A stretch of 64,000 nt of DNA from Bacillota bacterium (GTDB lineage: Bacteria > Bacillota > Negativicutes > Sporomusales > Sporomusaceae), in contig JAGGAB010000006.1 in the NCBI GenBank assembly GCA_017889705.1, positions 1 to 64,000 on the forward strand, written 5' to 3'. The translations under genes and the position numbers were made by a program. The notes below the pieces were generated by a model, which was given only the letters and a program-made list of their open reading frames with translations, was not told the DNA's origin and searched no databases. Shown piece after piece: positions 1 through 64,000 of the stretch (positions are counted from its first letter, which is position 1; each line of letters opens with the position of its first letter).

Positions 1-384
1 AATTTGGAAGAAGCCGAGATTATTGTGTCCGGCGGCCGAGGTATGTGCAAACCCGAGAATTTTACGTTAATTGAAGAATTAGCCAAAGTTCTTGGTGGAG
101 CAGTAGGCGCTTCCCGCGCTGCCGTAGATGCCGGTTGGATACCGGCCTTAAACCAAGTAGGTCAGACCGGTAAAACCGTTGGTCCAAAAATCTATTTTGC
201 TTGCGGAATTTCCGGTGCCATTCAGCATTTGGCCGGAATGTCCTCCTCAGATATCATAATCGCCATCAACAAAGATGCTGACGCTCCCATTTTCAAAATG
301 GCTGACTATGGCATTGTCGGTGATGTATTGGAAGTAATTCCGGCGCTCATTGCCGAGTTTAAAAAACATAAAGCCGCCGAATAA
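1..384 (+). CDS. etfA: Electron transfer flavoprotein alpha subunit, C-terminal part
   Basis: The 3' end of a gene that enters from outside the window; the reading frame is open from base 1. The visible residues are the FAD-binding domain of ETF-alpha. They contain GGRGM near the start and the family signature around [19 protein letters not shown], followed by the [17 protein letters not shown] block that closes the domain. ETF moves electrons between flavin dehydrogenases and an acceptor pathway, and in anaerobes it often works with butyryl-CoA or lactate dehydrogenases. A MaoC-type hydratase follows 36 bp downstream on the same strand, which suggests an acyl-CoA operon. The start and N-terminal domain lie upstream and were not seen. 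Confidence 0.95.
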
Positions 385-420
385 TTCTGGCGGCAAATTC
401 TATAACAAGGAGTGATTTTT

Positions 421-840
421 ATGGTGCAAGACGTAAAATTTGCTGATATTAAGCTTGGCGACAAGGCTAGCATGGCCAAAACGGTTACAGAATATGATGT
501 ATATACCTTTGCCGGTCTGAGCTGCGACTTTAACCCGGTGCACATCAATGCTGAATTTGCCAAAAACTCCATGTTCAAGGAACGCATTGCTCATGGTATG
601 CTGTCTGCCGCTTTTATTTCAGCGCTGCTTGGCACAACCCTGCCAGGCGCTAATACCATTTATCTTGCCCAGGAATTAGCCTTTAAAGCTCCGGTGAAGA
701 TTGGTGACACCGTTACTGCCACAGTAGAAGTTATAGAAAAAATCGAAGCCAAAAACCGCCTGATTTTAAAAACAACCGTAACCAATCAGGAAGGCATTGT
801 CGTAATTGACGGCAAAGCCACTGTGATGAAGAAAGACTAA
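421..840 (+). CDS. MaoC-family (R)-specific enoyl-CoA hydratase
   Basis: A 139-residue hot-dog-fold protein of the MaoC/PhaJ family, which hydrates trans-2-enoyl-CoA to (R)-3-hydroxyacyl-CoA. The hydratase-2 motif is present: DFNPVHIN with Asp36 and His41, followed by a conserved IAHGML helix. I chose the ATG at 421 because AAGGAG lies about 10 bp upstream; a slightly longer in-frame ATG at 412 would overlap that site. It follows etfA with a short gap and is probably co-transcribed. A strong hairpin directly downstream ends the unit. The exact acyl substrate cannot be read from the sequence. Confidence 0.88.
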   Translation: MVQDVKFADIKLGDKASMAKTVTEYDVYTFAGLSCDFNPVHINAEFAKNSMFKERIAHGMLSAAFISALLGTTLPGANTIYLAQELAFKAPVKIGDTVTATVEVIEKIEAKNRLILKTTVTNQEGIVVIDGKATVMKKD

Positions 841-853
841 CCCCTATAGCAAC

Positions 854-894
854 AAACAGCCTGAGTTCAAACTAAGTTTGAACTCAGGCTGTTT
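854..894. terminator. Bidirectional intrinsic terminator between convergent genes
   Basis: A perfect 19-bp stem (854-872 paired with 876-894) around a TAA loop, beginning AAACAGCC and ending GGCTGTTT. It lies 13 bp after the hydratase stop and 29 bp before the end of the convergent decarboxylase, so it can serve both. Confidence 0.9.
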
Positions 895-923
895 AATTAT
901 ACCTACAAGGTACAGTCTGCACC

Positions 924-2087
924 TTAGCCAGCAGTAGCCAGCTCAAGCTTAGATTGAATAGCTTCATATACTTCTTCCCATACCACAATTTGCGTTTTGG
1001 CAAACCCGTTAAACACGGTTGCCGAAGCCGATGTATAGGCGCCACAGTTAGGCACCAGGATTAAGTCGCCAAGTTCCAGGGGCACAGTTTCTTTGTCGCG
1101 AAACATAATATCGAGCGAATCACAGCTCGGACCGGCAAAAGTAGCTGAAATCTTTTTACCGGTTTTGAAGGTTTCCAGCTCAAAGTCCCAGTGATCAAAA
1201 ATTACCCCTGAGAAAGTGCCGTATAAGCCGTCATCCAAAAAGTACCATTGTTGATTGTTGCGCATTTTAGTGCCAATAACTTGGGTAATCAGATTGACTG
1301 CCGTACCACAGATATACCGGCCAGGTTCTGCCCAAATCTCGGTATCGGGGAAATATTGTTTTATAACCTTATAAATAGCGGCCGACATTGCTGCAACATC
1401 AGGTTCTTCTGTCAGGGTGGGGATCGGAAAACCGCCGCCAATATCAAGGATATGCAGATTCATACCACGTAAAGCTGCTTCGTCAAACAACCGACGGCAG
1501 ATTTTAAGGGCCTCAAGATACGCCTCGTCACTGGTAGATTGGCTGCCAACATGGAAGCACAAGCCAGCCACATCAAGGCCAGCTGCCTGGGCTTTACTCA
1601 ACAAGTCAAGCGCCTCATCAGGATGTGCGCCGAATTTTTTATTAAGATCGACCAACGCGTGAGGGTTGTCCACCCGGATACGCAATAAAACCGTGCCGCC
1701 GGGAATAGCCGTAGCCATTTTGTCGATTTCACTTTCACAATCAAAAGTAAACTTGTGAACCCCGACATCCTGCGCTACTGACAAACCGCTTGCGGTTTTC
1801 ACCGGATTGGCATATACCATGCGGTCAGCTTCAATATTCATCTGCTGCAGCATACGCATCTCACCGTCAGAAGCGACGTCGAAATAACATCCCAGCTCAC
1901 TGAGCTTCCGGACAAGTCGTTCATCCGGATTGGCTTTGACGGCATAATATATTTTTACATCTGGCATATTCTCAGCCAGTAGATTGTAATTAAGCTCAAT
2001 TTGCTCTAAAGACAGCACCAATAACGGCGTGCTGTAGGTATCAGCCAGCGCCTTGACAGCATCCTGGGATAACCTAAAATATTTCAC
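924..2087 (-). CDS. Lysine/ornithine decarboxylase, fold-III PLP enzyme
   Basis: A 387-residue alanine-racemase-fold (group IV) decarboxylase. The PLP lysine is Lys51 in YYAVKANPD. Also visible are the HVGSQ block, the glycine-rich phosphate loop DIGGGFP, the EPGR segment, and the GPSCDSLD cysteine motif that contributes to the partner active site. In Selenomonas and relatives, enzymes of this type act on lysine and ornithine, and the cadaverine formed is attached to peptidoglycan to anchor the outer membrane. A biosynthetic diaminopimelate decarboxylase is less likely from length and motif style but cannot be fully excluded. The start is GTG with AAAAGGAG about 8 bp upstream. It is a single-gene unit with its own promoter. 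Confidence 0.85.
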   Translation of the reverse strand: MKYFRLSQDAVKALADTYSTPLLVLSLEQIELNYNLLAENMPDVKIYYAVKANPDERLVRKLSELGCYFDVASDGEMRMLQQMNIEADRMVYANPVKTASGLSVAQDVGVHKFTFDCESEIDKMATAIPGGTVLLRIRVDNPHALVDLNKKFGAHPDEALDLLSKAQAAGLDVAGLCFHVGSQSTSDEAYLEALKICRRLFDEAALRGMNLHILDIGGGFPIPTLTEEPDVAAMSAAIYKVIKQYFPDTEIWAEPGRYICGTAVNLITQVIGTKMRNNQQWYFLDDGLYGTFSGVIFDHWDFELETFKTGKKISATFAGPSCDSLDIMFRDKETVPLELGDLILVPNCGAYTSASATVFNGFAKTQIVVWEEVYEAIQSKLELATAG

Positions 2088-2136
2088 TTATCATCGCTCC
2101 TTTTAGGTCCGTTTTTTTATTAAAAAGTACTATATG

Positions 2137-2164
2137 ATTGTAACATAATTGCCCCAAAGTGCAA
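2137..2164 (-). promoter_or_regulatory. Sigma-A-type promoter of the decarboxylase gene
   Basis: On the minus strand TTGCAC (2159-2164), a 16-bp spacer and TACAAT (2137-2142). The predicted start is about 43 bp before the GTG codon. Confidence 0.6.
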
Positions 2165-2187
2165 GCAATTTTTTTATAAAAATAAAA

Positions 2188-2214
2188 CCCGCGTACCACT
2201 ATAGGATACGCGGG
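2188..2214 (-). terminator. Terminator-like hairpin upstream of the decarboxylase promoter
   Basis: CCCGCGTA pairs with TACGCGGG across an 11-base loop. Read on the minus strand the stem is followed by TTTTATTTTTA. It would block antisense transcription from the larA side, since no minus-strand gene lies upstream. The rest of 2215-2320 shows no recognisable feature. Confidence 0.5.
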
Positions 2215-2322
2215 AAAATCGCATATTAATCCCAACCTTATTTTACCGCTGTTTTGCACTATTTTTACCCATAACTTTGCTGTCTTTTTACTCTTTTTAT
2301 TTGGGATATCTTTACATAGCTA

Positions 2323-2351
2323 TTGAGGTTACGGAAAATTCAAGATAAAAT
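2323..2351 (+). promoter_or_regulatory. Candidate promoter of larA
   Basis: TTGAGG (2323-2328), a 17-bp spacer and TAAAAT (2346-2351), about 70 bp upstream of the larA start. The -35 box is weak. Confidence 0.4.
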
Positions 2352-2428
2352 GTAATCAATGGTGCCAAACTACTACGAGACCAGTTGAAGGTTATTCATC
2401 ATATCACCTAACACGAGGAGGTATTATT

Positions 2429-3688
2429 ATGAAACAGGTAGATTTGGCTTATGGCAAAAACACTCTCTCGATTATGGTGCCTGATAGGACCGTAATTATT
2501 GAGCCCCGTCATCTGGATGGATTAGCCGATGACAAAGCCGCTGCGCAACAAGCCTTGCGGCAACCGCACGGAACTTTGCCTCTCAAAAACATGGTTACCC
2601 CTGAAGATACGGTTGCTATTGTTATTTCGGATATGACCCGCCCCACGCCCAACCACAAACTGGTGCCCTGGCTGTTGGAGGAACTTAATCATGTTCCCAG
2701 AGAAAACATTGTCGTTATTAATGGCCTTGGCAGTCATCGCGCCAATACCGAACAGGAACTTATCCAAATGCTTGGACAAGAAGTGGTTGATACCGTCCGG
2801 GTCATCAATCACAATGCTTTCGAACCGGACGAGCTTGTGCTTGTCGGCAAAAACAGCTATGGTTCTGATGTCTATCTTAACAAAACCTATGTAAACTGTA
2901 CTTTCAAGATTGTCATCGGTTTTATCGAACCTCACTTTTTCGCCGGTTTTTCCGGCGGCCCCAAAGGCATCTGCCCTGGAATTGCCGGGATATCTACAAT
3001 CCAAGACTTTCATAATGCGCAGATGATTGGCCATGCCAGCAGCACCTGGGGCATTATCGAAGGCAATATTGTCCAGGATGCAGCTACCCAAAACTGTTTG
3101 ATGGCTAAGCCCGACTTTATGCTTAATGTCACACTTAACAGTCAAAAAGAGATTACCGCTGTATTTGCCGGTGACGTGCTCAGCGCCCACCGCGCCGGTT
3201 GTGCCTTTGTCAAAGAGCATGCCATGTATCCGGTTGATCAACCTTTTGACCTTGTTATTACTTCCAACTCAGGCTACCCGCTTGACCAAAACCTGTATCA
3301 AACGGTCAAGGGCATGAGCGCTGCCGCACAAATTGTCAAACAGGGCGGCACAATCCTGGCTTGCTCGGAATGCTCAGACGGAGTGCCTGAGCATGGCAAC
3401 TACGGTAAAATCCTCAAAATGCGCACTACTCCCCAGGAATTGTTGGTTATGATCACCAATCCAGAGTTTCGCATATTTGACCAGTGGCAGGTTCAGACTC
3501 AAGCCCTGATTCAGCAAAAAGCCGACTGTTATCTGTATTCCAGCCTTGACGAACAAGTCGTCAAAGCTGCTATGCTAACTCCGGCCGTCACACCTTGCGC
3601 AGTTATAACCCAGGTGTTTGAAAAAACACCTGGCGCCAGTGTTGCCGTATTGCCGCAGGGACCTTTGTCAATCCCGTTTGTTAAATAG
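2429..3688 (+). CDS. larA: Nickel-pincer-dependent racemase/epimerase LarA family
   Basis: A 419-residue LarA-family protein. Family members use a nickel-pincer nucleotide to racemise lactate or other 2-hydroxy acids. The catalytic set can be matched one by one to Lactobacillus LarA: SDMTRP (Asp68, Arg71), GSHR (His103), EPHFFAGFSGGPKG with His169 and the pincer-binding Lys179, His195 in QDFHNA, and the QNLYQTVKG block. GAGGAGG precedes the ATG. The cofactor genes larB, larC and larE are not in this window, so they must be elsewhere if the protein is active. The LarA family is broad, so lactate is the default rather than a proven substrate. A flavin-reductase-like gene follows 36 bp later and may be co-transcribed. 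Confidence 0.88.
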   Translation: MKQVDLAYGKNTLSIMVPDRTVIIEPRHLDGLADDKAAAQQALRQPHGTLPLKNMVTPEDTVAIVISDMTRPTPNHKLVPWLLEELNHVPRENIVVINGLGSHRANTEQELIQMLGQEVVDTVRVINHNAFEPDELVLVGKNSYGSDVYLNKTYVNCTFKIVIGFIEPHFFAGFSGGPKGICPGIAGISTIQDFHNAQMIGHASSTWGIIEGNIVQDAATQNCLMAKPDFMLNVTLNSQKEITAVFAGDVLSAHRAGCAFVKEHAMYPVDQPFDLVITSNSGYPLDQNLYQTVKGMSAAAQIVKQGGTILACSECSDGVPEHGNYGKILKMRTTPQELLVMITNPEFRIFDQWQVQTQALIQQKADCYLYSSLDEQVVKAAMLTPAVTPCAVITQVFEKTPGASVAVLPQGPLSIPFVK

Positions 3689-3723
3689 CCAACTACATAG
3701 ATATTCACTTAGGAGGAGAAAAC

Positions 3724-4227
3724 ATGACAAACCAGCTCACTTATGAACAATTCTCGGCAGAGGCCGCCAGCCTTATGCCGAAAAACGCCTTTATGACTAC
3801 CGCCCATAACGATAAAACCAATACCATGACAATTGGTTGGGGCAGTGTTGGCATTATGTGGGGCAAACCGATATTTACCGCCATGGTGCGCCAATCTCGC
3901 TATACCAAAGAGCTTGTGGAAGCAAGCGGTGAATTCACAATTACCCTGCCACTTGCCGAGATGAAGGAAGCCCTAGCACTGTGCGGCTCAAAATCCGGAC
4001 GTGACCTTGACAAGATTGCTGCCGCCAAACTCACACTGTCTGCCGGCCAGGTTATCGCCACCCCGGTTATTGAGACTCCTGGTTTACAGCTAGAATGCAA
4101 AGTAGTATTTAAGCAAACCATGGAACAACAAAACCTAGATTCGGCCAACCAGACAAAATGGTACGCTAACGGCGACTATCACACTCTGTATTTTGGTGAA
4201 ATTGTCGCTGCTTATAAGACTAACTAA
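3724..4227 (+). CDS. Flavin reductase-like FMN-binding protein
   Basis: A 167-residue protein of the flavin-reductase-like split-barrel family (flavoredoxin type). Its features are the N-terminal KNAFMTTA strand, the MTIGWGSVGIMWGKP block that normally contacts FMN, the ASGEFTITLP segment and a C-terminal GEIVAAYK. Such proteins bind FMN and transfer electrons or reduce small substrates in the cytoplasm. The start ATG follows AGGAGGAG. Its nearest neighbour is larA, 36 bp upstream on the same strand, but no functional link is known to me. A terminator follows. Confidence 0.8.
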   Translation: MTNQLTYEQFSAEAASLMPKNAFMTTAHNDKTNTMTIGWGSVGIMWGKPIFTAMVRQSRYTKELVEASGEFTITLPLAEMKEALALCGSKSGRDLDKIAAAKLTLSAGQVIATPVIETPGLQLECKVVFKQTMEQQNLDSANQTKWYANGDYHTLYFGEIVAAYKTN

Positions 4228-4242
4228 CACCATATACCATGT

Positions 4243-4274
4243 AAAAAAGCAAGGATGTACTTCCTTGCTTTTTT
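4243..4274. terminator. Intrinsic terminator after the flavin reductase-like gene
   Basis: AAAAAAGCAAGGA (4243-4255) pairs with TCCTTGCTTTTTT (4262-4274) across a six-base loop, ending in a T-tract on both strands. Confidence 0.9.
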
Positions 4275-4309
4275 GTCTATACTTCACCTACAGGGGAGGC
4301 TTGACCTAA

Positions 4310-5047
4310 TTGCTCACACCGGAAGCACCAGCGATCTTTGCCGTAATCTTTTTCTCGAGCTTTCTGCAAACCATCACCGGTTTTGGTTATGCTTTGTCGG
4401 CGACTCCTCTGCTGGCACTCATTCTTGATCCTAAAGACGCCGTTATGTTTGTCCTGTTTACTGGTATTATCACTAAGCTGGCTTTGCTCTGCCGCCTCTG
4501 GCATCAAAGCAGTTTTTCCGCTATTCGCCTTCTGTTTGCCGCCAGTTTAGCAGGTGCACTGCCTGGTGCTTATGTGCTTAAAATAGTCAGCAATGCTACT
4601 TTAAAACTTACTATTGGTCTGGTGCTTATTATCATTACTGTTGCCATGGCCCGTGATTTTCGTGTGACCATTCGTGAGCCGCGGCTGGCCCAGAGTGTTG
4701 TGGGCGTTGTGAGCGGCTTTTTAGCAACAACCACCAGCCTAAGTGGTCCGCCTGTTGTTATGTATTATCTTAACGAACAACTGACTAAAGAAACTATCCG
4801 CGCCAATTTGACACGGTATTTTATTTTAAGCAATACCGCCTCACTGGTTCTCTCCTATTTCTTTGGGACCTTAAAGCCGGAACTGCTGGCCGCCAATACC
4901 CTGATTTGTTTACCTGCGATTGTGCTCGGGGTAGGGCTTGGCGAAAAATTATTTGCTAAATTCAACGCCAACATTTTTAAAAAATTAGCGCTGGCAGTCA
5001 TCGCCGCCAGCGCAATTATCAGTATTTTCTCAGGTCTGCGTCACTAA
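4310..5047 (+). CDS. TSUP (TauE/SafE) family anion permease
   Basis: A 245-residue inner-membrane protein of the TSUP family, which moves sulfite, sulfonates or related small anions. It has about eight hydrophobic segments. The duplicated half begins near residue 120, and the conserved TTTSLSGPPVVMYYL motif is present. The start is TTG at 4310, chosen because AGGGGAGG lies 10 bp upstream and the earlier TTG at 4301 runs into a stop. Its 3' end overlaps the convergent DUF2225 gene by 4 bp. The substrate cannot be told from the sequence. Confidence 0.8.
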   Translation: MLTPEAPAIFAVIFFSSFLQTITGFGYALSATPLLALILDPKDAVMFVLFTGIITKLALLCRLWHQSSFSAIRLLFAASLAGALPGAYVLKIVSNATLKLTIGLVLIIITVAMARDFRVTIREPRLAQSVVGVVSGFLATTTSLSGPPVVMYYLNEQLTKETIRANLTRYFILSNTASLVLSYFFGTLKPELLAANTLICLPAIVLGVGLGEKLFAKFNANIFKKLALAVIAASAIISIFSGLRH

Positions 5048-5739
5048 TTGGCTTTTGCCGCCTCTTTTTCTCTGTCCCGGTCAGCCTTGGCTTCATGCCA
5101 GGCATCCCGTGCCATGCTGTATACCCGTGGTTCCAGTTTGGCAGTCGGACTGCCAACAACCTTGCCCAAGTACAGCAGCGCCTTTTCGGTTTGCCCTGTT
5201 CGACGCGCCAGCTCGCCAATCAAATAGCTAACTGCCGCCTCACTCAGTGTGCCTATTGGCAGCCGCTCACGGAATAAAGCCTGTTCATAATGCTCACAAG
5301 CTTTGGTGAGTGAGGTTTTTTCTTCTTCCTCATGTTCACCTTCCCGATACAACCATGCAAGTTTAAGCTGTAAGTCGGCAAGTTTGCTGGTCGGTGCCGC
5401 AATAAGCTCGGCAAAAAAGATAGCCAGCTTGTAGGTCGCAATCGCTTGTTCCCGGGTACGAATCCCGCTATAATTTACATTTACCGTTCTATTTGCTAAA
5501 AATTTAGATATTTTATCTTGAGCAGCTACCGTTAACTCCTCAAAACAGGTGTCCGGAGCTGCATAGCCGCAGTGAGAACACACCCAAATAGTATAATAGT
5601 AAGGATTGATACTTTGAAAATGAGAACAAAAGTCACTATCCTGCTTTATTAATACCTGTCTACCACGTGTACGGGTAACATCAAATTTGTTCTTACATAT
5701 TGGGCACTCTTTTTCTACTGAGTAAGTTGGCTCTGCCAT
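5044..5739 (-). CDS. DUF2225 family protein with N-terminal zinc ribbon
   Basis: A 231-residue protein of the DUF2225 family, common in Firmicutes and of unknown function. The N-terminus has two Cys pairs, CPICKNKF and CSHCGY, likely one zinc-ribbon-like site. The C-terminal two thirds looks helical and TPR-like (KLAIFFAELI, HYEQAL, GQTEKALLYLGKVV), ending in a charged tail. It is transcribed away from cydDC with a 43-bp gap. No function can be assigned. Confidence 0.75.
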   Translation of the reverse strand: MAEPTYSVEKECPICKNKFDVTRTRGRQVLIKQDSDFCSHFQSINPYYYTIWVCSHCGYAAPDTCFEELTVAAQDKISKFLANRTVNVNYSGIRTREQAIATYKLAIFFAELIAAPTSKLADLQLKLAWLYREGEHEEEEKTSLTKACEHYEQALFRERLPIGTLSEAAVSYLIGELARRTGQTEKALLYLGKVVGSPTAKLEPRVYSMARDAWHEAKADRDREKEAAKAN

Positions 5740-5782
5740 TGTATCGCCTCCATATATACCTTACCACTATACCAGTTCGGTT

Positions 5783-7534
5783 TCAAGAAATATTTAACAT
5801 ATCGAGTTGCAGTGTCCACATTTGATAAAATAAACCGCGTGCTGCCAGTAATTGCTGGCAGGTTCCCTGTTCTGCGACTTTGCCATTTTCAAGCACGATG
5901 ATTTCATCCATAACTTCTAAGCCTGTTAGCCGGTGGGTTATCAAAAGCATCGACGAGCCAACCGCCGCCTGCAAAATATGGTTCATCACTACCTGCTCGG
6001 CTTCGGCGTCAAGTCCGGCAGTCGGCTCATCCAGAAGCCATACCGGCGCAGTCTTAAGCAATGCCCGTGCCAAGGCAATTCGCTGCCGCTCACCGCCAGA
6101 CAGCGCCAGTCCGTTTTGACCTGTCAGCGTGTTAAGTCCTTGTGGCAACTTGGCGAGAAAATCATTTAACCCGGCAGCCTCGACTGCAGCCATAAGTTCA
6201 GCAGGTGCAGCGTTCGGCTTAGCCACTAAAATATTATCCCTGATACTGGCATTGAACAAATAGGTATCCTGGCTTACCACGCTGATCAGCTTACGAACTT
6301 GCTCTGGCGCATACTGTCTGATATCCTTGCCGTTAAGCAACAGACGCCCCTGACTGCTATCCCAGAAACGCAAGATCAGTCCGGCAATTGTACTTTTACC
6401 TGCCCCGCTAGCGCCTACTACCGCCAGTTTCTTTCCAGGCGGCAGACAAAAGCTGATATCTGTTAAAACCTGCTCCTGACCCGGCAAATAGGAAAAAACC
6501 TGCTCCTGACCCGGCAAATAGGAAAATGACAGCTTATCAGCCGCCAACGTCAGCGGTTCCTTAGGAGCTATACCTTGAACCGCAACAGCAGACACCTTGC
6601 TGGCAATCTGCTTAAGCCGCGCCACGGCAGCGGCACTTTCCCGCAGATAGCTGACAACTGCCGTCAACGGCAAAACAGCCTCAAAACTCCCTTGCACCGC
6701 CAGCGCCACAACTGCCAAATACACCCCATTTAGCTGTCCGTCCGCAACCTGCCGGGCCGCCAGCCCAATTACAATCAGAACTGTAAAATTTAGCCCTAAA
6801 ACCCCAACAGTATCAGCCAACACTGTCATAGTGTTGGCTTTTTTCTGGCTGCTTTGCAGGCTGGCCGCCGCGATCAGCACTTTGTCCGCTTGGGTTTTTG
6901 CCTGACCAAATGCCGCTAATTCGGTAATTCCCTCAATACTGTCAGCTAGCAGCTCCTGAAAGCCTGCTCTTGCTGCTATAGCGGCACTGCCGGCTTTAGA
7001 TCCCAGATAATACATGCCAATCGGTACTATGCAGCCTGTCAACACAATAAGTCCCAATACCGGCCAAATCAGCCAGTCAGCAAGCCACGCTAGTAATATT
7101 ACTACCGTTGTAACCACTAATACAGCAATAAGCACCGGAAATACTGCACGCAAATAGAAAAACTGTAGTGTCTCGACATCGGCTACCAACCGGCTAAATA
7201 TGTCGCCTTTGGCAAAGGCGGTGAGTTCACGCATAGTTAGCTGCTCAACCCGGCTGTATAGCCATACTCTAAGATCAGCCAGCAACCGGAAAGTAACATT
7301 ATGGCTTACATAGCGTTCACCATAGCGGCAAATAGCCCGTGCCAAACCAAAAAACCGAACCCCGACAATAGCTACCGACAATTCACTGACCGGCGGATGC
7401 AAGGCAGCCGCAGAAATCAGCCAGGCAGAAGCCGCCAATAAACCGACATTGGCGCAAACCGTAAAAGCGCCAAGCATACAGGCAACCGCAGCCAACAAAA
7501 CAGTCATCCGGCTGCCGATCAACATGCTAAGCAT
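5783..7534 (-). CDS. cydC: Thiol reductant ABC exporter subunit CydC
   Basis: A 583-residue half-transporter: about six membrane helices in the first 300 residues, then an ABC ATPase with Walker A GASGAGKST, signature ALSGGERQRIALARALL, Walker B VWLLDEPTAGLD and the H-loop THRLTG. CydDC exports glutathione or cysteine to the periplasm and is needed to assemble cytochrome bd, which is encoded about 8 kb upstream. The start overlaps the end of cydD by 8 bp, so the two are translationally coupled. A perfect 30-bp tandem duplication (residues about 337-356) adds ten residues just before Walker A, where the ATP-stacking aromatic A-loop lies. The frame is kept. Confidence 0.9.
   Translation of the reverse strand: MLSMLIGSRMTVLLAAVACMLGAFTVCANVGLLAASAWLISAAALHPPVSELSVAIVGVRFFGLARAICRYGERYVSHNVTFRLLADLRVWLYSRVEQLTMRELTAFAKGDIFSRLVADVETLQFFYLRAVFPVLIAVLVVTTVVILLAWLADWLIWPVLGLIVLTGCIVPIGMYYLGSKAGSAAIAARAGFQELLADSIEGITELAAFGQAKTQADKVLIAAASLQSSQKKANTMTVLADTVGVLGLNFTVLIVIGLAARQVADGQLNGVYLAVVALAVQGSFEAVLPLTAVVSYLRESAAAVARLKQIASKVSAVAVQGIAPKEPLTLAADKLSFSYLPGQEQVFSYLPGQEQVLTDISFCLPPGKKLAVVGASGAGKSTIAGLILRFWDSSQGRLLLNGKDIRQYAPEQVRKLISVVSQDTYLFNASIRDNILVAKPNAAPAELMAAVEAAGLNDFLAKLPQGLNTLTGQNGLALSGGERQRIALARALLKTAPVWLLDEPTAGLDAEAEQVVMNHILQAAVGSSMLLITHRLTGLEVMDEIIVLENGKVAEQGTCQQLLAARGLFYQMWTLQLDMLNIS
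6467..6526. repeat. Perfect 30-bp tandem duplication inside cydC
   Basis: Two adjacent identical 30-bp units (6467-6496 and 6497-6526), each beginning AACCTGCTCC and ending TAGGAAAA. They duplicate FSYLPGQEQV in frame. Confidence 0.97.
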
Positions 7535-9278
7535 GAGCCACCCCTCCTGACTGGATAGCCATCAGCAGTTTGCTGTACATGCCCTTTTCCGCTAACAATT
7601 CAGCAGGTGTACCAACCTCAACAATTTTTCCGTCTTTTAATACAATGATTTTATCAGCCTGCCTGATGGTTGTCAGACGATGCGCAATGATTATGGCTGT
7701 CCGCCCGGCAAGCAGCCGAGCCAAGGCTTCATCCAGAACAGCCTGGTTTTTGACATCAAGCCCCCGCGCAACCTCATCCAAGATGATTAGCGGCGCATTT
7801 TGCAAAAAAGCCCTGGCAATGGCAATCCGCTGACGCTCACCGCCACTTAATTGATAACAGCTGCCCTCCCCAATTGGCGTGTCATAACCGTCTGGCAAAC
7901 GCATAATAAACTCATGCGCTCCGGCCGCTTTAGCGGCAGCCATGATTTCTGCCGGCAAAGCAGCTTGGCGCGCCAATTTGATATTGTCGGCCACCGTTCC
8001 CTGAAACAAATGCGGCCGTTGCGGCACAAAGGCCACCTGCGCCAGCCAATCACCGATGCGTAGTGTCTGCAAGGGTACACCGTTTACCAAAATATCGCCG
8101 GCAGACGGTGCCAAAAAATGCAACAGCAAAGAAGCCAGCGTACTTTTTCCCGCACCGCTGGGTCCCACCACCGCCAAGTGCTGACCAGTCTCCACGGCAA
8201 AAGATACTCCTTGCAAAGCCGGCCTCTCGCCTTGCTGGTAATCGGCATAGACATTCCGAAACTCGATAGCAATCTGCTCCTGCCGTCCAAGCAAAGCTGA
8301 TCCGCTATTTGCGTTCGGCCTTTGCAGTGCCAGCAAATCGCAAATACCGGCTGCTGCCGTTTTTCCCTCCATGCCGGCATGAAACTGACTGCCCAGCATT
8401 CGCAGCGGCTGATAAAACTCAGGTGCCAGCAATAGCACAAATAACGCCTGGTTAAAGGTAACCTCACCATATAACAGCCTTAACCCAACCGTTACTGCTA
8501 CCAGAGCAGTACTGATCGTAGCCAATAGTTCTAAGGCCAGCGCCGACAAAAATGCTACCTTAAGCACTTCCAGGGTTGCACTGCGAAACTTATTACTTAT
8601 CCGCCTGATAACTTCTGCCTGTTCGCGGCTCCGACCAAATATTTTCAGGGTTGTCAACCCTGATAACACATCTAAAAAATGCGCGCTTAATAAGGTAAGC
8701 GTCTCCCATTGCCGCTGGTTGCGTCTTTCAGCCATTTTGCCAATGAGCACCATGAACACCGGAATTAACGGTGCAGTCACAACCATAATAAATGCCGTGG
8801 TACTATCAAGCGGCCCTACAACCGTTAAAATAAATACCGGAATAATAGCGGCCTTGAGTAGCTGAGGCAAATATTTGGCAAAATAGCCCTCCAGTTTTTC
8901 TACGCCCTCGCCGATAATCGCAATGGTTTCACCGGCAGGCTGATAAGCCATTGCCACTGGCCCCAAATTCAATACATGCTCAATCAGCCGCTGCCGGAGA
9001 GAAGCTTTTACTTCTGCCGCCAGCGCGAAGGCCAATACGCCTTCGCCATACATAAAGATTGCTCTTGCCAGCACAATTCCCACCAGCAGCCATAAGGTCG
9101 GCCAAACATCATTAGGGTCCTGTTTGCCTAAAAATATCTTGTCAATGACCTGGGTAAGATAATAGGCCTGGGCAACAATCATCGCCCCGCCGCCAATCCC
9201 CGAGCAAGTAACAACCGCCAGTAAACCGCGCTGACGTTTAGCCTCTTTTGCTAACTCTTTATCAATCAGTAGTATCAC
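7527..9278 (-). CDS. cydD: Thiol reductant ABC exporter subunit CydD
   Basis: A 583-residue half-transporter partner of CydC. The membrane domain fills about residues 15-320. The ATPase follows with Walker A GPSGAGKST, signature QLSGGERQRIAIARAFL, Walker B LIILDEVARGLD and AHRLTTI. It is first in a two-gene operon. The start used is GTG at 9278 (MILLIDKELAKE), but its ribosome-binding site is poor because a dispersed repeat (9285-9415) begins only 7 bp upstream, so the start and the leader may have been altered by that element. Note the Walker B line has Glu-Val where many families have Glu-Pro. Confidence 0.9.
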   Translation of the reverse strand: MILLIDKELAKEAKRQRGLLAVVTCSGIGGGAMIVAQAYYLTQVIDKIFLGKQDPNDVWPTLWLLVGIVLARAIFMYGEGVLAFALAAEVKASLRQRLIEHVLNLGPVAMAYQPAGETIAIIGEGVEKLEGYFAKYLPQLLKAAIIPVFILTVVGPLDSTTAFIMVVTAPLIPVFMVLIGKMAERRNQRQWETLTLLSAHFLDVLSGLTTLKIFGRSREQAEVIRRISNKFRSATLEVLKVAFLSALALELLATISTALVAVTVGLRLLYGEVTFNQALFVLLLAPEFYQPLRMLGSQFHAGMEGKTAAAGICDLLALQRPNANSGSALLGRQEQIAIEFRNVYADYQQGERPALQGVSFAVETGQHLAVVGPSGAGKSTLASLLLHFLAPSAGDILVNGVPLQTLRIGDWLAQVAFVPQRPHLFQGTVADNIKLARQAALPAEIMAAAKAAGAHEFIMRLPDGYDTPIGEGSCYQLSGGERQRIAIARAFLQNAPLIILDEVARGLDVKNQAVLDEALARLLAGRTAIIIAHRLTTIRQADKIIVLKDGKIVEVGTPAELLAEKGMYSKLLMAIQSGGVAHA

Positions 9279-9284
9279 CTGCCC

Positions 9285-9415
9285 TTATCTGATGACCAAC
9301 CCGTTCTAATACTCCCGTCCTCTAAAGATGGAGTAAAGAACGGCTAAATCCCTGGATAATTTCGACTAGAATTCAGGCGTCAAAACGCCATCTGAATTGA
9401 GACTCCATTTATCTG
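9285..9415 (+). repeat. Dispersed structured intergenic repeat, copy A
   Basis: Plus-orientation copy. The outer stem is TTATCT (9285-9290) with GGATAA (9354-9359). The inner stem is CCGTTCT (9301-9307) with AGAACGG (9337-9343), capped by ACTCC/GGAGT. The terminal hairpin is AATTCAG (9370-9376) with CTGAATT (9392-9398), extended by GGCGT/ACGCC. It ends in CATTTATCTG, repeating the first bases. The rest of 9416-9611 is T-rich with no gene or clear terminator seen. Confidence 0.85.
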
Positions 9416-9611
9416 CCTGGCTAACCCTCATTACTCTCTTTATTAGGTACTACAGCAACTATCAAGATTCCTTCCCTTTTGTTTTTTCAGACTTCCCAGC
9501 CGTTTTTTTTCAACAAAAAACGAGACTCCCACCTGCATCCCCGTTGACCGTAAGTCTTTAGCTTTCCGGTCATGTCAGGCACCAGCGTGACAATCTCGTT
9601 GTTATTCTTGT

Positions 9612-9809
9612 TTAATGCAACTGTTTCATGGGACCTGTTTCTTCAAGCTGGTCAATATCAACATGAACAGTATTGCGTTCTTCCAGATAGGTTACATGAG
9701 CCGTATTCCGGCCTTTATCCACATCTTCAATCCAGACATAATTATTTCGGTACTTAACCCCAATAACATCCGGCGACTTCATAATTTGTTCGGCTCGCGA
9801 TGCATTCAT
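9612..9809 (-). CDS. sspH: H-type small acid-soluble spore protein
   Basis: A 65-residue protein matching the SspH family: an N-terminal MNASRAEQIMKSPDVIGVKY block, a central YVWIEDVD, and a C-terminal NTVHVDIDQLEE strand. SspH-type proteins are minor spore-core proteins made in the forespore. The start is the ATG at 9809, with AAAGGAG 8 bp upstream; an upstream in-frame GTG would bury that site. It is a single-gene unit flanked by a repeat on one side and a GNAT gene on the other. Together with the SASP at 55.9 kb it shows that the organism makes endospores. Confidence 0.88.
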   Translation of the reverse strand: MNASRAEQIMKSPDVIGVKYRNNYVWIEDVDKGRNTAHVTYLEERNTVHVDIDQLEETGPMKQLH

Positions 9810-9893
9810 GAAAACCACTCCTTTTTACAAGTAGTATTTCACCTGACACCGCTAGATTATTCCGAGCCTGGAAAAAGCCTCCGTTCTGTCAAC

Positions 9894-10505
9894 CTAAACG
9901 TCAGTGCCGCTATAGTTTAGCGGCGGACAATCTTCCCGGATTAATCCAAGCAATTCAAGATCAACATACTTACCTGCGAGAAAAGCCGCTTTACGCAGTG
10001 TACCTTCATAACGGTACCCGCATTTTTCGGCAACCCGGCGGCTGGCATCATTGCCTGCAACAACAGTCAGTTGCAGGCGGGGAATCGGCTTAGATTCAAA
10101 CAAAAAGGCTGAAAACAGCGCTAGTGCTTCAGACACATAGCCTTTCCCTCTGTCATCACGCCGGAAAATTTGATAACCGATCTCATACCCTGCCCGGTAA
10201 TCGGCATTGCGAAAATAGAGAATCTCACCAACAATCCGGCCATCTTCTTCATGATCGATAATCAACAGCCGGCCAAAGTGGTCATGCCAAAAGCCTCTGT
10301 CGGCAAACCCGCGGCGAAATCCCGGTTCAGCCGGAATATCGATCAGCCAAAACTCTCCTTTTTGCGACACATCAGTCATTAACCTATAAATTAACTCAAG
10401 ATCAGACTCACGTACTGTCCTGAGGCACACTTTCTTTCCTTGAAGTACACAACCACAATCCACGCAACCAACGCCCTCCGTTTTAGCTTCTGTATGCACT
10501 GACAT
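9894..10505 (-). CDS. GNAT acetyltransferase, RimJ/RimL type
   Basis: A 203-residue GNAT-fold acetyltransferase of the RimJ/RimL kind. The core runs from VCLRTVRESDLELIYRLM through the acetyl-CoA loop RRDDRGKGYVSEAL to the conserved NDASRRVAEKCGYRYEGTLR. These enzymes acetylate protein N-termini, amino sugars or antibiotics; the substrate here is unknown. Unusually, about 30 residues precede the fold and hold GCVDCGC, a cysteine cluster that could bind metal. No strong ribosome-binding site marks the ATG at 10505, so a shorter start near residue 28 is possible. Confidence 0.75.
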   Translation of the reverse strand: MSVHTEAKTEGVGCVDCGCVLQGKKVCLRTVRESDLELIYRLMTDVSQKGEFWLIDIPAEPGFRRGFADRGFWHDHFGRLLIIDHEEDGRIVGEILYFRNADYRAGYEIGYQIFRRDDRGKGYVSEALALFSAFLFESKPIPRLQLTVVAGNDASRRVAEKCGYRYEGTLRKAAFLAGKYVDLELLGLIREDCPPLNYSGTDV

Positions 10506-10577
10506 ACCTATAGTATTCCTTATTATCTAATATTATCATAAAAAAGTAAACCGTGGCGTCAGTATATTTATAGTAAT

Positions 10578-11168
10578 TTAAAAAATTTTGTCAAAACCTG
10601 TAACTATTACCTTGCCGGCGGCATCAACGATGATTTCAGCGGTTTGCCCCTGGTAACCAGCAATATCAGGATGCCGTTTCAGTTTGTCAGATAAAAACAG
10701 CAATTGCTGATTCGCCGATGTTCTCAGATAGTCCTGTGCCGGCAAAGTCTTCTCATACGGCCCGGCAACCAGCAAATCAGTAACTGCCAGCAGCCGCTGC
10801 CAGTCCGAATTATTGCCAGCCGCAAGTTCATCAAAAGTATATCCTGTAAAAAGTACAACGGTTAATCCGCTGTCAGCCAGCTTTTCGGCCAGTTCAGCCA
10901 GGGATTTTGCCTGCTCAAACGGCTCACCGCCTGAAAATGTCACGCCCTCAATACCCTCAATAGCCAAAATACGCCCAGCCAGTTCCCGGACTGCAATTAA
11001 CTCTTTGTCCGCAAAATGACGCATCTCTTGGTTAAAACAACCGGGGCAGTTACGGTTACACCCCTGCACCCAGACCACCGCCCGCCGTCCGGGACCATTA
11101 CTGTGTGAAACCGGCAAAAAAGCTGCCATATTAAGCAGGCTGTCTTTTGGGGGTTCTGCCTTGCTCAT
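10578..11168 (-). CDS. Radical SAM protein, NrdG/activating-enzyme type
   Basis: A 196-residue short radical SAM protein. CNRNCPGC (Cys37, Cys41, Cys44) binds the 4Fe-4S cluster, and FSGGEPF is the SAM-binding GGEP motif. Length and layout match NrdG-like activating enzymes that make glycyl radicals, but no glycyl-radical enzyme lies beside it. It is the last gene of the six-gene operon; its ATG overlaps the stop of the DUF2997 gene by 4 bp (ATGA), so the two are translationally coupled. It may act on, or be gated by, the AAA+ ATPase and small proteins of the operon. The target is unknown. Confidence 0.82.
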   Translation of the reverse strand: MSKAEPPKDSLLNMAAFLPVSHSNGPGRRAVVWVQGCNRNCPGCFNQEMRHFADKELIAVRELAGRILAIEGIEGVTFSGGEPFEQAKSLAELAEKLADSGLTVVLFTGYTFDELAAGNNSDWQRLLAVTDLLVAGPYEKTLPAQDYLRTSANQQLLFLSDKLKRHPDIAGYQGQTAEIIVDAAGKVIVTGFDKIF

Positions 11169-11365
11169 CGCCGGTTATCTCGCACCTTGGCAACATCGGC
11201 CGGCTGTTCATAAAATTCCGGTGACATTTCCCGCACCTTGACCTGCCCTAAGGCTTCTTCAATGGGTTTCGTGATATCCAGACATTTGCCACCTTTGGCG
11301 CCGGCCACTTTGATACTGACCTGTCCAGTGGCATCAATAGTGATCTCGAGTTCTTCCTTCTCCAT
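11165..11365 (-). CDS. DUF2997 family small protein
   Basis: A 66-residue acidic protein matching DUF2997: a beta-hairpin start (ELEITIDATGQVSIKV), then GAKGGKCLDITKPIEEALG with an invariant-looking cysteine, then REMSPEFYEQ. The family is known from cyanobacteria, where it is found near Ycf35-type (DUF1257) genes; that statement is from memory. Function unknown. The start ATG is preceded by a G-rich ribosome-binding site. It sits between the AAA+ ATPase (20 bp) and the radical SAM gene (4-bp overlap), so a close functional tie to the radical SAM protein is likely. Confidence 0.82.
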   Translation of the reverse strand: MEKEELEITIDATGQVSIKVAGAKGGKCLDITKPIEEALGQVKVREMSPEFYEQPADVAKVRDNRR

Positions 11366-11384
11366 AATACCGCCCCCCCTTATG

Positions 11385-12929
11385 TTAGTCTGCATTGATC
11401 TCAAGCATCACCTGGCCTGAACCTGTTTCACCGGCAACCTCGCCGGGGTAAGAAGCCGACTGGGCACGGCCTTCCTGGAGCCACTGCCTGAGATACTGAA
11501 TATTTTCCCGCTGTGAAACCGATAATGGCACTTGGCGTTTTAGTGATATTACAATATCTTCAGTGGTAATTTCCCGCATCTGGTCACTAAACGCCAAATA
11601 CATAGCATCAATAACAGCCTGTTCAATTTCGGCACCTACATAGCCATCCGATTCTTTAACAAGGCGCTTAAGATCAAAATCCCGCGGATTGCGGTTACGT
11701 CGTTTAAGATGGGTGATAAAAATTTCGTGCCGTTCCAACATATGAGGCAAATCCAGAAAGAAGATTTCGTCAAACCGGCCTTTGCGCATAAGCTCAGGTG
11801 GCAACGCAGCAATGTTGTTGGCGGTGGCGACAACAAAACACGGCGCTTTTTTATCCTGCATCCAGGTCAGCAATGTGGCAAACACACGCTGACTGGTGCC
11901 GCCGTCACCGCCGCCAAAAGCAAACGCTTTTTCAATCTCATCCACCCATAAAATACAAGGAGCAATAGTCTCGGCAATATGCAGTGCTCGCCGACAGCGG
12001 TCCTCAGATTCACCAACATAGGAACCAAACAAAGCGCCAACATCAAGTCGCAGCAAAGGTAGTTGCCACAAGCTGCTGATCATTTTTGCCGTCAAACTTT
12101 TGCCGGTGCCGGGAATCCCCACCATAGCAATACCTTTAGGTGCCGGCAAGCCATAGTCGCGGGCATCTTTGGTAAAGGCCTGCTCCCTAAGCCGCAGCCA
12201 GTCTTTAAGCACACCCAAACCTCCGACACTTTCCGAGGTCTCGGTAGTACTTAAAAATTCAAGAGCTTCACTCTGCCGCACAAGCTGTGCCTTTTCTTCG
12301 GTAATCATGGCAATACTGCGATCATCCAGACAGCCGCAGGTAACAATCGCTTTGGAAAATACCCGGCGTGCCTGCCCGGCAGTCATGCCCATAGCGGCCT
12401 GCACTACCTTTTCGCGACCAGTTTCAGTCAAATTCATTTTGACATTGGCGCCTTTTAAGAGGCCATCCAGCACGCCATCAAGTTCTTCGCCATTAGGACG
12501 CCGCAGCTGAATCACCACAGCTTCGTCCTGCAGCTCATCAGGAATCTGGCCTGTAGGCGTGGTAATAACAATCGAGGTTCTGGTCTGGGTCAAGCGCTGG
12601 ACAACACTGCGCAGCTTGCGCCTGACCGGCGCATTGGTCCAAAAGTCATGGAAGTCCTTACAGACAAAAATATCCCCTTGATTGTCCATACCGGTCTTTT
12701 CCATAAGGTCAAGCGCAACTAACGGATCCCGGCACTTAAGATCAATGGCCGACTTGCCTGTCAACACCACAAAGGCATCAGCCACATCCCAGGATAAACA
12801 GGTGCGGTTTTTTTGCTCGCACACTGCTTTGACGTGTTCAATGGCACGTTCCTCTTCCGGAGTTACAATGACAATTAGCGTAACCCTCGCTCTGATATAG
12901 GTATCAAACTGTTCGGCAAAGTTATCCAT
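11385..12929 (-). CDS. Ycf46-like AAA+ ATPase
   Basis: A 514-residue protein. The first 230 residues match the Ycf46 layout ([23 protein letters not shown], later an inactive-looking P-loop-like domain with [15 protein letters not shown]). The C-terminal classical AAA+ domain has Walker A GIPGTGKS (271-278), Walker [11 protein letters not shown] (Asp330, Glu331) and an arginine-finger region at [10 protein letters not shown]. Ycf46 is conserved in cyanobacteria and plastids with no firmly known biochemical role. The ATG at 12929 follows GGGGGGAGGGG. The gene lies between DUF1257 and DUF2997 genes, the same partners seen in cyanobacteria. It is probably the motor of the operon. Confidence 0.85.
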
Positions 12930-12945
12930 GTTTTTCCCCTCCCCC

Positions 12946-13326
12946 CTATACCCACCGGCGTACAACCAAGCGGATTTCACCGTTGTCAGCTCGCTGCTGC
13001 TCCACCACATTAAACCCCTGTTGGCCGATCTTGTTCATAACTGTTGTTAACGCATACTGCTGCTGTACTTTTTGTGTAAACTGGTGTTCATTGGTTCCCT
13101 GAACACCAAACCAGTCGGCAATATAACTGTATGTGCCGTCAGGGCCCAGGACAAAACCAATATCATAACCTTGCTGCATTCTCACCGCAATATCAACCGT
13201 TGTCTCCTGTCCCCGATATCCTTTTATCGTCATATTCTCTTCTACATCATAGCCCAACTCCTTCAGGCAGGCCAACAGCATTTCCTTGTTGGTAATCTGG
13301 GTTGTTACCTGAGTAAAATGCGACAT
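12946..13326 (-). CDS. DUF1257 (Ycf35-type) protein
   Basis: A 126-residue protein of the DUF1257/Ycf35 family. It opens MSHFTQV and has the typical LLACLKELGYDVEEN block, a beta-rich middle (DIAVRMQQGYDIGFVLGPDGTYSYIADWFGV) and a C-terminal Q-rich helix followed by GEIRLVVRRWV. The function of the family is not known. I chose the ATG at 13326 because GAAGGGGG lies just upstream; a longer frame to 13347 would overlap the Hsp70 gene. Gaps are 13 bp to the Hsp70 gene and 16 bp to the AAA+ gene, so all are co-transcribed. Confidence 0.83.
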   Translation of the reverse strand: MSHFTQVTTQITNKEMLLACLKELGYDVEENMTIKGYRGQETTVDIAVRMQQGYDIGFVLGPDGTYSYIADWFGVQGTNEHQFTQKVQQQYALTTVMNKIGQQGFNVVEQQRADNGEIRLVVRRWV

Positions 13327-13339
13327 GCTTTTTCCCCCT

Positions 13340-14614
13340 TCATACAAGCTTGGCTATCGCTATATTCTCCACAATAATCACATCACTTTTTATATCATAA
13401 GCCGTTATTAGCAAATGCCCCGCGCCATCCAGAACTGCATTAATCCTAATCACAGGCTGCTGCGCAAACGACGGTTGCTCTAGAGTAAGCAATAACGGAT
13501 TATCTGCATTAATACATTGTTCTTGATTGCGATACACTAAAATTGCAAACTCCTGTTGGCCGTCATAACTGGCTTTAATAATTAGTTCACCAACAGGATC
13601 GTCACTGGGATAAAACAGCCCCTGCGGCACAAGCTCCCGGTAATGATAACCGTCTTTTCCCCAATAGCGTACAGTGTAACTGTGCTGTATACAGCCGCAG
13701 CCGGCAATACCGCCACTTAGCATGGCCGCGCCGCAGGCAGCGGCAGCCATAGGCTCGCGTTCATAGCAGGCAATACCGGTAAAACCGTCCTGGATAACAG
13801 CCAACAGATCAGAAGGGATCACCCAACCGGTTATAATAATGCCAGCTAGGCTGTCTGCCGGATATCCTTTCACGGTTGCGGTGCGCAGCACTTGCCTGAT
13901 GGTGTCTGTTAACGCCGCAGCCGGTTCTTCCGCTCCCAGCCAGGCTGCATTATAACTTATTACCCGGACATGACGGCTGCTGCCGCCTTCCCCGGCCTCA
14001 GGCCTGACCTGGACCACCGCTGTTTCCACATACCCAGCACTTATATCAAAAATAATAAAAAGGTCTTCCGGCTTTAGCTGCATACCGGCGCCCCACGCAG
14101 CCGCCCAGGGTTGTTCAATCAAATCCAGACGACAAAATCCTGCCTTCGCGGCTGTTCCTTCCAGCCAATGCCGGTACCGCCGCCATGCTAGATCTGAAGA
14201 ACAGACTGCCAGTGGCATGGCAAATGCCAGCATGGCTTCGCTGCCCAGGCCCAGCACCTGGCTGGACTTAGTAATAAAAGCAGCCAGATACTCTTTCGCC
14301 AGGTCTTGATTGGTTAAGAGACCGCTCTTTGTCAGCTGTTTTATCAACTTGCCTGTTACGACACCATATTGCAAATCATGAAACGTTTTTTCTGCGCAAT
14401 CGCTTTCCACTGCTTCAAGCCCAATTAACCAGGCTTGGGTTTCTTGGTCATAGGCAACCAGTGACGGCGCAGCAAATACTCGCTTGCCTGCACCGCCTGT
14501 CACTGGCCGCGTCACCCCTGGCAAATACAATGTTTCAGCCTGATGAGATGACTCTCGCCAATAAGCAGCTACCGTATATGTATTGCCAAAATCAATTGCT
14601 AGCCGCCCGGCCAT
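13340..14614 (-). CDS. Hsp70/DnaK-like actin-fold ATPase, divergent
   Basis: A 424-residue protein with an actin-like ATPase fold. The phosphate-1 loop is AIDFGNTYTVAAYW, the phosphate-2 loop the degenerate IIFDISAGYVETAVV, and the adenosine motif IIITGWVIPSDLL. About 100 C-terminal residues form a short beta-rich tail instead of a full DnaK substrate domain. It is therefore an Hsp70 relative with a reduced or altered client domain. The start is set at the ATG 14614 (MAGRLAID) 8 bp after GAGG; an ATG two codons earlier (14620) is equally readable. It lies second in the operon, after the WD40 gene. Confidence 0.78.
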   Translation of the reverse strand: MAGRLAIDFGNTYTVAAYWRESSHQAETLYLPGVTRPVTGGAGKRVFAAPSLVAYDQETQAWLIGLEAVESDCAEKTFHDLQYGVVTGKLIKQLTKSGLLTNQDLAKEYLAAFITKSSQVLGLGSEAMLAFAMPLAVCSSDLAWRRYRHWLEGTAAKAGFCRLDLIEQPWAAAWGAGMQLKPEDLFIIFDISAGYVETAVVQVRPEAGEGGSSRHVRVISYNAAWLGAEEPAAALTDTIRQVLRTATVKGYPADSLAGIIITGWVIPSDLLAVIQDGFTGIACYEREPMAAAACGAAMLSGGIAGCGCIQHSYTVRYWGKDGYHYRELVPQGLFYPSDDPVGELIIKASYDGQQEFAILVYRNQEQCINADNPLLLTLEQPSFAQQPVIRINAVLDGAGHLLITAYDIKSDVIIVENIAIAKLV

Positions 14615-14630
14615 CACCATCACCTCACAG

Positions 14631-16736
14631 TTACAACATAATATCATACCGGAATTTTGCCGTAAGCAAACTATGCAAAAAACAACTGGCCTGCCATGTC
14701 TCAGGTTCCAGTGCGGACGCAGCCTTCATGGCTGCCGCAAACTGCCAGTCCTCATGGCTTGCCAAGGCCAACGGCTTACTTAACCGGAGCTGCCTAAGAA
14801 CCACTCTCCCTGCGGGCGATTGTACAATTATCCTTGCACCGCTGTGGCTGACTGCCAACACCCTGCCGTCTTGCTGCATACTCCATAACAGTTTATTAGT
14901 AGCTGACTGCCACACTTTGATGGTGTTATCAGCAGCACTGCTTACCAGCAGCCGCCCATCACCGCTATATTTTAATCCCTGGACCTGATTACTGTGCGCC
15001 GCCCAAAGCTTATTGCCGCCGTCAGCACCTGTCAGTGCGTAGGTTCGAAGCCTGCCATCTCTTGCGCTGCCGGTGATAAGCCGCTGCCTGGGGTTAACTG
15101 CCGCTGCGCAAAAGAAACTGCCAGGATACTGCGCCTCAATATTCATGACCAAACCATCCCAGGACCAGACTTTGGCAGGTAAGAGTCCGCCGGCGCCGGC
15201 CAGCGCCAGCAGCTTGCCGGTCTCATCTGCCGCCAGTGCCGACACCTGCCCGCTCTGACCTTTTACGCTGCTGACCCATTTTACATCAGGCAGCTGCCAG
15301 ATATGAGTTTTTGCATCTTGACCGGCAGTTACCAGATAGCGGCCGTCAGAAGTAAAAGTCAGTGCCGTAATAGCTTCTGTATGCAGATTAACCGTCCGCC
15401 ATAATGTACCGTCAGTTGTCTGCCATAATCGCAACCGGCCATCGCTGCCGCCGCCGGCCACCAGCCATCCGTTAGGATGAAAAGCGGCGCAGACAATACT
15501 TACTGAAGTTTCTGGGCTTTCCAGCACAGCCAGCTGCCGCCCATCAGGTACAAACATAGACTGGCCGTCACGCGGACAAGTTGCGAGAATGTTTTTCCAG
15601 TCACCACGCTGCCAGAGCTTAGGAATCCAGGCTGCGCCGGTCAAAGTTAACACAATTTCGGCTGCCCAGTTTGCCGGCACAAGCAAGATTAACCGGTATA
15701 ATTCCTCCCAGCGTTCCTGACTTGCTAATGTATCCAGCATAACCGCCCAATCTTGGTCTGTTAGCTCCTCATATTCAGCCCGGCGACCTGCTTTTAGCAG
15801 CAACCCGGCCAACAACAAACTATGCCCGCTTTGCCGAGTCGCCGCCAAAAATTGCTGTCGCTCAGCTGCTGATGCCTGGCTGTAGCCTTTGGCCAGTAAC
15901 GGCCTTGTATCCTGCCAGTCGAGAGCATAGTACTTTTCCCACTGCCCGGTTATACAATAATACAGGGCAGCCTTATCATCAGCAGTTGGCGCATAATTAG
16001 CCACTACCACCCAGTTTCTCAGACGTTCCTGACCTTGGCTGAGTACGGTTTCACATAAGGCATCAATAGCCTGTTTGTCTGTTAAGGTCAACAGCAGCCG
16101 CCTGGCCCGGCCGGCGATTACCCGGTCAGCATCATCGACTGCCGCCAGCAGTGCAGAAGTAAGTTCTGCCCCTTCCGGCAGCATAACCCGGTCAGCCCCG
16201 GTCTTAAGGACTGTCAACAGGCGTAAACTAAGCGGTTTAGCAGCCAGATAACCGACCTCAACCAAAATTTGCTCCAGTTCCGGCCGGCGGCTCTCGGCCC
16301 AAAGACGGCATAATTCATCAATAGCGCTGCCATCAGTTAAACTGTTCAGTGCCCGCTGAGCCTCACCGGCAATTACCGCATCCTCACTAACTAAGGCCTC
16401 AAGCAATGGCGCAATGACTTCAGCCCCCATTCCTGCCGGAATAAACGACTTGCCGCCAGCCAGCGCCGCAACTACTTTCTTCCGTATTTCGTCAGCTACC
16501 GCCGCCTGTAGGGCAGCAGCTTCAGCAGTTTTCTCAGGTGATAATCCGCCCTCGGCTTCAAGCTGGAACTTGGCCATGATCGTACTTACAATTTCACGGA
16601 TATTCTGGCGTTCACCCACAGCTAACTGTTTCGCTATCAAAGTCTCTGCCAGTTGCATAATTTCCGCCACAAAATCAGAGGGATACACCCAAGCCAGCTG
16701 CCGCAAAAATTCTTTGTCCTCATCACCAAGTCCCAT
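14631..16736 (-). CDS. HEAT-like and WD40 repeat protein
   Basis: A 701-residue protein. Residues about 85-260 are helical HEAT-like repeats (for example VIAPLLEALVSEDAVIAGEAQRAL). Residues about 400-650 hold at least five WD40 blades: RLRLWQTTDG, KTHIWQLPD, KVWSWDG, RLRTYALTG and IKVWQSATN. Such proteins are scaffolds or sensors. It is first in the six-gene operon; AGGTGGTGAG precedes the ATG. Only 52 bp separate it from cydB upstream on the same strand with no terminator seen, so read-through from rrf2-cydAB is likely. Enzymatic activity is not expected. Confidence 0.8.
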   Translation of the reverse strand: MGLGDEDKEFLRQLAWVYPSDFVAEIMQLAETLIAKQLAVGERQNIREIVSTIMAKFQLEAEGGLSPEKTAEAAALQAAVADEIRKKVVAALAGGKSFIPAGMGAEVIAPLLEALVSEDAVIAGEAQRALNSLTDGSAIDELCRLWAESRRPELEQILVEVGYLAAKPLSLRLLTVLKTGADRVMLPEGAELTSALLAAVDDADRVIAGRARRLLLTLTDKQAIDALCETVLSQGQERLRNWVVVANYAPTADDKAALYYCITGQWEKYYALDWQDTRPLLAKGYSQASAAERQQFLAATRQSGHSLLLAGLLLKAGRRAEYEELTDQDWAVMLDTLASQERWEELYRLILLVPANWAAEIVLTLTGAAWIPKLWQRGDWKNILATCPRDGQSMFVPDGRQLAVLESPETSVSIVCAAFHPNGWLVAGGGSDGRLRLWQTTDGTLWRTVNLHTEAITALTFTSDGRYLVTAGQDAKTHIWQLPDVKWVSSVKGQSGQVSALAADETGKLLALAGAGGLLPAKVWSWDGLVMNIEAQYPGSFFCAAAVNPRQRLITGSARDGRLRTYALTGADGGNKLWAAHSNQVQGLKYSGDGRLLVSSAADNTIKVWQSATNKLLWSMQQDGRVLAVSHSGARIIVQSPAGRVVLRQLRLSKPLALASHEDWQFAAAMKAASALEPETWQASCFLHSLLTAKFRYDIML

Positions 16737-16788
16737 GCTCTCACCACCTGTCTATATGCAACGCGGGATCTCTATTCCTTGCTAGAAA

Positions 16789-17793
16789 TTAATACTCCAA
16801 ATCTTTGGCAGTTACCCGTTTGCGGAATATCCAGTATACCCAGCCTTGATACACTAACACAACCGGTACCAACGCCAAGGCGGCAATCGTCATAATTGAC
16901 AGCGTATAGGGAGTAGAAGCGGCATTGGCAATCGTCAGGCTCCAGGCCGGATTAAGACTGGAAACCATAAGCCGGGGAAACAATCCCCAGAAAAAGGCAA
17001 TTGTCGTAAACGCCACTGTGAGGCTGCTTAAAATAAAGCCTGCACCATACCGCTCACTGTATACCGCACCATAAGCTCCGACAAACAAGGCAACCGCTCC
17101 CCATAGCGCAACTCCGGCACCGGTACTGGCAAATAAATCAGTATTGATATAAGTCAGGCCAACAAGAGTTAGGCAGAATATCGCTGTTAATATCCCGGTT
17201 CTTACGGCAACTGCACGCGCCCGTTTCACCATTTCACCCTCGGTTTTAAGCGTGAGATATAAGGCTCCATGAAAAATAAACACCAGCAGAAAGGCAACCC
17301 CACCGACCAGAGTATAGGGGCTGAGCAAATCAAAGAATGTGCCAACATATTGCATCTTAGCATTAATGGGCACTCCTTGGATTAAATTGGTTACAGCCAC
17401 ACCCCAAAGTACTGCCGGGATTACACTGCCAATAAAGATCAGCCAATCCCAGGTATTGCGCCAAGTCGGATTTTCATCCTTGCTCCTAAACTCAAAAGCA
17501 ACACCCCGGCCAATGAGCGCCATCAGCATCAAAAACAACGCCAGATAAAATCCACTGAACAGCGTGGCATACACATGAGGAAAAGCAGCAAACATTGCGC
17601 CGCCGGCGGTAATCATCCAAACCTCATTACCATCCCAAACCGGCCCAATTGTATTAATAATTATCCGGCGTTCGGTATCGTTTTTCCCCAAGAAAGGCAG
17701 TAAAATTCCTACCCCATAATCAAACCCTTCGAGGAAAAAGAAGCCAATAAACAGGACTGTCAACAAAATAAACCACAATACACTTAGTTCCAT
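16789..17793 (-). CDS. cydB: Cytochrome bd quinol oxidase subunit II
   Basis: A 334-residue multi-span membrane protein matching CydB: the N-terminal FFLEGFDYGVGILLPF, then PVWDGNEVWMITAGGAMFAAFP, and eight or so hydrophobic helices. It pairs with CydA to reduce O2 to water with electrons from quinol, a high-affinity oxygen-scavenging oxidase used by many anaerobes. Its start overlaps the end of cydA by 10 bp. It ends 52 bp before the WD40 gene of the following operon. Confidence 0.96.
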   Translation of the reverse strand: MELSVLWFILLTVLFIGFFFLEGFDYGVGILLPFLGKNDTERRIIINTIGPVWDGNEVWMITAGGAMFAAFPHVYATLFSGFYLALFLMLMALIGRGVAFEFRSKDENPTWRNTWDWLIFIGSVIPAVLWGVAVTNLIQGVPINAKMQYVGTFFDLLSPYTLVGGVAFLLVFIFHGALYLTLKTEGEMVKRARAVAVRTGILTAIFCLTLVGLTYINTDLFASTGAGVALWGAVALFVGAYGAVYSERYGAGFILSSLTVAFTTIAFFWGLFPRLMVSSLNPAWSLTIANAASTPYTLSIMTIAALALVPVVLVYQGWVYWIFRKRVTAKDLEY

Positions 17794-19175
17794 AATGTCG
17801 CCCCCTTTGCTGCCGGTTTACTCATTTGCGCTTGCGCCGGTGTTTCTACAGGTCCCTGCCGGACAAACTTCTGCACAAGATAAATTGCCGCAGCCGCCAG
17901 CACTGCATATACCAACGTAAAGCCAATCAGCGAAATCCAGATACTAATCGTTCCCACAGACGGCGACACAGCCTGCTCCACCTTTTGCAAACCAAATACA
18001 ATCCACGGCTGACGCCCGCCTTCAGCAACAAACCAACCCGTGGAATTTGCAATATAGGGAAGTGGCAAACTCCATAACACAGCCTTAAGCAGCCATGGTT
18101 TTGTTTCCAACTGGCCGCGCCACCAGAAAAAGCCTGTGGCCGCAACCACCAACAGCATAACGCTGCCGGCAGCTACCATAATACGAAAGCTCCAAAACAC
18201 CGGCGTTACCGCCGGCACATAATTTCCCGGTCCGTAAACAGCTATATACTCTTTCTCAATATCCTTAATTCCCCTGATGGGTGTATTAGGGTTGTTATTC
18301 GCTAATATCGACAACATGGCCGGGATTTTTATTTCCATCGAATTAGTTTTATTCTGTTCATCAATAATGGCAGCTACCGCAAAAGGTGCCGGATTTGCCG
18401 TCTCCCATAGGGCCTCTGCCGCCGCCAGTTTCATAGGCTGCGCCTTGGCAATAAACTGTGTCTGCGCATGGCCACTTCCCATCAGCAAAAACAGGCTCAC
18501 TGCTGTCCAGATTATCCCCAGCTTGAATGAAGCTCGGAAAAACTCAACATGGGTTTTGCCGATAAGATGGTATGCGCTAATCGCCAGCACGAAAAAACCC
18601 GCCGTTACCAGGCCTGACAACACCGTGTGAGGGAATTGGTAAAATACATATGGATTCGTAATCAGCGCGACAAAATCGGTCATTTCGGCCCGGCCATTAT
18701 TAATAACATACCCCACCGGGGACTGCATAAAAGAATTGGCCGTCAGAATCCAAAAGGCCGACAAATTAGTTGCCAACGCCACAATCCACATACTGGCCGC
18801 ATGCATTCTTTTAGACAGGCGATCCCAGCCAAAAATCCACAGTCCCAAAAATACCGATTCCAGATAAAAAGCCGTAAGCGCTTCCATAGCCAACGGCGCA
18901 CCGAAAATATCCCCCATAAAACGGGCATATTCCGACCAGTTCATACCAAAATGAAACTCCTGAACAATACCTGTGACCACACCCATAGCAAAGTTAATGA
19001 GAAATAGTTTCCCCCAAAATTTCGTCTGCTCCTTATACATTTCATTACCGGTGCGGACATAGATAGTTTCCAGAATGGCTACAATCAGCGACAACCCTAA
19101 TGTTAAAGGAACAAACAAAAAATGATAGATTGTTGTTATCCCGAATTGCCACCGGGATAAAAGTAATTCTTCCAT
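17784..19175 (-). CDS. cydA: Cytochrome bd quinol oxidase subunit I
   Basis: A 463-residue membrane subunit carrying the haems. Visible marks are the N-terminal SRWQFGITTIYHFLFVPLTLG with the haem-ligand histidine, the GMNWSEYARFMGDIFGAPLAMEAL segment, FQFPHTVLSG-type helices around the second histidine, and the quinol-loop and WFVAEGGRQPW region. Its length fits the short-Q-loop form. An Rrf2-type regulator lies only 4 bp upstream and they share a promoter at 19670-19698. It protects an otherwise anaerobic cell from oxygen; cydDC for its assembly lies at 5.8-9.3 kb. Confidence 0.96.
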   Translation of the reverse strand: MEELLLSRWQFGITTIYHFLFVPLTLGLSLIVAILETIYVRTGNEMYKEQTKFWGKLFLINFAMGVVTGIVQEFHFGMNWSEYARFMGDIFGAPLAMEALTAFYLESVFLGLWIFGWDRLSKRMHAASMWIVALATNLSAFWILTANSFMQSPVGYVINNGRAEMTDFVALITNPYVFYQFPHTVLSGLVTAGFFVLAISAYHLIGKTHVEFFRASFKLGIIWTAVSLFLLMGSGHAQTQFIAKAQPMKLAAAEALWETANPAPFAVAAIIDEQNKTNSMEIKIPAMLSILANNNPNTPIRGIKDIEKEYIAVYGPGNYVPAVTPVFWSFRIMVAAGSVMLLVVAATGFFWWRGQLETKPWLLKAVLWSLPLPYIANSTGWFVAEGGRQPWIVFGLQKVEQAVSPSVGTISIWISLIGFTLVYAVLAAAAIYLVQKFVRQGPVETPAQAQMSKPAAKGATLWN

Positions 19176-19179
19176 GCTT

Positions 19180-19608
19180 CTACCTCCTGCCAGAATTATT
19201 TATTTTACCTGCCATTGCGGCAAACGTAACACTGGATAAATCGGCTGCCAACTTGTTCTGAATAGCTGCCAACGCCTGATGCACTGGACATTCCTGTTTA
19301 CAATGCCGGTTGCAACTGCTGCGATCAGCCAGACAGCGGTGAATGCCCAGCGGCCCCTCCATGGCATTAATAACATCATACAGAGTAATTTCTTCAGGCG
19401 GTTTCGCCAATGCAAATCCACCGACAACACCGCGGTAAGACCTTACCAGGCCGGCTGCCGCCAGCTGCCTCATAATCTTTTGCAAAAACCGCGGCGGAAT
19501 GTTTTGCCGCTCGGCAATAGTTAACCCTCTCGCCACCTCCCCAAATGGCAGCCCAGACAAATATAACACTACGCGAAAAGCATAATCGGTAGCCTGATTA
19601 AGCTGCAC
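19180..19608 (-). CDS. Rrf2-family redox-sensing transcription regulator
   Basis: A 142-residue winged-helix protein of the Rrf2 family: MQLNQATDYAFRVVLYL, the recognition helix IPPRFLQKIMRQLAAAGLV, and the wing GVVGGFALAKP. Four cysteines (Cys92, Cys99, Cys103, Cys107 in CLADRSSCNRHCKQEC) can hold an Fe-S cluster, as in NsrR and IscR, and so sense O2, NO or redox state. It begins the cydAB transcript, 4 bp ahead of cydA. The start is GTG with AAGGTGGTGAG in front. It very likely represses its own operon through the dyad at 19643-19657. Confidence 0.88.
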   Translation of the reverse strand: MQLNQATDYAFRVVLYLSGLPFGEVARGLTIAERQNIPPRFLQKIMRQLAAAGLVRSYRGVVGGFALAKPPEEITLYDVINAMEGPLGIHRCLADRSSCNRHCKQECPVHQALAAIQNKLAADLSSVTFAAMAGKINNSGRR

Positions 19609-19642
19609 AGCCTCACCACCTTTTTGTTGTTAAAGCCAAAGT

Positions 19643-19657
19643 ATACTGCACCAGTAT
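19643..19657. promoter_or_regulatory. Likely Rrf2 operator
   Basis: A perfect dyad, ATACTG-CAC-CAGTAT, about 6-20 bp downstream of the predicted transcription start of rrf2-cydAB. Its position fits a repressor site. Confidence 0.5.
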
Positions 19658-19669
19658 GGTATTAATTTC

Positions 19670-19698
19670 ATTGTATTTCTCTAGTTAATTTTTGTCAA
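19670..19698 (-). promoter_or_regulatory. Consensus promoter of rrf2-cydAB
   Basis: On the minus strand TTGACA (19693-19698), a 17-bp spacer and TACAAT (19670-19675). It probably also drives the WD40-to-radical SAM genes by read-through. Confidence 0.8.
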
Positions 19699-19780
19699 TA
19701 TCTATTTGTTAGAAAAATATATCAATGGATAATAGTTACTAAATTAACATTGTTGTATTGTGTATACGCAATAATAAAAA

Positions 19781-19814
19781 AGCAAGAAACACACCTTGCA
19801 GCATGTTTCTTGCT
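19781..19814 (-). terminator. Intrinsic terminator of the chemoreceptor gene
   Basis: AGCAAGAAACA pairs with TGTTTCTTGCT over a 12-base loop and, on the minus strand, is followed by TTTTTTATTATT. It lies 40 bp after the stop at 19854. Confidence 0.9.
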
Positions 19815-19853
19815 TATCCCTTTAACCATATAATGCAGTTATCTTATAAGGTC

Positions 19854-21566
19854 TTATAAACTAAACTTGCCTACAGCCACTTGCAAATTCTCTGCCATAA
19901 TGGCCAAAGCCTTACTGGCTGCCGTAATTTCTTCCATCGATGCCGAGGTCTCTTCTGTTGCCGCCGAAATGCTCTGGGTTTGACCGGCGGTATCTTTGCT
20001 TACCCTGTCAATATCTCTCACCGATGCCACAATCTGCTGACTCCTGGTTGACATTTGCTGAATTGCAGCCGATATTTCCCGAACTTGCACTGACACTTCT
20101 CCCACCAGAGAAACAATTTCCTTGAAAGCTTTGCCTGCGGTGTTAACCACTTCCCCGCCAAGTTTGACTTCGTGTGATCCTTCATTGATGGCATTTACCG
20201 AGTCGGTAGTATCTGTCTGAATTTCTGTGATAAGATTGGCAATTTGTTTAGCGGCTTCCTGAGATTGCTCGGCCAGTTTGCGCACTTCTTCCGCAACTAC
20301 AGCAAAGCCTCTTCCCTGCTCACCGGCACGGGCAGCTTCAATGGCGGCATTAAGAGCCAACAAATTGGTTTGACCGGCAATTCCGGAAATGGTATCAACA
20401 ATCTGTCCAATTTCCTTAGAGCGTTCACCTAATTTTGTCACAACCTCTGCCGACCCGGCAACTGTTTTTTCAATGCTTGCCATTTGATTTATGGCCGCAT
20501 CTACGGCATGGCCCCCCTGATTGGCCGTGTCGGTTGCCTTGTCAGCCATCAGAGCCACCTCGCCAGCATTAACCGCAATTTGACGGATATCTTCCGATAT
20601 TTCCTCGACTACCGAAACGGTTGCCGCAACCGCCGTAACTTGTTTGGCCGCACCTTCAGCCACCTCAGTGATAACAATAGCCACCTGCTCGGTTGCCTGG
20701 GCCGACTGCTCTGCCCCAGCTGTCAATTCTTCTGACGAAGCAGCTACCTGTTCGGTTGTGCTGGCAATCTGCTGAACCAACTGCCGCAAGTTGCCTTTCA
20801 TAATATTGAAAGCCCTGGCGACTTGCCCGGTCTCATCGGAAGAGTTGATTACAAGCTCAGCATAATTCAGATTGCCTTTGGCAATCTCATCGGCCGCCAA
20901 GGTAATCTGCTGAATGGGTTTAGAAATACGCCGGCTGATGAAGTAGCCAATACCAAGCGACAACCCTGCCACAATAACATTAACAATAAGCAGCACTTGC
21001 TGAATACTGCCGGCTCTAGCTGCCTGCGCTTTTTGATCGGCCTCAACCAGTTTGTTAATTCCCGTAACCAATTCCTCGGCAGCACCCATCGCAGCTTTGT
21101 AAGGCGCACCGGCATCCCGCATATACTGGGCAACCAGTTCTGCATTGCCAGCTTTTTTAGCGGCAAACGATTTTTGCGCGATTTCTTCATAAATATCTTT
21201 TTGCGCTTTCATGGTTTCCATAACTTTTTTGCCTTGTTCACTTTGAATAATTTCGCGTAAATCAGTCAGCTTTGCTTCGGAATCTTTGCGATAGTTGTCA
21301 AAAATCGGAATGTCTGCCGCATCACCGGTAAAATTAAAGCGTCTCATGGCTACGGCCTCATTTGCCAAATCAGTAGCGAACCCCTGAGTCAAAGCCACTC
21401 TGCGCAAATTGTTCTGCATTGCCTTTTCATAGGATGAGTTTATCTGCCCAATCTCATAATAAGTAAATCCACTCATAATTACTACCAGCGCAATAACAAT
21501 AAAAAAACCGCCGGTGATTTTCTTGCCAATTGTCAAATTCAAGATTCCCATCTCCCTAATTAACAC
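19854..21566 (-). CDS. Methyl-accepting chemotaxis protein
   Basis: A 570-residue chemoreceptor. There is a membrane helix at about residues 15-37, a four-helix-bundle periplasmic domain to about residue 185, a second helix near 188-208, HAMP ([22 protein letters not shown]), and a long cytoplasmic signalling hairpin whose tip is [45 protein letters not shown]. It passes ligand signals to CheA. The periplasmic part resembles a simple four-helix-bundle (MCP) sensor; the ligand is unknown. The start is GTG at 21566, 12 bp after AGGAGGG, or the ATG at 21551. A sigma-54-type promoter motif lies immediately upstream, next to an NtrC-type regulator gene. Confidence 0.93.
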
Positions 21567-21589
21567 ATAAGTGCTTTCCCTCCTAGTTA

Positions 21590-21606
21590 TGCAAAATACA
21601 TGCCAA
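21590..21606 (-). promoter_or_regulatory. Sigma-54 type promoter motif before the chemoreceptor gene
   Basis: On the minus strand TTGGCATGTATTTTGCA, matching the -24 (GG) and -12 (GC) elements at the correct spacing. The predicted start near 21579 would fall at the edge of the AGGAGGG ribosome-binding site, leaving a very short leader, so this call has a real weakness. Confidence 0.55.
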
Positions 21607-21719
21607 TTTCTCTATACCCATAAAAATATTCCGTAAACCTGCATAGAATCTACGCGCTTAATCCCTGACACTTTTGTCCCCTGCTAAATTCTGCATGGGC
21701 CAATTCTGTACACTTGACG

Positions 21720-21758
21720 AAAATTGCACACTTATCCTTTAATTTCTGTGCAAATTTT
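21720..21758. repeat. Inverted repeat upstream of the chemoreceptor promoter
   Basis: AAAATTGCACA (21720-21730) faces TGTGCAAATTTT (21747-21758) across 16 bp, centred about 160 bp upstream of the predicted start. Its place suits an enhancer-binding site, but this is inference. Confidence 0.4.
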
Positions 21759-21800
21759 GTTATGGTTAACCTGTTATCACTACTGTAACCACCTACAAAA

Positions 21801-21833
21801 ATGCCTCTGGCAGGTCAACCCTGCCAGAGGCAT
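21801..21833 (-). terminator. Intrinsic terminator after the NtrC-type regulator gene
   Basis: A 14-bp perfect stem, ATGCCTCTGGCAGG with CCTGCCAGAGGCAT, over a five-base loop. It is followed on the minus strand by TTTTTG and lies 9 bp past the stop of the regulator. Confidence 0.9.
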
Positions 21834-21841
21834 AAAAGTAT

Positions 21842-23311
21842 TTATTGCCGGTTACGCATTTGTTCCAAGCGGTAACATAAGGCTCTAAGCGACATATCAA
21901 GATATTTTGCCGTTGCCGTCTGATTGCCATTATGTGCATCAAGTACGGCCTGAATGATAAGATCGTTATATTCTTTGATAGATAAACCGCCTGCCGGCAT
22001 AGGTAATACTACCTGTTTTTCCTTGGTACTTGCCGGCTTATCAGCCGCTACCGACAGAGTCGCAGCCGGGGACACCACTTTTGCCAGATGCTCTGCCTGC
22101 AGTTCGGCATCATCATACATAAAAGCAACCCACTCCATGGCGTTACGCAATTCCCGTACATTACCAGGCCAGTCATACTGTTTCAAGAGTTGCTGCGCCT
22201 CAGAGCCTATACCGGCAAACTGCTTTTTCTTGGTTTGCGCAAACTCTCGCAAAAACAGCTCGGCTAACGGCACAATCTCTTCTCGTCGTTTTCTAAGCGG
22301 CGGAATGACAATATGGCCGACTTTCAGGCGATAATAAAGATCTCGCCGGAATAATCCCTCTTCCATTCTTTTTTCCAAATCAACATTGGTGGCACAGACA
22401 ATGCGGACATCGGCTTTAATTTTTTTTAAGCCGCCGACCCGGTAATACTCTCTGGCTTCCAGCAGTCTAAGCAGTTTAGCCTGCATTTCCTGCGGCATCT
22501 CTGCAATCTCATCCAAAAACAGCGTTCCTCCTGCCGCGGCGTCAAGTTTGCCCTTTTGCCCTTTGCTCAAACTGCCGCTGAAGGCGCCTCCTTCATAACC
22601 AAACAATTCGGTTTCAAACAGATTATGGGGAATGGCCGCACAGTTAAGTTCAACCAGCGGACCTGCTACCGTTTTAAGGTTAGAACCATAGTGAATAATA
22701 CGGGCAACCACTTCTTTACCGGTACCGGTTTCTCCTTGTATGAGGACTGTCAGTGTCCTGTCAGTATGAAAGCGCTGCGCAAGTTCAGCCACCTGCTGCA
22801 TGCCTGTAGAAAAAATCCCCACATTACCAATAACAGTCTCAGCCATCATTTTGCGCATACGGTTTAGTTCAAGCTCGGTATTCTGGGTTGCCGACTGCAG
22901 CTTATCGTCAAAATGCTCGGTGAGCTCTTTGTTCTCACGGAGCAGCGCCTGATGTTCAGACACCCGCAAGGCAATTGCCGCTAACTCCTGGGCATCAACC
23001 GGCTTGAGCAGGTAGTCATAGGCGCCGGCCCGCAGGGCAGCTACCGCTGTTTTCATATCTCCAAAACCAGTAAATAACACAACATCAGTCCGCCAGCTGT
23101 CTGGTTGTTCGGTAATGGCCTTAGCCAGTTCAATGCCGGACATACCTGGCATTTGAATATCAGACAAAACAAACGGATAATCCGCCTGTTTCCACATAGC
23201 CAGCGCCTCTGTAGCATTGTCGCACTCGGTTACCATATGTTCCTGTTCCCTCAAGAACCAGGCTACCGCTTCACGGCTGTGACGATCGTCATCTACCAGT
23301 AAAATCTCCAT
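21842..23311 (-). CDS. NtrC-family sigma-54-dependent response regulator
   Basis: A 489-residue regulator with receiver, AAA+ and Fis-type HTH domains. The receiver has Asp7-9, the phospho-site Asp51 (SDIQMPG) and Lys103 (LLKP). The AAA+ core has Walker A GETGTGKE (193-200), Walker B GTLFLDEIAEM and the R-finger region FRRDLYYRL. The HTH ends the protein (NGNQTATAKYLDMSLRALCYRL). It should activate sigma-54 promoters after phosphorylation by the kinase encoded 10 bp upstream. The sigma-54-contacting loop reads GAFSGS (242-247) instead of the usual GAFTGA. The chemoreceptor gene downstream has a matching promoter motif and is a likely target. Confidence 0.92.
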   Translation of the reverse strand: MEILLVDDDRHSREAVAWFLREQEHMVTECDNATEALAMWKQADYPFVLSDIQMPGMSGIELAKAITEQPDSWRTDVVLFTGFGDMKTAVAALRAGAYDYLLKPVDAQELAAIALRVSEHQALLRENKELTEHFDDKLQSATQNTELELNRMRKMMAETVIGNVGIFSTGMQQVAELAQRFHTDRTLTVLIQGETGTGKEVVARIIHYGSNLKTVAGPLVELNCAAIPHNLFETELFGYEGGAFSGSLSKGQKGKLDAAAGGTLFLDEIAEMPQEMQAKLLRLLEAREYYRVGGLKKIKADVRIVCATNVDLEKRMEEGLFRRDLYYRLKVGHIVIPPLRKRREEIVPLAELFLREFAQTKKKQFAGIGSEAQQLLKQYDWPGNVRELRNAMEWVAFMYDDAELQAEHLAKVVSPAATLSVAADKPASTKEKQVVLPMPAGGLSIKEYNDLIIQAVLDAHNGNQTATAKYLDMSLRALCYRLEQMRNRQ

Positions 23312-23321
23312 AACTAACCTC

Positions 23322-26222
23322 CTAAATGGCTTCTTTGCTTCTTCCAGGCAACGTAATTAAAAATGCAGCGCCCTCATTTTCCCTGGAAACAACACTAATG
23401 GTTCCCTGGCAAGAGGTAACTATGGATTGTACAATTGATAATCCCAGTCCAAGATTTTCACTGCCTGATTTGGTGGAAAAAAAGGGCTCAAATATTTTGG
23501 TTCGCTGGGTATCACGGATTCCCGGGCCGGTATCGGCAACTTTAATATACACATTGCTTTTGCTTGACCAGGTTCGGATAAATAGCTGCTTCTCCTGACA
23601 ACCGCCGGCATCCATCGCCTGCATGGCATTTGATGCCAAGTTAACAATAAGTTCTTCCAATGCTGTAGGCATTGCATACACAGCAGGCAAAGCCTCGGCA
23701 AGCTCTTTATTGACTGTGACGCCATGGGCAGTTAACTGGCTGCCTATTATTTTGAGAGACTGCTCAACCGCTTCGTTTACCTGGCAAAAGGTTGCCTGGC
23801 TTTCATCACGCCGGATAAAGCTGCGCATATGTAAAATAATATTATTGATGCGGTCAGCCTGATGAGATATCTCTTCCACATTCTTTATGACATCAGCAAC
23901 CGGCCGTTCTTTGCCGTTATGATATGCGTAAACCATGCCGCTGGCTATCATTTTAATAGAGTTGAGCGGTTGATTAATTTCATGCGACAACCCGGCCGCC
24001 ATAGTGCCAAGTGAAGATAATTTTTCGGCCTGGGCTCTTACCTCATTGGCCTTGGCCATAGCCTGGGCTGCCATCTTTTGTTCGGTAATATCTTCTTTTA
24101 TGACAATAAAGTTCGTAGTTTCTCCTTCACTGTTATGCACAGGTGTAATGGACATCACTTCATCATAAAAGCTTCCGTCCTTCCGGGACTGAGAAAATTC
24201 CCCCCGCCAAGCTTCATCGGCAGAATTAAGCTGCTGCCAGAAACGCTGGCAAAAGCCCTCATCCTCATAGCCTGACAGCAGCATCAGGTTTTGCCCGAAC
24301 GCTTCTTCTTCCGCATAACCCGTCAAGGTCGAAAAAGCCGGATTTATCCATTCAACTTTGCCGTCTTTGCCGGTAATGACAATAGCATTAGCAGCAGCTT
24401 GTAAGCCGGTCATTAAAAGAGTAAGCTGCTGACGGCTTGTGGCGGCACTGATAGCAATAGCTAACTGCTGGGCAAAATTTTGCAACCGTTCCACAATGCG
24501 TTCATCCCAATAGGCCGGCTTATTACTGACAAGATAAAAAGCACCCACTGTCTTGCCCTTAAGAGTAAGCGGCAGCGCAATTTCAGACTGAATATCTTCC
24601 TTGTCAGCCTGCAATTCTGCTATTAGCTTTTCCTGCCAGTGTAATAACTGTTCCTTGCACTGCACAATCTGAATCTCACCGGTCGCAATCGCCTTTCCGC
24701 TTAACACCCCGATAGCATTGCACCGCAGCGCAGTATTCCCGTTCTTTATTGCCAGTTTGCCAGCAGCTGCGGTTATCCGGGCAGTTCCCTCGTCTTCCAG
24801 CACCACCCGGGCAAGCGTTACTTCAAAAACCTGGCATAACTGCTGACAAACATAGTTTAGGATTTCTTCGATACTTTGCTCTGCCAGCACCCTGGCAGAA
24901 GTCTGCGTTAAAATGCGGTCACAGGCTTCATCCTGTTTCTTTTCCGTGATATCACGTATAATGGCTACGATTTCTTCATTGGCACCGGCCGCTAAGCGAG
25001 CTTCAAACTCCCGGGGGCTTCCATTTATCGGCAACTGGTATTCCACGGTTGCGATTTCACCGGAGGCAACCACGGTCTTAACCATAGTCTCAAATTTTTT
25101 GTACAAGGCCGGCGGCAGCACAGTAGCCATATTCTGATTGAGCAGTTCATGACGGGGCAAATAAAGATCCTGATGTTTTGACTGGACATCTAACACCTTG
25201 CCCTCCCGGTTTAACCGATACAGCTTATCAGGCACAGCCGCCAGCAGGGCAGCTAACCGTTGCTCACTCTCCAGCAACGCCTTCTCGGTATCTTTGTGTT
25301 CCTGGATTTCCAGCTCTAATTCCTGGTTTTTCAGGCGAAGCTCTGCTGTTTTTTCGCCAACAGCCTGGGCAAGCCATTTTTGTCTAAGGAACAAATTATT
25401 AAGGAACATCAGCAGCAAGCAAAGAACTAAGCCACCTATTCCCCAGATAAGCCCGTGCACATAAAAATTATGTGCCGGCAGGCGGCTCCAGCCTACCGTT
25501 ACCTCCCAATCGGTATCAGCAACCTTAAGCACAAACTTTCGTACAGGCGACTGGGGCGACATCTGATTAAGTGTATACAACACGCTGTTATCTGCCGACC
25601 GCACTTCAACATAATAGTCATAATCTATATCATCAGGCTCGGTAGTTACCTGTTTTACCACATCCTGCAGCACTTTTTCCGCTACAAAGGAGGCCCAGAC
25701 CAAGCCGTGAAAACGCTCTCCGTAAAACAGCGGCGCCCTTATACCAAAAACGGCAACCCCGTTAGGCAGCTCGACCGGTGCCTTATTAACGGTAATTATC
25801 CTCTCTTGTGCCGCTTTGAGGGTTACTGTTGAAAAATCAGGATATTTGCTGGTATCAGCCAAATTAATATCAATAAAGCGCTGCTCCGGATCATTGGGAT
25901 ACCAGTAGCGTGAAATATGATTTTCATCCGAATAACCTACCCCAATAATATCGGGAAACTCCCGCAGCGTTGCAATTGCCAGTTGTTCAAAAACAGCTTT
26001 GTCCGGAACCGCTGGCAAGAGCTGCATAAAAAGTCCCATATCCTCCGCTGCATCCAGGTTATGCGCCAGCTTGGCCGCCATTCGCTGTTCCAGTTCTTCG
26101 GTAAATCGCTCTAAAATTACGATATTATGCTCGGTCTCCTGCTTGTAATAGATCCGATCAATGCCAAAGATACAGAGCAGCCCAACACACAAAACCACCA
26201 CAAATGCCCAGCGTCTTTTCAC
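23322..26222 (-). CDS. Membrane sensor histidine kinase with CHASE-like, PAS, GAF and PAS domains
   Basis: A 966-residue kinase. A first membrane helix (about 5-22) and a second (about 258-280) frame a roughly 230-residue periplasmic domain with CHASE-like features (FPDIIGVGYSDENHISRYWYPND). Then come a coiled coil, a PAS domain (about 322-430), a GAF domain (about 440-600), a second PAS domain (GKDGKVEWINPAFSTLTGYAEEE), a HisKA box SHEINQPLN and an HATPase with NLASNAMQAM, DTGPGI and GLGLSIV. It phosphorylates the adjacent NtrC-type regulator. The start is GTG at 26222 with only a weak ribosome-binding site. The signal sensed is unknown. Confidence 0.9.
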   Translation of the reverse strand: MKRRWAFVVVLCVGLLCIFGIDRIYYKQETEHNIVILERFTEELEQRMAAKLAHNLDAAEDMGLFMQLLPAVPDKAVFEQLAIATLREFPDIIGVGYSDENHISRYWYPNDPEQRFIDINLADTSKYPDFSTVTLKAAQERIITVNKAPVELPNGVAVFGIRAPLFYGERFHGLVWASFVAEKVLQDVVKQVTTEPDDIDYDYYVEVRSADNSVLYTLNQMSPQSPVRKFVLKVADTDWEVTVGWSRLPAHNFYVHGLIWGIGGLVLCLLLMFLNNLFLRQKWLAQAVGEKTAELRLKNQELELEIQEHKDTEKALLESEQRLAALLAAVPDKLYRLNREGKVLDVQSKHQDLYLPRHELLNQNMATVLPPALYKKFETMVKTVVASGEIATVEYQLPINGSPREFEARLAAGANEEIVAIIRDITEKKQDEACDRILTQTSARVLAEQSIEEILNYVCQQLCQVFEVTLARVVLEDEGTARITAAAGKLAIKNGNTALRCNAIGVLSGKAIATGEIQIVQCKEQLLHWQEKLIAELQADKEDIQSEIALPLTLKGKTVGAFYLVSNKPAYWDERIVERLQNFAQQLAIAISAATSRQQLTLLMTGLQAAANAIVITGKDGKVEWINPAFSTLTGYAEEEAFGQNLMLLSGYEDEGFCQRFWQQLNSADEAWRGEFSQSRKDGSFYDEVMSITPVHNSEGETTNFIVIKEDITEQKMAAQAMAKANEVRAQAEKLSSLGTMAAGLSHEINQPLNSIKMIASGMVYAYHNGKERPVADVIKNVEEISHQADRINNIILHMRSFIRRDESQATFCQVNEAVEQSLKIIGSQLTAHGVTVNKELAEALPAVYAMPTALEELIVNLASNAMQAMDAGGCQEKQLFIRTWSSKSNVYIKVADTGPGIRDTQRTKIFEPFFSTKSGSENLGLGLSIVQSIVTSCQGTISVVSRENEGAAFLITLPGRSKEAI

Positions 26223-26389
26223 GGTTCACACCAGCCCCATTATTTCATCATTTTATGTAGTATAATATTAACTTCGGTATACAACTAAAAATCCCTGTAG
26301 TTTTGACAAATGTCATGCAAAAAAACGATGTTTTGCCGTTCCAGTCGCAACTTTCTTATTGCCGCTTTGCCAAGTCCGACCGCAAAGCA

Positions 26390-26421
26390 AAAATAAGCGG
26401 AACCTTTCGTCCGCTTATTTT
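26390..26421 (-). terminator. Intrinsic terminator of the lone receiver gene
   Basis: AAAATAAGCGGA (26390-26401) pairs with TCCGCTTATTTT (26410-26421), with TTTTGCTTTG after it on the minus strand. It lies 25 bp beyond the stop at 26446. Confidence 0.8.
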
Positions 26422-26445
26422 CTATATAAAAATTCGTTACAACCC

Positions 26446-26811
26446 TTAGCTGTTCCCCGCCTCTGACTGCTTTTTATCGATGGCCTGCAATGCCCGGAAG
26501 AACTCGTCTCCCAGAGGCTTTTTCAAAAAGAGAAATGGCAAATTAGCGGGTTTTGCTTTGATGGTAATACATCCTGATATAATAATAGCCTCAAGCTCAG
26601 GGTTTTTCAGTCTCATCCTTCGCAGTACCTCAAACCCATCTAATCCCGGCATTTGATAGTCAATCACAGCCATGTCATGCACTGCAGGTGAATATTTTTC
26701 AATGGCTTCTGCCGGCGATAAATATTCATCACATTCATAACCCATCATTTCAATTGCAAATTTCATGCCCATTAAAGAGCCATTATCATCATCAACAAGC
26801 AATATCATCAT
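26446..26811 (-). CDS. Stand-alone receiver domain response regulator
   Basis: A 121-residue CheY-like receiver with no output domain. It has the acidic triad LLVDDD at the N-terminus, the phospho-site aspartate in VIDYQMPG, the ISG switch residue and the conserved lysine in FLKKPLG. It could shuttle phosphate to a partner or tune the flanking kinase. It has its own terminator and lies 224 bp upstream of the sensor kinase on the same strand. A dispersed repeat and a sigma-54-like motif lie upstream. The start ATG has GGAGAG about 12 bp ahead. Confidence 0.88.
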   Translation of the reverse strand: MMILLVDDDNGSLMGMKFAIEMMGYECDEYLSPAEAIEKYSPAVHDMAVIDYQMPGLDGFEVLRRMRLKNPELEAIIISGCITIKAKPANLPFLFLKKPLGDEFFRALQAIDKKQSEAGNS

Positions 26812-26847
26812 AAATTATTCACGCTCTCCAGTTTTTCTCGCTTACAT

Positions 26848-26994
26848 TTATCCGATAACTAACCCGTTCTAGTACTCCCGTCCTCTATAGGCGGAGTAAT
26901 ACCCCTACGGGCACAGGAGAACGGCTAAGTTCCTGGATAATTCGACTAAGATTCAGATAGGGTTAAACCCCCATCTGAATCAAGTCTCATTTAT
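26848..26994 (+). repeat. Dispersed structured intergenic repeat, copy B
   Basis: Plus-orientation copy. The outer stem is TTATCC (26848-26853) with GGATAA (26935-26940), the inner stem CCGTTCT with AGAACGG, and the terminal hairpin GATTCAGAT with ATCTGAATC. It ends in CAAGTCTCATTTAT. The gene-free stretch 26812-27143 is filled by this copy, a sigma-54-like motif and hairpins. Confidence 0.87.
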
Positions 26995-27000
26995 GTCCTA

Positions 27001-27017
27001 TGCAAAAATCGCGCCAA
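27001..27017 (-). promoter_or_regulatory. Possible sigma-54 promoter motif
   Basis: On the minus strand TTGGCGCGATTTTTGCA keeps GG and GC at the -24/-12 spacing with one change from the motif at 21590. It points toward the lone receiver gene through copy B of the repeat. Confidence 0.35.
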
Positions 27018-27081
27018 TTGCAAAAAACCTGCAAAATCAAGGTTTTTGCAGTAATAATTACATTTTTTGGGTGATAAATAC

Positions 27082-27115
27082 AAACAAAAATTGCATAGGT
27101 ATGCAATTTTTGTTT
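27082..27115. terminator. Long AT-rich hairpin after the glycogen cluster
   Basis: A 16-bp perfect stem, AAACAAAAATTGCATA with TATGCAATTTTTGTTT, separated by GG. It lies 29 bp past the stop of the GH13-GH77 gene. An adjoining weaker hairpin at 27020-27050 ends on the minus strand in GGTTTTTTG. Together they probably terminate the glycogen operon. Confidence 0.6.
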
Positions 27116-27143
27116 GGCAAATTTTGCATAGTTTCATAATTGC

Positions 27144-30100
27144 TTACATGCGACCGCTTTGTTTTGTCCATTCTAGCAGCCGCATGGCGAGTTCGGGAGT
27201 GAGCTTACCTGGCGTTAGGCACCAGTTCCAATTATCGCCGACTGTCCCTGGAGTGTTCATCCTGGCCTCGCTATCTAAGCCCAGCACATCCTGAAGCGGC
27301 AAAATAACAGTCTCTGCCTGACTCTGGTATGTCAGGCGAACAAGTTGTTGACAGATACCGCGTTCACTTTGATCATTTGTTACCTGCAGCCTGCTAAGAT
27401 ATTCTGTAATCCTGCACTCTAGCTGCGGCTCAGTAACAGCCAGCTTGCGATACCAGCCAAGCAAAGTGTCATTATCATGTGTACCTGTATAGGCAATGGT
27501 ATTCCAGCCGGTATTATGAGGAAAATCCGGCGCAGTCCGATCATCACCAAAGCTAAATTGCAGTACTTTCATGCCCGGATAGCCAAATCTATGCTTTAGT
27601 CGGTTAACAGCCGGAGTAATTACACCCAGATCTTCAGCCACCAGCGGAAGTTTTCCCAATTGACTCTCCAAAGCGGCAAAAAATGCGACACCTGGACCAG
27701 CTACCCAGCGCCCGTTGATGGCAGTAGTTTCACCGCTAGGAATTTCCCAGTAAGCCTCAAAGCCCCGGAAATGATCAATGCGAACCTTGTCGACAAAAGT
27801 CAGCAGCCAGGCCAGCCGCTGTTGCCACCAGCGGTAATTATCATCGGCCATTTTATCCCACCGGTACAGAGGATTGCCCCATAGCTGGCCAGTAGCACTG
27901 AAATAGTCTGGCGGCACCCCGGCCACCTTAGTCGGCTTGCCGACTGCATCAAGCTGAAATAACTCCGGGTTGGCCCAAACATCAGCGCTGTCATGAGCAA
28001 CAAAGATCGGCAGATCGCCGAGAAGGCCAATCCCCCTGTTGTTAGCATAAGTCTTTAATTCCTGCCATTGTTGCCAAAAGGTGAATTGCAGAAAACACTG
28101 ATAAGCAATTTCCTTGTTAAGCGTCTTCCGGTACTCTTTAATCACAGCTGGTTGCCGCATCCTGACAGCATTGTCCCACTCTGTCCAAGGCAAGTCTTTA
28201 TATTTGGTTTTTAAGGCAGTAAATAAGGCATAGTCAGGCAGCCACCCTTCGGAAGCCTCGATAAAGCTTTGGTATTCGTCCGGTTGATCGGTCTTGCAAA
28301 ACCCTTCAAAGGCCTTGCGCAACAGCTTTTCTTTACAGCGCTTAACCAGCTGGAAGTCAATATAGTTACCCTGTTGTCGATCAGCGGCTTTGCACGACAG
28401 TTCCTTTTCAGCTAACCAACCGGCAACTGCCAACTTTGCCGGTGAAATCAACCATTGATTGCCGGCAAAGGCCGACAAACACTGATAGGGAGAATCACTA
28501 AACCCAACCGGATTAAGGGGTAGAAACTGCCACCACCGCTGTTTTGCCGCTGCCAGAAAATCAATAAATTCATAAGCCGCCGGTCCCAGGTCGCCAATCC
28601 CAAACTCAGTAGCTAGAGAGGTCGGATGCAGCAAAATACCACTTGACCGCTTAGACTTGCCCTGTTGCCTATCGGGCTGAGCGACAAGCAGTCTGCCGCG
28701 CAGCGGCTCTATTACCATTGCCAATTCGCCGTCTTCTGGCAGATCAAATTTTTCACCTGTCAGCACATCAACAACGGCAACCTGATCGGCAAACCAATTT
28801 TGCAGCTTAAGCTGGACTCCCGCAGACTGCTCCTTACTCCGATTAAAGACAATCACCGCCGCATTATCGGCTGCCAGTTCGCCAAAAACATCTTGTCCAC
28901 CGGCAATACGTCGCACATAACCGTATACATCGCCCTCAGCCAGCAGCAGGCACCACTCGCCTGTCCGCAGCACCTGATATTGACGGCGGAGTCCGACCAA
29001 AAGTTTGTACCAGGCCAAAAGGTCTTGCTGCTGCTGTTGCCATGGATAGGGACGGCGGTTTAAAGGATCACTATAGCCCTCCACCCCTGCTTCATCGCCA
29101 TAATATATGCTAGGAACCCCCGGAAAAGTCATTTGCCACAATACGGCCAGTTTGAGACGGGCAATCCCGAGATCGCGCTGCGCCGGTAAAAGCTTGTATT
29201 TAATTGCGCCAAGCTTGCTCAGACTTTCCTCAGGCGGCGCTTCGGCCAATAAGGTCAGGATGCGCGGCACATCATGACTGCCGATAATATTCATATTGGC
29301 ATAAAAGTTTTCTTGGGGGTAATTTTCGTACAAACTGAAGAGTTCCTGATGCACCGTCTGAGCCGGGTTCCAGCCCAGCAAAAAATCTAGCACAAGCTTG
29401 CGGAAGGGATAATTCATAACCCCGTCAAGCTCTGTGCCGTCAAAATACTGCCGCAGCTGTCCATACGCCACCTTGCGCGAGGCATCTTCCCATACCTCGC
29501 CGATAACTACAGCCTCCGGCTTAGTCTGTTTAAGGGTTTTATAAAATTTTTTCAAAAAGCTTTCCGGCAATTCGTCAGCCACATCCAACCGCCAGCCTTT
29601 GGCGCCGGCCTTAAGCCAATAGCTAAGTACACTATCATCATCTTCAATAATATAGCGCTGGTAGGAGGCATCGTCTTCATTGACATTGGGCAAATTGTCA
29701 ACACCCCACCAGGACTCATATTCTTTCGGATAATTACTGAATTTGTACCAGGAGTAATAGGGGGATTGTGGCGACTGGTATGCACCAAGCCCAGGATATG
29801 TCTCCTCTTTATTAAAGTAAATACTATCGCTGCCGGTATGGCTGAATACCCCGTCAAGGATAACGGCAATCCCCAGTTCTTCCGCCTTAGCACATAGTTC
29901 GCTAAAGAAGCTATTGTCGCCAAACATGGGGTCAATGGTTTTATAATCGCCGGTATCATATTTGTGATTGGAGGGAGCGTCAAAGAGTGGATTAAAGTAT
30001 ATTGCTGTTATGCCGAGCTCGGCCAGATAGGGGAGTTTAGCCATAACTCCGGCCAAATTGCCGCCAAAGAAATCATAGGCCAAAATGTCGCCGGTATCCG

Positions 30101-30653
30101 TATCCCGGGTATACACAGGGCTATCCTGCCAATTGGCATGTAGCAAACTGCCTGGGCGGGGGTTGAGGATTTTCCCGTCTGGTAAACCGTTAAAGAACCG
30201 GTCAACAAAGATCTGATACACAATCGCATGTTTAAACCACCCCGGGGTCACCGACCCTGGAAGGTAGGTACTGATTTGATAAGAAGGGGGCGGCGTATTG
30301 GCGATTTGCCCAATGCCGCCTGCTTCACTTGTATTGTTGCCATAATAATAAATCTGCCCGCCCTGCCTGATAATAAAGTAATACCAAAGAACACCTGGTT
30401 CGTCCGGGATGGTAAAGACGGCTTCATACCAATGCTTGTCGGCATTCTCCTCCACACAGCGCATATTGATGAGGGTTTCGCCAAAACCGTCCTGCCATAA
30501 GCGCAGCTGCACGGCATCACCCAGCGTTTTATCCGGACACTGCGGCGCAGCAACAAGCAGTCTGAGCATTATCTCAGAGTGACAAGAAGCAGCCCCAAAA
30601 GGGCTGCGAAAATCCTTGTTATGAGAATTATGCAGTATCCAGCCTTCATTCAT
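27144..30653 (-). CDS. GH13 alpha-glucan hydrolase fused to 4-alpha-glucanotransferase (GH77)
   Basis: A 1169-residue two-enzyme fusion. Residues about 1-120 form a beta-sandwich starch-binding-like domain. The GH13 barrel follows: DGVFSHTG (about 267), the nucleophile in GWRLDVADE (Asp357), the acid/base in VIGEVWED (Glu387), and GSHD (about 460). From about residue 670 a complete GH77 amylomaltase begins (SSGILLHPTSLATEFGIGDLG), with the nucleophile in VRIDHFRGFEAYW, VAEDLG and YTGTHDND. Together they would trim and reshuffle glycogen branches left by GlgP. The start ATG follows GGAGG. It is last in the glycogen cluster, after a dispersed repeat. No signal peptide is seen, so it is cytoplasmic. 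Confidence 0.9.
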   Translation of the reverse strand: MNEGWILHNSHNKDFRSPFGAASCHSEIMLRLLVAAPQCPDKTLGDAVQLRLWQDGFGETLINMRCVEENADKHWYEAVFTIPDEPGVLWYYFIIRQGGQIYYYGNNTSEAGGIGQIANTPPPSYQISTYLPGSVTPGWFKHAIVYQIFVDRFFNGLPDGKILNPRPGSLLHANWQDSPVYTRDTDTGDILAYDFFGGNLAGVMAKLPYLAELGITAIYFNPLFDAPSNHKYDTGDYKTIDPMFGDNSFFSELCAKAEELGIAVILDGVFSHTGSDSIYFNKEETYPGLGAYQSPQSPYYSWYKFSNYPKEYESWWGVDNLPNVNEDDASYQRYIIEDDDSVLSYWLKAGAKGWRLDVADELPESFLKKFYKTLKQTKPEAVVIGEVWEDASRKVAYGQLRQYFDGTELDGVMNYPFRKLVLDFLLGWNPAQTVHQELFSLYENYPQENFYANMNIIGSHDVPRILTLLAEAPPEESLSKLGAIKYKLLPAQRDLGIARLKLAVLWQMTFPGVPSIYYGDEAGVEGYSDPLNRRPYPWQQQQQDLLAWYKLLVGLRRQYQVLRTGEWCLLLAEGDVYGYVRRIAGGQDVFGELAADNAAVIVFNRSKEQSAGVQLKLQNWFADQVAVVDVLTGEKFDLPEDGELAMVIEPLRGRLLVAQPDRQQGKSKRSSGILLHPTSLATEFGIGDLGPAAYEFIDFLAAAKQRWWQFLPLNPVGFSDSPYQCLSAFAGNQWLISPAKLAVAGWLAEKELSCKAADRQQGNYIDFQLVKRCKEKLLRKAFEGFCKTDQPDEYQSFIEASEGWLPDYALFTALKTKYKDLPWTEWDNAVRMRQPAVIKEYRKTLNKEIAYQCFLQFTFWQQWQELKTYANNRGIGLLGDLPIFVAHDSADVWANPELFQLDAVGKPTKVAGVPPDYFSATGQLWGNPLYRWDKMADDNYRWWQQRLAWLLTFVDKVRIDHFRGFEAYWEIPSGETTAINGRWVAGPGVAFFAALESQLGKLPLVAEDLGVITPAVNRLKHRFGYPGMKVLQFSFGDDRTAPDFPHNTGWNTIAYTGTHDNDTLLGWYRKLAVTEPQLECRITEYLSRLQVTNDQSERGICQQLVRLTYQSQAETVILPLQDVLGLDSEARMNTPGTVGDNWNWCLTPGKLTPELAMRLLEWTKQSGRM

Positions 30654-30679
30654 ACCGGTTTACCTCCAGATCTATTTTT

Positions 30680-30840
30680 CATCAGATAAATAGAGAACAG
30701 TTAGACATCGGATAAATAGAGATTTAATTAAGGGTGTTTTAACGCCGCCTTAATTCTAGTCGAAATTATCCCAACGTCTAGCCGCTCTTTACTCACTGCC
30801 ATTAATGCATGAGTTTTAGAGCGGCTTAGTCATCGGATAA
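30680..30840 (-). repeat. Dispersed structured intergenic repeat, copy C
   Basis: Minus-orientation copy (main body 30706-30840). The outer stem is GGATAA (30835-30840) with TTATCC (30766-30771), and the inner stem is GCCGCTCT with AGAGCGGC in the minus reading. The hairpin is AATTAAG with CTTAATT. A second copy of the tail (CATCAGATAAATAGAGA) precedes it at 30680-30696, a tandem partial duplication. The stop codon of glgP lies inside the element. Confidence 0.85.
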
Positions 30841-33265
30841 CTGTCGGCTTAACCTGCCAAATGTCAATTGCATATTCTGCTACCGTACGATCACTGGCAA
30901 ATCGTCCGGAAAAAGCGATATTGTTAATGGCCATGGACAGCCAGTCACGCTGCCTGCTATACAGGTTATTAATACGTTCCTGGGCGGCAGCATATTCTGC
31001 AAAATCCTTTAAGACGAAATACTCATCATTGGTACGCATGAGTGAATGGTGAATGCTGTCAAATTCATCAGAACTGACAGGCAAAAAGCCGTTTACAAGC
31101 TGATCAACCACCAATTTAATCCGGGGGTTGTCATTATATATATCAAGCACATTATAACCGCCATACTTATAATAGTTCAGCACCTGCTCGGCAGTCAGTC
31201 CAAAGATCACAATATTGGCGTCGCCGACTTCATCTTTAATTTCAATATTGGCGCCATCTAAGGTGCCGATGGTAACTGCCCCATTCATCATCAGCTTCAT
31301 ATTACCGGTGCCGGAAGCTTCCTTACTGGCTGTTGATATCTGCTCACTGACATCGGCAGCCGGAATGATAATTTCTGCCAACGAAACACTGTAGTTTTCC
31401 AAAAAGACCACTTTAATTTTTCCGCCGATATCAGGATCATTATTAATAACCTGCGCCAGCGTATTAATAAACTTAATGATGCGTTTGGCCAGATAGTAGC
31501 CGGTGGCCGACTTACCGGCAAAAATAAAGGTGCGCGGTTCTATAGCCAGGGTGGGATCGGCTTTCAGCCGGTTATACAAATCAAGAATATGCAAGGCATT
31601 TAAGGTCTGGCGCTTATACGCATGAATCCGCTTTACCTGCACGTCAAAAACAGAGTTAACATCAACATCAATGCCCATGGTTTTCCGGATATAGTCTGCC
31701 ATGCGTCCTTTATTAGCTTGTTTAACAGCCTTTACTTTGCTCTGGAAAGCAGCATCCTGTGCAAAACGGTGCAAATTTGCCAGTTCATCAGGATGTGCCA
31801 GCCAGCTCTGGCCGATCGCCTCGCTAATGAGCGCGGCAAGTCCGGGGTTAGCCTTTGCCAGCCAACGGCGATGGGTAACGCCGTTGGTTTTATTGTTAAA
31901 CCGATAGGGAAAAAACTCGTGGAAAGGCGCCATAACCTCATTTTTCAGGATATTACTGTGCACTTCAGCCACACCGTTGATACTGTAACTGCCGGCCACA
32001 GCCAGATTGGCCATGCGTACATCACCGTCGCCGATAATGGCCATCTTGCTGATTCGATCCCAGTCACCGGGGTATTTTTTCCAAAGCTCCGCACAAAAAC
32101 GTTCATTGATCTCATAAATAATCATATACATTCGCGGCAACAAGGTCTTAACCATTTCAATCGGCCATTTTTCCAGCGCCTCAGGCAATATGGTGTGATT
32201 GGTATAAGAGATAGTGTGCCTGGTTATGTGCCAGGCCTGGTCCCACCCCAGCCCCTCTTCATCCATGAGAATGCGCATAAGCTCGGGTATCGCCAGCGCC
32301 GGATGGGTATCATTAATATGAATGGCAATTTTTTTATGGAATTTGGCTAGATCAGCCGGCGCTTGGCCGTGAGTGCGCTTAAAGCGTCTGATAATACTCT
32401 GAATACCGGCTGATACAAAAAAGTATTGTTGTTTAAGCCTGAGCGTTTTTCCTTCGGGATAATTATCATCAGGATAAAGAATTTGGGAGGTAGCCTCCAG
32501 TGAATACTTTTCTTCCACCGCTTTCAAAAAATCACCTTTGCTGAAAGACGAAAAGTCAAAGGTATTGGTTTCGGCACTCCATAGCCGAAGTGTATTCACA
32601 GTACTACAGTTGGCGCCGACAACAGGCACATCATAAGGCACAGCCAGCACAGGCTCATACTCTTCATGGCTGGCAACAAGACGCCCGCCCTGTGGCTCCA
32701 TGCGAACAGTGCCGCCAAACTTAACGGTAACAGCCCGGTCAGCTTTGCGCACTTCCCATACATAGCCGTCTCTAAGCCAGTTATCAGGCAGCTCAACCTG
32801 GTAACCGTCAATAATTTTTTGTTCAAACATTCCATGACGAAAACGGATACCGGTGCCATGGCCGGGCAAATGCAAGGACGCCATCGAGTCCAGAAAACAG
32901 GCAGCTAAGCGTCCTAAGCCGCCATTACCCAGCCCGGCATCATGTTCCACAGCCTCCAGTTCGTTTAGATCAATGCCTAACTCCTTAAGCCCCTGGCTGC
33001 ATATGTCGGTTATGCCCAGATTAAATAGATTGCTGCCCAGCAGTCTCCCCAGTAAAAACTCCATGGAAAAGTAATAGACCTGTTTCTCCTTACTTGTCTG
33101 ATACTGCTGATTGGATTGATACCACCGCTTGCTGATAATGTCGCGGATCAGCGTGCTTAATGCAACATACTTGTCTGCAACTGACGATTCCTCAAGGCTT
33201 TGTCCAAACATAGTCTGTACTTTCTCGGTGAAAGCTTCCTTAAACTGCTCTTTAGACGTAAACAT
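30830..33265 (-). CDS. glgP: Glycogen phosphorylase
   Basis: An 811-residue PLP-dependent phosphorylase that releases glucose 1-phosphate from glycogen. The family is clear from YYFSMEFLLGRLLGSNLFNLG near the N-terminus, GLGNGGLGRLAACFLDSMAS, the HINDTHPALAIPELMR block, and the PLP-lysine region EASGTGNMKLMMNGAVTIGT. I set the start at ATG 33265, where GGAGGGG lies upstream; a longer open frame to 33424 runs back into glgA. The last residues (TVIR) and the TGA come from the adjoining repeat copy C. It is co-directional with glgA. Confidence 0.96.
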   Translation of the reverse strand: MFTSKEQFKEAFTEKVQTMFGQSLEESSVADKYVALSTLIRDIISKRWYQSNQQYQTSKEKQVYYFSMEFLLGRLLGSNLFNLGITDICSQGLKELGIDLNELEAVEHDAGLGNGGLGRLAACFLDSMASLHLPGHGTGIRFRHGMFEQKIIDGYQVELPDNWLRDGYVWEVRKADRAVTVKFGGTVRMEPQGGRLVASHEEYEPVLAVPYDVPVVGANCSTVNTLRLWSAETNTFDFSSFSKGDFLKAVEEKYSLEATSQILYPDDNYPEGKTLRLKQQYFFVSAGIQSIIRRFKRTHGQAPADLAKFHKKIAIHINDTHPALAIPELMRILMDEEGLGWDQAWHITRHTISYTNHTILPEALEKWPIEMVKTLLPRMYMIIYEINERFCAELWKKYPGDWDRISKMAIIGDGDVRMANLAVAGSYSINGVAEVHSNILKNEVMAPFHEFFPYRFNNKTNGVTHRRWLAKANPGLAALISEAIGQSWLAHPDELANLHRFAQDAAFQSKVKAVKQANKGRMADYIRKTMGIDVDVNSVFDVQVKRIHAYKRQTLNALHILDLYNRLKADPTLAIEPRTFIFAGKSATGYYLAKRIIKFINTLAQVINNDPDIGGKIKVVFLENYSVSLAEIIIPAADVSEQISTASKEASGTGNMKLMMNGAVTIGTLDGANIEIKDEVGDANIVIFGLTAEQVLNYYKYGGYNVLDIYNDNPRIKLVVDQLVNGFLPVSSDEFDSIHHSLMRTNDEYFVLKDFAEYAAAQERINNLYSRQRDWLSMAINNIAFSGRFASDRTVAEYAIDIWQVKPTVIR

Positions 33266-33292
33266 CGATTCATCCCCTCCATCCGCACATTT

Positions 33293-33351
33293 GGTACTAA
33301 TCAATCCTCTGTAGGTGGGGTTCCTCCCCAATCTGAAGCAAGTCTCATTTA
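33293..33351 (+). repeat. Dispersed intergenic repeat, truncated copy D
   Basis: Only the right part is clear: GTGGGG/CTCCCC hairpin remnants, then ATCTGAAGCAAGTCTCATTT, which matches the tail of copy B. It fills the glgA-glgP gap, and its CATTTA reads as the TGA stop of glgA on the minus strand. Confidence 0.7.
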
Positions 33352-34781
33352 GCAACCAGCTTATCATAAAGCCGGCAGTACTCGGCGGCTGACTGCCGCC
33401 AGCTATGCTCTGCCTGCATGGCATTTTTTATTAAGGTATTCCAGACTTTTTTGTCTGGGTATAAGTCCACAGCCTGCTCGATTACCCTAAGCATCTCATG
33501 AGCATTATAATTGACAAACGTAAAGCCGTTACCCTGACCTGTTGTTATATTAAAGGGTTCAATGGTATCCCTCAGTCCGCCTACTTCCCGCACAATGGGA
33601 ATACTGCCATACCTGAGGGCAATTAGCTGCCCAATACCGCATGGTTCAAAGCGGGACGGCATAAGAAACAAATCAGAACCGGCGTAAATCCAGTGAGCCA
33701 ATTCCTCAGAAAATCCAATATTGGTCGATACTTTGTCAGGATGATGGTGCTCTGCTTCCCGAAACATATGCTCATAGCGGCCTTCGCCTGTTCCCAGCAC
33801 AACCAACTGGACATTAAGCGACAAAATTTCTTCCATAACATGGGCAATGAGGTTAAGCCCCTTAGAGCCGACCAGCCGAGATACAATCCCAATCACCGGA
33901 ATCTCTTTGTTTACCGGCAAGCCCAGTTCACTTTGCAAGGCAAGTTTATTTTCCAGGCGTTTATTGGTGGCTTGCCAGGTATATGGTTGGGATATCACTG
34001 GGTCATCAGCCGGATTATAAACTTCATAGTCAATACCGTTCACAATACCGTAAAGATCATTCTGACGCCTGACCAGCATGCCATCAAGTTTTTCGCCAAA
34101 ATACGGCTGCTGAATCTCTTCTGCATAGGATTTGCTGACAGTCGTGATAATATCATTAAAAGCCAAGCCGCCTTTGAGAAAATTGACCTGCCCAAAAAAC
34201 TCCAAACCGTCAGCGGTAAAAACACTATTTGGCAAACTTAACAAATCACCAAGAATATCCCCAGGGAAAATACCTTGGTACATCAAGTTGTGAATGGTAA
34301 ATACCGTTTTGATATCAGCATACCTATCTCTGACCTGGTATTGCAGCTTGAGCATGGCGGCCAGCGGCCCTGTTTGCCAGTCATGACAGTGAATAACATC
34401 AGGCACGAAGTCCATATGCGGCAACGCTTCCAGTACTGCCCGGCAAAAATAGGCAAACCGCTCGGCTTCATCATAATGGCCGTACAGGCCATCTCGTTTA
34501 AAATAGTATTCATTATCGAGAAAATACCAGGTAATCCCCTGATAAGACAGTTCAAACAACCCGGAGTATTGTTTACGCCAGCCCACAGGTACGATAAATG
34601 TCGCTTTTTGCACCATCTGTCCGGAAAATTCAAGCGGGATTTCACTGTATTTGGGGATAATTACCCGCACATCCAACTCCTGTTTTCTAAGCGCTTTGGG
34701 AAGCGAGCCAATCACATCGCCCAAGCCGCCTGTTTTGGCAAACGGCGCGGCTTCAGAAGCCACAAATAGTACCTTTAGCAT
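33345..34781 (-). CDS. glgA: Glycogen synthase
   Basis: A 478-residue GT5 glycosyltransferase that adds glucose from ADP-glucose to glycogen. It opens MLKVLFVASEAAPFAKTGGLGDVIGSLPKAL with the ADP-glucose-binding KTGGL. The C-terminal Rossmann domain holds GIVSRLVGSKGLNLI and the catalytic RFEPCGIGQLIALRYGSIPIVREVGGL. The ATG lies 1 bp after the glgD stop, so translation is coupled. The stop codon lies within truncated repeat copy D. Confidence 0.96.
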   Translation of the reverse strand: MLKVLFVASEAAPFAKTGGLGDVIGSLPKALRKQELDVRVIIPKYSEIPLEFSGQMVQKATFIVPVGWRKQYSGLFELSYQGITWYFLDNEYYFKRDGLYGHYDEAERFAYFCRAVLEALPHMDFVPDVIHCHDWQTGPLAAMLKLQYQVRDRYADIKTVFTIHNLMYQGIFPGDILGDLLSLPNSVFTADGLEFFGQVNFLKGGLAFNDIITTVSKSYAEEIQQPYFGEKLDGMLVRRQNDLYGIVNGIDYEVYNPADDPVISQPYTWQATNKRLENKLALQSELGLPVNKEIPVIGIVSRLVGSKGLNLIAHVMEEILSLNVQLVVLGTGEGRYEHMFREAEHHHPDKVSTNIGFSEELAHWIYAGSDLFLMPSRFEPCGIGQLIALRYGSIPIVREVGGLRDTIEPFNITTGQGNGFTFVNYNAHEMLRVIEQAVDLYPDKKVWNTLIKNAMQAEHSWRQSAAEYCRLYDKLVAK

Positions 34782-34782
34782 C

Positions 34783-35904
34783 TCAAATCACAATTCCCTT
34801 CTCAATCACAATAGGGTGATTGGGTTCTCCCTTGAGTTTTTTGCCTGCGGTAATTCTCACATCTTTATCGCAAATTACATTCTCAAGGACAACCCCTGGC
34901 TCAATTTCCCCTTTTTGCATAATAATACTGTTACTTACCCGGGCATCTTTATGGATCTTGACCCCGCGGAACAAAATGCTATTTTCGACCTTACCGGCAA
35001 TAACTGAGCCATTGGCTACCAACGAAGAAGTCACCAGTGCGTCGCACTGGTATTTTGCCGGTGCTTCGTCTTTTACCTTGGTATAAATTGATCCATTGGC
35101 AAAAAAGATTTCTTGCCAAACTTCCGACGTTAAGAGTTTCATGCTATGGTCAAAATAATTTTGCATAGAATCTATACGCGCCAGATATCCACCAAAGGCA
35201 AAGCCGTAAACCTTGAGGTTTGCCAGGTTTCTCACAATGCAGTCACGGGCAAAATTGGTACCTCCCCGCGACACACTGGCATCAATTAACTCTGCCAGCA
35301 ATTGCCGATCCAACAGATACATTTCCATCGACACTTTGTTGCGCCTGGGTTGTACCGGACAGATCTCGATATCAATAACCCGGCCATCAGCAGCTGTTTC
35401 AAACATGGTAGCACATGACAACGTCTTAAGCTCGCTATCGCTGTACTCCTTATACAAGACGGTGATATCGGCCGCTTTCTCAAGATGGTAATTATATGCG
35501 GCTTCATAATTTATGTTACAAACTGCCCGGCTGCCCGAAATTAAGGCAAAACGCTGGCGGCTGCTTTTAATATAATCAAGATTGCTGAAAAAATCGGTTA
35601 AATCGTTGGGAAAGGCACCTTGCACATTGCCGGTTTGCCAAGAGGGCAATAAGAACAAGCCATCTCTTTTCCGCGCCAAATCCCACTCTTTGCCGGAACG
35701 AATATGGTCGGCAAGCGCGCGCGAATTGCCTGCAGACAAAATTCCTACATTGGTTATGCCGGAATTAATAAAATTCGATAAAACAAAATCAATCAGCCGA
35801 TACCGGCCAGCAAAAGGAATTGCGGCAAGCGGCCGATGCTTGGTTATCTCCCCGAGCGAATCTTGACTTTCGTGCAAATTAATAAGCCCCATCATGTTTT
35901 TCAA
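34783..35904 (-). CDS. glgD: Glucose-1-phosphate adenylyltransferase regulatory subunit GlgD
   Basis: A 373-residue GlgD-type ADP-glucose pyrophosphorylase subunit. It starts MKNMMGLINLHESQDSLGEITKHRPLAAIPFAGRYRLIDF, lacking the GGQGTRL loop of the active GlgC. The C-terminal left-handed beta helix (SLVANGSVIAGKVENSILFRGVKI) is intact. In Firmicutes GlgD joins GlgC in a heterotetramer and raises its activity. The TTG at 35904 is chosen because GGGGAGG lies 9 bp upstream (TTG 35907 is an alternative). It is 71 bp downstream of glgC. Confidence 0.93.
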   Translation of the reverse strand: MKNMMGLINLHESQDSLGEITKHRPLAAIPFAGRYRLIDFVLSNFINSGITNVGILSAGNSRALADHIRSGKEWDLARKRDGLFLLPSWQTGNVQGAFPNDLTDFFSNLDYIKSSRQRFALISGSRAVCNINYEAAYNYHLEKAADITVLYKEYSDSELKTLSCATMFETAADGRVIDIEICPVQPRRNKVSMEMYLLDRQLLAELIDASVSRGGTNFARDCIVRNLANLKVYGFAFGGYLARIDSMQNYFDHSMKLLTSEVWQEIFFANGSIYTKVKDEAPAKYQCDALVTSSLVANGSVIAGKVENSILFRGVKIHKDARVSNSIIMQKGEIEPGVVLENVICDKDVRITAGKKLKGEPNHPIVIEKGIVI

Positions 35905-35975
35905 CAAGCATATCCTCCCCTGTTCAGATCTCACCTTTCCTGCCGTCTGCTAAGCTGCAGACATCTGCCTGCCAG

Positions 35976-37178
35976 TCAGGGTGAGCCCAGCAATGCATTG
36001 CGCCTGATTTTGGTTTCACTGTTAATGGTCAGATTTTCGCCAATCAGTGTTATGCCGGAAAACCAGTGGCTGATTTCTTTTTGCGCCTCTTCGCCGCTGC
36101 CCACTTGTGCATCGGCTTCCACTACTGATTTGCGTCCAACTATCGCTTTGGTAATTTGGGCATTGGCTCCGATAGATGCATAGGGCATAATTATAGAATC
36201 CTTTACCTTGGCACCTTCACCAATATAGACGCCCGGAAACAGAACAGAATTTTCAACTTGCCCAAAGACCTGGCAGCCTTCGCTGATTAACGAGCAGCTT
36301 ACGTGCGCCGTACCAGCAATAACATGTGGCGGCTGTGTCGGGGTTACCGAATAAATACGCCAATCTAAATCATATAAGTCCAAGGCCGGTTCATCACTCA
36401 ATAGATCCATATTGGCTTCCCAGAAGCTTTCCACTGTCCCAACATCTTTCCAGTAGCCGTCAAACCGATAGGCATATAAACACTCATTACCGGCCAGCAT
36501 TTGCGGAATAACGTCTTTGCCAAAATCATGACTGGATTTCATATCAATAGCATCTGCTGCCAGATAGGCCCGCAGCGCCGGCCAGCTAAAAACGTATATT
36601 CCCATCGACGCCAGATTATTCTTGGGCTTTCTGGGTTTTTCCTCAAACTCGGCAATCCGGTCGTCCGCATCAGTATTCATAATGCCAAACCGGCTGGCTT
36701 CTTCCCATGGCACCTCAATAACAGCAATGGTAACATCAGCCTGTTTGGCTTTGTGATAATCAAGCATGAGAGAATAATCCATTTTGTAGATATGATCACC
36801 TGACAATATCAAGACACATTCAGGATTAAACATTTCAATAAAGTTAAAGTTTTGAAAGATCGCATCAGCTGTCCCTTTATACCATTCCCCACCCTTTTCC
36901 CGGACATAAGGCGGCAATACATACACACCGCCGTCTCGCCGGTCAAGATCCCAGGCGCTACCAATACCAATATACGAATGAAGCGCCAGCGGCTGATACT
37001 GGGTAAGTACGCCAACCGTATTAATCCCGGAATTATAACAATTACTCAGAGGAAAATCAATGATCCGGTATTTACCGCCAAAGGGCACTGCCGGTTTGGC
37101 CAGTTTTTTTGTCAAAGCCCCTAGACGTGTTCCCTGACCGCCAGCCAAAATCATAGCTACACATTCTTTGCTTCGCAA
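35976..37178 (-). CDS. glgC: Glucose-1-phosphate adenylyltransferase catalytic subunit
   Basis: A 400-residue ADP-glucose pyrophosphorylase. [40 protein letters not shown] carries the catalytic loop; [13 protein letters not shown] and the C-terminal beta-helix domain follow. It makes ADP-glucose, the committed step of glycogen synthesis, and should form the heterotetramer with GlgD. The start is TTG at 37178 (11 bp after GGAGGG). It follows glgB by 24 bp. A second glgC lies two genes upstream. Confidence 0.95.
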
Positions 37179-37202
37179 AATGCTTCACTCCCTCCGGTAT
37201 TT

Positions 37203-39122
37203 TTATTTATTGCCAGAAAGTTTACTTAGTTCGCGAACTCCCGCCGGTTTGAAATATAGCACCGCCAGCGGCGGCAAGGTAATCACTAGCGAATGTTGCT
37301 GATTGTGCCAAGGTACAGCCTCAGACTGACAATTGCCGGGATTACTCTGGCCAGAGCCGCCGAACAACGCAGAATCACTGTTATAAACCTCCAAATACAC
37401 CTGGTCTTCCGGTACACCGATCCGGTAGTTTTGCCTGACTTCAGGCGTAAAATTGACAACCACAATTATATAGTCCCGCGCAATTTGACTTTGCCGTTTA
37501 AATACCAGCACACTATGCTGCCAATCCTGGCAATCAATCCAGGAAAACCCCTGCCAATCCCGATCATTTTGCCACATGGCCGGGTTTTCCAGATAAAAAT
37601 GATTAAGCTCCCGGACATAGGTATGCAGCTTGTTATGCATTTCATAGTTAAGCAAATGCCAGTCCAGGCCGTCCTGGTATTTCCATTCAATAAACTGGCC
37701 GAATTCGCCTCCCATAAACAGCAATTTCTTGCCGGGATGAGCCATCATATAGCCGTAAAAAGCCCGTAGATTGGCAAATTTCTGCCAATAATCCCCCGGC
37801 ATTTTATCAAGCAGAGAGCGCTTGCCGTGAACCACCTCGTCATGCGACAACGGCAGAACAAAGTTTTCGGAGAATGTATACATAAAAGAAAACGTAACTA
37901 GCTTGTGCTGGTGTTTGCGATACACGGGATCAAGCTCCATATAGCGCAGCATATCATTCATCCAGCCCATATTCCATTTGAAGTTAAAGCCAAGGCCGCC
38001 CAGATGGATAGGATGAGTAACCAGCGGCCAAGCGGTTGAATCTTCGGCGATAACCAATGCAGCCGGATAGCTGGCAAAGATGGCGGCATTAAGCTTTTGC
38101 AAAAAATGAACGGCCTCAAGATTTTCGGTGCCTCCCTGGCAATTCGGCGTCCATTCGCCAGCCTCCTTGCCATAATTCAAATACAGCATATTGGCTACGG
38201 CATCAATCCGTATGCCGTCAATATGATAAACATCTAACCAAAACAAGGCATTGGAAATGAGAAAACTCATGACCTCAGGCCGGCCAAGGTCAAAATTAAG
38301 AGTGCCCCAGCCGCGGTTTTCACGGCGGTTAACATCCGCGTATTCATAAAGTGTTGTCCCGTCAAAAGCGGCCAGACCATGGGCATCTTTGCAAAAATGC
38401 CCCGGAACCCAGTCTAGAATAACGCCAATTCCCTGCTGATGGCAAGAGTCCACCAGATACATAAACTCCTGCGGTGAGCCATAACGGCTGGTAACCGCAT
38501 AATAACCGGTAGCCTGATAACCCCATGAGCCGTCAAACGGATGCTCCGCCACCGGCAATAATTCAATATGGGTATAGCCCATTTCCGCGGCATACCCGGC
38601 TAAATCCTGCGCTAACTCCCGGTAAGAAAGATGTTGGCACTCATTGCCGCGTTTCCATGAACCCAGATCGACCTCATATATATTCATAGGACGATCATAG
38701 GGTGAATATCCGGCTTTTGCCGCCTGCCAGTCACCATCCTGCCACGGATACCCTTCCAGGCAGACTACCTGTGATGCTGTCTTGGGCCTGACCTCGGCGG
38801 CAAAAGCATAGGGATCGGCCTTATGCAGTATCTCACCCTGTGTTGTAACAATCTCATATTTATAAAAATTACCGGCTTTAGCTTCCGGAACAAATAAGCC
38901 CCAGATGCCGCCGCTGCTATTTCTCTGCATGGCATGTCTACTGCCATGCCAGTTATTAAAGTCACCAATAACCCGGACTTCCCTGGCATGAGGCGCCCAG
39001 ACGGCAAACTGTACGCCTTTGCCGCCTGCAGTTGCCTGGGCACCTAAAAGGTGATAGCCTTGTTGCAGGCTCCCCTCATGAAACAAGTACAAATCTTGAT
39101 CACTAAAACAAGCAGCTGACAT
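37203..39122 (-). CDS. glgB: 1,4-alpha-glucan branching enzyme
   Basis: A 639-residue GH13 branching enzyme. An N-terminal CBM48 (GVQFAVWAPHAREVRVIGDFNNW) precedes the barrel: GVILDWVPGHFCKD, the nucleophile in GIRIDAVANMLY, the acid/base in VIAEDSTAWP, and LPLSHDEVVHGKRSL. It introduces alpha-1,6 branches in glycogen. The ATG at 39122 follows AAAGGGTGA; an upstream GTG (39131) would lie within that site. It is second in the glycogen cluster. Confidence 0.96.
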   Translation of the reverse strand: MSAACFSDQDLYLFHEGSLQQGYHLLGAQATAGGKGVQFAVWAPHAREVRVIGDFNNWHGSRHAMQRNSSGGIWGLFVPEAKAGNFYKYEIVTTQGEILHKADPYAFAAEVRPKTASQVVCLEGYPWQDGDWQAAKAGYSPYDRPMNIYEVDLGSWKRGNECQHLSYRELAQDLAGYAAEMGYTHIELLPVAEHPFDGSWGYQATGYYAVTSRYGSPQEFMYLVDSCHQQGIGVILDWVPGHFCKDAHGLAAFDGTTLYEYADVNRRENRGWGTLNFDLGRPEVMSFLISNALFWLDVYHIDGIRIDAVANMLYLNYGKEAGEWTPNCQGGTENLEAVHFLQKLNAAIFASYPAALVIAEDSTAWPLVTHPIHLGGLGFNFKWNMGWMNDMLRYMELDPVYRKHQHKLVTFSFMYTFSENFVLPLSHDEVVHGKRSLLDKMPGDYWQKFANLRAFYGYMMAHPGKKLLFMGGEFGQFIEWKYQDGLDWHLLNYEMHNKLHTYVRELNHFYLENPAMWQNDRDWQGFSWIDCQDWQHSVLVFKRQSQIARDYIIVVVNFTPEVRQNYRIGVPEDQVYLEVYNSDSALFGGSGQSNPGNCQSEAVPWHNQQHSLVITLPPLAVLYFKPAGVRELSKLSGNK

Positions 39123-39269
39123 TGCTATCACCCTTTATTTTTGAATTAAATTAAACAGGTTTTCTGATGATTATGGATTCTCTATCAGTATAGAAAATTC
39201 CTGTTAAATGTTGGTACTTTGAATACTTTTCTCAGGCCTGCATCTTCAGTAGTTCCTGTTGATACATCA

Positions 39270-40427
39270 TTACACAGCCAGTTCCATCTGTGCGGGCGCC
39301 GTATCAGCCACGGTCTCAGGCAGAACCTGAATAATGCCGGCCTCTTCCCGGGCAGCCTGACCGGCAGTTACTACCGCGTGCGGGGAAACAATAGCGTTGT
39401 CAATAACAACTCCCGGCTCCAGTCTGGCATATGGCATCACAATACTGTTTTTGACGGTAGCGCCGCTGCCAATATACGCTCCCGGGAATATAACCGATCT
39501 GTCCACCTCACCCAAAACAACGGCGCCACCACCAACAAGTGAGCCACTGACTTTGGCTGCTCTGCCATGATAATGCGGCGGCATACTAATCCCTGGCGAA
39601 TATATCGGCCAGGAACAATCATCAAGCACTACTTTAGGTATGTCACCTAATAAATCCATATTGGCTTGCCAGTAGCCAAACACTGTCCCCACATCTTTCC
39701 AATAGTCAGCAAACCGGTAGGCATACAAACGCCGACCGCCTTCCAGCATGGCCGGAATAATATTTTTCCCGAAATCATGGGCTGATCCCGTCTGAGCTGC
39801 GTCCTTTATCAAAAATTGGTTTAACACATTCCAGCTAAAAATATACACACCCATGGAAGCCTGATTACTTTTGGGACAGCCGGGCTTTTCGATAAAATTC
39901 GCGATCTTGCCGTCAGGCATTGTCTCCATAATGCCAAAACGACTGGCTTCACTCCAAGGCACCTCTCGCACGCCGATAGTAACATCGGCCTGGCGGCGCT
40001 TATGCTGCTCAAGCATCAGGCTGTAATCCATCTTATAGATGTGATCACCTGACAAAATGACTACATACTGCGGTCGATACCGGGCAATAAATTCTCGGTT
40101 TTGATAAACCGCATCAGCCGTTCCCACATACCATTTACCGCCTTCTTCACGCGCGTAAGGCGGCAAAATATGAATCCCACCGCCTTTACGGTCAAGATCC
40201 CAGGCAGCACCATTTCCCACATAGGCATGCAAAGTAAGTGGTTGATACTGAGTCAAAATACCTACTGTATCAAGTCCTGAGTTACTGCAGTTACTTAAGG
40301 TAAAATCAATGATCCGGTATTGACCGCCAAACGGCACTGCCGGTTTGGCGATCTCCTTGGTTAATGCTCCCAGCCGGGTTCCCTGCCCCCCAGCCAACAC
40401 CATGGCAATCCACTCTTTTTGTTCCAA
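39270..40427 (-). CDS. glgC: Second glucose-1-phosphate adenylyltransferase
   Basis: A 385-residue paralogue of the downstream glgC, with the same loop ([35 protein letters not shown]), DHIYKMDY and beta helix, so it should be catalytically competent. It starts the glycogen cluster. The TTG at 40427 is preceded by GGGAGGG; the longer frame to 40505 runs through that site. The 147 bp between it and glgB contain no recognised gene. The duplication, with glgD, means the cluster encodes three pyrophosphorylase-type subunits. Confidence 0.93.
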
Positions 40428-40510
40428 TATATTCCCTCCCTGCAAGTTGGCTCTGCGGCAGATACAACCAGTATATGCTTGAGGGAAAAAATATAGACCT
40501 CTCAATATAC

Positions 40511-40546
40511 AAAGCGCCTGTTCGCATTATCGCGAACAGGCGCTTT
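40511..40546. terminator. Intrinsic terminator between the phosphatase gene and the glycogen cluster
   Basis: A 15-bp perfect stem, AAAGCGCCTGTTCGC with GCGAACAGGCGCTTT, over six bases. It lies 12 bp past the phosphatase stop. Confidence 0.88.
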
Positions 40547-40557
40547 TAGTTCTTGGT

Positions 40558-42213
40558 TTAGAATCCGGCAGCTTTAACTAATTCAACAGCTTGCTGCGGC
40601 AAATATACTTTGCCGTTCCGCGGTTCCCAAACGGCAATACCCTTCATTTCGTAACTTTTACCGTTTATTTTTATGACATTTTTGCTAATGGGAATCTCCG
40701 CTCTTTTGAAGCCTTTACTCACAATCAGCACTTTATTTTCTTTATCTGCGTCATCCACTCTAACGCTGGCGCCGATACTACTAAAAGCCTGAGCGGCTTC
40801 CGCAAACAGCTTGCTGTCCACTTCTTTGAGGTCAAAGCCTAAGGCTTTGGCGCTAATACGGGCAAGATCAGTATTTTCAATAATTCCCACAGGATGATTA
40901 GGACCATAGGCATATAAAAAGACATCTTCGCCAGTATGGCCGGTTGTCGTCCAACCGATAACAGAGCGCTTACTCAGCATCGGGCCGACAACGGCACTCA
41001 GAGTGCCTTTTTTTGCGGTTTGTATTGCCTTTACTTCATCAGCAGTCAATTCATCTATCCCATAATACTCACTCATAACCTGGCGAATAACACTTTCGTC
41101 TTTGCTGCCTTTTAACACACCTTCAATTCCTTCGCCAGTCAAAACAGCCTTTTTCAGCGGTACTAACAGTGATTCCAGCGAAGTTTTCGAATATGTTGCA
41201 TCTGTGGCCTTACTGCCAATGCTCATGCCGCCATTACTATGATCAGCAAAAGCCATTACCAAGGTATGGCCATCTTTTTTGGCAAAGTTTAATGCTGTCT
41301 GTACTGCGGCGTCATACGCCAGCACATCGCTGACAATGCCTTTAGGATCATTAGCATGAGATGCCCAATCAATTTTACTGGCTTCAACAAACAGGAAGAA
41401 TCCTTTTTTATTTTGTGACAAAATTTCAATGGCTTTGTTGGTCATTTCAGCCAGTGACGGCTCTTGCGGAGCTAACTGCTGACGGTCAGCATCATAGGCC
41501 ATAGCATCAGTCGCAAACATACCCCAAAGTTTTTTGCCTTTAAACCCGGCCATTTCTTCCTTGTTCTCGATAAATCCATACCCTTTGGCTTTTAACACGT
41601 CTATCAGATTTTCACCGTCACCACGCTTGCCACCTTGTTCCTTAGGCAACAGGTATTGCCGCCCGCCGCTTAATACAACATCTATATCAAGATATACCTG
41701 CTGCTCAGCAATTTCGTTGTAGTTATTTCTGTCCGGCCAGTGAGCAGAATAACTGGCCGGACTGGCGTGTTGAATGTTCGAGGTAGCAACGAGGCCTGTT
41801 GCCTTGCCAACTAATTCGGCACCTTCCAGCACACTGGGCACAGGCTTGGTTTTTAATGCCTCCTCTAGTTCCGGAATACCGGGAATTGTAACTTTGTCCG
41901 GCAATATGCCAATAAATTTGTCGCTTGTTTTATATCCGGTTGCAAAAGCGGTTGCCGCCGGCGCCGAGTCGGTAATAATCGATTCTGCCCCATAAGTTCT
42001 GACACCGCCTGCTAGTATTTCATCAAGAGAAAGAGGTGCGCCCTTATACCAGCGCGCAATCGTAGTATGAGTAGATCCTGTACCATCTGACATCAAGATA
42101 ATGACATTTTTTACCGGAGTGGGTTCGGCATAAACCACCCTCGGGAGAACTGCAGTAACAAGTAAAACCAAGAGCCAACTTGTCACCTTTTTAAGGGAAA
42201 ATGTTTTTTTCAA
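40558..42213 (-). CDS. Secreted alkaline phosphatase, PhoA family
   Basis: A 551-residue protein with a signal peptide (VTSWLLVLLVTAVLPRVVYA). It has the catalytic block NVIILMSDGTG, the nucleophile serine in ITDSAPAATAFATGYKT, FVEASKIDWASHAND and the metal-ligand histidine in TTTGHTGEDV. It hydrolyses phosphomonoesters outside the cytoplasmic membrane. About 65 C-terminal residues (NVIKINGKSYEMKGIAVWEPRNGKVYLP) look like a copper-amine-oxidase-N-type surface module. The start is TTG with AAAGGGGG upstream. It has its own promoter at 42255-42283. Confidence 0.9.
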   Translation of the reverse strand: MKKTFSLKKVTSWLLVLLVTAVLPRVVYAEPTPVKNVIILMSDGTGSTHTTIARWYKGAPLSLDEILAGGVRTYGAESIITDSAPAATAFATGYKTSDKFIGILPDKVTIPGIPELEEALKTKPVPSVLEGAELVGKATGLVATSNIQHASPASYSAHWPDRNNYNEIAEQQVYLDIDVVLSGGRQYLLPKEQGGKRGDGENLIDVLKAKGYGFIENKEEMAGFKGKKLWGMFATDAMAYDADRQQLAPQEPSLAEMTNKAIEILSQNKKGFFLFVEASKIDWASHANDPKGIVSDVLAYDAAVQTALNFAKKDGHTLVMAFADHSNGGMSIGSKATDATYSKTSLESLLVPLKKAVLTGEGIEGVLKGSKDESVIRQVMSEYYGIDELTADEVKAIQTAKKGTLSAVVGPMLSKRSVIGWTTTGHTGEDVFLYAYGPNHPVGIIENTDLARISAKALGFDLKEVDSKLFAEAAQAFSSIGASVRVDDADKENKVLIVSKGFKRAEIPISKNVIKINGKSYEMKGIAVWEPRNGKVYLPQQAVELVKAAGF

Positions 42214-42254
42214 CCCATAACCCCCTTTTTTTATTTGGTAAATTTTACAAGAAA

Positions 42255-42283
42255 ATTATACCATGTATAATTCTTACTGTCAT
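42255..42283 (-). promoter_or_regulatory. Promoter of the alkaline phosphatase gene
   Basis: On the minus strand ATGACA (42278-42283), a 17-bp spacer and TATAAT (42255-42260). It lies at and just before the end of the preceding response-regulator gene. No Pho box was recognised. Confidence 0.65.
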
Positions 42284-42292
42284 TATTTTCTC

Positions 42293-43084
42293 TTACTCTT
42301 GACTTTTGTCTTTTTCGGTGTCTGCCTGTTGCGACTGCACCTCTTCCTGCATATTCCTGACAAACACATGGCCATTCTCATAGTCAATTTCAATTTCATC
42401 ACCTACAATATTGGCCCATCGGTACTTATCATACTTTGCGTCCCACCACTGTTCACAAGCTGTCGACACTTCACCGATTTCCTGAATGATTTTATCATAC
42501 AGCGTACAGTATAACTCTTCCTTATCCATGTCAATAAGCCTTTTGAGTTGGCGCTTAAGCTCCGTTTTCCGGGTTGTCAAATGCTTAATAGATGCGGCCT
42601 CTTCGGCAGTGACCTTCCCGATCATCAGCTTTTCCCGCACTTTAGCAACCGGCTCATAAGCCTCCTCGACCACAGTCTGTGACTGCTCCTGCTTTCTTAC
42701 CGTGTTTAGAGCCTCCCGAACTTTTTCCGGCAAAATAGTTTGCAATTCCTGCGGTTTCAGCGGTTTAACCAGATAATCACAGGCTCCCAGTTCAAGCGCC
42801 TGTTTGATACTGGCCGCATCAGACACGGCAGAGTAAACAATTACGGGAATATGCTTATAAAGCACGCTTGCCTTAACTTCACGCAATATGTCAAAGCCTG
42901 CTTCTTCACCAGGCATGACAATATCTAAAATAATCAAATCAATCGGTTGGCTGTGAATGAGCTCCAAAGCATTAACTCCGTCTGCCGCTTCCAGAAAAGT
43001 AACATCAGGCAAGCCGCTGAGCGCCACTTTGACCACTTTTCGGTTTAAGAGAACATCATCCACCAACAATATCTGGTACGCCAT
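42293..43084 (-). CDS. Response regulator with an unassigned C-terminal domain
   Basis: A 263-residue protein. The receiver fills residues 1-125 (LLVDDV, LIILDIVMPG with the phospho-aspartate, VYSAVSD, YLVKPLKP). The second half is not a recognised DNA-binding or enzymatic output. It starts with a basic-acidic helical stretch (TTRKTELKRQLKRLIDMDKEELYCTLYDKIIQEIGEV) and includes CEQWWDAKYDKYRWANIVGDEIEIDYENG. The gene follows the hybrid kinase by 21 bp on the same strand, so that kinase is the probable partner through its HPt domain. Role unknown. Confidence 0.78.
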   Translation of the reverse strand: MAYQILLVDDVLLNRKVVKVALSGLPDVTFLEAADGVNALELIHSQPIDLIILDIVMPGEEAGFDILREVKASVLYKHIPVIVYSAVSDAASIKQALELGACDYLVKPLKPQELQTILPEKVREALNTVRKQEQSQTVVEEAYEPVAKVREKLMIGKVTAEEAASIKHLTTRKTELKRQLKRLIDMDKEELYCTLYDKIIQEIGEVSTACEQWWDAKYDKYRWANIVGDEIEIDYENGHVFVRNMQEEVQSQQADTEKDKSQE

Positions 43085-43105
43085 ATTCTCACCATACCCT
43101 TTACA

Positions 43106-45328
43106 TTATAATAATCTGGCGGCATTTCTCAAAGCTGCTGCCACCTGTATGCATTCCCTATCGATCTGGCTAATAAGCCGTCTTGCATCATTATAAGCTT
43201 CCTGCGCACTCGCTCTTTGCTCCAAGCTGCCGAATATTTCATACAGCCGCTTGGCGCCAATTGTGCCACTCATTGACTTTAGGCTGTGAGCCACCTCTTT
43301 TACCAATCCGGCATCACCGTCAAGTAGCGCCTGGCGTAGTTTATCGGTAAGCTGGGGCAACTCTTCCAGATACGCATCAATAAACATATCCAGTGTTGCC
43401 TGACCACTGTCTGCTAATACTTTTAATTCTTTAAGCACTTGCATTTCAATAATTTCTGCTTTTTCTTCCGGTAGCCAGCGTGCTAGCATGTTGGCAATAT
43501 CCTGAATAGAGACCGGCTTAACCAAACAATCATCCATACCAGTTGCCAAACACTGCTCCTGCTCTTGTGCCAGCGCCCTGCCTGTCAGCGCAATAATCGG
43601 CGTATGTTGTCCTGCAGCCATCTCCTGCTCCCGAATAAGCCGGGTAGCAGCCATTCCATCCAACAGCGGCAAACCACAGTCCATAAAAATAAGCTTGTAC
43701 ATTGATTTTCTGGCTTTTTTCACGGCTTCCTGTCCATTGCCAGCCAACTCAGTTGTTAAACCAAGATGTTTGAGCTGAGAGGTTATTACCTGCTGAATTA
43801 CCGGATTATCTTCAACAATCAGCACATCACCCGGATTATCCTGTTCATCCATAGTTCCTGACCGGAGCAACCAATCAGGAACTACGGGCATTGGTCGCCC
43901 AGTATTTGCCGCCGCCATAACCACAGGTTCATTATCTGCGTGGTCAATCGCCAGCGGCAAAGTAAACCAGAAAGCAGACCCTTGGCCTTTGCGGCTGACA
44001 ACTCCAATCTCACCGCCCATTAGCTTAATCAGACTGGCTGCTATAGATAGACCCAGACCGGTTCCCGTATATTTGCGAACATTGACTCCATCAACCTGAG
44101 AAAAGGGCTGGAACAACTTATTGATTTCCGCCTGATCTAAACCAATCCCGGTATCGGTAACCGTTATCTTAGCCTGCAGGCTGTCACCTTCCTGACTCAG
44201 ACATTCAACCGTGATTTCCACTTTTCCGGTTTCGGTAAATTTTATGGCATTGGCAACAAGATTTAGCAGAATCTGCTGTAACCGCATCGGGTCACCAATT
44301 ACTGCCGTCGGAATGTTCTTATCTATGACTAGCGTTAATGCCAGACCTTTGCTCAACGCAGTTGCCCGCAGCATATTGATAGCCCCCTCAACCAGGGGAT
44401 AAAAAGCAAAATTTATCTTCTCAACTGTCATTTTATTGGCTTCAATTTTGGAAAAGTCCAAAACCTCGTTCAGCACGGTTAACAAAGACTGGGCCGAATA
44501 ACCGATAGCACTTATATAGTCACGCTGACGCCGATCCAACAAGGTGGTTTCCAAGAGCTCGCCCAAACCCAAAATACCATTAACCGGAGTGCGGATTTCA
44601 TGGCTCAAATAAGCTATGAAATCACTTTTGGCCTGACTGACAGCTACGACCGCCTCTTTGGCCTGCTTCTCTGCCAGGTATATCCTGCCGGCAGCTTTAG
44701 ATGAGACATGCTGTGCATACAGCAGAGCATAGATAACCAGCAGTACGGCCAGTGTAACTCCACCCACAATCAGGCGTGTAGTGTTTACCGCACTCTCCCA
44801 GTCACGGCCAGCAATATCCATCCCCAGTACGGCAACCACTTTTCCGTCTGCCGGATTGCGCACACTTGCTAGCCCTGATACCCAAACCCCATAGGCATCA
44901 GCCAGCGGCCCCTCCACAAAGGCTTGTCCATCAGAAAAAATCTGAACCAATTCGTCAGATGCCTCACTGTATTCATGCCCAGGCGGCGAATACGCTTCTG
45001 ATGACACCGGCTCGGAGTCTAACAAAAACACGATCCTGTCATCTACTTTTTTCATTAAATATATAAAGCGGCAATCGGTATTAAGCGCCCGGGTCGCTAT
45101 CAATTGCTCCCGCAAATAGGCAAAGTCGGGCGAATGACTGTCAGCTTCCGTTGCCGTCAGGCGCTCTACCCGTTCATAACTAATCATCGTTGCGGCTGTT
45201 ATTGCCCGCAGCATGAGCTTGCTCCGCAATTCCTCTTGGGTTTGTTTTACTGCCAGGGTCATCCCTAGCCAGCCAGCCAATAATACCAGCACTGTAAGTA
45301 GTATCAGCAAACGCCGGTAGTTGCTCAA
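43106..45328 (-). CDS. Hybrid sensor histidine kinase with receiver and HPt domains
   Basis: A 740-residue phosphorelay kinase. Membrane helices at about 6-26 and 186-207 enclose a Cache-like sensor (LNTDCRFIYLMKKVDDRIVFLLDSEP, VRNPADGKVVAVLGMDI). Then HisKA (SHEIRTPVN), HATPase (NLVANAIKFTETG, DTGIGL, GTGLGLSI), a receiver (DVLIVEDNPV, IFMDCGLPLLDG, CLVKPVS) and a C-terminal HPt (VKEVAHSLKSMSGTIGA). It can run a His-Asp-His relay to a separate regulator, most simply the one encoded 21 bp downstream. The TTG start follows GGGGAGGG. Confidence 0.92.
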   Translation of the reverse strand: MSNYRRLLILLTVLVLLAGWLGMTLAVKQTQEELRSKLMLRAITAATMISYERVERLTATEADSHSPDFAYLREQLIATRALNTDCRFIYLMKKVDDRIVFLLDSEPVSSEAYSPPGHEYSEASDELVQIFSDGQAFVEGPLADAYGVWVSGLASVRNPADGKVVAVLGMDIAGRDWESAVNTTRLIVGGVTLAVLLVIYALLYAQHVSSKAAGRIYLAEKQAKEAVVAVSQAKSDFIAYLSHEIRTPVNGILGLGELLETTLLDRRQRDYISAIGYSAQSLLTVLNEVLDFSKIEANKMTVEKINFAFYPLVEGAINMLRATALSKGLALTLVIDKNIPTAVIGDPMRLQQILLNLVANAIKFTETGKVEITVECLSQEGDSLQAKITVTDTGIGLDQAEINKLFQPFSQVDGVNVRKYTGTGLGLSIAASLIKLMGGEIGVVSRKGQGSAFWFTLPLAIDHADNEPVVMAAANTGRPMPVVPDWLLRSGTMDEQDNPGDVLIVEDNPVIQQVITSQLKHLGLTTELAGNGQEAVKKARKSMYKLIFMDCGLPLLDGMAATRLIREQEMAAGQHTPIIALTGRALAQEQEQCLATGMDDCLVKPVSIQDIANMLARWLPEEKAEIIEMQVLKELKVLADSGQATLDMFIDAYLEELPQLTDKLRQALLDGDAGLVKEVAHSLKSMSGTIGAKRLYEIFGSLEQRASAQEAYNDARRLISQIDRECIQVAAALRNAARLL

Positions 45329-45474
45329 ATCCTGCCCTCCCCATACCCATGAACATACTATATCGTATTTGGAAAATTCGCCATGATTTGGAGTTTTTCC
45401 TGTTAAGTGTTAATTTTCCCTTACGATTATACTTAGTCTTTTTTTCGGATACACTAGCGGCGGAGGGATGTAAC

Positions 45475-45867
45475 ATGAATAACATTATTTGTATGAGCTG
45501 CCATAACTACTTGCCGGCAGAAGTAACCGCTTGTCCCGGCTGCGGCACCGAAATTATTTACGACGGAGAACACAAAAACATTATTGACCGCCTGCAACCC
45601 AACTGCCTGATTCATCGCTACGAAGGTTCCGACCTTCTGGAGCCGGCAGTCCTTATCAAAGAAACTAAGGCCAACTGCAAAGTAGCCACTAAGCTTAAAG
45701 AATATGCCCACCCGGTTACTCTGCCAAAAAATAAAGTGTTTAGCTTTGATTCCAAAATTCTAGGCTCGGTCCAGGCTTTGCGCAATGAACGGACAGCCAC
45801 CATGTACCGGTATGACCAGCTAATTCAATCCCACTGGCAAAATCTAAAGCCCTATAATAATCAGTAA
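45475..45867 (+). CDS. Small zinc-ribbon protein of unknown function
   Basis: A 130-residue protein not matched to a named family. Two CxxC pairs at the N-terminus (CMSC at 6-9 and CPGC at 20-23) form a likely zinc ribbon. The remainder is a mixed region (IHRYEGSDLLEPAVLIKETKANCKVATKLKEYAHPVTLPKNKVF) with no membrane segment. The ATG at 45475 follows GGAGGG. It faces the hybrid kinase gene divergently and converges with the polysaccharide deacetylase gene 3 bp away. Confidence 0.7.
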   Translation: MNNIICMSCHNYLPAEVTACPGCGTEIIYDGEHKNIIDRLQPNCLIHRYEGSDLLEPAVLIKETKANCKVATKLKEYAHPVTLPKNKVFSFDSKILGSVQALRNERTATMYRYDQLIQSHWQNLKPYNNQ

Positions 45868-45870
45868 CAG

Positions 45871-46593
45871 CTATTCCCGTTCTTCGTAATAGCGCATCAG
45901 GTCACTCATAATCAGAAACTGATAGCCCTGACTTTGCAGTTTGTCAATAATAATGGCTGCTGCCTGCGCAGTAGGCAGCGGATATTGCCCATCATGCATC
46001 AGGATAATTGCGCCAGGCTTGACTTGTTTCAGCACATTCTGCACCACAGTGTCAACCGGCGGCTGCCGCCAGTCACCGGCATCAACCGACCATAACACCG
46101 TAATATAGCCACGCTGACGGGCAAGTGCTACCAGCGCATCATTGTAAGCCCCATCCGGCGGTCTAAAGAAACCAGGGCTAGGTGCCGCCAGTTTCTGCAG
46201 CAAGCTTTCAAATCGGTCAAATTCTCCATTTACTTCGGCTTGTGTCAATCTATTTAACCGTTGATGACTAAAGGCATGGCAAGCTATTTCATGGCCATCG
46301 CCCACCGCTTGGACAATAATTTCCGGATGTGCTTCGGCATTGATTCCCAGTACAAAAAAAGTGGCTTTAACTTGCTTTGCCTTTAACACTGCCAACAATT
46401 CAGGCGTTGTTTTATTATGAGGCCCATCATCAATGGTAAGCGCTACAACCTTGTGAGCGGTAGGAATACTTTTGATCACTTGGTTTTTGTCTTCAAGCCC
46501 AGCGGTAACTTCATATAACAAACTACACGCAGCACCAATAACAAGTACAGCAATACTAAACAGATTACGTCTCAGCCGACTTTGCAAATTCAT
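45871..46593 (-). CDS. Polysaccharide deacetylase (NodB fold)
   Basis: A 240-residue protein with an N-terminal membrane anchor or signal (LFSIAVLVIGAACSLLYEV) and a NodB domain. Motif 1 is LTIDDGPHNKTT (catalytic and metal aspartates), motif 2 HAFSHQRLN (metal histidines), motif 3 FRPPDGAYN, and the late motifs LWSVDAGDW and ILMHDG are present. It resembles sporulation or peptidoglycan deacetylases of the PdaA/PdaB type, which act on cell-wall glycan outside the membrane. It is divergent from a D,D-carboxypeptidase gene, a consistent cell-wall context. Confidence 0.88.
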   Translation of the reverse strand: MNLQSRLRRNLFSIAVLVIGAACSLLYEVTAGLEDKNQVIKSIPTAHKVVALTIDDGPHNKTTPELLAVLKAKQVKATFFVLGINAEAHPEIIVQAVGDGHEIACHAFSHQRLNRLTQAEVNGEFDRFESLLQKLAAPSPGFFRPPDGAYNDALVALARQRGYITVLWSVDAGDWRQPPVDTVVQNVLKQVKPGAIILMHDGQYPLPTAQAAAIIIDKLQSQGYQFLIMSDLMRYYEERE

Positions 46594-46692
46594 CCTCTCC
46601 CCTGTTAAAATGTTCTGATTGATACTACGCCAATAAGAGATTAGATATGACCGAGACAGTATTTTTCACCAACAATCATAAGGAGGCTTTCC

Positions 46693-47850
46693 ATGTCCCG
46701 CAGCTTACCACGCTATATTCTTTTGTTAGTTGCCTGCCTACTGCTGATAACTGATACCGTTTGGGCCGCACCGCCGGCACTGTCTGCCCAGGGAGCAGTT
46801 TTAATGGATGCCAAAACCGGTCAAATCCTCGTTGACCGCAACATGAACAAAAAACTAGCACCTGCCAGCACTACCAAAATCATGACTGCCATTATTGCCA
46901 TCGAAAGCGGCCGCCTGGACGAAATCACGCGCGTGAGCGCCCATGCCGCTGCCACCCGCGGGTCTTCTCTTGATCTGTATCCCGGCCAACTTATATCACT
47001 GCGCGAATTGGTTACAGGCTTACTGCTTCGCTCAGGCAACGATGCCGCTGTTGCTATTGCCGAACACCTTGCTGGCTCAGTTGATGGTTTTGTCAGCCTT
47101 ATGAACCAGAAAGCCATAAGTATGGGTGCCATTCATACCCACTTTGAAAATCCCCATGGCCTCAGCGCCCCCAATCATCTGTCAACCGCCTATGATTTGG
47201 CCGCAATAACCCGCTATGCCCTGATAAACCCAACTTTTTCCCAGTTGGTCAGTACCAAGGAAACTGCTATTGAATGGCTTGACCGCAAAGGCAACAGCCA
47301 CAACCGCAATCTCCGCAATACCAATAAACTCTTATGGATGCTGGCAGATGCCGACGGCGTAAAAACCGGCACAACCAACCAAGCCGGACCCTGCCTAATA
47401 TCAAGCGCGACCCGCGATAATCAAAAATTAATTGCCGTTGTCCTGCATGACCATTCTCGCTGGTATGATTCTATGCAATTGTTAACATACGGCTTTGCTA
47501 CTTATGAATTGTATGATTATGCCGAAGACGGCACCATATTTACTTCACTGCCAATTGAAAATGGATTGAGCGACATGCTGGATGTGTGGGTAGCCGGTCC
47601 TGCTTCATTGGTGGTTGCCGCAGCAGATCGCGAATCCGTAACCGTAGAAGTTGATTTGCCGGAAAAAATTAAGGCCCCGGTATACCAGGGCCAAAAAATT
47701 GGTGAAATCATATTTTATTCCCAAGACAAGGCCGTTAAAACCGTCGATCTGGTCGCTGGCAATGCTGTTGAAGAAAGCACGCTGAATAAACTCCTGCTCC
47801 GGCACTGGCTAACTACCCTGCGGCATTTGTCAAGCTGGGGCCTGTTATAG
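46693..47850 (+). CDS. D-alanyl-D-alanine carboxypeptidase, PBP5/DacF type
   Basis: A 385-residue class-S11 carboxypeptidase. A signal peptide (ILLLVACLLLITDTVWA) precedes the catalytic domain with SxxK as STTK (PASTTKIM), SGN as RSGNDAAV, and KTG as VKTGTTN. A PBP5-C beta domain follows, then an amphipathic C-terminal tail (RHWLTTLRHLSSWGLL) that likely docks on the membrane. It trims the terminal D-Ala from peptidoglycan stem peptides. Spore-forming bacteria use DacF/DacB relatives in cortex synthesis. The start ATG follows AAGGAGG. Confidence 0.92.
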   Translation: MSRSLPRYILLLVACLLLITDTVWAAPPALSAQGAVLMDAKTGQILVDRNMNKKLAPASTTKIMTAIIAIESGRLDEITRVSAHAAATRGSSLDLYPGQLISLRELVTGLLLRSGNDAAVAIAEHLAGSVDGFVSLMNQKAISMGAIHTHFENPHGLSAPNHLSTAYDLAAITRYALINPTFSQLVSTKETAIEWLDRKGNSHNRNLRNTNKLLWMLADADGVKTGTTNQAGPCLISSATRDNQKLIAVVLHDHSRWYDSMQLLTYGFATYELYDYAEDGTIFTSLPIENGLSDMLDVWVAGPASLVVAAADRESVTVEVDLPEKIKAPVYQGQKIGEIIFYSQDKAVKTVDLVAGNAVEESTLNKLLLRHWLTTLRHLSSWGLL

Positions 47851-47857
47851 AGTTTTT

Positions 47858-48637
47858 TTAAAAAGGCTTCCGATAGAAAAACGGCAAATAATGCGCAAAG
47901 CCAATATCGCGGAAATTCAAAATAGCCTCTGTACCACCGACAAACAATACTCCGCCCGGTTTCAGCGAAGCGAAGAAACGACGATAAAGACCGTCTTTAG
48001 CTTCTTCGGTAAAGTAAATAACAACATTACGGCACAAGATAAGATCAAAGCCGGTTTCAAACTTATCGACAAGCAAATTATGCTGCTTAAATTCTACTCT
48101 TGCTCTGATGTCATCCTGAACAGTAGATTGACCGTCTGCCTGCGCAAAATACTTTTTAAGCCGGGCAGGCGGTATATTTTTTAGTTCATTAGCCGTATAT
48201 GTCCCCTGTCTGGCCTTAGCCAGCATTTCCACATCAAGATCTGTTGCCAAAATCCGATGTTTGGTCTGCGGTGTAAGCTCGTTGAGCATAATGGCCAGTG
48301 AATATGGTTCAGCACCAATTGAACAGCCGGCACTCCAGATTGACAGTTTGCTACTCTGCTTTAACAAGTCCGGGATTACCTTTTTTTCAAGCTCGTCAAA
48401 CTTCTCGGGTGTCCGGAAAAATTCAGTTACATTAATTGTTAAAAAGTCAATGAAATCCTTATATAGCTTCGGGTTAGTTTCCAGTTTTCCAAAAAAATCA
48501 AGATATCCGCTTGCCCCGTGGCGACTCATCATATTGCCAATACGCCGCTGCATCTGCGCTGGTTTATAATCATTCAGATTAATTCCTGATTTGGCGTGAA
48601 GCTTTTGCTTAAACTGCTCCCAGTCTTTATCGCTCAT
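47858..48637 (-). CDS. cheR: Chemotaxis protein methyltransferase CheR
   Basis: A 259-residue SAM-dependent methyltransferase that methylates glutamates of chemoreceptors. The all-alpha N-terminal domain (QMQRRIGNMMSRHGASGYLDFF) and the catalytic domain (SIWSAGCSIGAEPYSLAIML, ILATDLDVEML, DLILCRNVVIYFT) are both intact. It is isolated from other che genes here but could modify the chemoreceptor encoded at 19.9-21.6 kb. The ATG follows AGGGGG. Confidence 0.95.
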   Translation of the reverse strand: MSDKDWEQFKQKLHAKSGINLNDYKPAQMQRRIGNMMSRHGASGYLDFFGKLETNPKLYKDFIDFLTINVTEFFRTPEKFDELEKKVIPDLLKQSSKLSIWSAGCSIGAEPYSLAIMLNELTPQTKHRILATDLDVEMLAKARQGTYTANELKNIPPARLKKYFAQADGQSTVQDDIRARVEFKQHNLLVDKFETGFDLILCRNVVIYFTEEAKDGLYRRFFASLKPGGVLFVGGTEAILNFRDIGFAHYLPFFYRKPF

Positions 48638-48751
48638 GGTAACCCCCTGTTGTTACTATCAATATTCTCTAACTTGTTTTGGTGAATTCGACACAAGACG
48701 TCATTTTTCCTACTTGGTTCCCGGCTTTTTTTAACTACCTACCATTAAAGC

Positions 48752-48783
48752 AAAAAAGCAGCCGGCATTGCGACTGCTTTTTT
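48752..48783 (-). terminator. Intrinsic terminator of ald
   Basis: AAAAAAGCAG (48752-48761) pairs with CTGCTTTTTT (48774-48783) and ends in a T-tract on the minus strand, 15 bp past the ald stop. Confidence 0.85.
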
Positions 48784-48798
48784 GTTTTAAAATTCCTG

Positions 48799-49914
48799 TT
48801 ATGCCAAAACTTCTTCTACCGGCGTAAACGGAAGATTGTGAGCTTCCGCTACCCCCTTAAATGTGACTTTGCCATCATAAACATTGAGGCCTTTAGCCAG
48901 ACCAGGATCGGCCTTAAGTGCCTCTTTCCAGCCTTTATCGGCTATTTTCAAAGCATAGTTGATAGTAGCATTGGTCAGTGCAAAGGTTGAAGTCCGGGCA
49001 ACCGCCCCCGGCATATTGGCCACAGAATAATGAACAACACCATATTTCACATACGTAGGCTCACTGTGGGTAGTGACCCGGTCAATAGTCTCAACCGAAC
49101 CGCCCTGGTCGATAGCCACGTCAACAATAACCGAACCTGGTTCCATGGTTTTAACCATTTCCTCACTAACCAGCTTAGGCGCTTTTTCTCCAGGCAGTAA
49201 CACAGCACCGACCAACAAATCGGCCTGCTTAACCCAGTTGGCAATATTGTAGCTATTGGACATTACCGTTGTCACCCGTCCGCCGAAAATGTCGTCCAAA
49301 TAGACCAGCCGCTCACCTGACTTATCAATAACAGTTACGCGCGCACCCATGCCTACTGCCATTTTGGCCGCATTAGTGCCTACAATACCGCCACCGATAA
49401 TAACAACTTGCGCCGATTCAACCCCAGGTACACCGCCAAGCAAAATGCCTTTGCCGCCAAATGGTTTTTCAAGACAGTGCGCCCCCACTTGCACTGCCAT
49501 TCTTCCTGCCACTTCGCTCATAGGTGCTAGCAAAGGCAGCGTATGATTATGTTCGATAGTCTCATAGGCAATACCAATAACCTTCTTCGCCAGCAACGCC
49601 TCAGTCAGTTCCGGTTCGGGAGCTAAATGCAGATAAGTAAACAGAATTTGTCCCTCATGGAACAAATCATATTCCGGCGCCAAAGGTTCTTTCACCTTAA
49701 TAATCATTTCGGACTTATCAAATAGCGCTTTTTTATCGGCAATAATCTCTCCGCCGGCTTTTACATAGCTTTCATCGGAAAAACCACTGCCAATACCGGC
49801 GTTTTGTTCAACAAGCACGATATGTCCGGCTTTTTTCAATGTCTCTGTTCCTGCCGGAGTTAGTCCCACCCTGTTCTCGTTGTTTTTAATTTCTTTTGCT
49901 ACACCAATAATCAT
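48799..49914 (-). CDS. ald: Alanine dehydrogenase
   Basis: A 371-residue NAD-dependent L-alanine dehydrogenase (alanine to pyruvate and ammonia). It begins [22 protein letters not shown]; the NAD domain has the glycine-rich loop [28 protein letters not shown], and [12 protein letters not shown] is the conserved late block. The ATG at 49914 follows GAGGAGG. Upstream lie a sigma-54 promoter and three enhancer-like dyads, so activation by an NtrC-type regulator is expected. The alanine symporter gene is next upstream and alanine racemase follows that, all on one strand. Confidence 0.95.
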
Positions 49915-49975
49915 ACTCTTAGCCTCCTCATCAGTATCCGCTGCTGCACAGCACAACTTATCTTATTACACATAT

Positions 49976-49992
49976 TGCAAAATTCATGCCAA
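49976..49992 (-). promoter_or_regulatory. Sigma-54 promoter of ald
   Basis: On the minus strand TTGGCATGAATTTTGCA, with GG and GC at the exact -24/-12 spacing. The predicted start near 49965 leaves a leader of about 50 bp containing the ribosome-binding site. Confidence 0.8.
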
Positions 49993-50092
49993 CCTATTTG
50001 TAATATGTGAAATATCTACTGATGCTTCAAAGCCTTGTATTTAGGCATCCCGGTATTTAACAGCTGGCTATTAACTGACTATTTTGCATGAT

Positions 50093-50154
50093 TGGAAACC
50101 TTAGTTTCCACTGATTTGGAAATTATAGGAACCAGTTGGAATCTTTTGTTTCCA
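50093..50154. promoter_or_regulatory. Three phased enhancer-like dyads upstream of ald
   Basis: Three 18-bp elements: TGGAAACCTTAGTTTCCA (50093-50110, perfect dyad), TGGAAATTATAGGAACCA (50117-50134, degenerate) and TGGAATCTTTTGTTTCCA (50137-50154, near-perfect). Centres lie about 137, 161 and 181 bp before the predicted ald start, typical for sigma-54 enhancer-binding proteins. Confidence 0.7.
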
Positions 50155-50218
50155 CCCTAACACAACACCTTAGTTTTTCTTATTTATCATTAAGTCATGC
50201 TTTCGCTAATGAAAAAAA

Positions 50219-50252
50219 TCGGGGGACATTCCTTACAGAACGCCCCTCCCGA
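50219..50252 (-). terminator. Intrinsic terminator of the alanine symporter gene
   Basis: On the minus strand TCGGGAGG pairs with CCCCCGA (one bulge), followed by seven T. It lies 13 bp past the stop at 50265. Confidence 0.8.
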
Positions 50253-50264
50253 CTTTTCCTCAAC

Positions 50265-51650
50265 CTACTCGCCAATCTTTCTAGTATATTGTTGGCTGGC
50301 TTCCCGTTCAATCCCGCCCTCTTCCCACAGATATTGCTTAGTGTCTGCAACAATTACACCACTAAGCGCAATAAGTGACACCAGGTTAGGAATTGCCATT
50401 AAGGCGTTCATAGCATCAGCAAGATCCCATACCAGCGAAAGCGAGGTAACTGATCCCAAGAATACGGCAATAACCCAGGCAACACGGTAAGGAGTAATAG
50501 ATTTTTTACCAAATAAATATTCTACTGCCCGTTCGCCATAATAAGACCAACCAAGGATGGTAGAAAACACGAAGGTCAATAAACCAACACTAAGTACAAT
50601 CGGCCCGACAACTGGTATTTGAGCAAATGCACCTTTTGTCAAGGCTGCGCCAGATAACTGATTAAGCGCTACCGGATTTTCGATAACACTGCTGACAAGC
50701 ACCAAACCTGTCATCGCACACACCACAACAGTATCCCAAAAGGTTCCTGTCATGGATACCAGCGCCTGCCGCACTGGGTTCTTGGTCTGCGCTGCCGCAG
50801 CCACAATCGGTGCCGATCCTAAGCCTGATTCATTGGAAAACAAGCCACGAGCAATCCCATAACGCATCGCCATCATAACACTGGCACCAACAAAGCCGCC
50901 ACCTGCTGCCTGAGGCGTAAAGGCGGACTGCACGATTATGGAAAACGTGGCCGGCAGGTAAGCCGCATTCATGGCAAGAATAATTGCACAGCCGACTACA
51001 TAAAAAATAGCCATAAACGGAACCAGTTTCTCACAAACACTGGCAATGGATTTTACCCCGCCTAAAATGACCACAGCAGTCAGCACCGCCATAACTCCGC
51101 CTGATATATATGGATTTATTCCCATAGTCTCCTGCAACATAACCGAAATGGAATTGGCCTGCACCATATTGCCAATACCAAATGCGGCAATAGAAGTAAA
51201 TATACAAAACAGCACAGCAAGCCACTTCATATTTAACCCGTTTTCCAGTGCGTACATGGGTCCACCAAGCATTGTACCGTCTGAAGTCTTAACGCGGTAA
51301 CGGACTGAGAGCAAGGCTTCAGCATATTTGGTTGCCATGCCAAAAACCCCAGTCAGCCAGCACCATAATACCGCCCCCGGCCCGCCAAGGCCGACGGCTG
51401 TTGCCACCCCGACAATATTCCCGGTACCGATGGTAGCGGCAAGTGCGGTTGTCAACGCGCCAAATTGACTGACATCACCTTCCCCGGATCTGTCTTTGCT
51501 TACCGACAGCTTAATGGCTTTCCAGACATATTTTTGAATAAATCTTAGACGAAATGTCAGAAAAAGATGAGTTCCAAATAATAAAATCAGCATGGGTGCT
51601 CCCCAGAGGTAACCATTGGCCCAGTTAATTAAGTCATGAAATCCTTGCAT
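50265..51650 (-). CDS. AGCS-family sodium:alanine symporter
   Basis: A 461-residue membrane transporter of the alanine/glycine:cation symporter family, with about eleven hydrophobic helices. The signature around FGALTTALAATIGTGNIVGVATAVGLGGPGAVLWCWLTGVFGMATKYAEA is clear, as is the later GLFSNESGLGSAPI loop. It imports alanine with sodium. The ATG at 51650 follows GAGGGGG. It is flanked by alr upstream and ald downstream, forming an alanine uptake and use locus. Confidence 0.93.
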   Translation of the reverse strand: MQGFHDLINWANGYLWGAPMLILLFGTHLFLTFRLRFIQKYVWKAIKLSVSKDRSGEGDVSQFGALTTALAATIGTGNIVGVATAVGLGGPGAVLWCWLTGVFGMATKYAEALLSVRYRVKTSDGTMLGGPMYALENGLNMKWLAVLFCIFTSIAAFGIGNMVQANSISVMLQETMGINPYISGGVMAVLTAVVILGGVKSIASVCEKLVPFMAIFYVVGCAIILAMNAAYLPATFSIIVQSAFTPQAAGGGFVGASVMMAMRYGIARGLFSNESGLGSAPIVAAAAQTKNPVRQALVSMTGTFWDTVVVCAMTGLVLVSSVIENPVALNQLSGAALTKGAFAQIPVVGPIVLSVGLLTFVFSTILGWSYYGERAVEYLFGKKSITPYRVAWVIAVFLGSVTSLSLVWDLADAMNALMAIPNLVSLIALSGVIVADTKQYLWEEGGIEREASQQYTRKIGE

Positions 51651-51768
51651 ACATATCCCCCTCATTTATCTTTTGGGTACGAGTTTTGTAAGCCAGCTCC
51701 CCTCCTCCACCGTTTTTATTGCAGCCAATCAAGACTGCCATCCCCTGCGGTGCTCAAACACCCTTGTG

Positions 51769-52881
51769 TTATGTATTAAGATATGTACGGGGCACCCGTT
51801 TGCCGATCATACATACCAATTCATAATTTATCGTCCCTAGCATTGCGGCAACTTCATCTGTCGATATCTCCGGCACACCAAACAAGGTTGCGGTATCGCC
51901 GACTTTAACATCAGGTATATCACTGATATCTGCCATACATTGATCCATGCAGATTCTCCCCACTAATGGAGCACGATTACCCTTAATAAGAATACTGGTC
52001 TTGCCTGATAAGAGTCGCGACCACCCGTCAGCATAGCCGATAGGTAAAGTTGCAATTTTGCTGTGGTTCCCGGCTGTATATGTCCGCCCGTAACTAATGG
52101 TGGTACCTGGATCCACTTCTTTTATATGCGCAATCTGGGCTTTTAGCTGCATCGCCGGGATCAGTGTAATATTTCGTTTTACGTCTCCAGACGGCCACAA
52201 CCCATATAAAATAATGCCGGGACGCACCATGTCCAGATGAGTTTCCGGCAACTCGAGCGTAGCGGCACTATTAGCAATATGTTTTATAGGAATGTCAATT
52301 CCTCTGCCACTTATTCGCCGTAATGCCTCCTCAAATTTTGCATACTGAACCAAAGCATATGTCTTATCCACATCATCGGCAGTAGCAAAATGTGAAAATA
52401 CCCCTTCAAATTCAATACCCGGCATTGCGGCTGCGGCTTCAGCAAAATCGCCAGCATCTTCCGGCAAAATACCAATCCGTCCCATACCAGTATCAATCTT
52501 AATATGAATTTTTACTTTTTTTCCAGTATCAAGTCCGGCTGCTGAGAGTGCACGCACAGCTTCAAGCGAGTACACAGTCTGCGTAATATCATAAGCAGCT
52601 ACTTTCCGGGCCTGATATTCCGGCGTATACCCCAAGATCAAAATAGGAACCTGGAATCCAGCTTCCCGAAGTGCGATAGCTTCGTTCAAAATAGCCACAG
52701 CCAAACGGTCTGCCCCTGAGGCTAGTGCGGCGCGCGCCACAGCTACCGCGCCATGCCCATAGGCATCTGCCTTAACCACTGCACAAAATTTTACTCCTGC
52801 CCTTAAGCCTTTTTTTATTTCCCTGACATTACGCTTAATGGCCTCCAAATTAATTTCTGCCCACACCGGACGTTCAAACAT
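51769..52881 (-). CDS. alr: Alanine racemase
   Basis: A 370-residue fold-III PLP enzyme that interconverts L- and D-alanine. The PLP lysine is in AVVKADAYGHGAV (about residue 38), and the catalytic tyrosine is likely in SYGRTYTAGN near residue 260. RICMDQCMADISD and the HFATADD loop are also present. D-alanine is needed for peptidoglycan, and in spore formers Alr also tunes L-alanine as a germinant. The ATG at 52881 follows GGGGTTGAGG. It lies 118 bp upstream of the symporter gene on the same strand. Confidence 0.95.
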   Translation of the reverse strand: MFERPVWAEINLEAIKRNVREIKKGLRAGVKFCAVVKADAYGHGAVAVARAALASGADRLAVAILNEAIALREAGFQVPILILGYTPEYQARKVAAYDITQTVYSLEAVRALSAAGLDTGKKVKIHIKIDTGMGRIGILPEDAGDFAEAAAAMPGIEFEGVFSHFATADDVDKTYALVQYAKFEEALRRISGRGIDIPIKHIANSAATLELPETHLDMVRPGIILYGLWPSGDVKRNITLIPAMQLKAQIAHIKEVDPGTTISYGRTYTAGNHSKIATLPIGYADGWSRLLSGKTSILIKGNRAPLVGRICMDQCMADISDIPDVKVGDTATLFGVPEISTDEVAAMLGTINYELVCMIGKRVPRTYLNT

Positions 52882-52935
52882 AACCTCAACCCCTTATACC
52901 CAATCAATCTTGCTGTCAGGCTTACCAGCCACCTT

Positions 52936-54300
52936 TTAAAACCGGCAGCGAGCCCGGCCATAATAGCAAGCAAGTAATCCTAATAGCCATAGTGGTCCAA
53001 TAACAAGTGCCAATCGGGTATCTGTATCCTGGCTCATAATAACAGCAACCAATAGCAGCATCAACAGACAAAGTATCCCGGAAAAAGGATAGCCAGGCAT
53101 CGGATAAACCAGTTTATTGGTTTCGGCTGGAGACAAGTTCCTGCGAAAGATCAGTTGAATAATAAAAATAACCGCCCATACCCATAAACACGCAAAAGTA
53201 CCGATACTGGTCACATAGACAAACACTTTGGCCGGTACGATATAATTTAAGACGACTCCAGCCAGTAGGCAAGCCGCCGAAACCAATACCGCATATACCG
53301 GAACCTGATTTTTATTCAATCTTCCCAGAAATGCCGGAGCCTCACCCTGAACAGCCAGCGTATACAGCATGCGGCCAGTACTGAAAATACCACTATTACA
53401 AGACGACAACGCCGCCGATAATACAACAAAATTCATGATACCGGCTGCGTTGGCAATACCCAACTTTTCAAAAATAGATACAAACGGACTGCCTGCTTTA
53501 GCAATATCAGACCATGGGCAAATCGACATAATTACATATAATGAACCAATATAAAATAATATGATCCGCCAAAACACCTTATCAATTGCTGCCGGTAATG
53601 TCTTTGCCGGATCTTTTGCTTCGCCAGCAGTGATACCGACAACCTCAATGCCCACATAGGAAAACAACACCATAACAAGTGCAGTAATTGTCCCGGTAGC
53701 CCCCTGCGGAAAAAAACCGCCATACAACCAGAGATTACTTATTCCTACAGGAATGCCACTATTGCCAATGCCAAATAAAATCATGGCCAGACCGCCCAAA
53801 ATCAGCGCAACAATGGCAATGACCTTTATTAACGCAAACCAAAATTCAAATTCACCATAAATAGCTACTGCAGCCAGGTTAGCACCTGCCATAATTATTA
53901 CCGCCAGCAAGGCGGGTATCCATTGCGGCAGTGCCGGCAGCCAATAATGAACATATATCCCAATTGCAGTAATCTCGGCCATGCCTGTCACAACCCACAT
54001 GAACCAATAGGTCCAACCAGTTAAATACCCTGCCAGCGGACCTATATAGGTATGAGCATGAGCACTGAATGAACCGGCTACCGGATAGGCAACAGCCACC
54101 TCGCCCAGTGCCCGCAATAGATAGAATACCACAATTCCACCGATAAAATAAGAAATAAGCAGCGATGGACCGGCAATCTGAATGGCTGATGCCGACCCCA
54201 AAAACAAGCCGACCCCCACCGAGCCGCCCAGCGCAATAAGACCAATATGTCGCTCTTTAAGACCCCGCCTGAGTTGCTGCTGTTTTTCCCATTTACGCAA
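52936..54300 (-). CDS. Amino acid permease, APC superfamily (AAT type)
   Basis: A 454-residue transporter with twelve hydrophobic segments. The N-terminal LRRGLKERHIGLIALGGSVGVGLFLGSASAI is the substrate-binding helix 1 typical of the amino acid transporter family, and ITAGEAKDPAKTLPAAI and SSCNSGIFSTGRMLYTLA follow. Length and signature fit proton-coupled uptake of a neutral amino acid; which one is not clear. The TTG at 54300 is chosen because GGAGGG lies about 9 bp upstream. Its stop is 54 bp ahead of alr, so the two may be co-transcribed. Confidence 0.88.
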   Translation of the reverse strand: MRKWEKQQQLRRGLKERHIGLIALGGSVGVGLFLGSASAIQIAGPSLLISYFIGGIVVFYLLRALGEVAVAYPVAGSFSAHAHTYIGPLAGYLTGWTYWFMWVVTGMAEITAIGIYVHYWLPALPQWIPALLAVIIMAGANLAAVAIYGEFEFWFALIKVIAIVALILGGLAMILFGIGNSGIPVGISNLWLYGGFFPQGATGTITALVMVLFSYVGIEVVGITAGEAKDPAKTLPAAIDKVFWRIILFYIGSLYVIMSICPWSDIAKAGSPFVSIFEKLGIANAAGIMNFVVLSAALSSCNSGIFSTGRMLYTLAVQGEAPAFLGRLNKNQVPVYAVLVSAACLLAGVVLNYIVPAKVFVYVTSIGTFACLWVWAVIFIIQLIFRRNLSPAETNKLVYPMPGYPFSGILCLLMLLLVAVIMSQDTDTRLALVIGPLWLLGLLACYYGRARCRF

Positions 54301-54392
54301 AAGCACTTCCCTCCGCCACACAACTATACCAAAGCAAAGGGAGACTTCTCCCCTTACCAATGTATACTTGCCGACACAGGACTAGAACCTTT

Positions 54393-54590
54393 TTATTTAA
54401 AAGCCGCCAGATTATCTGCTTGCTTCTGACGGATACAGGCAGCTTCATATTCAACAATAAGTTGATCTAAATGACGGCTGAGAGCGGCTACTTCCACATC
54501 GGTAAAATTACCAAGTTTTTGTTCAACTAACCGATGCAGCTGTTCCCGTGTAATCTCAATTTCCCGTTCTTTTTCCGTCAAAATGACCAC
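54393..54590 (-). CDS. Spo0E-like aspartyl-phosphate phosphatase
   Basis: A 65-residue small helical protein of the Spo0E family, which dephosphorylates Spo0A-phosphate to hold back sporulation. The diagnostic helix is ALSRHLDQLIVEYEAACI, which fits the family motif SxxLDxLI-x-YY-like. The start is GTG at 54590, with AGGGGGGT just upstream; it follows hypB by 10 bp. Linkage to hypBA is probably positional only. Function by family, not proven. Confidence 0.78.
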   Translation of the reverse strand: MVILTEKEREIEITREQLHRLVEQKLGNFTDVEVAALSRHLDQLIVEYEAACIRQKQADNLAAFK

Positions 54591-54600
54591 ATTACCCCCC

Positions 54601-55269
54601 CTAATCACTTTTTTGTTTTCTGAGCATAATCACCTGCTTCTTTAGCCATTCCAGCCAACCGGCTAGACTTGACGCAGTTTTGCAGGACACGTTGAATAAA
54701 TTCGCGTTCGGATTTAGACCACGAATATCGCCGATAGCGGCGTCAATAGCAAAATCGGTATAAGGAAGCAAATCCACCTTATTGATAAGAACCGCTGCTG
54801 ATTGCTGAAATACAGCAGGATATTTCAGCGGCTTGTCTTCCCCTTCGGTAACACTGAGAATTACCACCTTGGCATGCTCGCCAACGGCAAACTCGGCCGG
54901 ACAAACAAGATTGCCCACATTTTCGACAATAAGAATATCTATTTGCTCCAAATCCAGTTGGGAAATTGCCGCCTTAACCATAGCCGCATCTAAATGGCAA
55001 CCCCCATGGGTATTAATTTGGACAACTGGCGCGCCGCAGGCAGCAATGCGATCAGCATCTTTGGAGGTATATAGATCACCTTCGATAATAGCAAGTGAAA
55101 AATCATTGTTAAGCAAACGTACTGTCTGCTCAACAAGTGAAGTTTTGCCGCAGCCTGGTGATCCCAGCAAATTAACGACAAAAATACCCCGCTTACTAAA
55201 CCTGGCATTTAGCTCGGCTGCAATTTCCTCGTTTTTTTCCAAAATATTGCTCATTACGGTGATTTCCAA
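54601..55269 (-). CDS. hypB: Hydrogenase nickel insertion GTPase HypB
   Basis: A 222-residue SIMIBI GTPase that, with HypA, delivers nickel to hydrogenase precursors. P-loop LLGSPGCGKTS, the metal-binding NTHGGCHLDA, the late CPAEFAVGEH block, and the base-recognition NKVD are present. No N-terminal histidine stretch is seen. The TTG at 55269 is used because GAGGTGGAG precedes it by 6 bp; an ATG at 55254 has no such site. It follows hypA by 3 bp. Confidence 0.95.
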   Translation of the reverse strand: MEITVMSNILEKNEEIAAELNARFSKRGIFVVNLLGSPGCGKTSLVEQTVRLLNNDFSLAIIEGDLYTSKDADRIAACGAPVVQINTHGGCHLDAAMVKAAISQLDLEQIDILIVENVGNLVCPAEFAVGEHAKVVILSVTEGEDKPLKYPAVFQQSAAVLINKVDLLPYTDFAIDAAIGDIRGLNPNANLFNVSCKTASSLAGWLEWLKKQVIMLRKQKSD

Positions 55270-55272
55270 GAG

Positions 55273-55614
55273 TTACTCCACCTCCACACTTTCCACCAGC
55301 AGCTCGCGTCCGGTTATAATTTCTATGGCATGAGAACCACAAGCTTGACAAACAAAACTATGCTTGTCAATATCGGTTGTGCTGCCACAATCCCGGCAAT
55401 GCCCAGTTGCCGGGGCCAGTTGAATCAAAAGTCGGGCATTTTCGGCTATTGTGCCTTTAGCCAACGCCGCAAAACCCATTTCTAGCGCCTCCGGCACAGT
55501 TCCTGTAAGTTCACCTGCTATAACTTTAACGCCGGCGACACGGACAGCGTTATTGCCGACGGCCGTAGATAAAACTATATCTAGTACTCCTTGTGCAAGG
55601 GCCAGCTCATGCAT
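55273..55614 (-). CDS. hypA: Hydrogenase nickel metallochaperone HypA
   Basis: A 113-residue metallochaperone. The MHE start supplies the nickel ligands, and two CxxC pairs (CRDC and CQAC) form the zinc site. It binds nickel and works with HypB, encoded 3 bp downstream. No other hyp genes or hydrogenase subunits lie in the window. The pair could also serve general nickel supply, relevant to LarA at 2.4 kb, but that is inference. Confidence 0.95.
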   Translation of the reverse strand: MHELALAQGVLDIVLSTAVGNNAVRVAGVKVIAGELTGTVPEALEMGFAALAKGTIAENARLLIQLAPATGHCRDCGSTTDIDKHSFVCQACGSHAIEIITGRELLVESVEVE

Positions 55615-55649
55615 AGCAATACTCCTATCAAAAATTGTGTGCTATTCTC

Positions 55650-55678
55650 TATATAAACATTCTCCGTTCATTTGTAAA
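55650..55678 (-). promoter_or_regulatory. Candidate promoter of hypAB
   Basis: On the minus strand TTTACA (55673-55678), a 17-bp spacer and TATATA (55650-55655), about 36 bp upstream of the hypA ATG. Confidence 0.55.
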
Positions 55679-55886
55679 TTCCTTCCATGAAATTTCCAGT
55701 ATTTTTGTGGGATTATTTTACTTAATTAACATAATATTTATCGCATATCATATATTCCAGCCGCAAATACTAGCATCAGTACAGAGAAACACGGCTGTGG
55801 CCGACTTGACAAAACATAAGGCTGCAGTCGCACTTATCCAGACGAAAGATCTGCTTTCAACTGGAAAAAAATCAGGAGGTGCATTC

Positions 55887-56153
55887 ATGTCCAGAAGTAA
55901 CAAACCCGTTAACCCCGGTGCAGAAAATGCGCTTGATCGCATGAAGATGGAAGTCGCTAATGAGCTTGGCATTAGTGACCGAGTCCGTAGCCAAGGCTGG
56001 TCGACTATGACATCAGCTGATTGCGGACGGGTAGGCGGCCAAATGGTTCGCCGAATGATTCAGCAATATGAATCTTCAATGGGCGGTCAAACCACCGCAC
56101 AACCAACCACCACTGGCACACTTACTTCGCAATTCGATGTAAATAGCAAATAA
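55887..56153 (+). CDS. Alpha/beta-type small acid-soluble spore protein
   Basis: An 88-residue SASP. NPGAENALDRMKMEVANELGI holds the germination-protease site (cleavage after the Glu of KMEVA), and GWSTMTSADCGRVGGQMVRRMIQQYE is the DNA-binding C-terminal block. It coats and protects forespore DNA. The ATG at 55887 follows AGGAGG. It has its own hairpin terminator. A forespore sigma-G promoter could not be assigned with confidence in the AT-rich leader. Confidence 0.93.
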   Translation: MSRSNKPVNPGAENALDRMKMEVANELGISDRVRSQGWSTMTSADCGRVGGQMVRRMIQQYESSMGGQTTAQPTTTGTLTSQFDVNSK

Positions 56154-56154
56154 T

Positions 56155-56181
56155 ACAAAAGGCGGCCCAGCCGCCTTTTGT
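56155..56181. terminator. Bidirectional terminator between the SASP and spoVD genes
   Basis: ACAAAAGGCGGC (56155-56166) pairs with GCCGCCTTTTGT (56170-56181) over CCA. Confidence 0.9.
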
Positions 56182-56216
56182 GTGTTATTGGGGTTCTATT
56201 TAGTATACTCTCCGCT

Positions 56217-58199
56217 TTACGGCCTGGTATTCACTGATTCAAAATAAACAATAATTTCAGCACCCGGTTTTACCGGCGTATAAGGCGTAATACTTTGTTT
56301 TACCGCCACCCCGGTACCAATCGGCACATAAGAAAGTCCCAGACTTTGCAAGGCTTCTCCGGCTTCCCGGATGGAACAGCCGGTAAGCGCAGGCACCAGA
56401 ACATGCCCTGGCGGCACTTCCGTCGGTGCCACAGGCTTAGCCTGAGCCGGCACCGGCTGTTCGTTCCCCGGTTTCGGCGGCGGCAATACATAACTATTGT
56501 CATCTGGACGAATATTCAGTACCCTCATAACCTGCGACATAATATCACTGAATACCGGCGCGGCAATTGTGCCACCATAATACATGCCGCTGGGATCATC
56601 AAGCACAATCAGAGCAGCCACCTGCGGATCTTCAACCGGACCAAAGCCGGCAAAAGACGCAATATAATGTCCTTCCGAATAGCCGCGGCCATCAGCATTT
56701 AATTTTTCAGCCGTACCTGTTTTCCCGGCAAACCGGTACCCCTTAACTGCTGCCAGTTTACCGCCGCCTTCACTTACGACCTTTTCCAGCATTCCTGCCA
56801 GCACTTTGGCCGTTTCCGGACTGATAGCCTGTCTAACTGCAACAGGATCAAAAACCTCAGCCAATGTTCCGTCTTCATTTCGGTACTCTTTAATAATTCG
56901 GGGTTTTAGCAGAACACCGTCATTGGCAATTGCGGCAATTGCGGCGGTAAGCTGTAGTGGCGTAACAGCGATACTCTGGCCGATTGACATGGTAGCCGTA
57001 TCGCTGTCCCGCATTTCCTTAGGCTCAAACAACAGTCCCTCTTCTTCTCCTGGCAGCTCCACCCCGGTGGCTTTGCCAAAACCAAATGCCCGTGCAAAAT
57101 TAGTAAGTTTGGCTGCGCCAAGACGCAAACCAATTTCAACAAAACCGGTATTAATGGAGTTTTTTATGATATCAAGAAATGATATTGCACCATAACTTTC
57201 ACCACTCCAGTTTTTAATCCGTCTGCCGGAGATCTCGACATATCCTTTATCCACAAACCGTTCATCCGGCCGCACCACACCTTCTTGCAACGCAGCCGCT
57301 GCAACAACAGCTTTAAACGTTGAACCAGGCTCATATACAATAGACACAGCGCGATTTTTCATTGCCTCTGTACCATAACGTTCAAATTGATTGGGATTAT
57401 AGGTAGGACGGCTGGCCATAGCCAGAATTTCCCCGGTCTTGGGCTGCATAATAATCACGGTTCCGGCCTTGGCACCTGTGGCCGCCATTGCCGCATCAAG
57501 CGACCGCTCGACAACAAACTGAATATTACTGTCGATGGTAAGATAAATAGATCGTCCCCTTTTTTCCGGCAAAAACGCAAAAATCGACTGAAATATTGGT
57601 ATACCATAACTGTCAGTATTAATAGCCTGTTTGCGTTTTTCTCCCTTAATTACTTTATCAAGCGACATTTCAAGGCCTTCCAGGCCAACATCATCAGTGC
57701 CGACAAACCCCAGCACCTGGGCCGCAAGCGTATCATTGGGATAATAGCGTTTGCTTTCCTCAATAAAGCCTAGGCCTGTGAGCTCACGCTCCTTAATAAG
57801 TGCCGTCACCGCTTTGGCCGCTTCCGGCTCAAGTGTCCGCTTAATCCAGACAAAGCGCGCACCGCCTGACAGGCGTTCCTTAATAGCTGCCGGCGAAACA
57901 CCGACAATTGGCGCCAGTAAGGAAGCGGTTTCATCAATATCCTTTATTTCCTGTGGATCAGCATAAAGAGATTTATTCAAACTACTTACCGCTAATTGCT
58001 GACCATTTCTATCATATATTGTGCCACGCGGTGATTGGATAACCCAATTTTCCCGAAGCTGTTCCTGCACTCTGGCACTCAAATGCTGCCCTTCACCAAA
58101 TTGAATCCAGGCGATCCTTCCTGCCAAAACAATCAGTACCAGCATGGTTAATGTCAAAAACCAGGCCAAGCGTTTTTGCATACTACCAGGCAATGCCAT
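56217..58199 (-). CDS. spoVD: Penicillin-binding protein, SpoVD/FtsI type with PASTA
   Basis: A 660-residue class-B transpeptidase. One N-terminal membrane helix (LAWFLTLTMLVLIVLAG) leads to a dimerisation domain (SPRGTIYDRNGQQLA) and the penicillin-binding domain with the active Ser in STFK, SIN in NSINTG, and KTGT in AGKTGTAEK. A single PASTA domain (LVPALTGCSIREAGEALQSLGL) ends the protein. This matches SpoVD of spore cortex synthesis; a vegetative FtsI/Pbp2 is the alternative. It is not near mraY or mur genes here. The ATG at 58199 has AAGGAAGGG about 10 bp upstream. Confidence 0.88.
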   Translation of the reverse strand: MALPGSMQKRLAWFLTLTMLVLIVLAGRIAWIQFGEGQHLSARVQEQLRENWVIQSPRGTIYDRNGQQLAVSSLNKSLYADPQEIKDIDETASLLAPIVGVSPAAIKERLSGGARFVWIKRTLEPEAAKAVTALIKERELTGLGFIEESKRYYPNDTLAAQVLGFVGTDDVGLEGLEMSLDKVIKGEKRKQAINTDSYGIPIFQSIFAFLPEKRGRSIYLTIDSNIQFVVERSLDAAMAATGAKAGTVIIMQPKTGEILAMASRPTYNPNQFERYGTEAMKNRAVSIVYEPGSTFKAVVAAAALQEGVVRPDERFVDKGYVEISGRRIKNWSGESYGAISFLDIIKNSINTGFVEIGLRLGAAKLTNFARAFGFGKATGVELPGEEEGLLFEPKEMRDSDTATMSIGQSIAVTPLQLTAAIAAIANDGVLLKPRIIKEYRNEDGTLAEVFDPVAVRQAISPETAKVLAGMLEKVVSEGGGKLAAVKGYRFAGKTGTAEKLNADGRGYSEGHYIASFAGFGPVEDPQVAALIVLDDPSGMYYGGTIAAPVFSDIMSQVMRVLNIRPDDNSYVLPPPKPGNEQPVPAQAKPVAPTEVPPGHVLVPALTGCSIREAGEALQSLGLSYVPIGTGVAVKQSITPYTPVKPGAEIIVYFESVNTRP

Positions 58200-58232
58200 C
58201 TATCTTCAACCCTTCCTTGGATACAAATTCAT

Positions 58233-58378
58233 TTATCCAATGACTAACGCTTTCTAATACGCCCGTCCTCTGTAGGGAGTAATTACCCCTACAGGCACAG
58301 ACGAACGGCTAGACGTTAGGATAATTCGACTAAGCTTCAGGTGAGCCCCCCCCCCATCTGAAGCAAGTTTGATTTATA
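58233..58378 (+). repeat. Dispersed structured intergenic repeat, copy E
   Basis: Plus-orientation copy. The outer stem is TTATCC (58233-58238) with GGATAA (58319-58324); the hairpin is GCTTCAG with CTGAAGC. The inner stem is degenerate, but TAACG and CGTTA can pair inside it. A run of ten C lies at 58346-58355 in the hairpin loop. Together with a terminator it accounts for much of the gene-free 58200-58586 interval; 58379-58545 holds nothing recognisable. Confidence 0.83.
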
Positions 58379-58547
58379 AATTATTCTGCACAAACCGGCA
58401 ATACCCTGCTTGTCTTCCCACCTAGGCTGCCACTTCTTCAATTTAAAGATATCCGGACATCTGCCTTTATCCGGCAAGTATTGATGCTACCTCTGCACCT
58501 TCTGGTTTTCTGTTATATTCGTTATTTTTGCTGTTAGGAAAAAAGAA

Positions 58548-58569
58548 AACACCGCAGCAATGCGGTGTT
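58548..58569 (-). terminator. Intrinsic terminator of the TerC-family gene
   Basis: AACACCGCA (58548-58556) pairs with TGCGGTGTT (58561-58569), followed on the minus strand by TTTTCTTTTTT. Confidence 0.88.
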
Positions 58570-58586
58570 CATTATCGGTATTTGCA

Positions 58587-59279
58587 CTATTGTACCGGAT
58601 GGCCTTCTTTAGCACAAGCTTCGCCGGTTGCTTCTTTGTGTGACTTCTTCCACCAGTAACCAAGAGCCAAAACGCCAAGCGTAACGGCTAATGGCAACAA
58701 CCATTCGGGAATAACGGCATGAATGGCTGAGCCGATTTTATGGTCATCCATCATCATTTCGCCGGCGGTCCAGGCAATAAGCCCTGCACCGACATACACA
58801 ATTATCGGGAATTTATCCATAAGTTTTATTATGATTTGACTGCCGAAAATAATCAAAGGTATGCTAAGAGCCAGTCCTAGTCCTAGCAGCAGATAATCAC
58901 CTTTAGCCACAGCGGCAATCGCCAGCGTGTTATCAAGGCTCATAACCAAATCTGCAATAATAATGGTTTTAACTGCCGCCACAAACGAGGTTCCGGCTTC
59001 AATATCTTCTTCGCCCTTGTCTTCCATTAATAACTTCGCCGCAATCCAAACAAGAAGAATACCACCGATAAACTGTACATAGGGGATTTGCAAGAGTACA
59101 ACTGCTACGAGTGTTAAAATAACCCGCAGCCCTATTGCTCCGGCGCTACCCCACAGAATGGCCATCTTTTGCTGCTTTTGTGGCAAACAACGGCTAGCCA
59201 TGGCAATGACTACTGCATTGTCGCCGCTAAGCACGATGTTAACCATCATGATACTAGCTAGCGCTACTAAAAACTCCAT
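58587..59279 (-). CDS. TerC-family (YjbE-type) membrane protein
   Basis: A 230-residue integral membrane protein with about seven helices. The TerC signatures are MVNIVLSGDNAVVIAMAS and IIIADLVMSLDNTLAIAAVA, whose paired acidic residues bind cations. Relatives are linked to manganese or other metal export; the YjbE subgroup is often placed under metal-responsive leaders. A structured leader and a clear promoter lie upstream. The ATG follows AAAAGGAG. Substrate not proven. Confidence 0.87.
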   Translation of the reverse strand: MEFLVALASIMMVNIVLSGDNAVVIAMASRCLPQKQQKMAILWGSAGAIGLRVILTLVAVVLLQIPYVQFIGGILLVWIAAKLLMEDKGEEDIEAGTSFVAAVKTIIIADLVMSLDNTLAIAAVAKGDYLLLGLGLALSIPLIIFGSQIIIKLMDKFPIIVYVGAGLIAWTAGEMMMDDHKIGSAIHAVIPEWLLPLAVTLGVLALGYWWKKSHKEATGEACAKEGHPVQ

Positions 59280-59312
59280 TTTCCTGCACTCCTTTTCTGT
59301 TATTATTGCTAT

Positions 59313-59382
59313 GCAGCATTGTCTGGTGCCATTACAAAATCATTATGCCCTGGTTTTAGTACCAGATATCAAGATGTGCTGC
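59313..59382 (-). ncRNA. Structured 5' leader of the TerC-family gene, possible riboswitch
   Basis: The predicted transcript starts almost directly with GCAGCA (59377-59382 on the minus strand), which pairs with TGCUGC (59313-59318) to close a 70-nt domain. Inside, CUGGU can pair with either of two ACCAG copies, one local and one distal, an arrangement typical of a switch. It did not match the manganese yybP-ykoY consensus by eye. Class unknown. Confidence 0.4.
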
Positions 59383-59390
59383 TTTAATTT

Positions 59391-59419
59391 ATTGTACTCC
59401 TCTCTATCAAAATTCGCAA
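59391..59419 (-). promoter_or_regulatory. Promoter of the TerC-family gene
   Basis: On the minus strand TTGCGA (59414-59419), a 17-bp spacer and TACAAT (59391-59396). The interval 59420-59701 is AT-rich and shows no gene or clear element. Confidence 0.65.
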
Positions 59420-59701
59420 GTACTTGAACAACAAAATACTGTATACACAGACCCTAGTTTTTAATTAAATTTCACCATCTGAAACAAATCGTATTATTTC
59501 TTATAAAAATAGGTATTAATAGCTATATTATCCGAATTAGCATATGCACAATCACTTTCTAAGATGATATATGTTTGCATAAATATTCACAACAACAATA
59601 ACACTTAATATTATTATCAGGTCTTATTACCTTGCGGCTTTCGCAGGTAATATTTATTAGTTTCTTCAGACAATTGTATTTTTCTTGCAACCTGATATTT
59701 T

Positions 59702-60643
59702 TTACCGCAGAGTATCTTTAATCACTCTCAGCGCATTTTTCCAGCAAATTTTTTCAATTTCGTCTTGATGAAACCCACTTGCTTCCAAAGCAGTGACCAG
59801 TTTTTCCATTTGTCCGGCATGTGCCAACTCTAGTTCGGGACTAATTCCGTCAAAATCTGAGCCAATCGCAAGGACGTCACAGCCTCCGACATTATAGATA
59901 TATTTTATATGGCAAACCATATCTTCAATCCGGCTAATCGGAGCATTTCCCAAAAAAGACTTCTCGAAGTTAATCCCGACAACGCCGCCTTTAGCTGCTA
60001 CTAACTTAAGCATATCATCTGTCAGATTGCGGCAATGGGCGGTAACCGACCAGGCATTGGAGTGCGAGGCCACAAATGGACTCTTCGACAAGTCAGCAAC
60101 ATCATAAAACCCCTGATTGGAAAGATGTGACACGTCAATAAGCATTCCGAGCCTGTTCATCTCTTCTATAACTTCTTTACCAAAAGGAGTAAGCCCTTTA
60201 TTCCGGCACTCCGTCAAAGCATTAGGGTAGCCAATTTCGTTAGGATAATTCCAGGTAAGCGTAATCAGCCTAACACCCAGTCGATAAAAATTACGCAGGT
60301 TGGCTAGATCGCCTTTAAGCACGCCGCCTTCTTCGATTGTCAAAAAGGCTGATAGTTTGCCAGCCTTTTTATTTTGCAGAAAATCGTTATAATTTCTGGC
60401 TATTGCCATATGCCGGTCATTGGTTTCCAGCTCCTGATAAAAACGGTCAATCATAGCCTGTGCTCTAAGGAGCGGATCACCGTCTTTTTGCAAATCAACA
60501 AACATGGCAAAAAACTGCGCTTGCGCCTTTCCCTGCTGCAATTTCTGAATATCTACGTTAAATGAGTTATGATAAAGATTCCCTGTCTCGCCTTCTTCCA
60601 TTAAACGCAGAATGGTATCACAATGTAAATCAATACAGTTCAC
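59702..60643 (-). CDS. Membrane dipeptidase (peptidase M19)
   Basis: A 313-residue zinc dipeptidase of family M19 (renal dipeptidase-like). It opens with the metal motif CIDLHCDT (His-x-Asp), followed by IEEGG, VSHLSNQGF and ASHSNAW with metal histidines, and AIGSDFDG near the end. Members hydrolyse dipeptides, some with D-residues. Bacterial forms are cytoplasmic, and no signal is seen here. The GTG at 60643 is chosen with GAGGAGGG 10 bp upstream; the longer frame to 60679 would cross that site. It is a single gene unit. Confidence 0.92.
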   Translation of the reverse strand: MNCIDLHCDTILRLMEEGETGNLYHNSFNVDIQKLQQGKAQAQFFAMFVDLQKDGDPLLRAQAMIDRFYQELETNDRHMAIARNYNDFLQNKKAGKLSAFLTIEEGGVLKGDLANLRNFYRLGVRLITLTWNYPNEIGYPNALTECRNKGLTPFGKEVIEEMNRLGMLIDVSHLSNQGFYDVADLSKSPFVASHSNAWSVTAHCRNLTDDMLKLVAAKGGVVGINFEKSFLGNAPISRIEDMVCHIKYIYNVGGCDVLAIGSDFDGISPELELAHAGQMEKLVTALEASGFHQDEIEKICWKNALRVIKDTLR

Positions 60644-60736
60644 CTGACTGTTTCCCTCCTCTGCCTTGCGGCCCCACACAACTTTCTATCTATAGTGTAA
60701 TACTATGAAGCATCGCTAGCGGCAATACTAGTTTAA

Positions 60737-60931
60737 TCATCCTTGTACATTGTCTACGCTACAACTGCCGTCAACTTGCTGGCTAAATTCATCATATTCG
60801 GCCTCGCTCAGTATGCCAGCCTTACTTAGTTCTTTTTTTAGTTCAGAAGGTTCCAGACCTCTCCAAGCTTCATACTGACGGCTGTCGATCAAAAAATTAT
60901 TAATAAGGTATCCCAACACATTGCCTGTCAC
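60737..60931 (-). CDS. Small hypothetical protein with a SHOCT-like motif
   Basis: A 64-residue protein that I do not recognise as a named family. Its middle (LKKELSKAGILSEAEYDEFSQQV) resembles the SHOCT helix pair found at protein termini. The start is GTG with a strong AGGAGGAAG site 5 bp away, which supports translation. It is short, neutral to acidic and has no membrane segment. Confidence 0.6.
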   Translation of the reverse strand: MTGNVLGYLINNFLIDSRQYEAWRGLEPSELKKELSKAGILSEAEYDEFSQQVDGSCSVDNVQG

Positions 60932-61024
60932 AACTCTTCCTCCTATTAATTATAACTACATACAGCTATAATTAGTATATCCAAAAATTTTGACCTTACC
61001 GCTACTCCTTTTAAGAGGTGCACT

Positions 61025-61753
61025 ATGGAAAAATTCCTTATTCAGTTGGCACAGACTGAGTTACCCTGCGTTTTCCACCCCGCTTGCCAGCCTTCGGCTG
61101 CAACCTTGATTATTTCCCACGGTTTTCGCGGCAGCAAAGACGGCGGCGGCCGAGCAGTCCGCCTGGCAGAAACCCTTGCCGCGGCCTCGTTCAATGTACT
61201 TCGGTTTGACTTTACTCCCCAGCAAAATATCTCACGCCAACTTGCTGAACTCACTGCAATTATTGCTTACTGCCGCCAAACAATTGGCGGACAATTATTC
61301 CTTGTGGGACGCAGCCTTGGCGGCAGTACCTCGCTGGCGGCAGTTGCCCATGACAAATCCATAGACGGTCTGATTCTCTGGGCAACCCCCTGGAATTTGA
61401 CTGCAACCTTTAAGCTGGCATTAGGAGTACATTATGACCAACTGGCCGCAGGCAACACGCTGCAGCTAGCTGATGAGTACGGCGAGCTGCTGCTTACGCC
61501 TGATTTTATCCATGATTTTACTAAGCATGATATGTTAGCCTATGTAAAACAGTTAGGACAACGGCCGTTGCTCCTCCTCCACGGTACAGAAGATACCCTG
61601 GTTTCGGTTAACCAGGCGCAAACCATTTACAGACAAGCCACCGGCCCCAAGAAACTTATCCTTTATCCAAGCGGCGATCATCATCTGACAGAACACTCCG
61701 AACTGGCCAGCAGCGATATTTTGAGTTGGCTTAGCACGGTTGCGCCCAATTAA
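61025..61753 (+). CDS. Alpha/beta hydrolase (dienelactone hydrolase or acyl esterase type)
   Basis: A 242-residue serine hydrolase. The oxyanion region is IISHGFRGSKDGGG, the nucleophile elbow GRSLGGS, the acid in LHGTEDTLVS and the catalytic His in SGDHHLTEH. The family includes small-molecule esterases and thioesterases; the substrate is unknown. The ATG follows AAGAGGTG. It stands alone on the plus strand, with no operon partner. Confidence 0.82.
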   Translation: MEKFLIQLAQTELPCVFHPACQPSAATLIISHGFRGSKDGGGRAVRLAETLAAASFNVLRFDFTPQQNISRQLAELTAIIAYCRQTIGGQLFLVGRSLGGSTSLAAVAHDKSIDGLILWATPWNLTATFKLALGVHYDQLAAGNTLQLADEYGELLLTPDFIHDFTKHDMLAYVKQLGQRPLLLLHGTEDTLVSVNQAQTIYRQATGPKKLILYPSGDHHLTEHSELASSDILSWLSTVAPN

Positions 61754-61840
61754 CCCATTCGCTAATTCTCTTCCTGCCAAACGAACGCGAGTCTCCACGT
61801 TTAAAACTTAGTGGTGACAGCTTTTTTTGTAAAAAACAAT

Positions 61841-61864
61841 CCTCGAACTTCGAAAAGTCCGAGG
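61841..61864 (-). terminator. Terminator downstream of the flavodoxin gene
   Basis: CCTCG-ACTT pairs with AAGT-CGAGG (two opposed mismatched bases). On the minus strand ATTGTTTTTTAC follows. It lies about 115 bp after the flavodoxin stop. Confidence 0.6.
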
Positions 61865-61978
61865 AAAGATATAGCATTAATTTATAAAACTAAGTAGGAC
61901 AAGAAACCTGCCCCCCTGTCCCACTTTTGGTTTTTCATAAAATAATTATCGCTATTGCAATAACCCATTGTCTAGGCA

Positions 61979-62413
61979 TTATACTGCTGCAGCCAGTTTT
62001 TCTCCCAGCTTTTTGCAGTTATCTAAAGCTGCTTGGTCGGGAAAGTTTTTAGCAATTAATCCTTCAGCCACTAATTGTCCCCCGCACGCTTTCATTCTGT
62101 CGTCCCACTCACGCATCCACTGTCCGTCGCCCCAATCATAAGAACCAAACAGGGCTATTGGTTTGCCGTTTAAGCCTGCGCCTTCAACAGAAGTGACAAA
62201 GGGTTCCATTTCGCCTTCTTCCAAAACCTCGTCACCCATAGCCGGGCAACCCAGTGCAACCGCATCGGCAGTCAGGACATTCTCTGCGGTAGCTTCATCA
62301 ACCGCAAGCAATGCCACCTCCGCGCCGGCACTTCCGGCACCTGCAGCAACAGCCTCAGCCATCTCTTTGGTATTGCCGCTTCCACTCCAATAGATTACGG
62401 TGATTTTTTTCAT
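61979..62413 (-). CDS. Flavodoxin
   Basis: A 144-residue short-chain flavodoxin. The FMN phosphate loop is YWSGSGNTKEMAE, and the flavin-stacking loops are GCPAMGDEVLEE and FGSYDWGDGQWM. It replaces ferredoxin as a low-potential carrier when iron is scarce. The ATG at 62413 follows GGAGGG. A perfect Fur-box-like dyad overlaps its promoter, so iron-dependent repression is strongly suggested. Confidence 0.92.
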   Translation of the reverse strand: MKKITVIYWSGSGNTKEMAEAVAAGAGSAGAEVALLAVDEATAENVLTADAVALGCPAMGDEVLEEGEMEPFVTSVEGAGLNGKPIALFGSYDWGDGQWMREWDDRMKACGGQLVAEGLIAKNFPDQAALDNCKKLGEKLAAAV

Positions 62414-62447
62414 TACTATCCCTCCAAACACACTAAGCATTATTTAT

Positions 62448-62464
62448 TTGAGAATAATTCTCAA
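62448..62464. promoter_or_regulatory. Fur box over the flavodoxin promoter
   Basis: TTGAGAATAATTCTCAA is a perfect 8-1-8 dyad containing the 7-1-7 Fur form TGAGAAT-A-ATTCTCA. A second, wider dyad (arms 62440-62453 and 62465-62478, 14 bp each) overlaps it, so two dimers may bind. Confidence 0.8.
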
Positions 62465-62474
62465 TCTCAAATAA

Positions 62475-62503
62475 ATAATACCATTTCCCTCTTTTCCTGT
62501 CAA
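62475..62503 (-). promoter_or_regulatory. Consensus promoter of the flavodoxin gene
   Basis: On the minus strand TTGACA (62498-62503), a 17-bp spacer and TATTAT (62475-62480), with the Fur box just downstream of the -10 element. Confidence 0.8.
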
Positions 62504-62540
62504 CTCAGGGAAAGTGGTTCTGGCGAACACACGAAAAATA

Positions 62541-62567
62541 AGGACTCGGGAACGCTTCCCAAGTCCT
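62541..62567 (-). terminator. Terminator after the tRNA-Ser genes
   Basis: AGGACTcGGGAA pairs with TTCCCaAGTCCT. On the minus strand TTATTTTT follows, 14 bp past tRNA-Ser(GCU). Confidence 0.85.
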
Positions 62568-62581
62568 TTAGTCTTTATGTA

Positions 62582-62672
62582 TGGCGGAGTGGCAGGGATT
62601 TGAACCCTGGCAGGCCTCACGACCTCTAACGATTTAGCAAACCGTCCTCTTCAGCCACTTGAGTACCACTCC
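62582..62672 (-). tRNA. tRNA-Ser (anticodon GCU)
   Basis: A 91-nt class-II tRNA including an encoded CCA. The acceptor GGAGTGG pairs with CCACTCC, and the anticodon stem ACGGT/ATCGT frames loop TTGCTAA, giving GCT. There is a long variable arm, and the T-loop is GGTTCAAATCC. Confidence 0.95.
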
Positions 62673-62810
62673 GTGTCAATAAATTGTTTAGATTATACCA
62701 AATGCCCTACCGTAAGTCAATTATAGAGATGTTCCTCACTACCGCTCGGAACTAAGCAACTCACACAGGTTCTCATTTTGCTTATCGCTCGTAAGAACTT
62801 GGTTCGCTTA

Positions 62811-62899
62811 TGGCGGAGGGGGTGGGATTCGAACCCACGGTCCCTTTCAGGATCACTGGTTTTCAAGACCAGCTCCATAAACCGCTCGGACACCCCTCC
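62811..62899 (-). tRNA. tRNA-Ser (anticodon UGA)
   Basis: An 89-nt class-II tRNA with encoded CCA. The acceptor GGAGGGG pairs with CCCCTCC, the anticodon stem CTGGT/ACCAG frames CTTGAAA (TGA), there is a long variable arm, and the T-loop is GGTTCGAATCC. It lies upstream of tRNA-Ser(GCU) in one unit, 138 bp apart. Confidence 0.95.
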
Positions 62900-62916
62900 G
62901 TTATAGCACAGTTAGT

Positions 62917-62946
62917 ATTATAACAAACGGCAAGATGGCTTGTCAA
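62917..62946 (-). promoter_or_regulatory. Promoter of the tRNA-Ser pair
   Basis: On the minus strand TTGACA (62941-62946), an 18-bp spacer and TATAAT (62917-62922), perfect boxes about 18 bp before the tRNA. The plus-strand interval 62947-63189 shows no recognisable element. Confidence 0.85.
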
Positions 62947-63189
62947 TAAACATGATTTGGTATTTTCTATCTGCTGCTTTTTTTGTCAATAATAGCTTGC
63001 CAAGTATTTTTCTTACCTCTATTTCATATATTATAAGGTATCGCCAGTTCATTGCAAAAATATACTTCCTGTTAGTATCACTCAGTTTTCCAGGTAAAAA
63101 ACAAGTTAATTTTTTATAAAAGGGTTGACTATTACTGTAAACAGAATTATATTCTTTATAGAGATATTTAAAGATAATCATTAATATTT

Positions 63190-63420
63190 CAAAGGCAGGT
63201 GAGATATATGGACGTAGGCCGACCTAGTTGGCTTCATTTGTTTAATTTAATTAAAATTAGGGGAATATTCCATTTTTCTCGCCAAATTTATCTGTGTACA
63301 CACCTTGGCAGCTTCGGCTGAGTGTTACCTAATTTATGAGGCATATATTTGCGTTCCCCTAACATCAGAAACACGGCAGACGCTAAAGCTTTTCAAAAGC
63401 GCTGCCCATACCACACTATC
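63190..63420 (+). ncRNA. Structured 5' leader of corA, candidate magnesium (M-box) riboswitch
   Basis: The leader holds AGGTGAGATATATGGACG and later GACGCTAAAGC, which recall the M-box core (AGGUGAGG..UAUGGA and GCUAAAGC), and it sits before a magnesium transporter gene. A long-range stem TTAGGGGAA (63257-63265) with TTCCCCTAA (63354-63362), GCCAA/TTGGC and a CAGC-TTCG-GCTG hairpin (63310-63321) show that it is folded. The match to the M-box consensus is partial, so the class is uncertain. Confidence 0.4.
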
Positions 63421-63474
63421 TTGTCATCAAGAAAGTTTACTTTCCGGCAAGACAACAAGAGAGGGGGAGCATTT

Positions 63475-64000
63475 ATGCTGAAAATATATCGCAGCAACTG
63501 CACAAAATTATATGAACTTACTTTTCAGACACTGGAACGAGGCGCTTGGTTTAACCTGATTAATCCAACACCGGATGAACTTGAGAAAGTAGCCGCCATA
63601 ACCGGTAGCCCGCTTGACTTCCTTAAGTCTGCTTTGGACGAAGAGGAACGTTCCCGTATTGAACTTGAAGAAAATCACATGCTTGTCATCACCAATATTC
63701 CGATTACCCGCGGTCACGACAGTTATGATGCCTTACCACTTGGCATTGTACTCACCCCTGATTATATAATTACGGTTTGTTTAGAGCCTAACGAAGTCTT
63801 AGCCGACTTTAGCTCTGAAAACCATCGGATATTCAGCACTTTTAAAAAGACCAGATTTCTTTTTCAGATTCTCTATAAATCGGCGACTCTATATTTGCGG
63901 TACTTACGACAAATTAACCGTCGCACAGACGAAATTGAACGTTATATGCGCCGAGCCATGCAAAATGAAGAAATCTTTCAGCTCTTGGAATTGCAAAAAG
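63475..64000 (+). CDS. corA: CorA-family divalent cation transporter, N-terminal part
   Basis: The first 175 residues of a CorA-like transporter, cut by the window end. It begins MLKIYRSN and contains GAWFNLINPTPDELEKVA, the ALDEEERSRIELEENHMLVI block and a long helix near TFKKTRFLFQILYKSATLYLRYLRQINRRTDEIE, all typical of the CorA cytoplasmic funnel. The membrane helices and GMN motif lie beyond the window. The ATG at 63475 follows GAGAGGGGGAG. CorA channels import magnesium (some cobalt or nickel). A folded leader precedes it. Confidence 0.88.
   Translation, partial: MLKIYRSNCTKLYELTFQTLERGAWFNLINPTPDELEKVAAITGSPLDFLKSALDEEERSRIELEENHMLVITNIPITRGHDSYDALPLGIVLTPDYIITVCLEPNEVLADFSSENHRIFSTFKKTRFLFQILYKSATLYLRYLRQINRRTDEIERYMRRAMQNEEIFQLLELQK

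Follow-up and report, generated by a model that had tools for sequence, protein, structure and literature searches.

The six co-directional genes on the minus strand at 10578-16736 of the window, as we call the whole stretch of 64,000 nucleotides analysed here, form one conserved system. This conclusion is supported because the same genes occur together in Bacillota, the Methanoregula phylum, Actinomadura, a Nanoarchaeia MAG and a genome of the Cyanobacteriota phylum. The conserved core is a quartet of an AAA+ ATPase, DUF1257, DUF2997 and a radical SAM protein. Comparative genomics defines this core as AAA+, DUF1257 and DUF2997, often accompanied by an iron-sulfur protein, which is the radical SAM protein or, among cyanobacteria, ferredoxin Fed7. 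In some cells the core is extended by an Hsp70-like protein, in some of these together with GrpE, and by a scaffold of HEAT or WD40 type. The six genes are not an indivisible unit: phages carry the quartet without Hsp70 and WD40, and cyanobacteria mostly have a ferredoxin in place of the radical SAM protein. The first-pass annotation knew of no account of this combination as one system, and a literature search likewise found no such description.

All six genes were confirmed in the list of open reading frames (ORFs), and the operon and its surroundings comprise the following features.

14631..16736, minus strand: WD40 beta-propeller scaffold protein, 701 aa, first of the six genes (ORF; Pfam WD40, 1.8e-21)
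13340..14614, minus strand: Hsp70-like protein, longest ORF start 14647 (ORF; MreB-like Pfam match)
12946..13326, minus strand: DUF1257 (Ycf35 family), 126 aa from MSHF (Pfam DUF1257, 4.7e-29)
11385..12929, minus strand: Ycf46-like AAA+ ATPase, 514 aa from MDNF (Pfam AAA, 1.5e-28)
12096..12119, minus strand: Walker A motif GIPGTGKS of the AAA+ protein (from the alignment; coordinates computed from residue numbers)
11165..11365, minus strand: DUF2997, 66 aa, one cysteine, Cys28 (Pfam DUF2997, 2.1e-17)
11282..11284, minus strand: codon of the invariant DUF2997 cysteine (alignment; position derived)
10578..11168, minus strand: NrdG/PFL-activase-like radical SAM protein, 196 aa, ATGA overlap with DUF2997 (Pfam Fer4_12, 1.9e-31)
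11037..11060, minus strand: CxxxCxxC [4Fe-4S] motif (C37, C41, C44) of the radical SAM protein (invariant columns; position derived)
16789..19175, minus strand: context, cydA and cydB (cytochrome bd), 52 bp upstream of the operon (ORFs, profile matches)
5783..9278, minus strand: context, two ABC transporter genes downstream, also present in some relatives (ORF list)

Transcription runs in the order WD40, Hsp70-like, DUF1257, AAA, DUF2997, radical SAM. With the gene starts common to relatives (MSHF, MDNF, MEKEELEI), the intergenic gaps are 16, 13, 16 and 19 bp, followed by the 4-bp ATGA overlap, which bears out the tight packing seen in the first-pass annotation. The starts are preceded by purine-rich stretches resembling ribosome-binding sites, and a scan for promoter-like and terminator-like signals gave no more than a modest excess over shuffled sequences. 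The two ABC transporter genes downstream are presumably cydD and cydC.

Conserved synteny across distant phyla had been proposed as support for a system, and it was found. All six genes are present in the same order in 9/9 fetched relatives from the family. In the Methanoregula phylum, DUF1257 occurs in 13 of 344 genomes and DUF2997 in the same 13 and one more, with neither in 330. All twelve newly fetched archaeal loci read rSAM-DUF1257-AAA-WD40-Hsp70-DUF2997, one being cut by a contig end, and Methanolinea and Methanoregula have six-gene loci too. Complete six-gene sets were also detected in Actinomadura, the Nanoarchaeia MAG and the Cyanobacteriota-phylum genome (locus L279). Scattered genes had been named as evidence against a system; here full sets recur across phyla, but the quartet stands alone in phages and cyanobacteria split the core. 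Distance correlations of 0.66-0.91 were obtained over 23 loci, figures that partly reflect shared clades and have no null distribution behind them. The input comprised 24 fetched loci and the window, 23 of these with all six genes and two (L041, L238) without WD40; L013, L016, L017, L034, which probably comes from the genome of L011, and the cut locus L222 were left out. Divergence of Hsp70 correlated poorly with that of the core (rho -0.04 to 0.48, nine distant representatives). Other loci have a second radical SAM family adjoining AAA-DUF1257-DUF2997. In Desulfobacterota, a radical SAM gene lay near DUF1257 in only 2/20 loci, one locus each from 20 of 24 genomes, the other four of which matched only on contigs under 6 kb. 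The Verrucomicrobiota sample consisted of 11 loci from nine of ten genomes, the tenth being that of L041. Among 80 AAA-anchored cellular loci, 60 had no DUF1257 within the locus sequence, some loci being truncated. The custom HMMs were built from the window and the fetched loci and lean towards this system, gene calls in fetched loci are simple longest ORFs, and phylum names are assumed from the named genome at the centre of each sample.

Of 85 AAA-anchored viral loci (phage contigs), 14 have the quartet, without Hsp70 and WD40; 54 of the 85 showed no other gene of the system within the locus sequence, some loci again being truncated. Contigs of cyanophage type carry DUF2997-DUF1257 with no AAA within the sequence examined, and a search for literature linking ycf35 with cyanophage found none. 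The DUF1257 protein of the window had no match in the viral contig set. Large plasmids of Bacillus and Paenibacillus, which give us the impression of being phage-like, contain the quartet as well. An RloB gene is present in one plasmid locus and FGE-sulfatase genes in some loci.

To our knowledge, the plastid-encoded genes ycf35 and ycf46 have no agreed role. Cyanobacteria have DUF2997-Ycf35-Fed7 in 30/30 type-1 loci, the best-scoring among the matches listed, that of Moorena included. AAA-DUF1257 is found in 21/21 type-2 loci, tested out of 31 type-2-like matches; 20 have the order small RHH-like protein-AAA-DUF1257 and one is AAA-DUF1257. L232 and L233 show the same order as the type-2 loci. 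No radical SAM gene was detected near DUF1257 in eight cyanobacterial loci hand-picked from 83 matches. The type-1 arrangement corresponds to the published DUF2997-ycf35-fed7 cluster g (PMC4284462), which likewise sets DUF2997 beside DUF1257 and an iron-sulfur protein; it differs in having a ferredoxin for the radical SAM protein, and AAA+, Hsp70 and WD40 lie outside the cluster as far as this account describes it. According to the same source, two-hybrid assays show binding of Fed7 to a DnaJ-like protein, and a fed7 mutant tolerates oxidative, metal and salt stress, as well as iron limitation, less well. The ycf46 gene of Synechocystis, slr0374, is part of the three-gene operon slr0373-slr0374-slr0376 (PMC7496141, PMC7283877), which responds to iron deficiency and oxidative stress (PMC7496141); the portions of these accounts that deal with the operon describe no DUF2997, radical SAM protein or Hsp70 in it. 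We infer that slr0376 is a putative DUF1257 paralogue. In the plastid J proteins CDJ3-5 and the DJC76 clade, a Fed7-like domain (bacterial-type ferredoxin) is tied to Hsp70 work (PMC9407819; also PMC4284462); these are fused J proteins, alongside which PMC9407819, in the part concerned with CDJ3-5, mentions neither DUF1257 nor AAA+.

The AAA+ protein is the most conserved part of the system, with 86-96% identity within the family, about 60% to the archaeal loci, and near full-length matches at 42-46% to many cyanobacteria. It has the classical domains (AAA, 1.5e-28; AAA_lid_3, 8.1e-11), and the Walker A (GIPGTGKS) and Walker B (ILWVDE) motifs reported in the first-pass annotation are intact in the alignment, as is RKGRFD. 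The best PDB match of its AAA domain is the region of the second AAA domain of Cdc48. The Cdc48/p97 segregases work with WD40/armadillo adaptors, and PLAA/Ufd3 may offer an analogy; unlike them, the operon has no ubiquitin gene among its six. The WD40 part of the presumed HEAT-like/WD40 scaffold holds (PF00400 repeats), with 46-65% identity of the window protein to six family relatives, but a HEAT-like N-terminus is absent from the Pfam families listed for it (25 of 40). Seven Desulfobacterota loci have a protein family at the equivalent position, one member of which matches HEAT_2 (2.3e-7), and the Actinomadura WD40 homologue does so weakly (0.015). That the operon encodes two ATPases is doubtful because the Hsp70-like protein of the window, which keeps the phosphate-1 motif, no longer has the phosphate-2 and adenosine motifs and lacks about 60-68 residues present in distant copies; it is probably no active ATPase by DnaK standards (three motifs, complete second lobe), leaving AAA+ as the only clearly intact one. 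Its Pfam match is to MreB_Mbl only (3.5e-6, 26.5 bits against a cut-off of 27), with no match to HSP70, which its homologue in L039 does match (9.7e-17). The same segment is missing in five of six compared relatives and retained in L018, and the motifs are degenerate in many other copies too according to a crude motif test. We read the tail as SBD-beta-like.

DUF1257 matches PF06868 (101 bits, cut-off 22.2) over positions 1-103 of 103. Its AF2 model is good (pLDDT 81.8), but no fold assignment was retained, the best PDB match reaching only E 0.03 (Bcs1) and none E 0.001. The other PDB matches may resemble helix-grip folds, in our reading, and two BFVD matches fell below 0.001, neither named. 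For DUF2997 (PF11211, 63.2 bits, cut-off 24.1) the AF2 model was too poor for a fold search, and a PDB sequence search with both proteins gave nothing significant. The conserved cysteine noted in DUF2997 proved invariant, Cys28 being present in 145/145 copies. The motif GxxC is kept in 88/88 copies outside the viral set, but Gly25 is replaced by Ser, Arg or Asp in 27/57 viral copies, so that a glycyl-radical reading was rejected and the cysteine alone is beyond doubt. The class of DUF2997 linked to radical SAM comprised the HMM matches, L279, the window and seven hand-listed loci. The radical SAM protein has an intact CxxxCxxC in invariant columns, as the first-pass annotation had it, a GGEP-type SAM motif and Pfam matches above cut-off (Fer4_12; Radical_SAM, 5.8e-8). 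It resembles NrdG (TIGR02491, 2.3e-25, at 89.3 bits below the cut-off of 126.1) and PFL-AE (1.6e-18).

We propose, tentatively and at a little less than even confidence, one redox- or radical-coupled client-remodelling system with DUF2997 as its cysteine-bearing substrate or adaptor. A client would be held by the scaffold and the Hsp70-like protein, docked by the DUF1257-DUF2997 pair onto the AAA+ ring and there unfolded or remodelled at the expense of ATP. The iron-sulfur protein would act on or through the DUF2997 cysteine, by radical modification in anaerobes and by electron transfer in cyanobacteria. The machine would thereby be coupled to redox, oxygen or iron status, its likely job being to repair or mature redox or metal proteins when the cell is under stress. 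The first-pass annotation had suggested a client-remodelling or metalloenzyme-maturation machine; the single system stands, and the role we infer. Contact between DUF1257 and DUF2997 is indirectly supported by a fusion ORF in two Bacillota genomes, with identical protein. DUF2997 is a plausible partner of the radical SAM protein, as suggested before: the ATGA overlap occurs in the window, 9/9 fetched relatives and Nanoarchaeia, and overlaps are found in Actinomadura and L279, but in the twelve archaeal loci the two genes lie at opposite ends, DUF2997 being the furthest from the radical SAM gene. This proposal places relatives of ycf35 and ycf46 in one system common to bacteria, archaea and large phages. 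The partners predicted by it, DUF2997, an iron-sulfur protein and Hsp70, are testable in Synechocystis. We know of no earlier remodelling system that combines a Cdc48-type AAA+ ring with both a radical SAM enzyme and an Hsp70-like protein; if true, this would be a new kind.

The overlaps, the single invariant cysteine and the likeness to the activases NrdG and PFL-AE would also suit a permanently modified DUF2997 (radical, cross-link or cofactor-like residue) that AAA+, Hsp70 and scaffold fold, present or recycle, with no general client. We consider this unlikely: in cyanobacterial loci, cyanophage-type contigs and most Desulfobacterota loci the cysteine is present with no radical SAM gene within the sequence examined, and in archaeal loci the two genes do not adjoin. 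A role in conflict or defence, or in phage counter-measures to such a system, is suggested by AAA+, Hsp70, WD40/HEAT and FGE-type genes, by the quartet on phages and plasmids, by the RloB and FGE-sulfatase genes mentioned above, and by described chaperone-based conflict systems (PMC7159879). The latter, in the part of that work describing them, share chaperones, one radical SAM variant, FGS domains and beta-propellers but are built on MoxR-vWA or GTPases, neither matched in the operon, where AAA+ is Cdc48-like and no vWA was matched. PADLOC returned only generic AAA (IetA, TRIP13) and radical SAM (viperin) similarity, Pfam matched no nuclease, toxin or vWA domain in the six genes, and the operon keeps one chromosomal place in 9/9 fetched family relatives, which makes such a role quite unlikely. 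A bolder version of the remodelling proposal, to which we give decidedly little credence, would make DUF2997 a miniature radical or thiyl protein armed at GxxC by a radical SAM enzyme that serves as its dedicated activase-like partner in anaerobes, with Fed7 doing a redox job there in cyanobacteria. The armed DUF2997-DUF1257 would be a consumable head driven onto damaged metalloproteins by the Ycf46-type ring, Hsp70 and scaffold; plastid Ycf35 and Ycf46 would be what is left of such a radical-coupled repair machine, and the four-gene core would serve large phages by keeping the proteins of the host functional.

Two rivals arise from the neighbourhood and from the radical SAM sequence. The operon lies between cydAB and the putative cydDC, and cydA is upstream in 9/9 fetched family relatives, so the genes might be maturation or assembly factors for cytochrome bd. 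As a main role this was rejected and is highly improbable: among 60 searched genomes, the window's own included, 45 have cydA and only 10 of these DUF1257, while 35 lack it (one, G002, is 58% complete), and cydA and cydB gave no match in fetched loci outside Sporomusaceae. The linkage, raised earlier as a question of co-occurrence with and without cydAB, is thus family-specific, present in Sporomusaceae loci but in none fetched elsewhere. The reading that the radical SAM protein simply activates anaerobic ribonucleotide reductase and has unrelated neighbours is close to refuted. The protein shares with NrdG and pyruvate formate-lyase activating enzymes the minimal radical SAM build and the GPGxR and QGC...C..C motifs, but scores below the NrdG cut-off, and the six genes include no glycyl radical enzyme gene. 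The genome encodes NrdD on a different contig, closely followed there by an NrdG-like gene of its own, and the neighbours of the radical SAM gene are conserved with it across phyla.

The window belongs to a Sporomusa-like genome of 5.0 Mb, and its AAA+ ATPase is 96% identical to that of Sporomusa sp. KB1. On the minus strand, cydA and cydB are followed after 52 bp by genes for a WD40 protein, an Hsp70-like protein, DUF1257 (Ycf35 family), the Ycf46-like AAA+ ATPase, DUF2997 and a radical SAM protein. The first-pass annotation had described tightly packed, co-directional genes with intact AAA+ and radical SAM motifs, and both descriptions were borne out: the intergenic gaps measure 13-19 bp and the final gene pair is joined by an ATGA overlap (with starts common to the relatives used). 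A simple scan found no terminator-like site in the gap between cydB and the WD40 gene. The identity of cydA was confirmed by a PF01654 match; the cyd names around the operon are otherwise presumed, including our reading of two downstream ABC transporter genes as cydD/cydC.

10578-16736, minus strand: six-gene operon
9612-9818: gene for the small acid-soluble spore protein SspH, downstream of the operon, with a GNAT gene on one side and the two ABC transporter genes on the other
62582-62899: two adjoining tRNA-Ser genes (gct, tga), close to the window end

The SspH gene makes it likely that this organism forms spores.

DUF1257 was present in ten of 60 searched genomes (the window's own included), all from one family, and the two family members without a match are genomes of 58% and 72% completeness. 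In each of the nine fetched family loci, cydA is followed by all six genes, their order unchanged. In a comparison with six relatives from the family, the AAA+ protein was by far the best conserved (86-96%), followed by DUF2997 (70-89%), DUF1257 (71-84%), the radical SAM protein (58-65%), WD40 (46-65%) and Hsp70 (36-54%); by these values, the operon has a slow engine and outer parts that evolve faster. The neighbourhood of cytochrome bd suggests use under oxygen exposure in Sporomusaceae. A role in cytochrome bd assembly is not favoured, because cydA occurs in 45 of the 60 genomes, only ten of which have DUF1257, and because the linkage to cydAB was seen in Sporomusaceae loci, with no cydA/B match in the loci fetched outside this family.

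Synteny across distant phyla, named beforehand as support for a system, was indeed found: the six genes stand together in Bacillota, in the Methanoregula phylum (which we take to be Halobacteriota), in Actinomadura, in Nanoarchaeia and in a Cyanobacteriota-phylum genome (L279, where GrpE joins the six on a single strand). Complete sets were seen in Methanolinea (L035) and Methanoregula (L039), both in the order rSAM-DUF1257-AAA-WD40-Hsp70-DUF2997, in Nanoarchaeia (L044) and in Actinomadura (L040), the WD40-type gene of the latter being recognised by clustering, by weak Pfam matches and by a laxer search. From an AAA-alignment scan of the species-genome collection, with at least 571 matches, the best 80 loci were mapped with HMMs, and 20 of these showed DUF1257. 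The DUF1257-anchored survey gave 4 of 398 genomes in Bacillota (own included), 13 of 344 in the Methanoregula phylum, 40 of 79 in Cyanobacteriota, 10 of 288 in Verrucomicrobiota and 24 of 247 in Desulfobacterota. In the Methanoregula phylum, DUF2997 occurs in the same 13 genomes and, as a weak match, in one more, and all 12 newly fetched loci show this archaeal six-gene order, including one cut by a contig end (L222), whose genome has DUF2997 1.9 kb into another contig.

Partial sets were seen in loci of two phyla. Within 8 kb and on the same strand, all 20 Desulfobacterota loci have DUF2997, 19 have AAA, 14 have Hsp70, two have a radical SAM gene and none has WD40; in seven loci a common protein family, one member of which matches HEAT_2, precedes Hsp70. 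The 11 Verrucomicrobiota loci have DUF2997 nearby in all cases and AAA in eight, and no same-strand radical SAM, Hsp70, WD40, GrpE or FGE (formylglycine-generating-enzyme-like) gene; in L268 a radical SAM gene lies on the opposite strand. Among the Desulfobacterota loci L239-L250 (protein clusters c17, c12 and c24), seven have, between the Hsp70 and AAA genes, one for a protein of 61-71 aa that ends in Cys-Gly in 7/7, and in eight a small membrane-type protein follows DUF2997; in five of the latter, the next gene is cytochrome c-like in appearance, the member shown having a CxxCH motif. An FGE-sulfatase-like gene (one member Pfam-tested) recurs near AAA or Hsp70 in L084, L103, L038, L044, L235 and L238; this extends to two Chlorobiaceae genomes that gave no DUF1257 match.

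Mobile elements carry smaller sets. The core quartet of AAA+, DUF1257, DUF2997 and radical SAM protein is found on large phage-like plasmids of B. licheniformis and Paenibacillus and in 14 of 85 AAA-anchored viral loci; at least one of DUF1257 and DUF2997 accompanies AAA in 31 of the 85, and AAA is alone in 54. Neither Hsp70 nor WD40 was recognised on the quartet-bearing phage contigs and phage-like plasmids. Among loci L394-L473, phage contigs with the quartet reach 244 kb and those with AAA and both DUFs 341 kb. DUF3150 is one Verrucomicrobiota-type neighbour (Pfam), and a gene similar to it by eye lies near in four phage loci. Marine cyanophage-type contigs contain DUF2997-DUF1257 in 77 of 80 cases and DUF1257 alone in three, with no further system gene in the fetched DNA.

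L284-L363 and L033:7802-8381: overlapping DUF2997-DUF1257 (Ycf35-like) pair on marine cyanophage-type contigs

In P-SSM2 this pair, labelled 'hypothetical' in the record, lies upstream of the DNA polymerase gene, separated from it by some 570 bp and two small genes. Two Bacillota genomes encode DUF1257-DUF2997 as a single 222-aa protein; as it is identical in G385 and G267 (L023, L024), which belong to different families, carriage by a mobile element is suggested. The Treponema plasmid pTRESU01 has DUF1257 amid contractile tail genes (L031:8218-8625) and rSAM-AAA flanked by VgrG and baseplate genes (L032:8366-10521), and a Treponema MAG (L065) has the order rSAM-AAA-baseplate-like gene-DUF2997. 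From the phage, plasmid, cyanophage and fusion loci, DUF2997-DUF1257 is the smallest unit seen, to which AAA+, an iron-sulfur protein and the chaperone layer (Hsp70-like plus WD40 or HEAT protein) are added in this order. As a different radical SAM family fills the radical SAM slot in several loci and a ferredoxin follows DUF1257 in cyanobacteria, the protein may be exchanged with its iron-sulfur function retained; against this counts that a search for both radical SAM families found neither near most of the Desulfobacterota and Verrucomicrobiota loci seen.

Cys28, the sole cysteine of the window DUF2997, and Gly14 are found in all 145 distinct sequences, the window's included; leaving the viral set aside, Gly25 is kept in 88 of 88 copies, some of which are plasmid-borne, and it varies among viral copies. 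DUF1257 starts with MSH (in a few cases VSH or ISH) in 155 of 172 sequences. The window Hsp70 retains the first phosphate motif and lacks the second phosphate and adenosine motifs; 60-68 residues are missing from it and from five of six compared relatives, and are present in L018 and distant copies. Several cyanobacterial, plasmid and other Hsp70 copies appear intact by a crude motif test. Pairwise family distances correlate at 0.66-0.91 over 23 six-gene loci, and for nine distant representatives at 0.68-0.79 (pairs of DUF1257, AAA, DUF2997 and radical SAM), 0.37-0.67 (WD40-core pairs) and -0.04 to 0.48 (Hsp70 pairs), values of a kind that shared ancestry alone can produce. This pattern would fit a co-inherited core with a looser chaperone layer.

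It is very probable that the six genes work together. The analysis establishes co-conservation, gene fusion, intact AAA+ and radical SAM motifs and the invariant cysteine. DUF2997 would be the object of iron-sulfur chemistry, DUF1257-DUF2997 would connect this target to AAA+, and Hsp70 with WD40/HEAT proteins would present clients, possibly redox or metal proteins. Taken as a whole, we give this mechanism somewhat less than an even chance.

Among the papers listed for Ycf35 or Ycf46, most are plastid genome reports by their titles, and DUF1257 or DUF2997 are mentioned in PMC4284462, PMC13131479 and PMC12016546. Judged by titles, abstract openings and, for PMC7159879, excerpts, none of the papers listed in searches for the gene combination describes it as a system. 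All 30 type-1 cyanobacterial loci tested read DUF2997-DUF1257-Fed7 (a ferredoxin), the layout described for Synechocystis in excerpts of PMC4284462, according to which Fed7 binds the DnaJ-like Sll1384 in a two-hybrid assay and cells that lose fed7 are more sensitive to iron limitation and to oxidative, metal and salt stress. In all 21 type-2 loci tested, a Ycf46-like AAA gene directly precedes a second DUF1257 gene, in 20 of them after a small protein read from its sequence as ribbon-helix-helix-like. This layout resembles the Synechocystis stress operon slr0373-slr0374-slr0376, in which slr0374 is Ycf46 (excerpts of PMC7496141 and PMC7283877); PMC7283877 reports slr0376 as mainly monocistronic. 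We read slr0376 as the putative DUF1257 paralogue. Published reports and the operon alike indicate that DUF1257/DUF2997, an iron-sulfur protein, Hsp70 and AAA+ belong together. Further excerpts report that ssl1263, fed7 and ycf35 are jointly SigD-dependent (PMC8875361), that plastid J proteins with a bacterial-type ferredoxin domain work with HSP70B (PMC9407819), and that in red algal plastids the presence of four genes, ycf35 and ycf46 among them, tracks habitat (PMC5940233).
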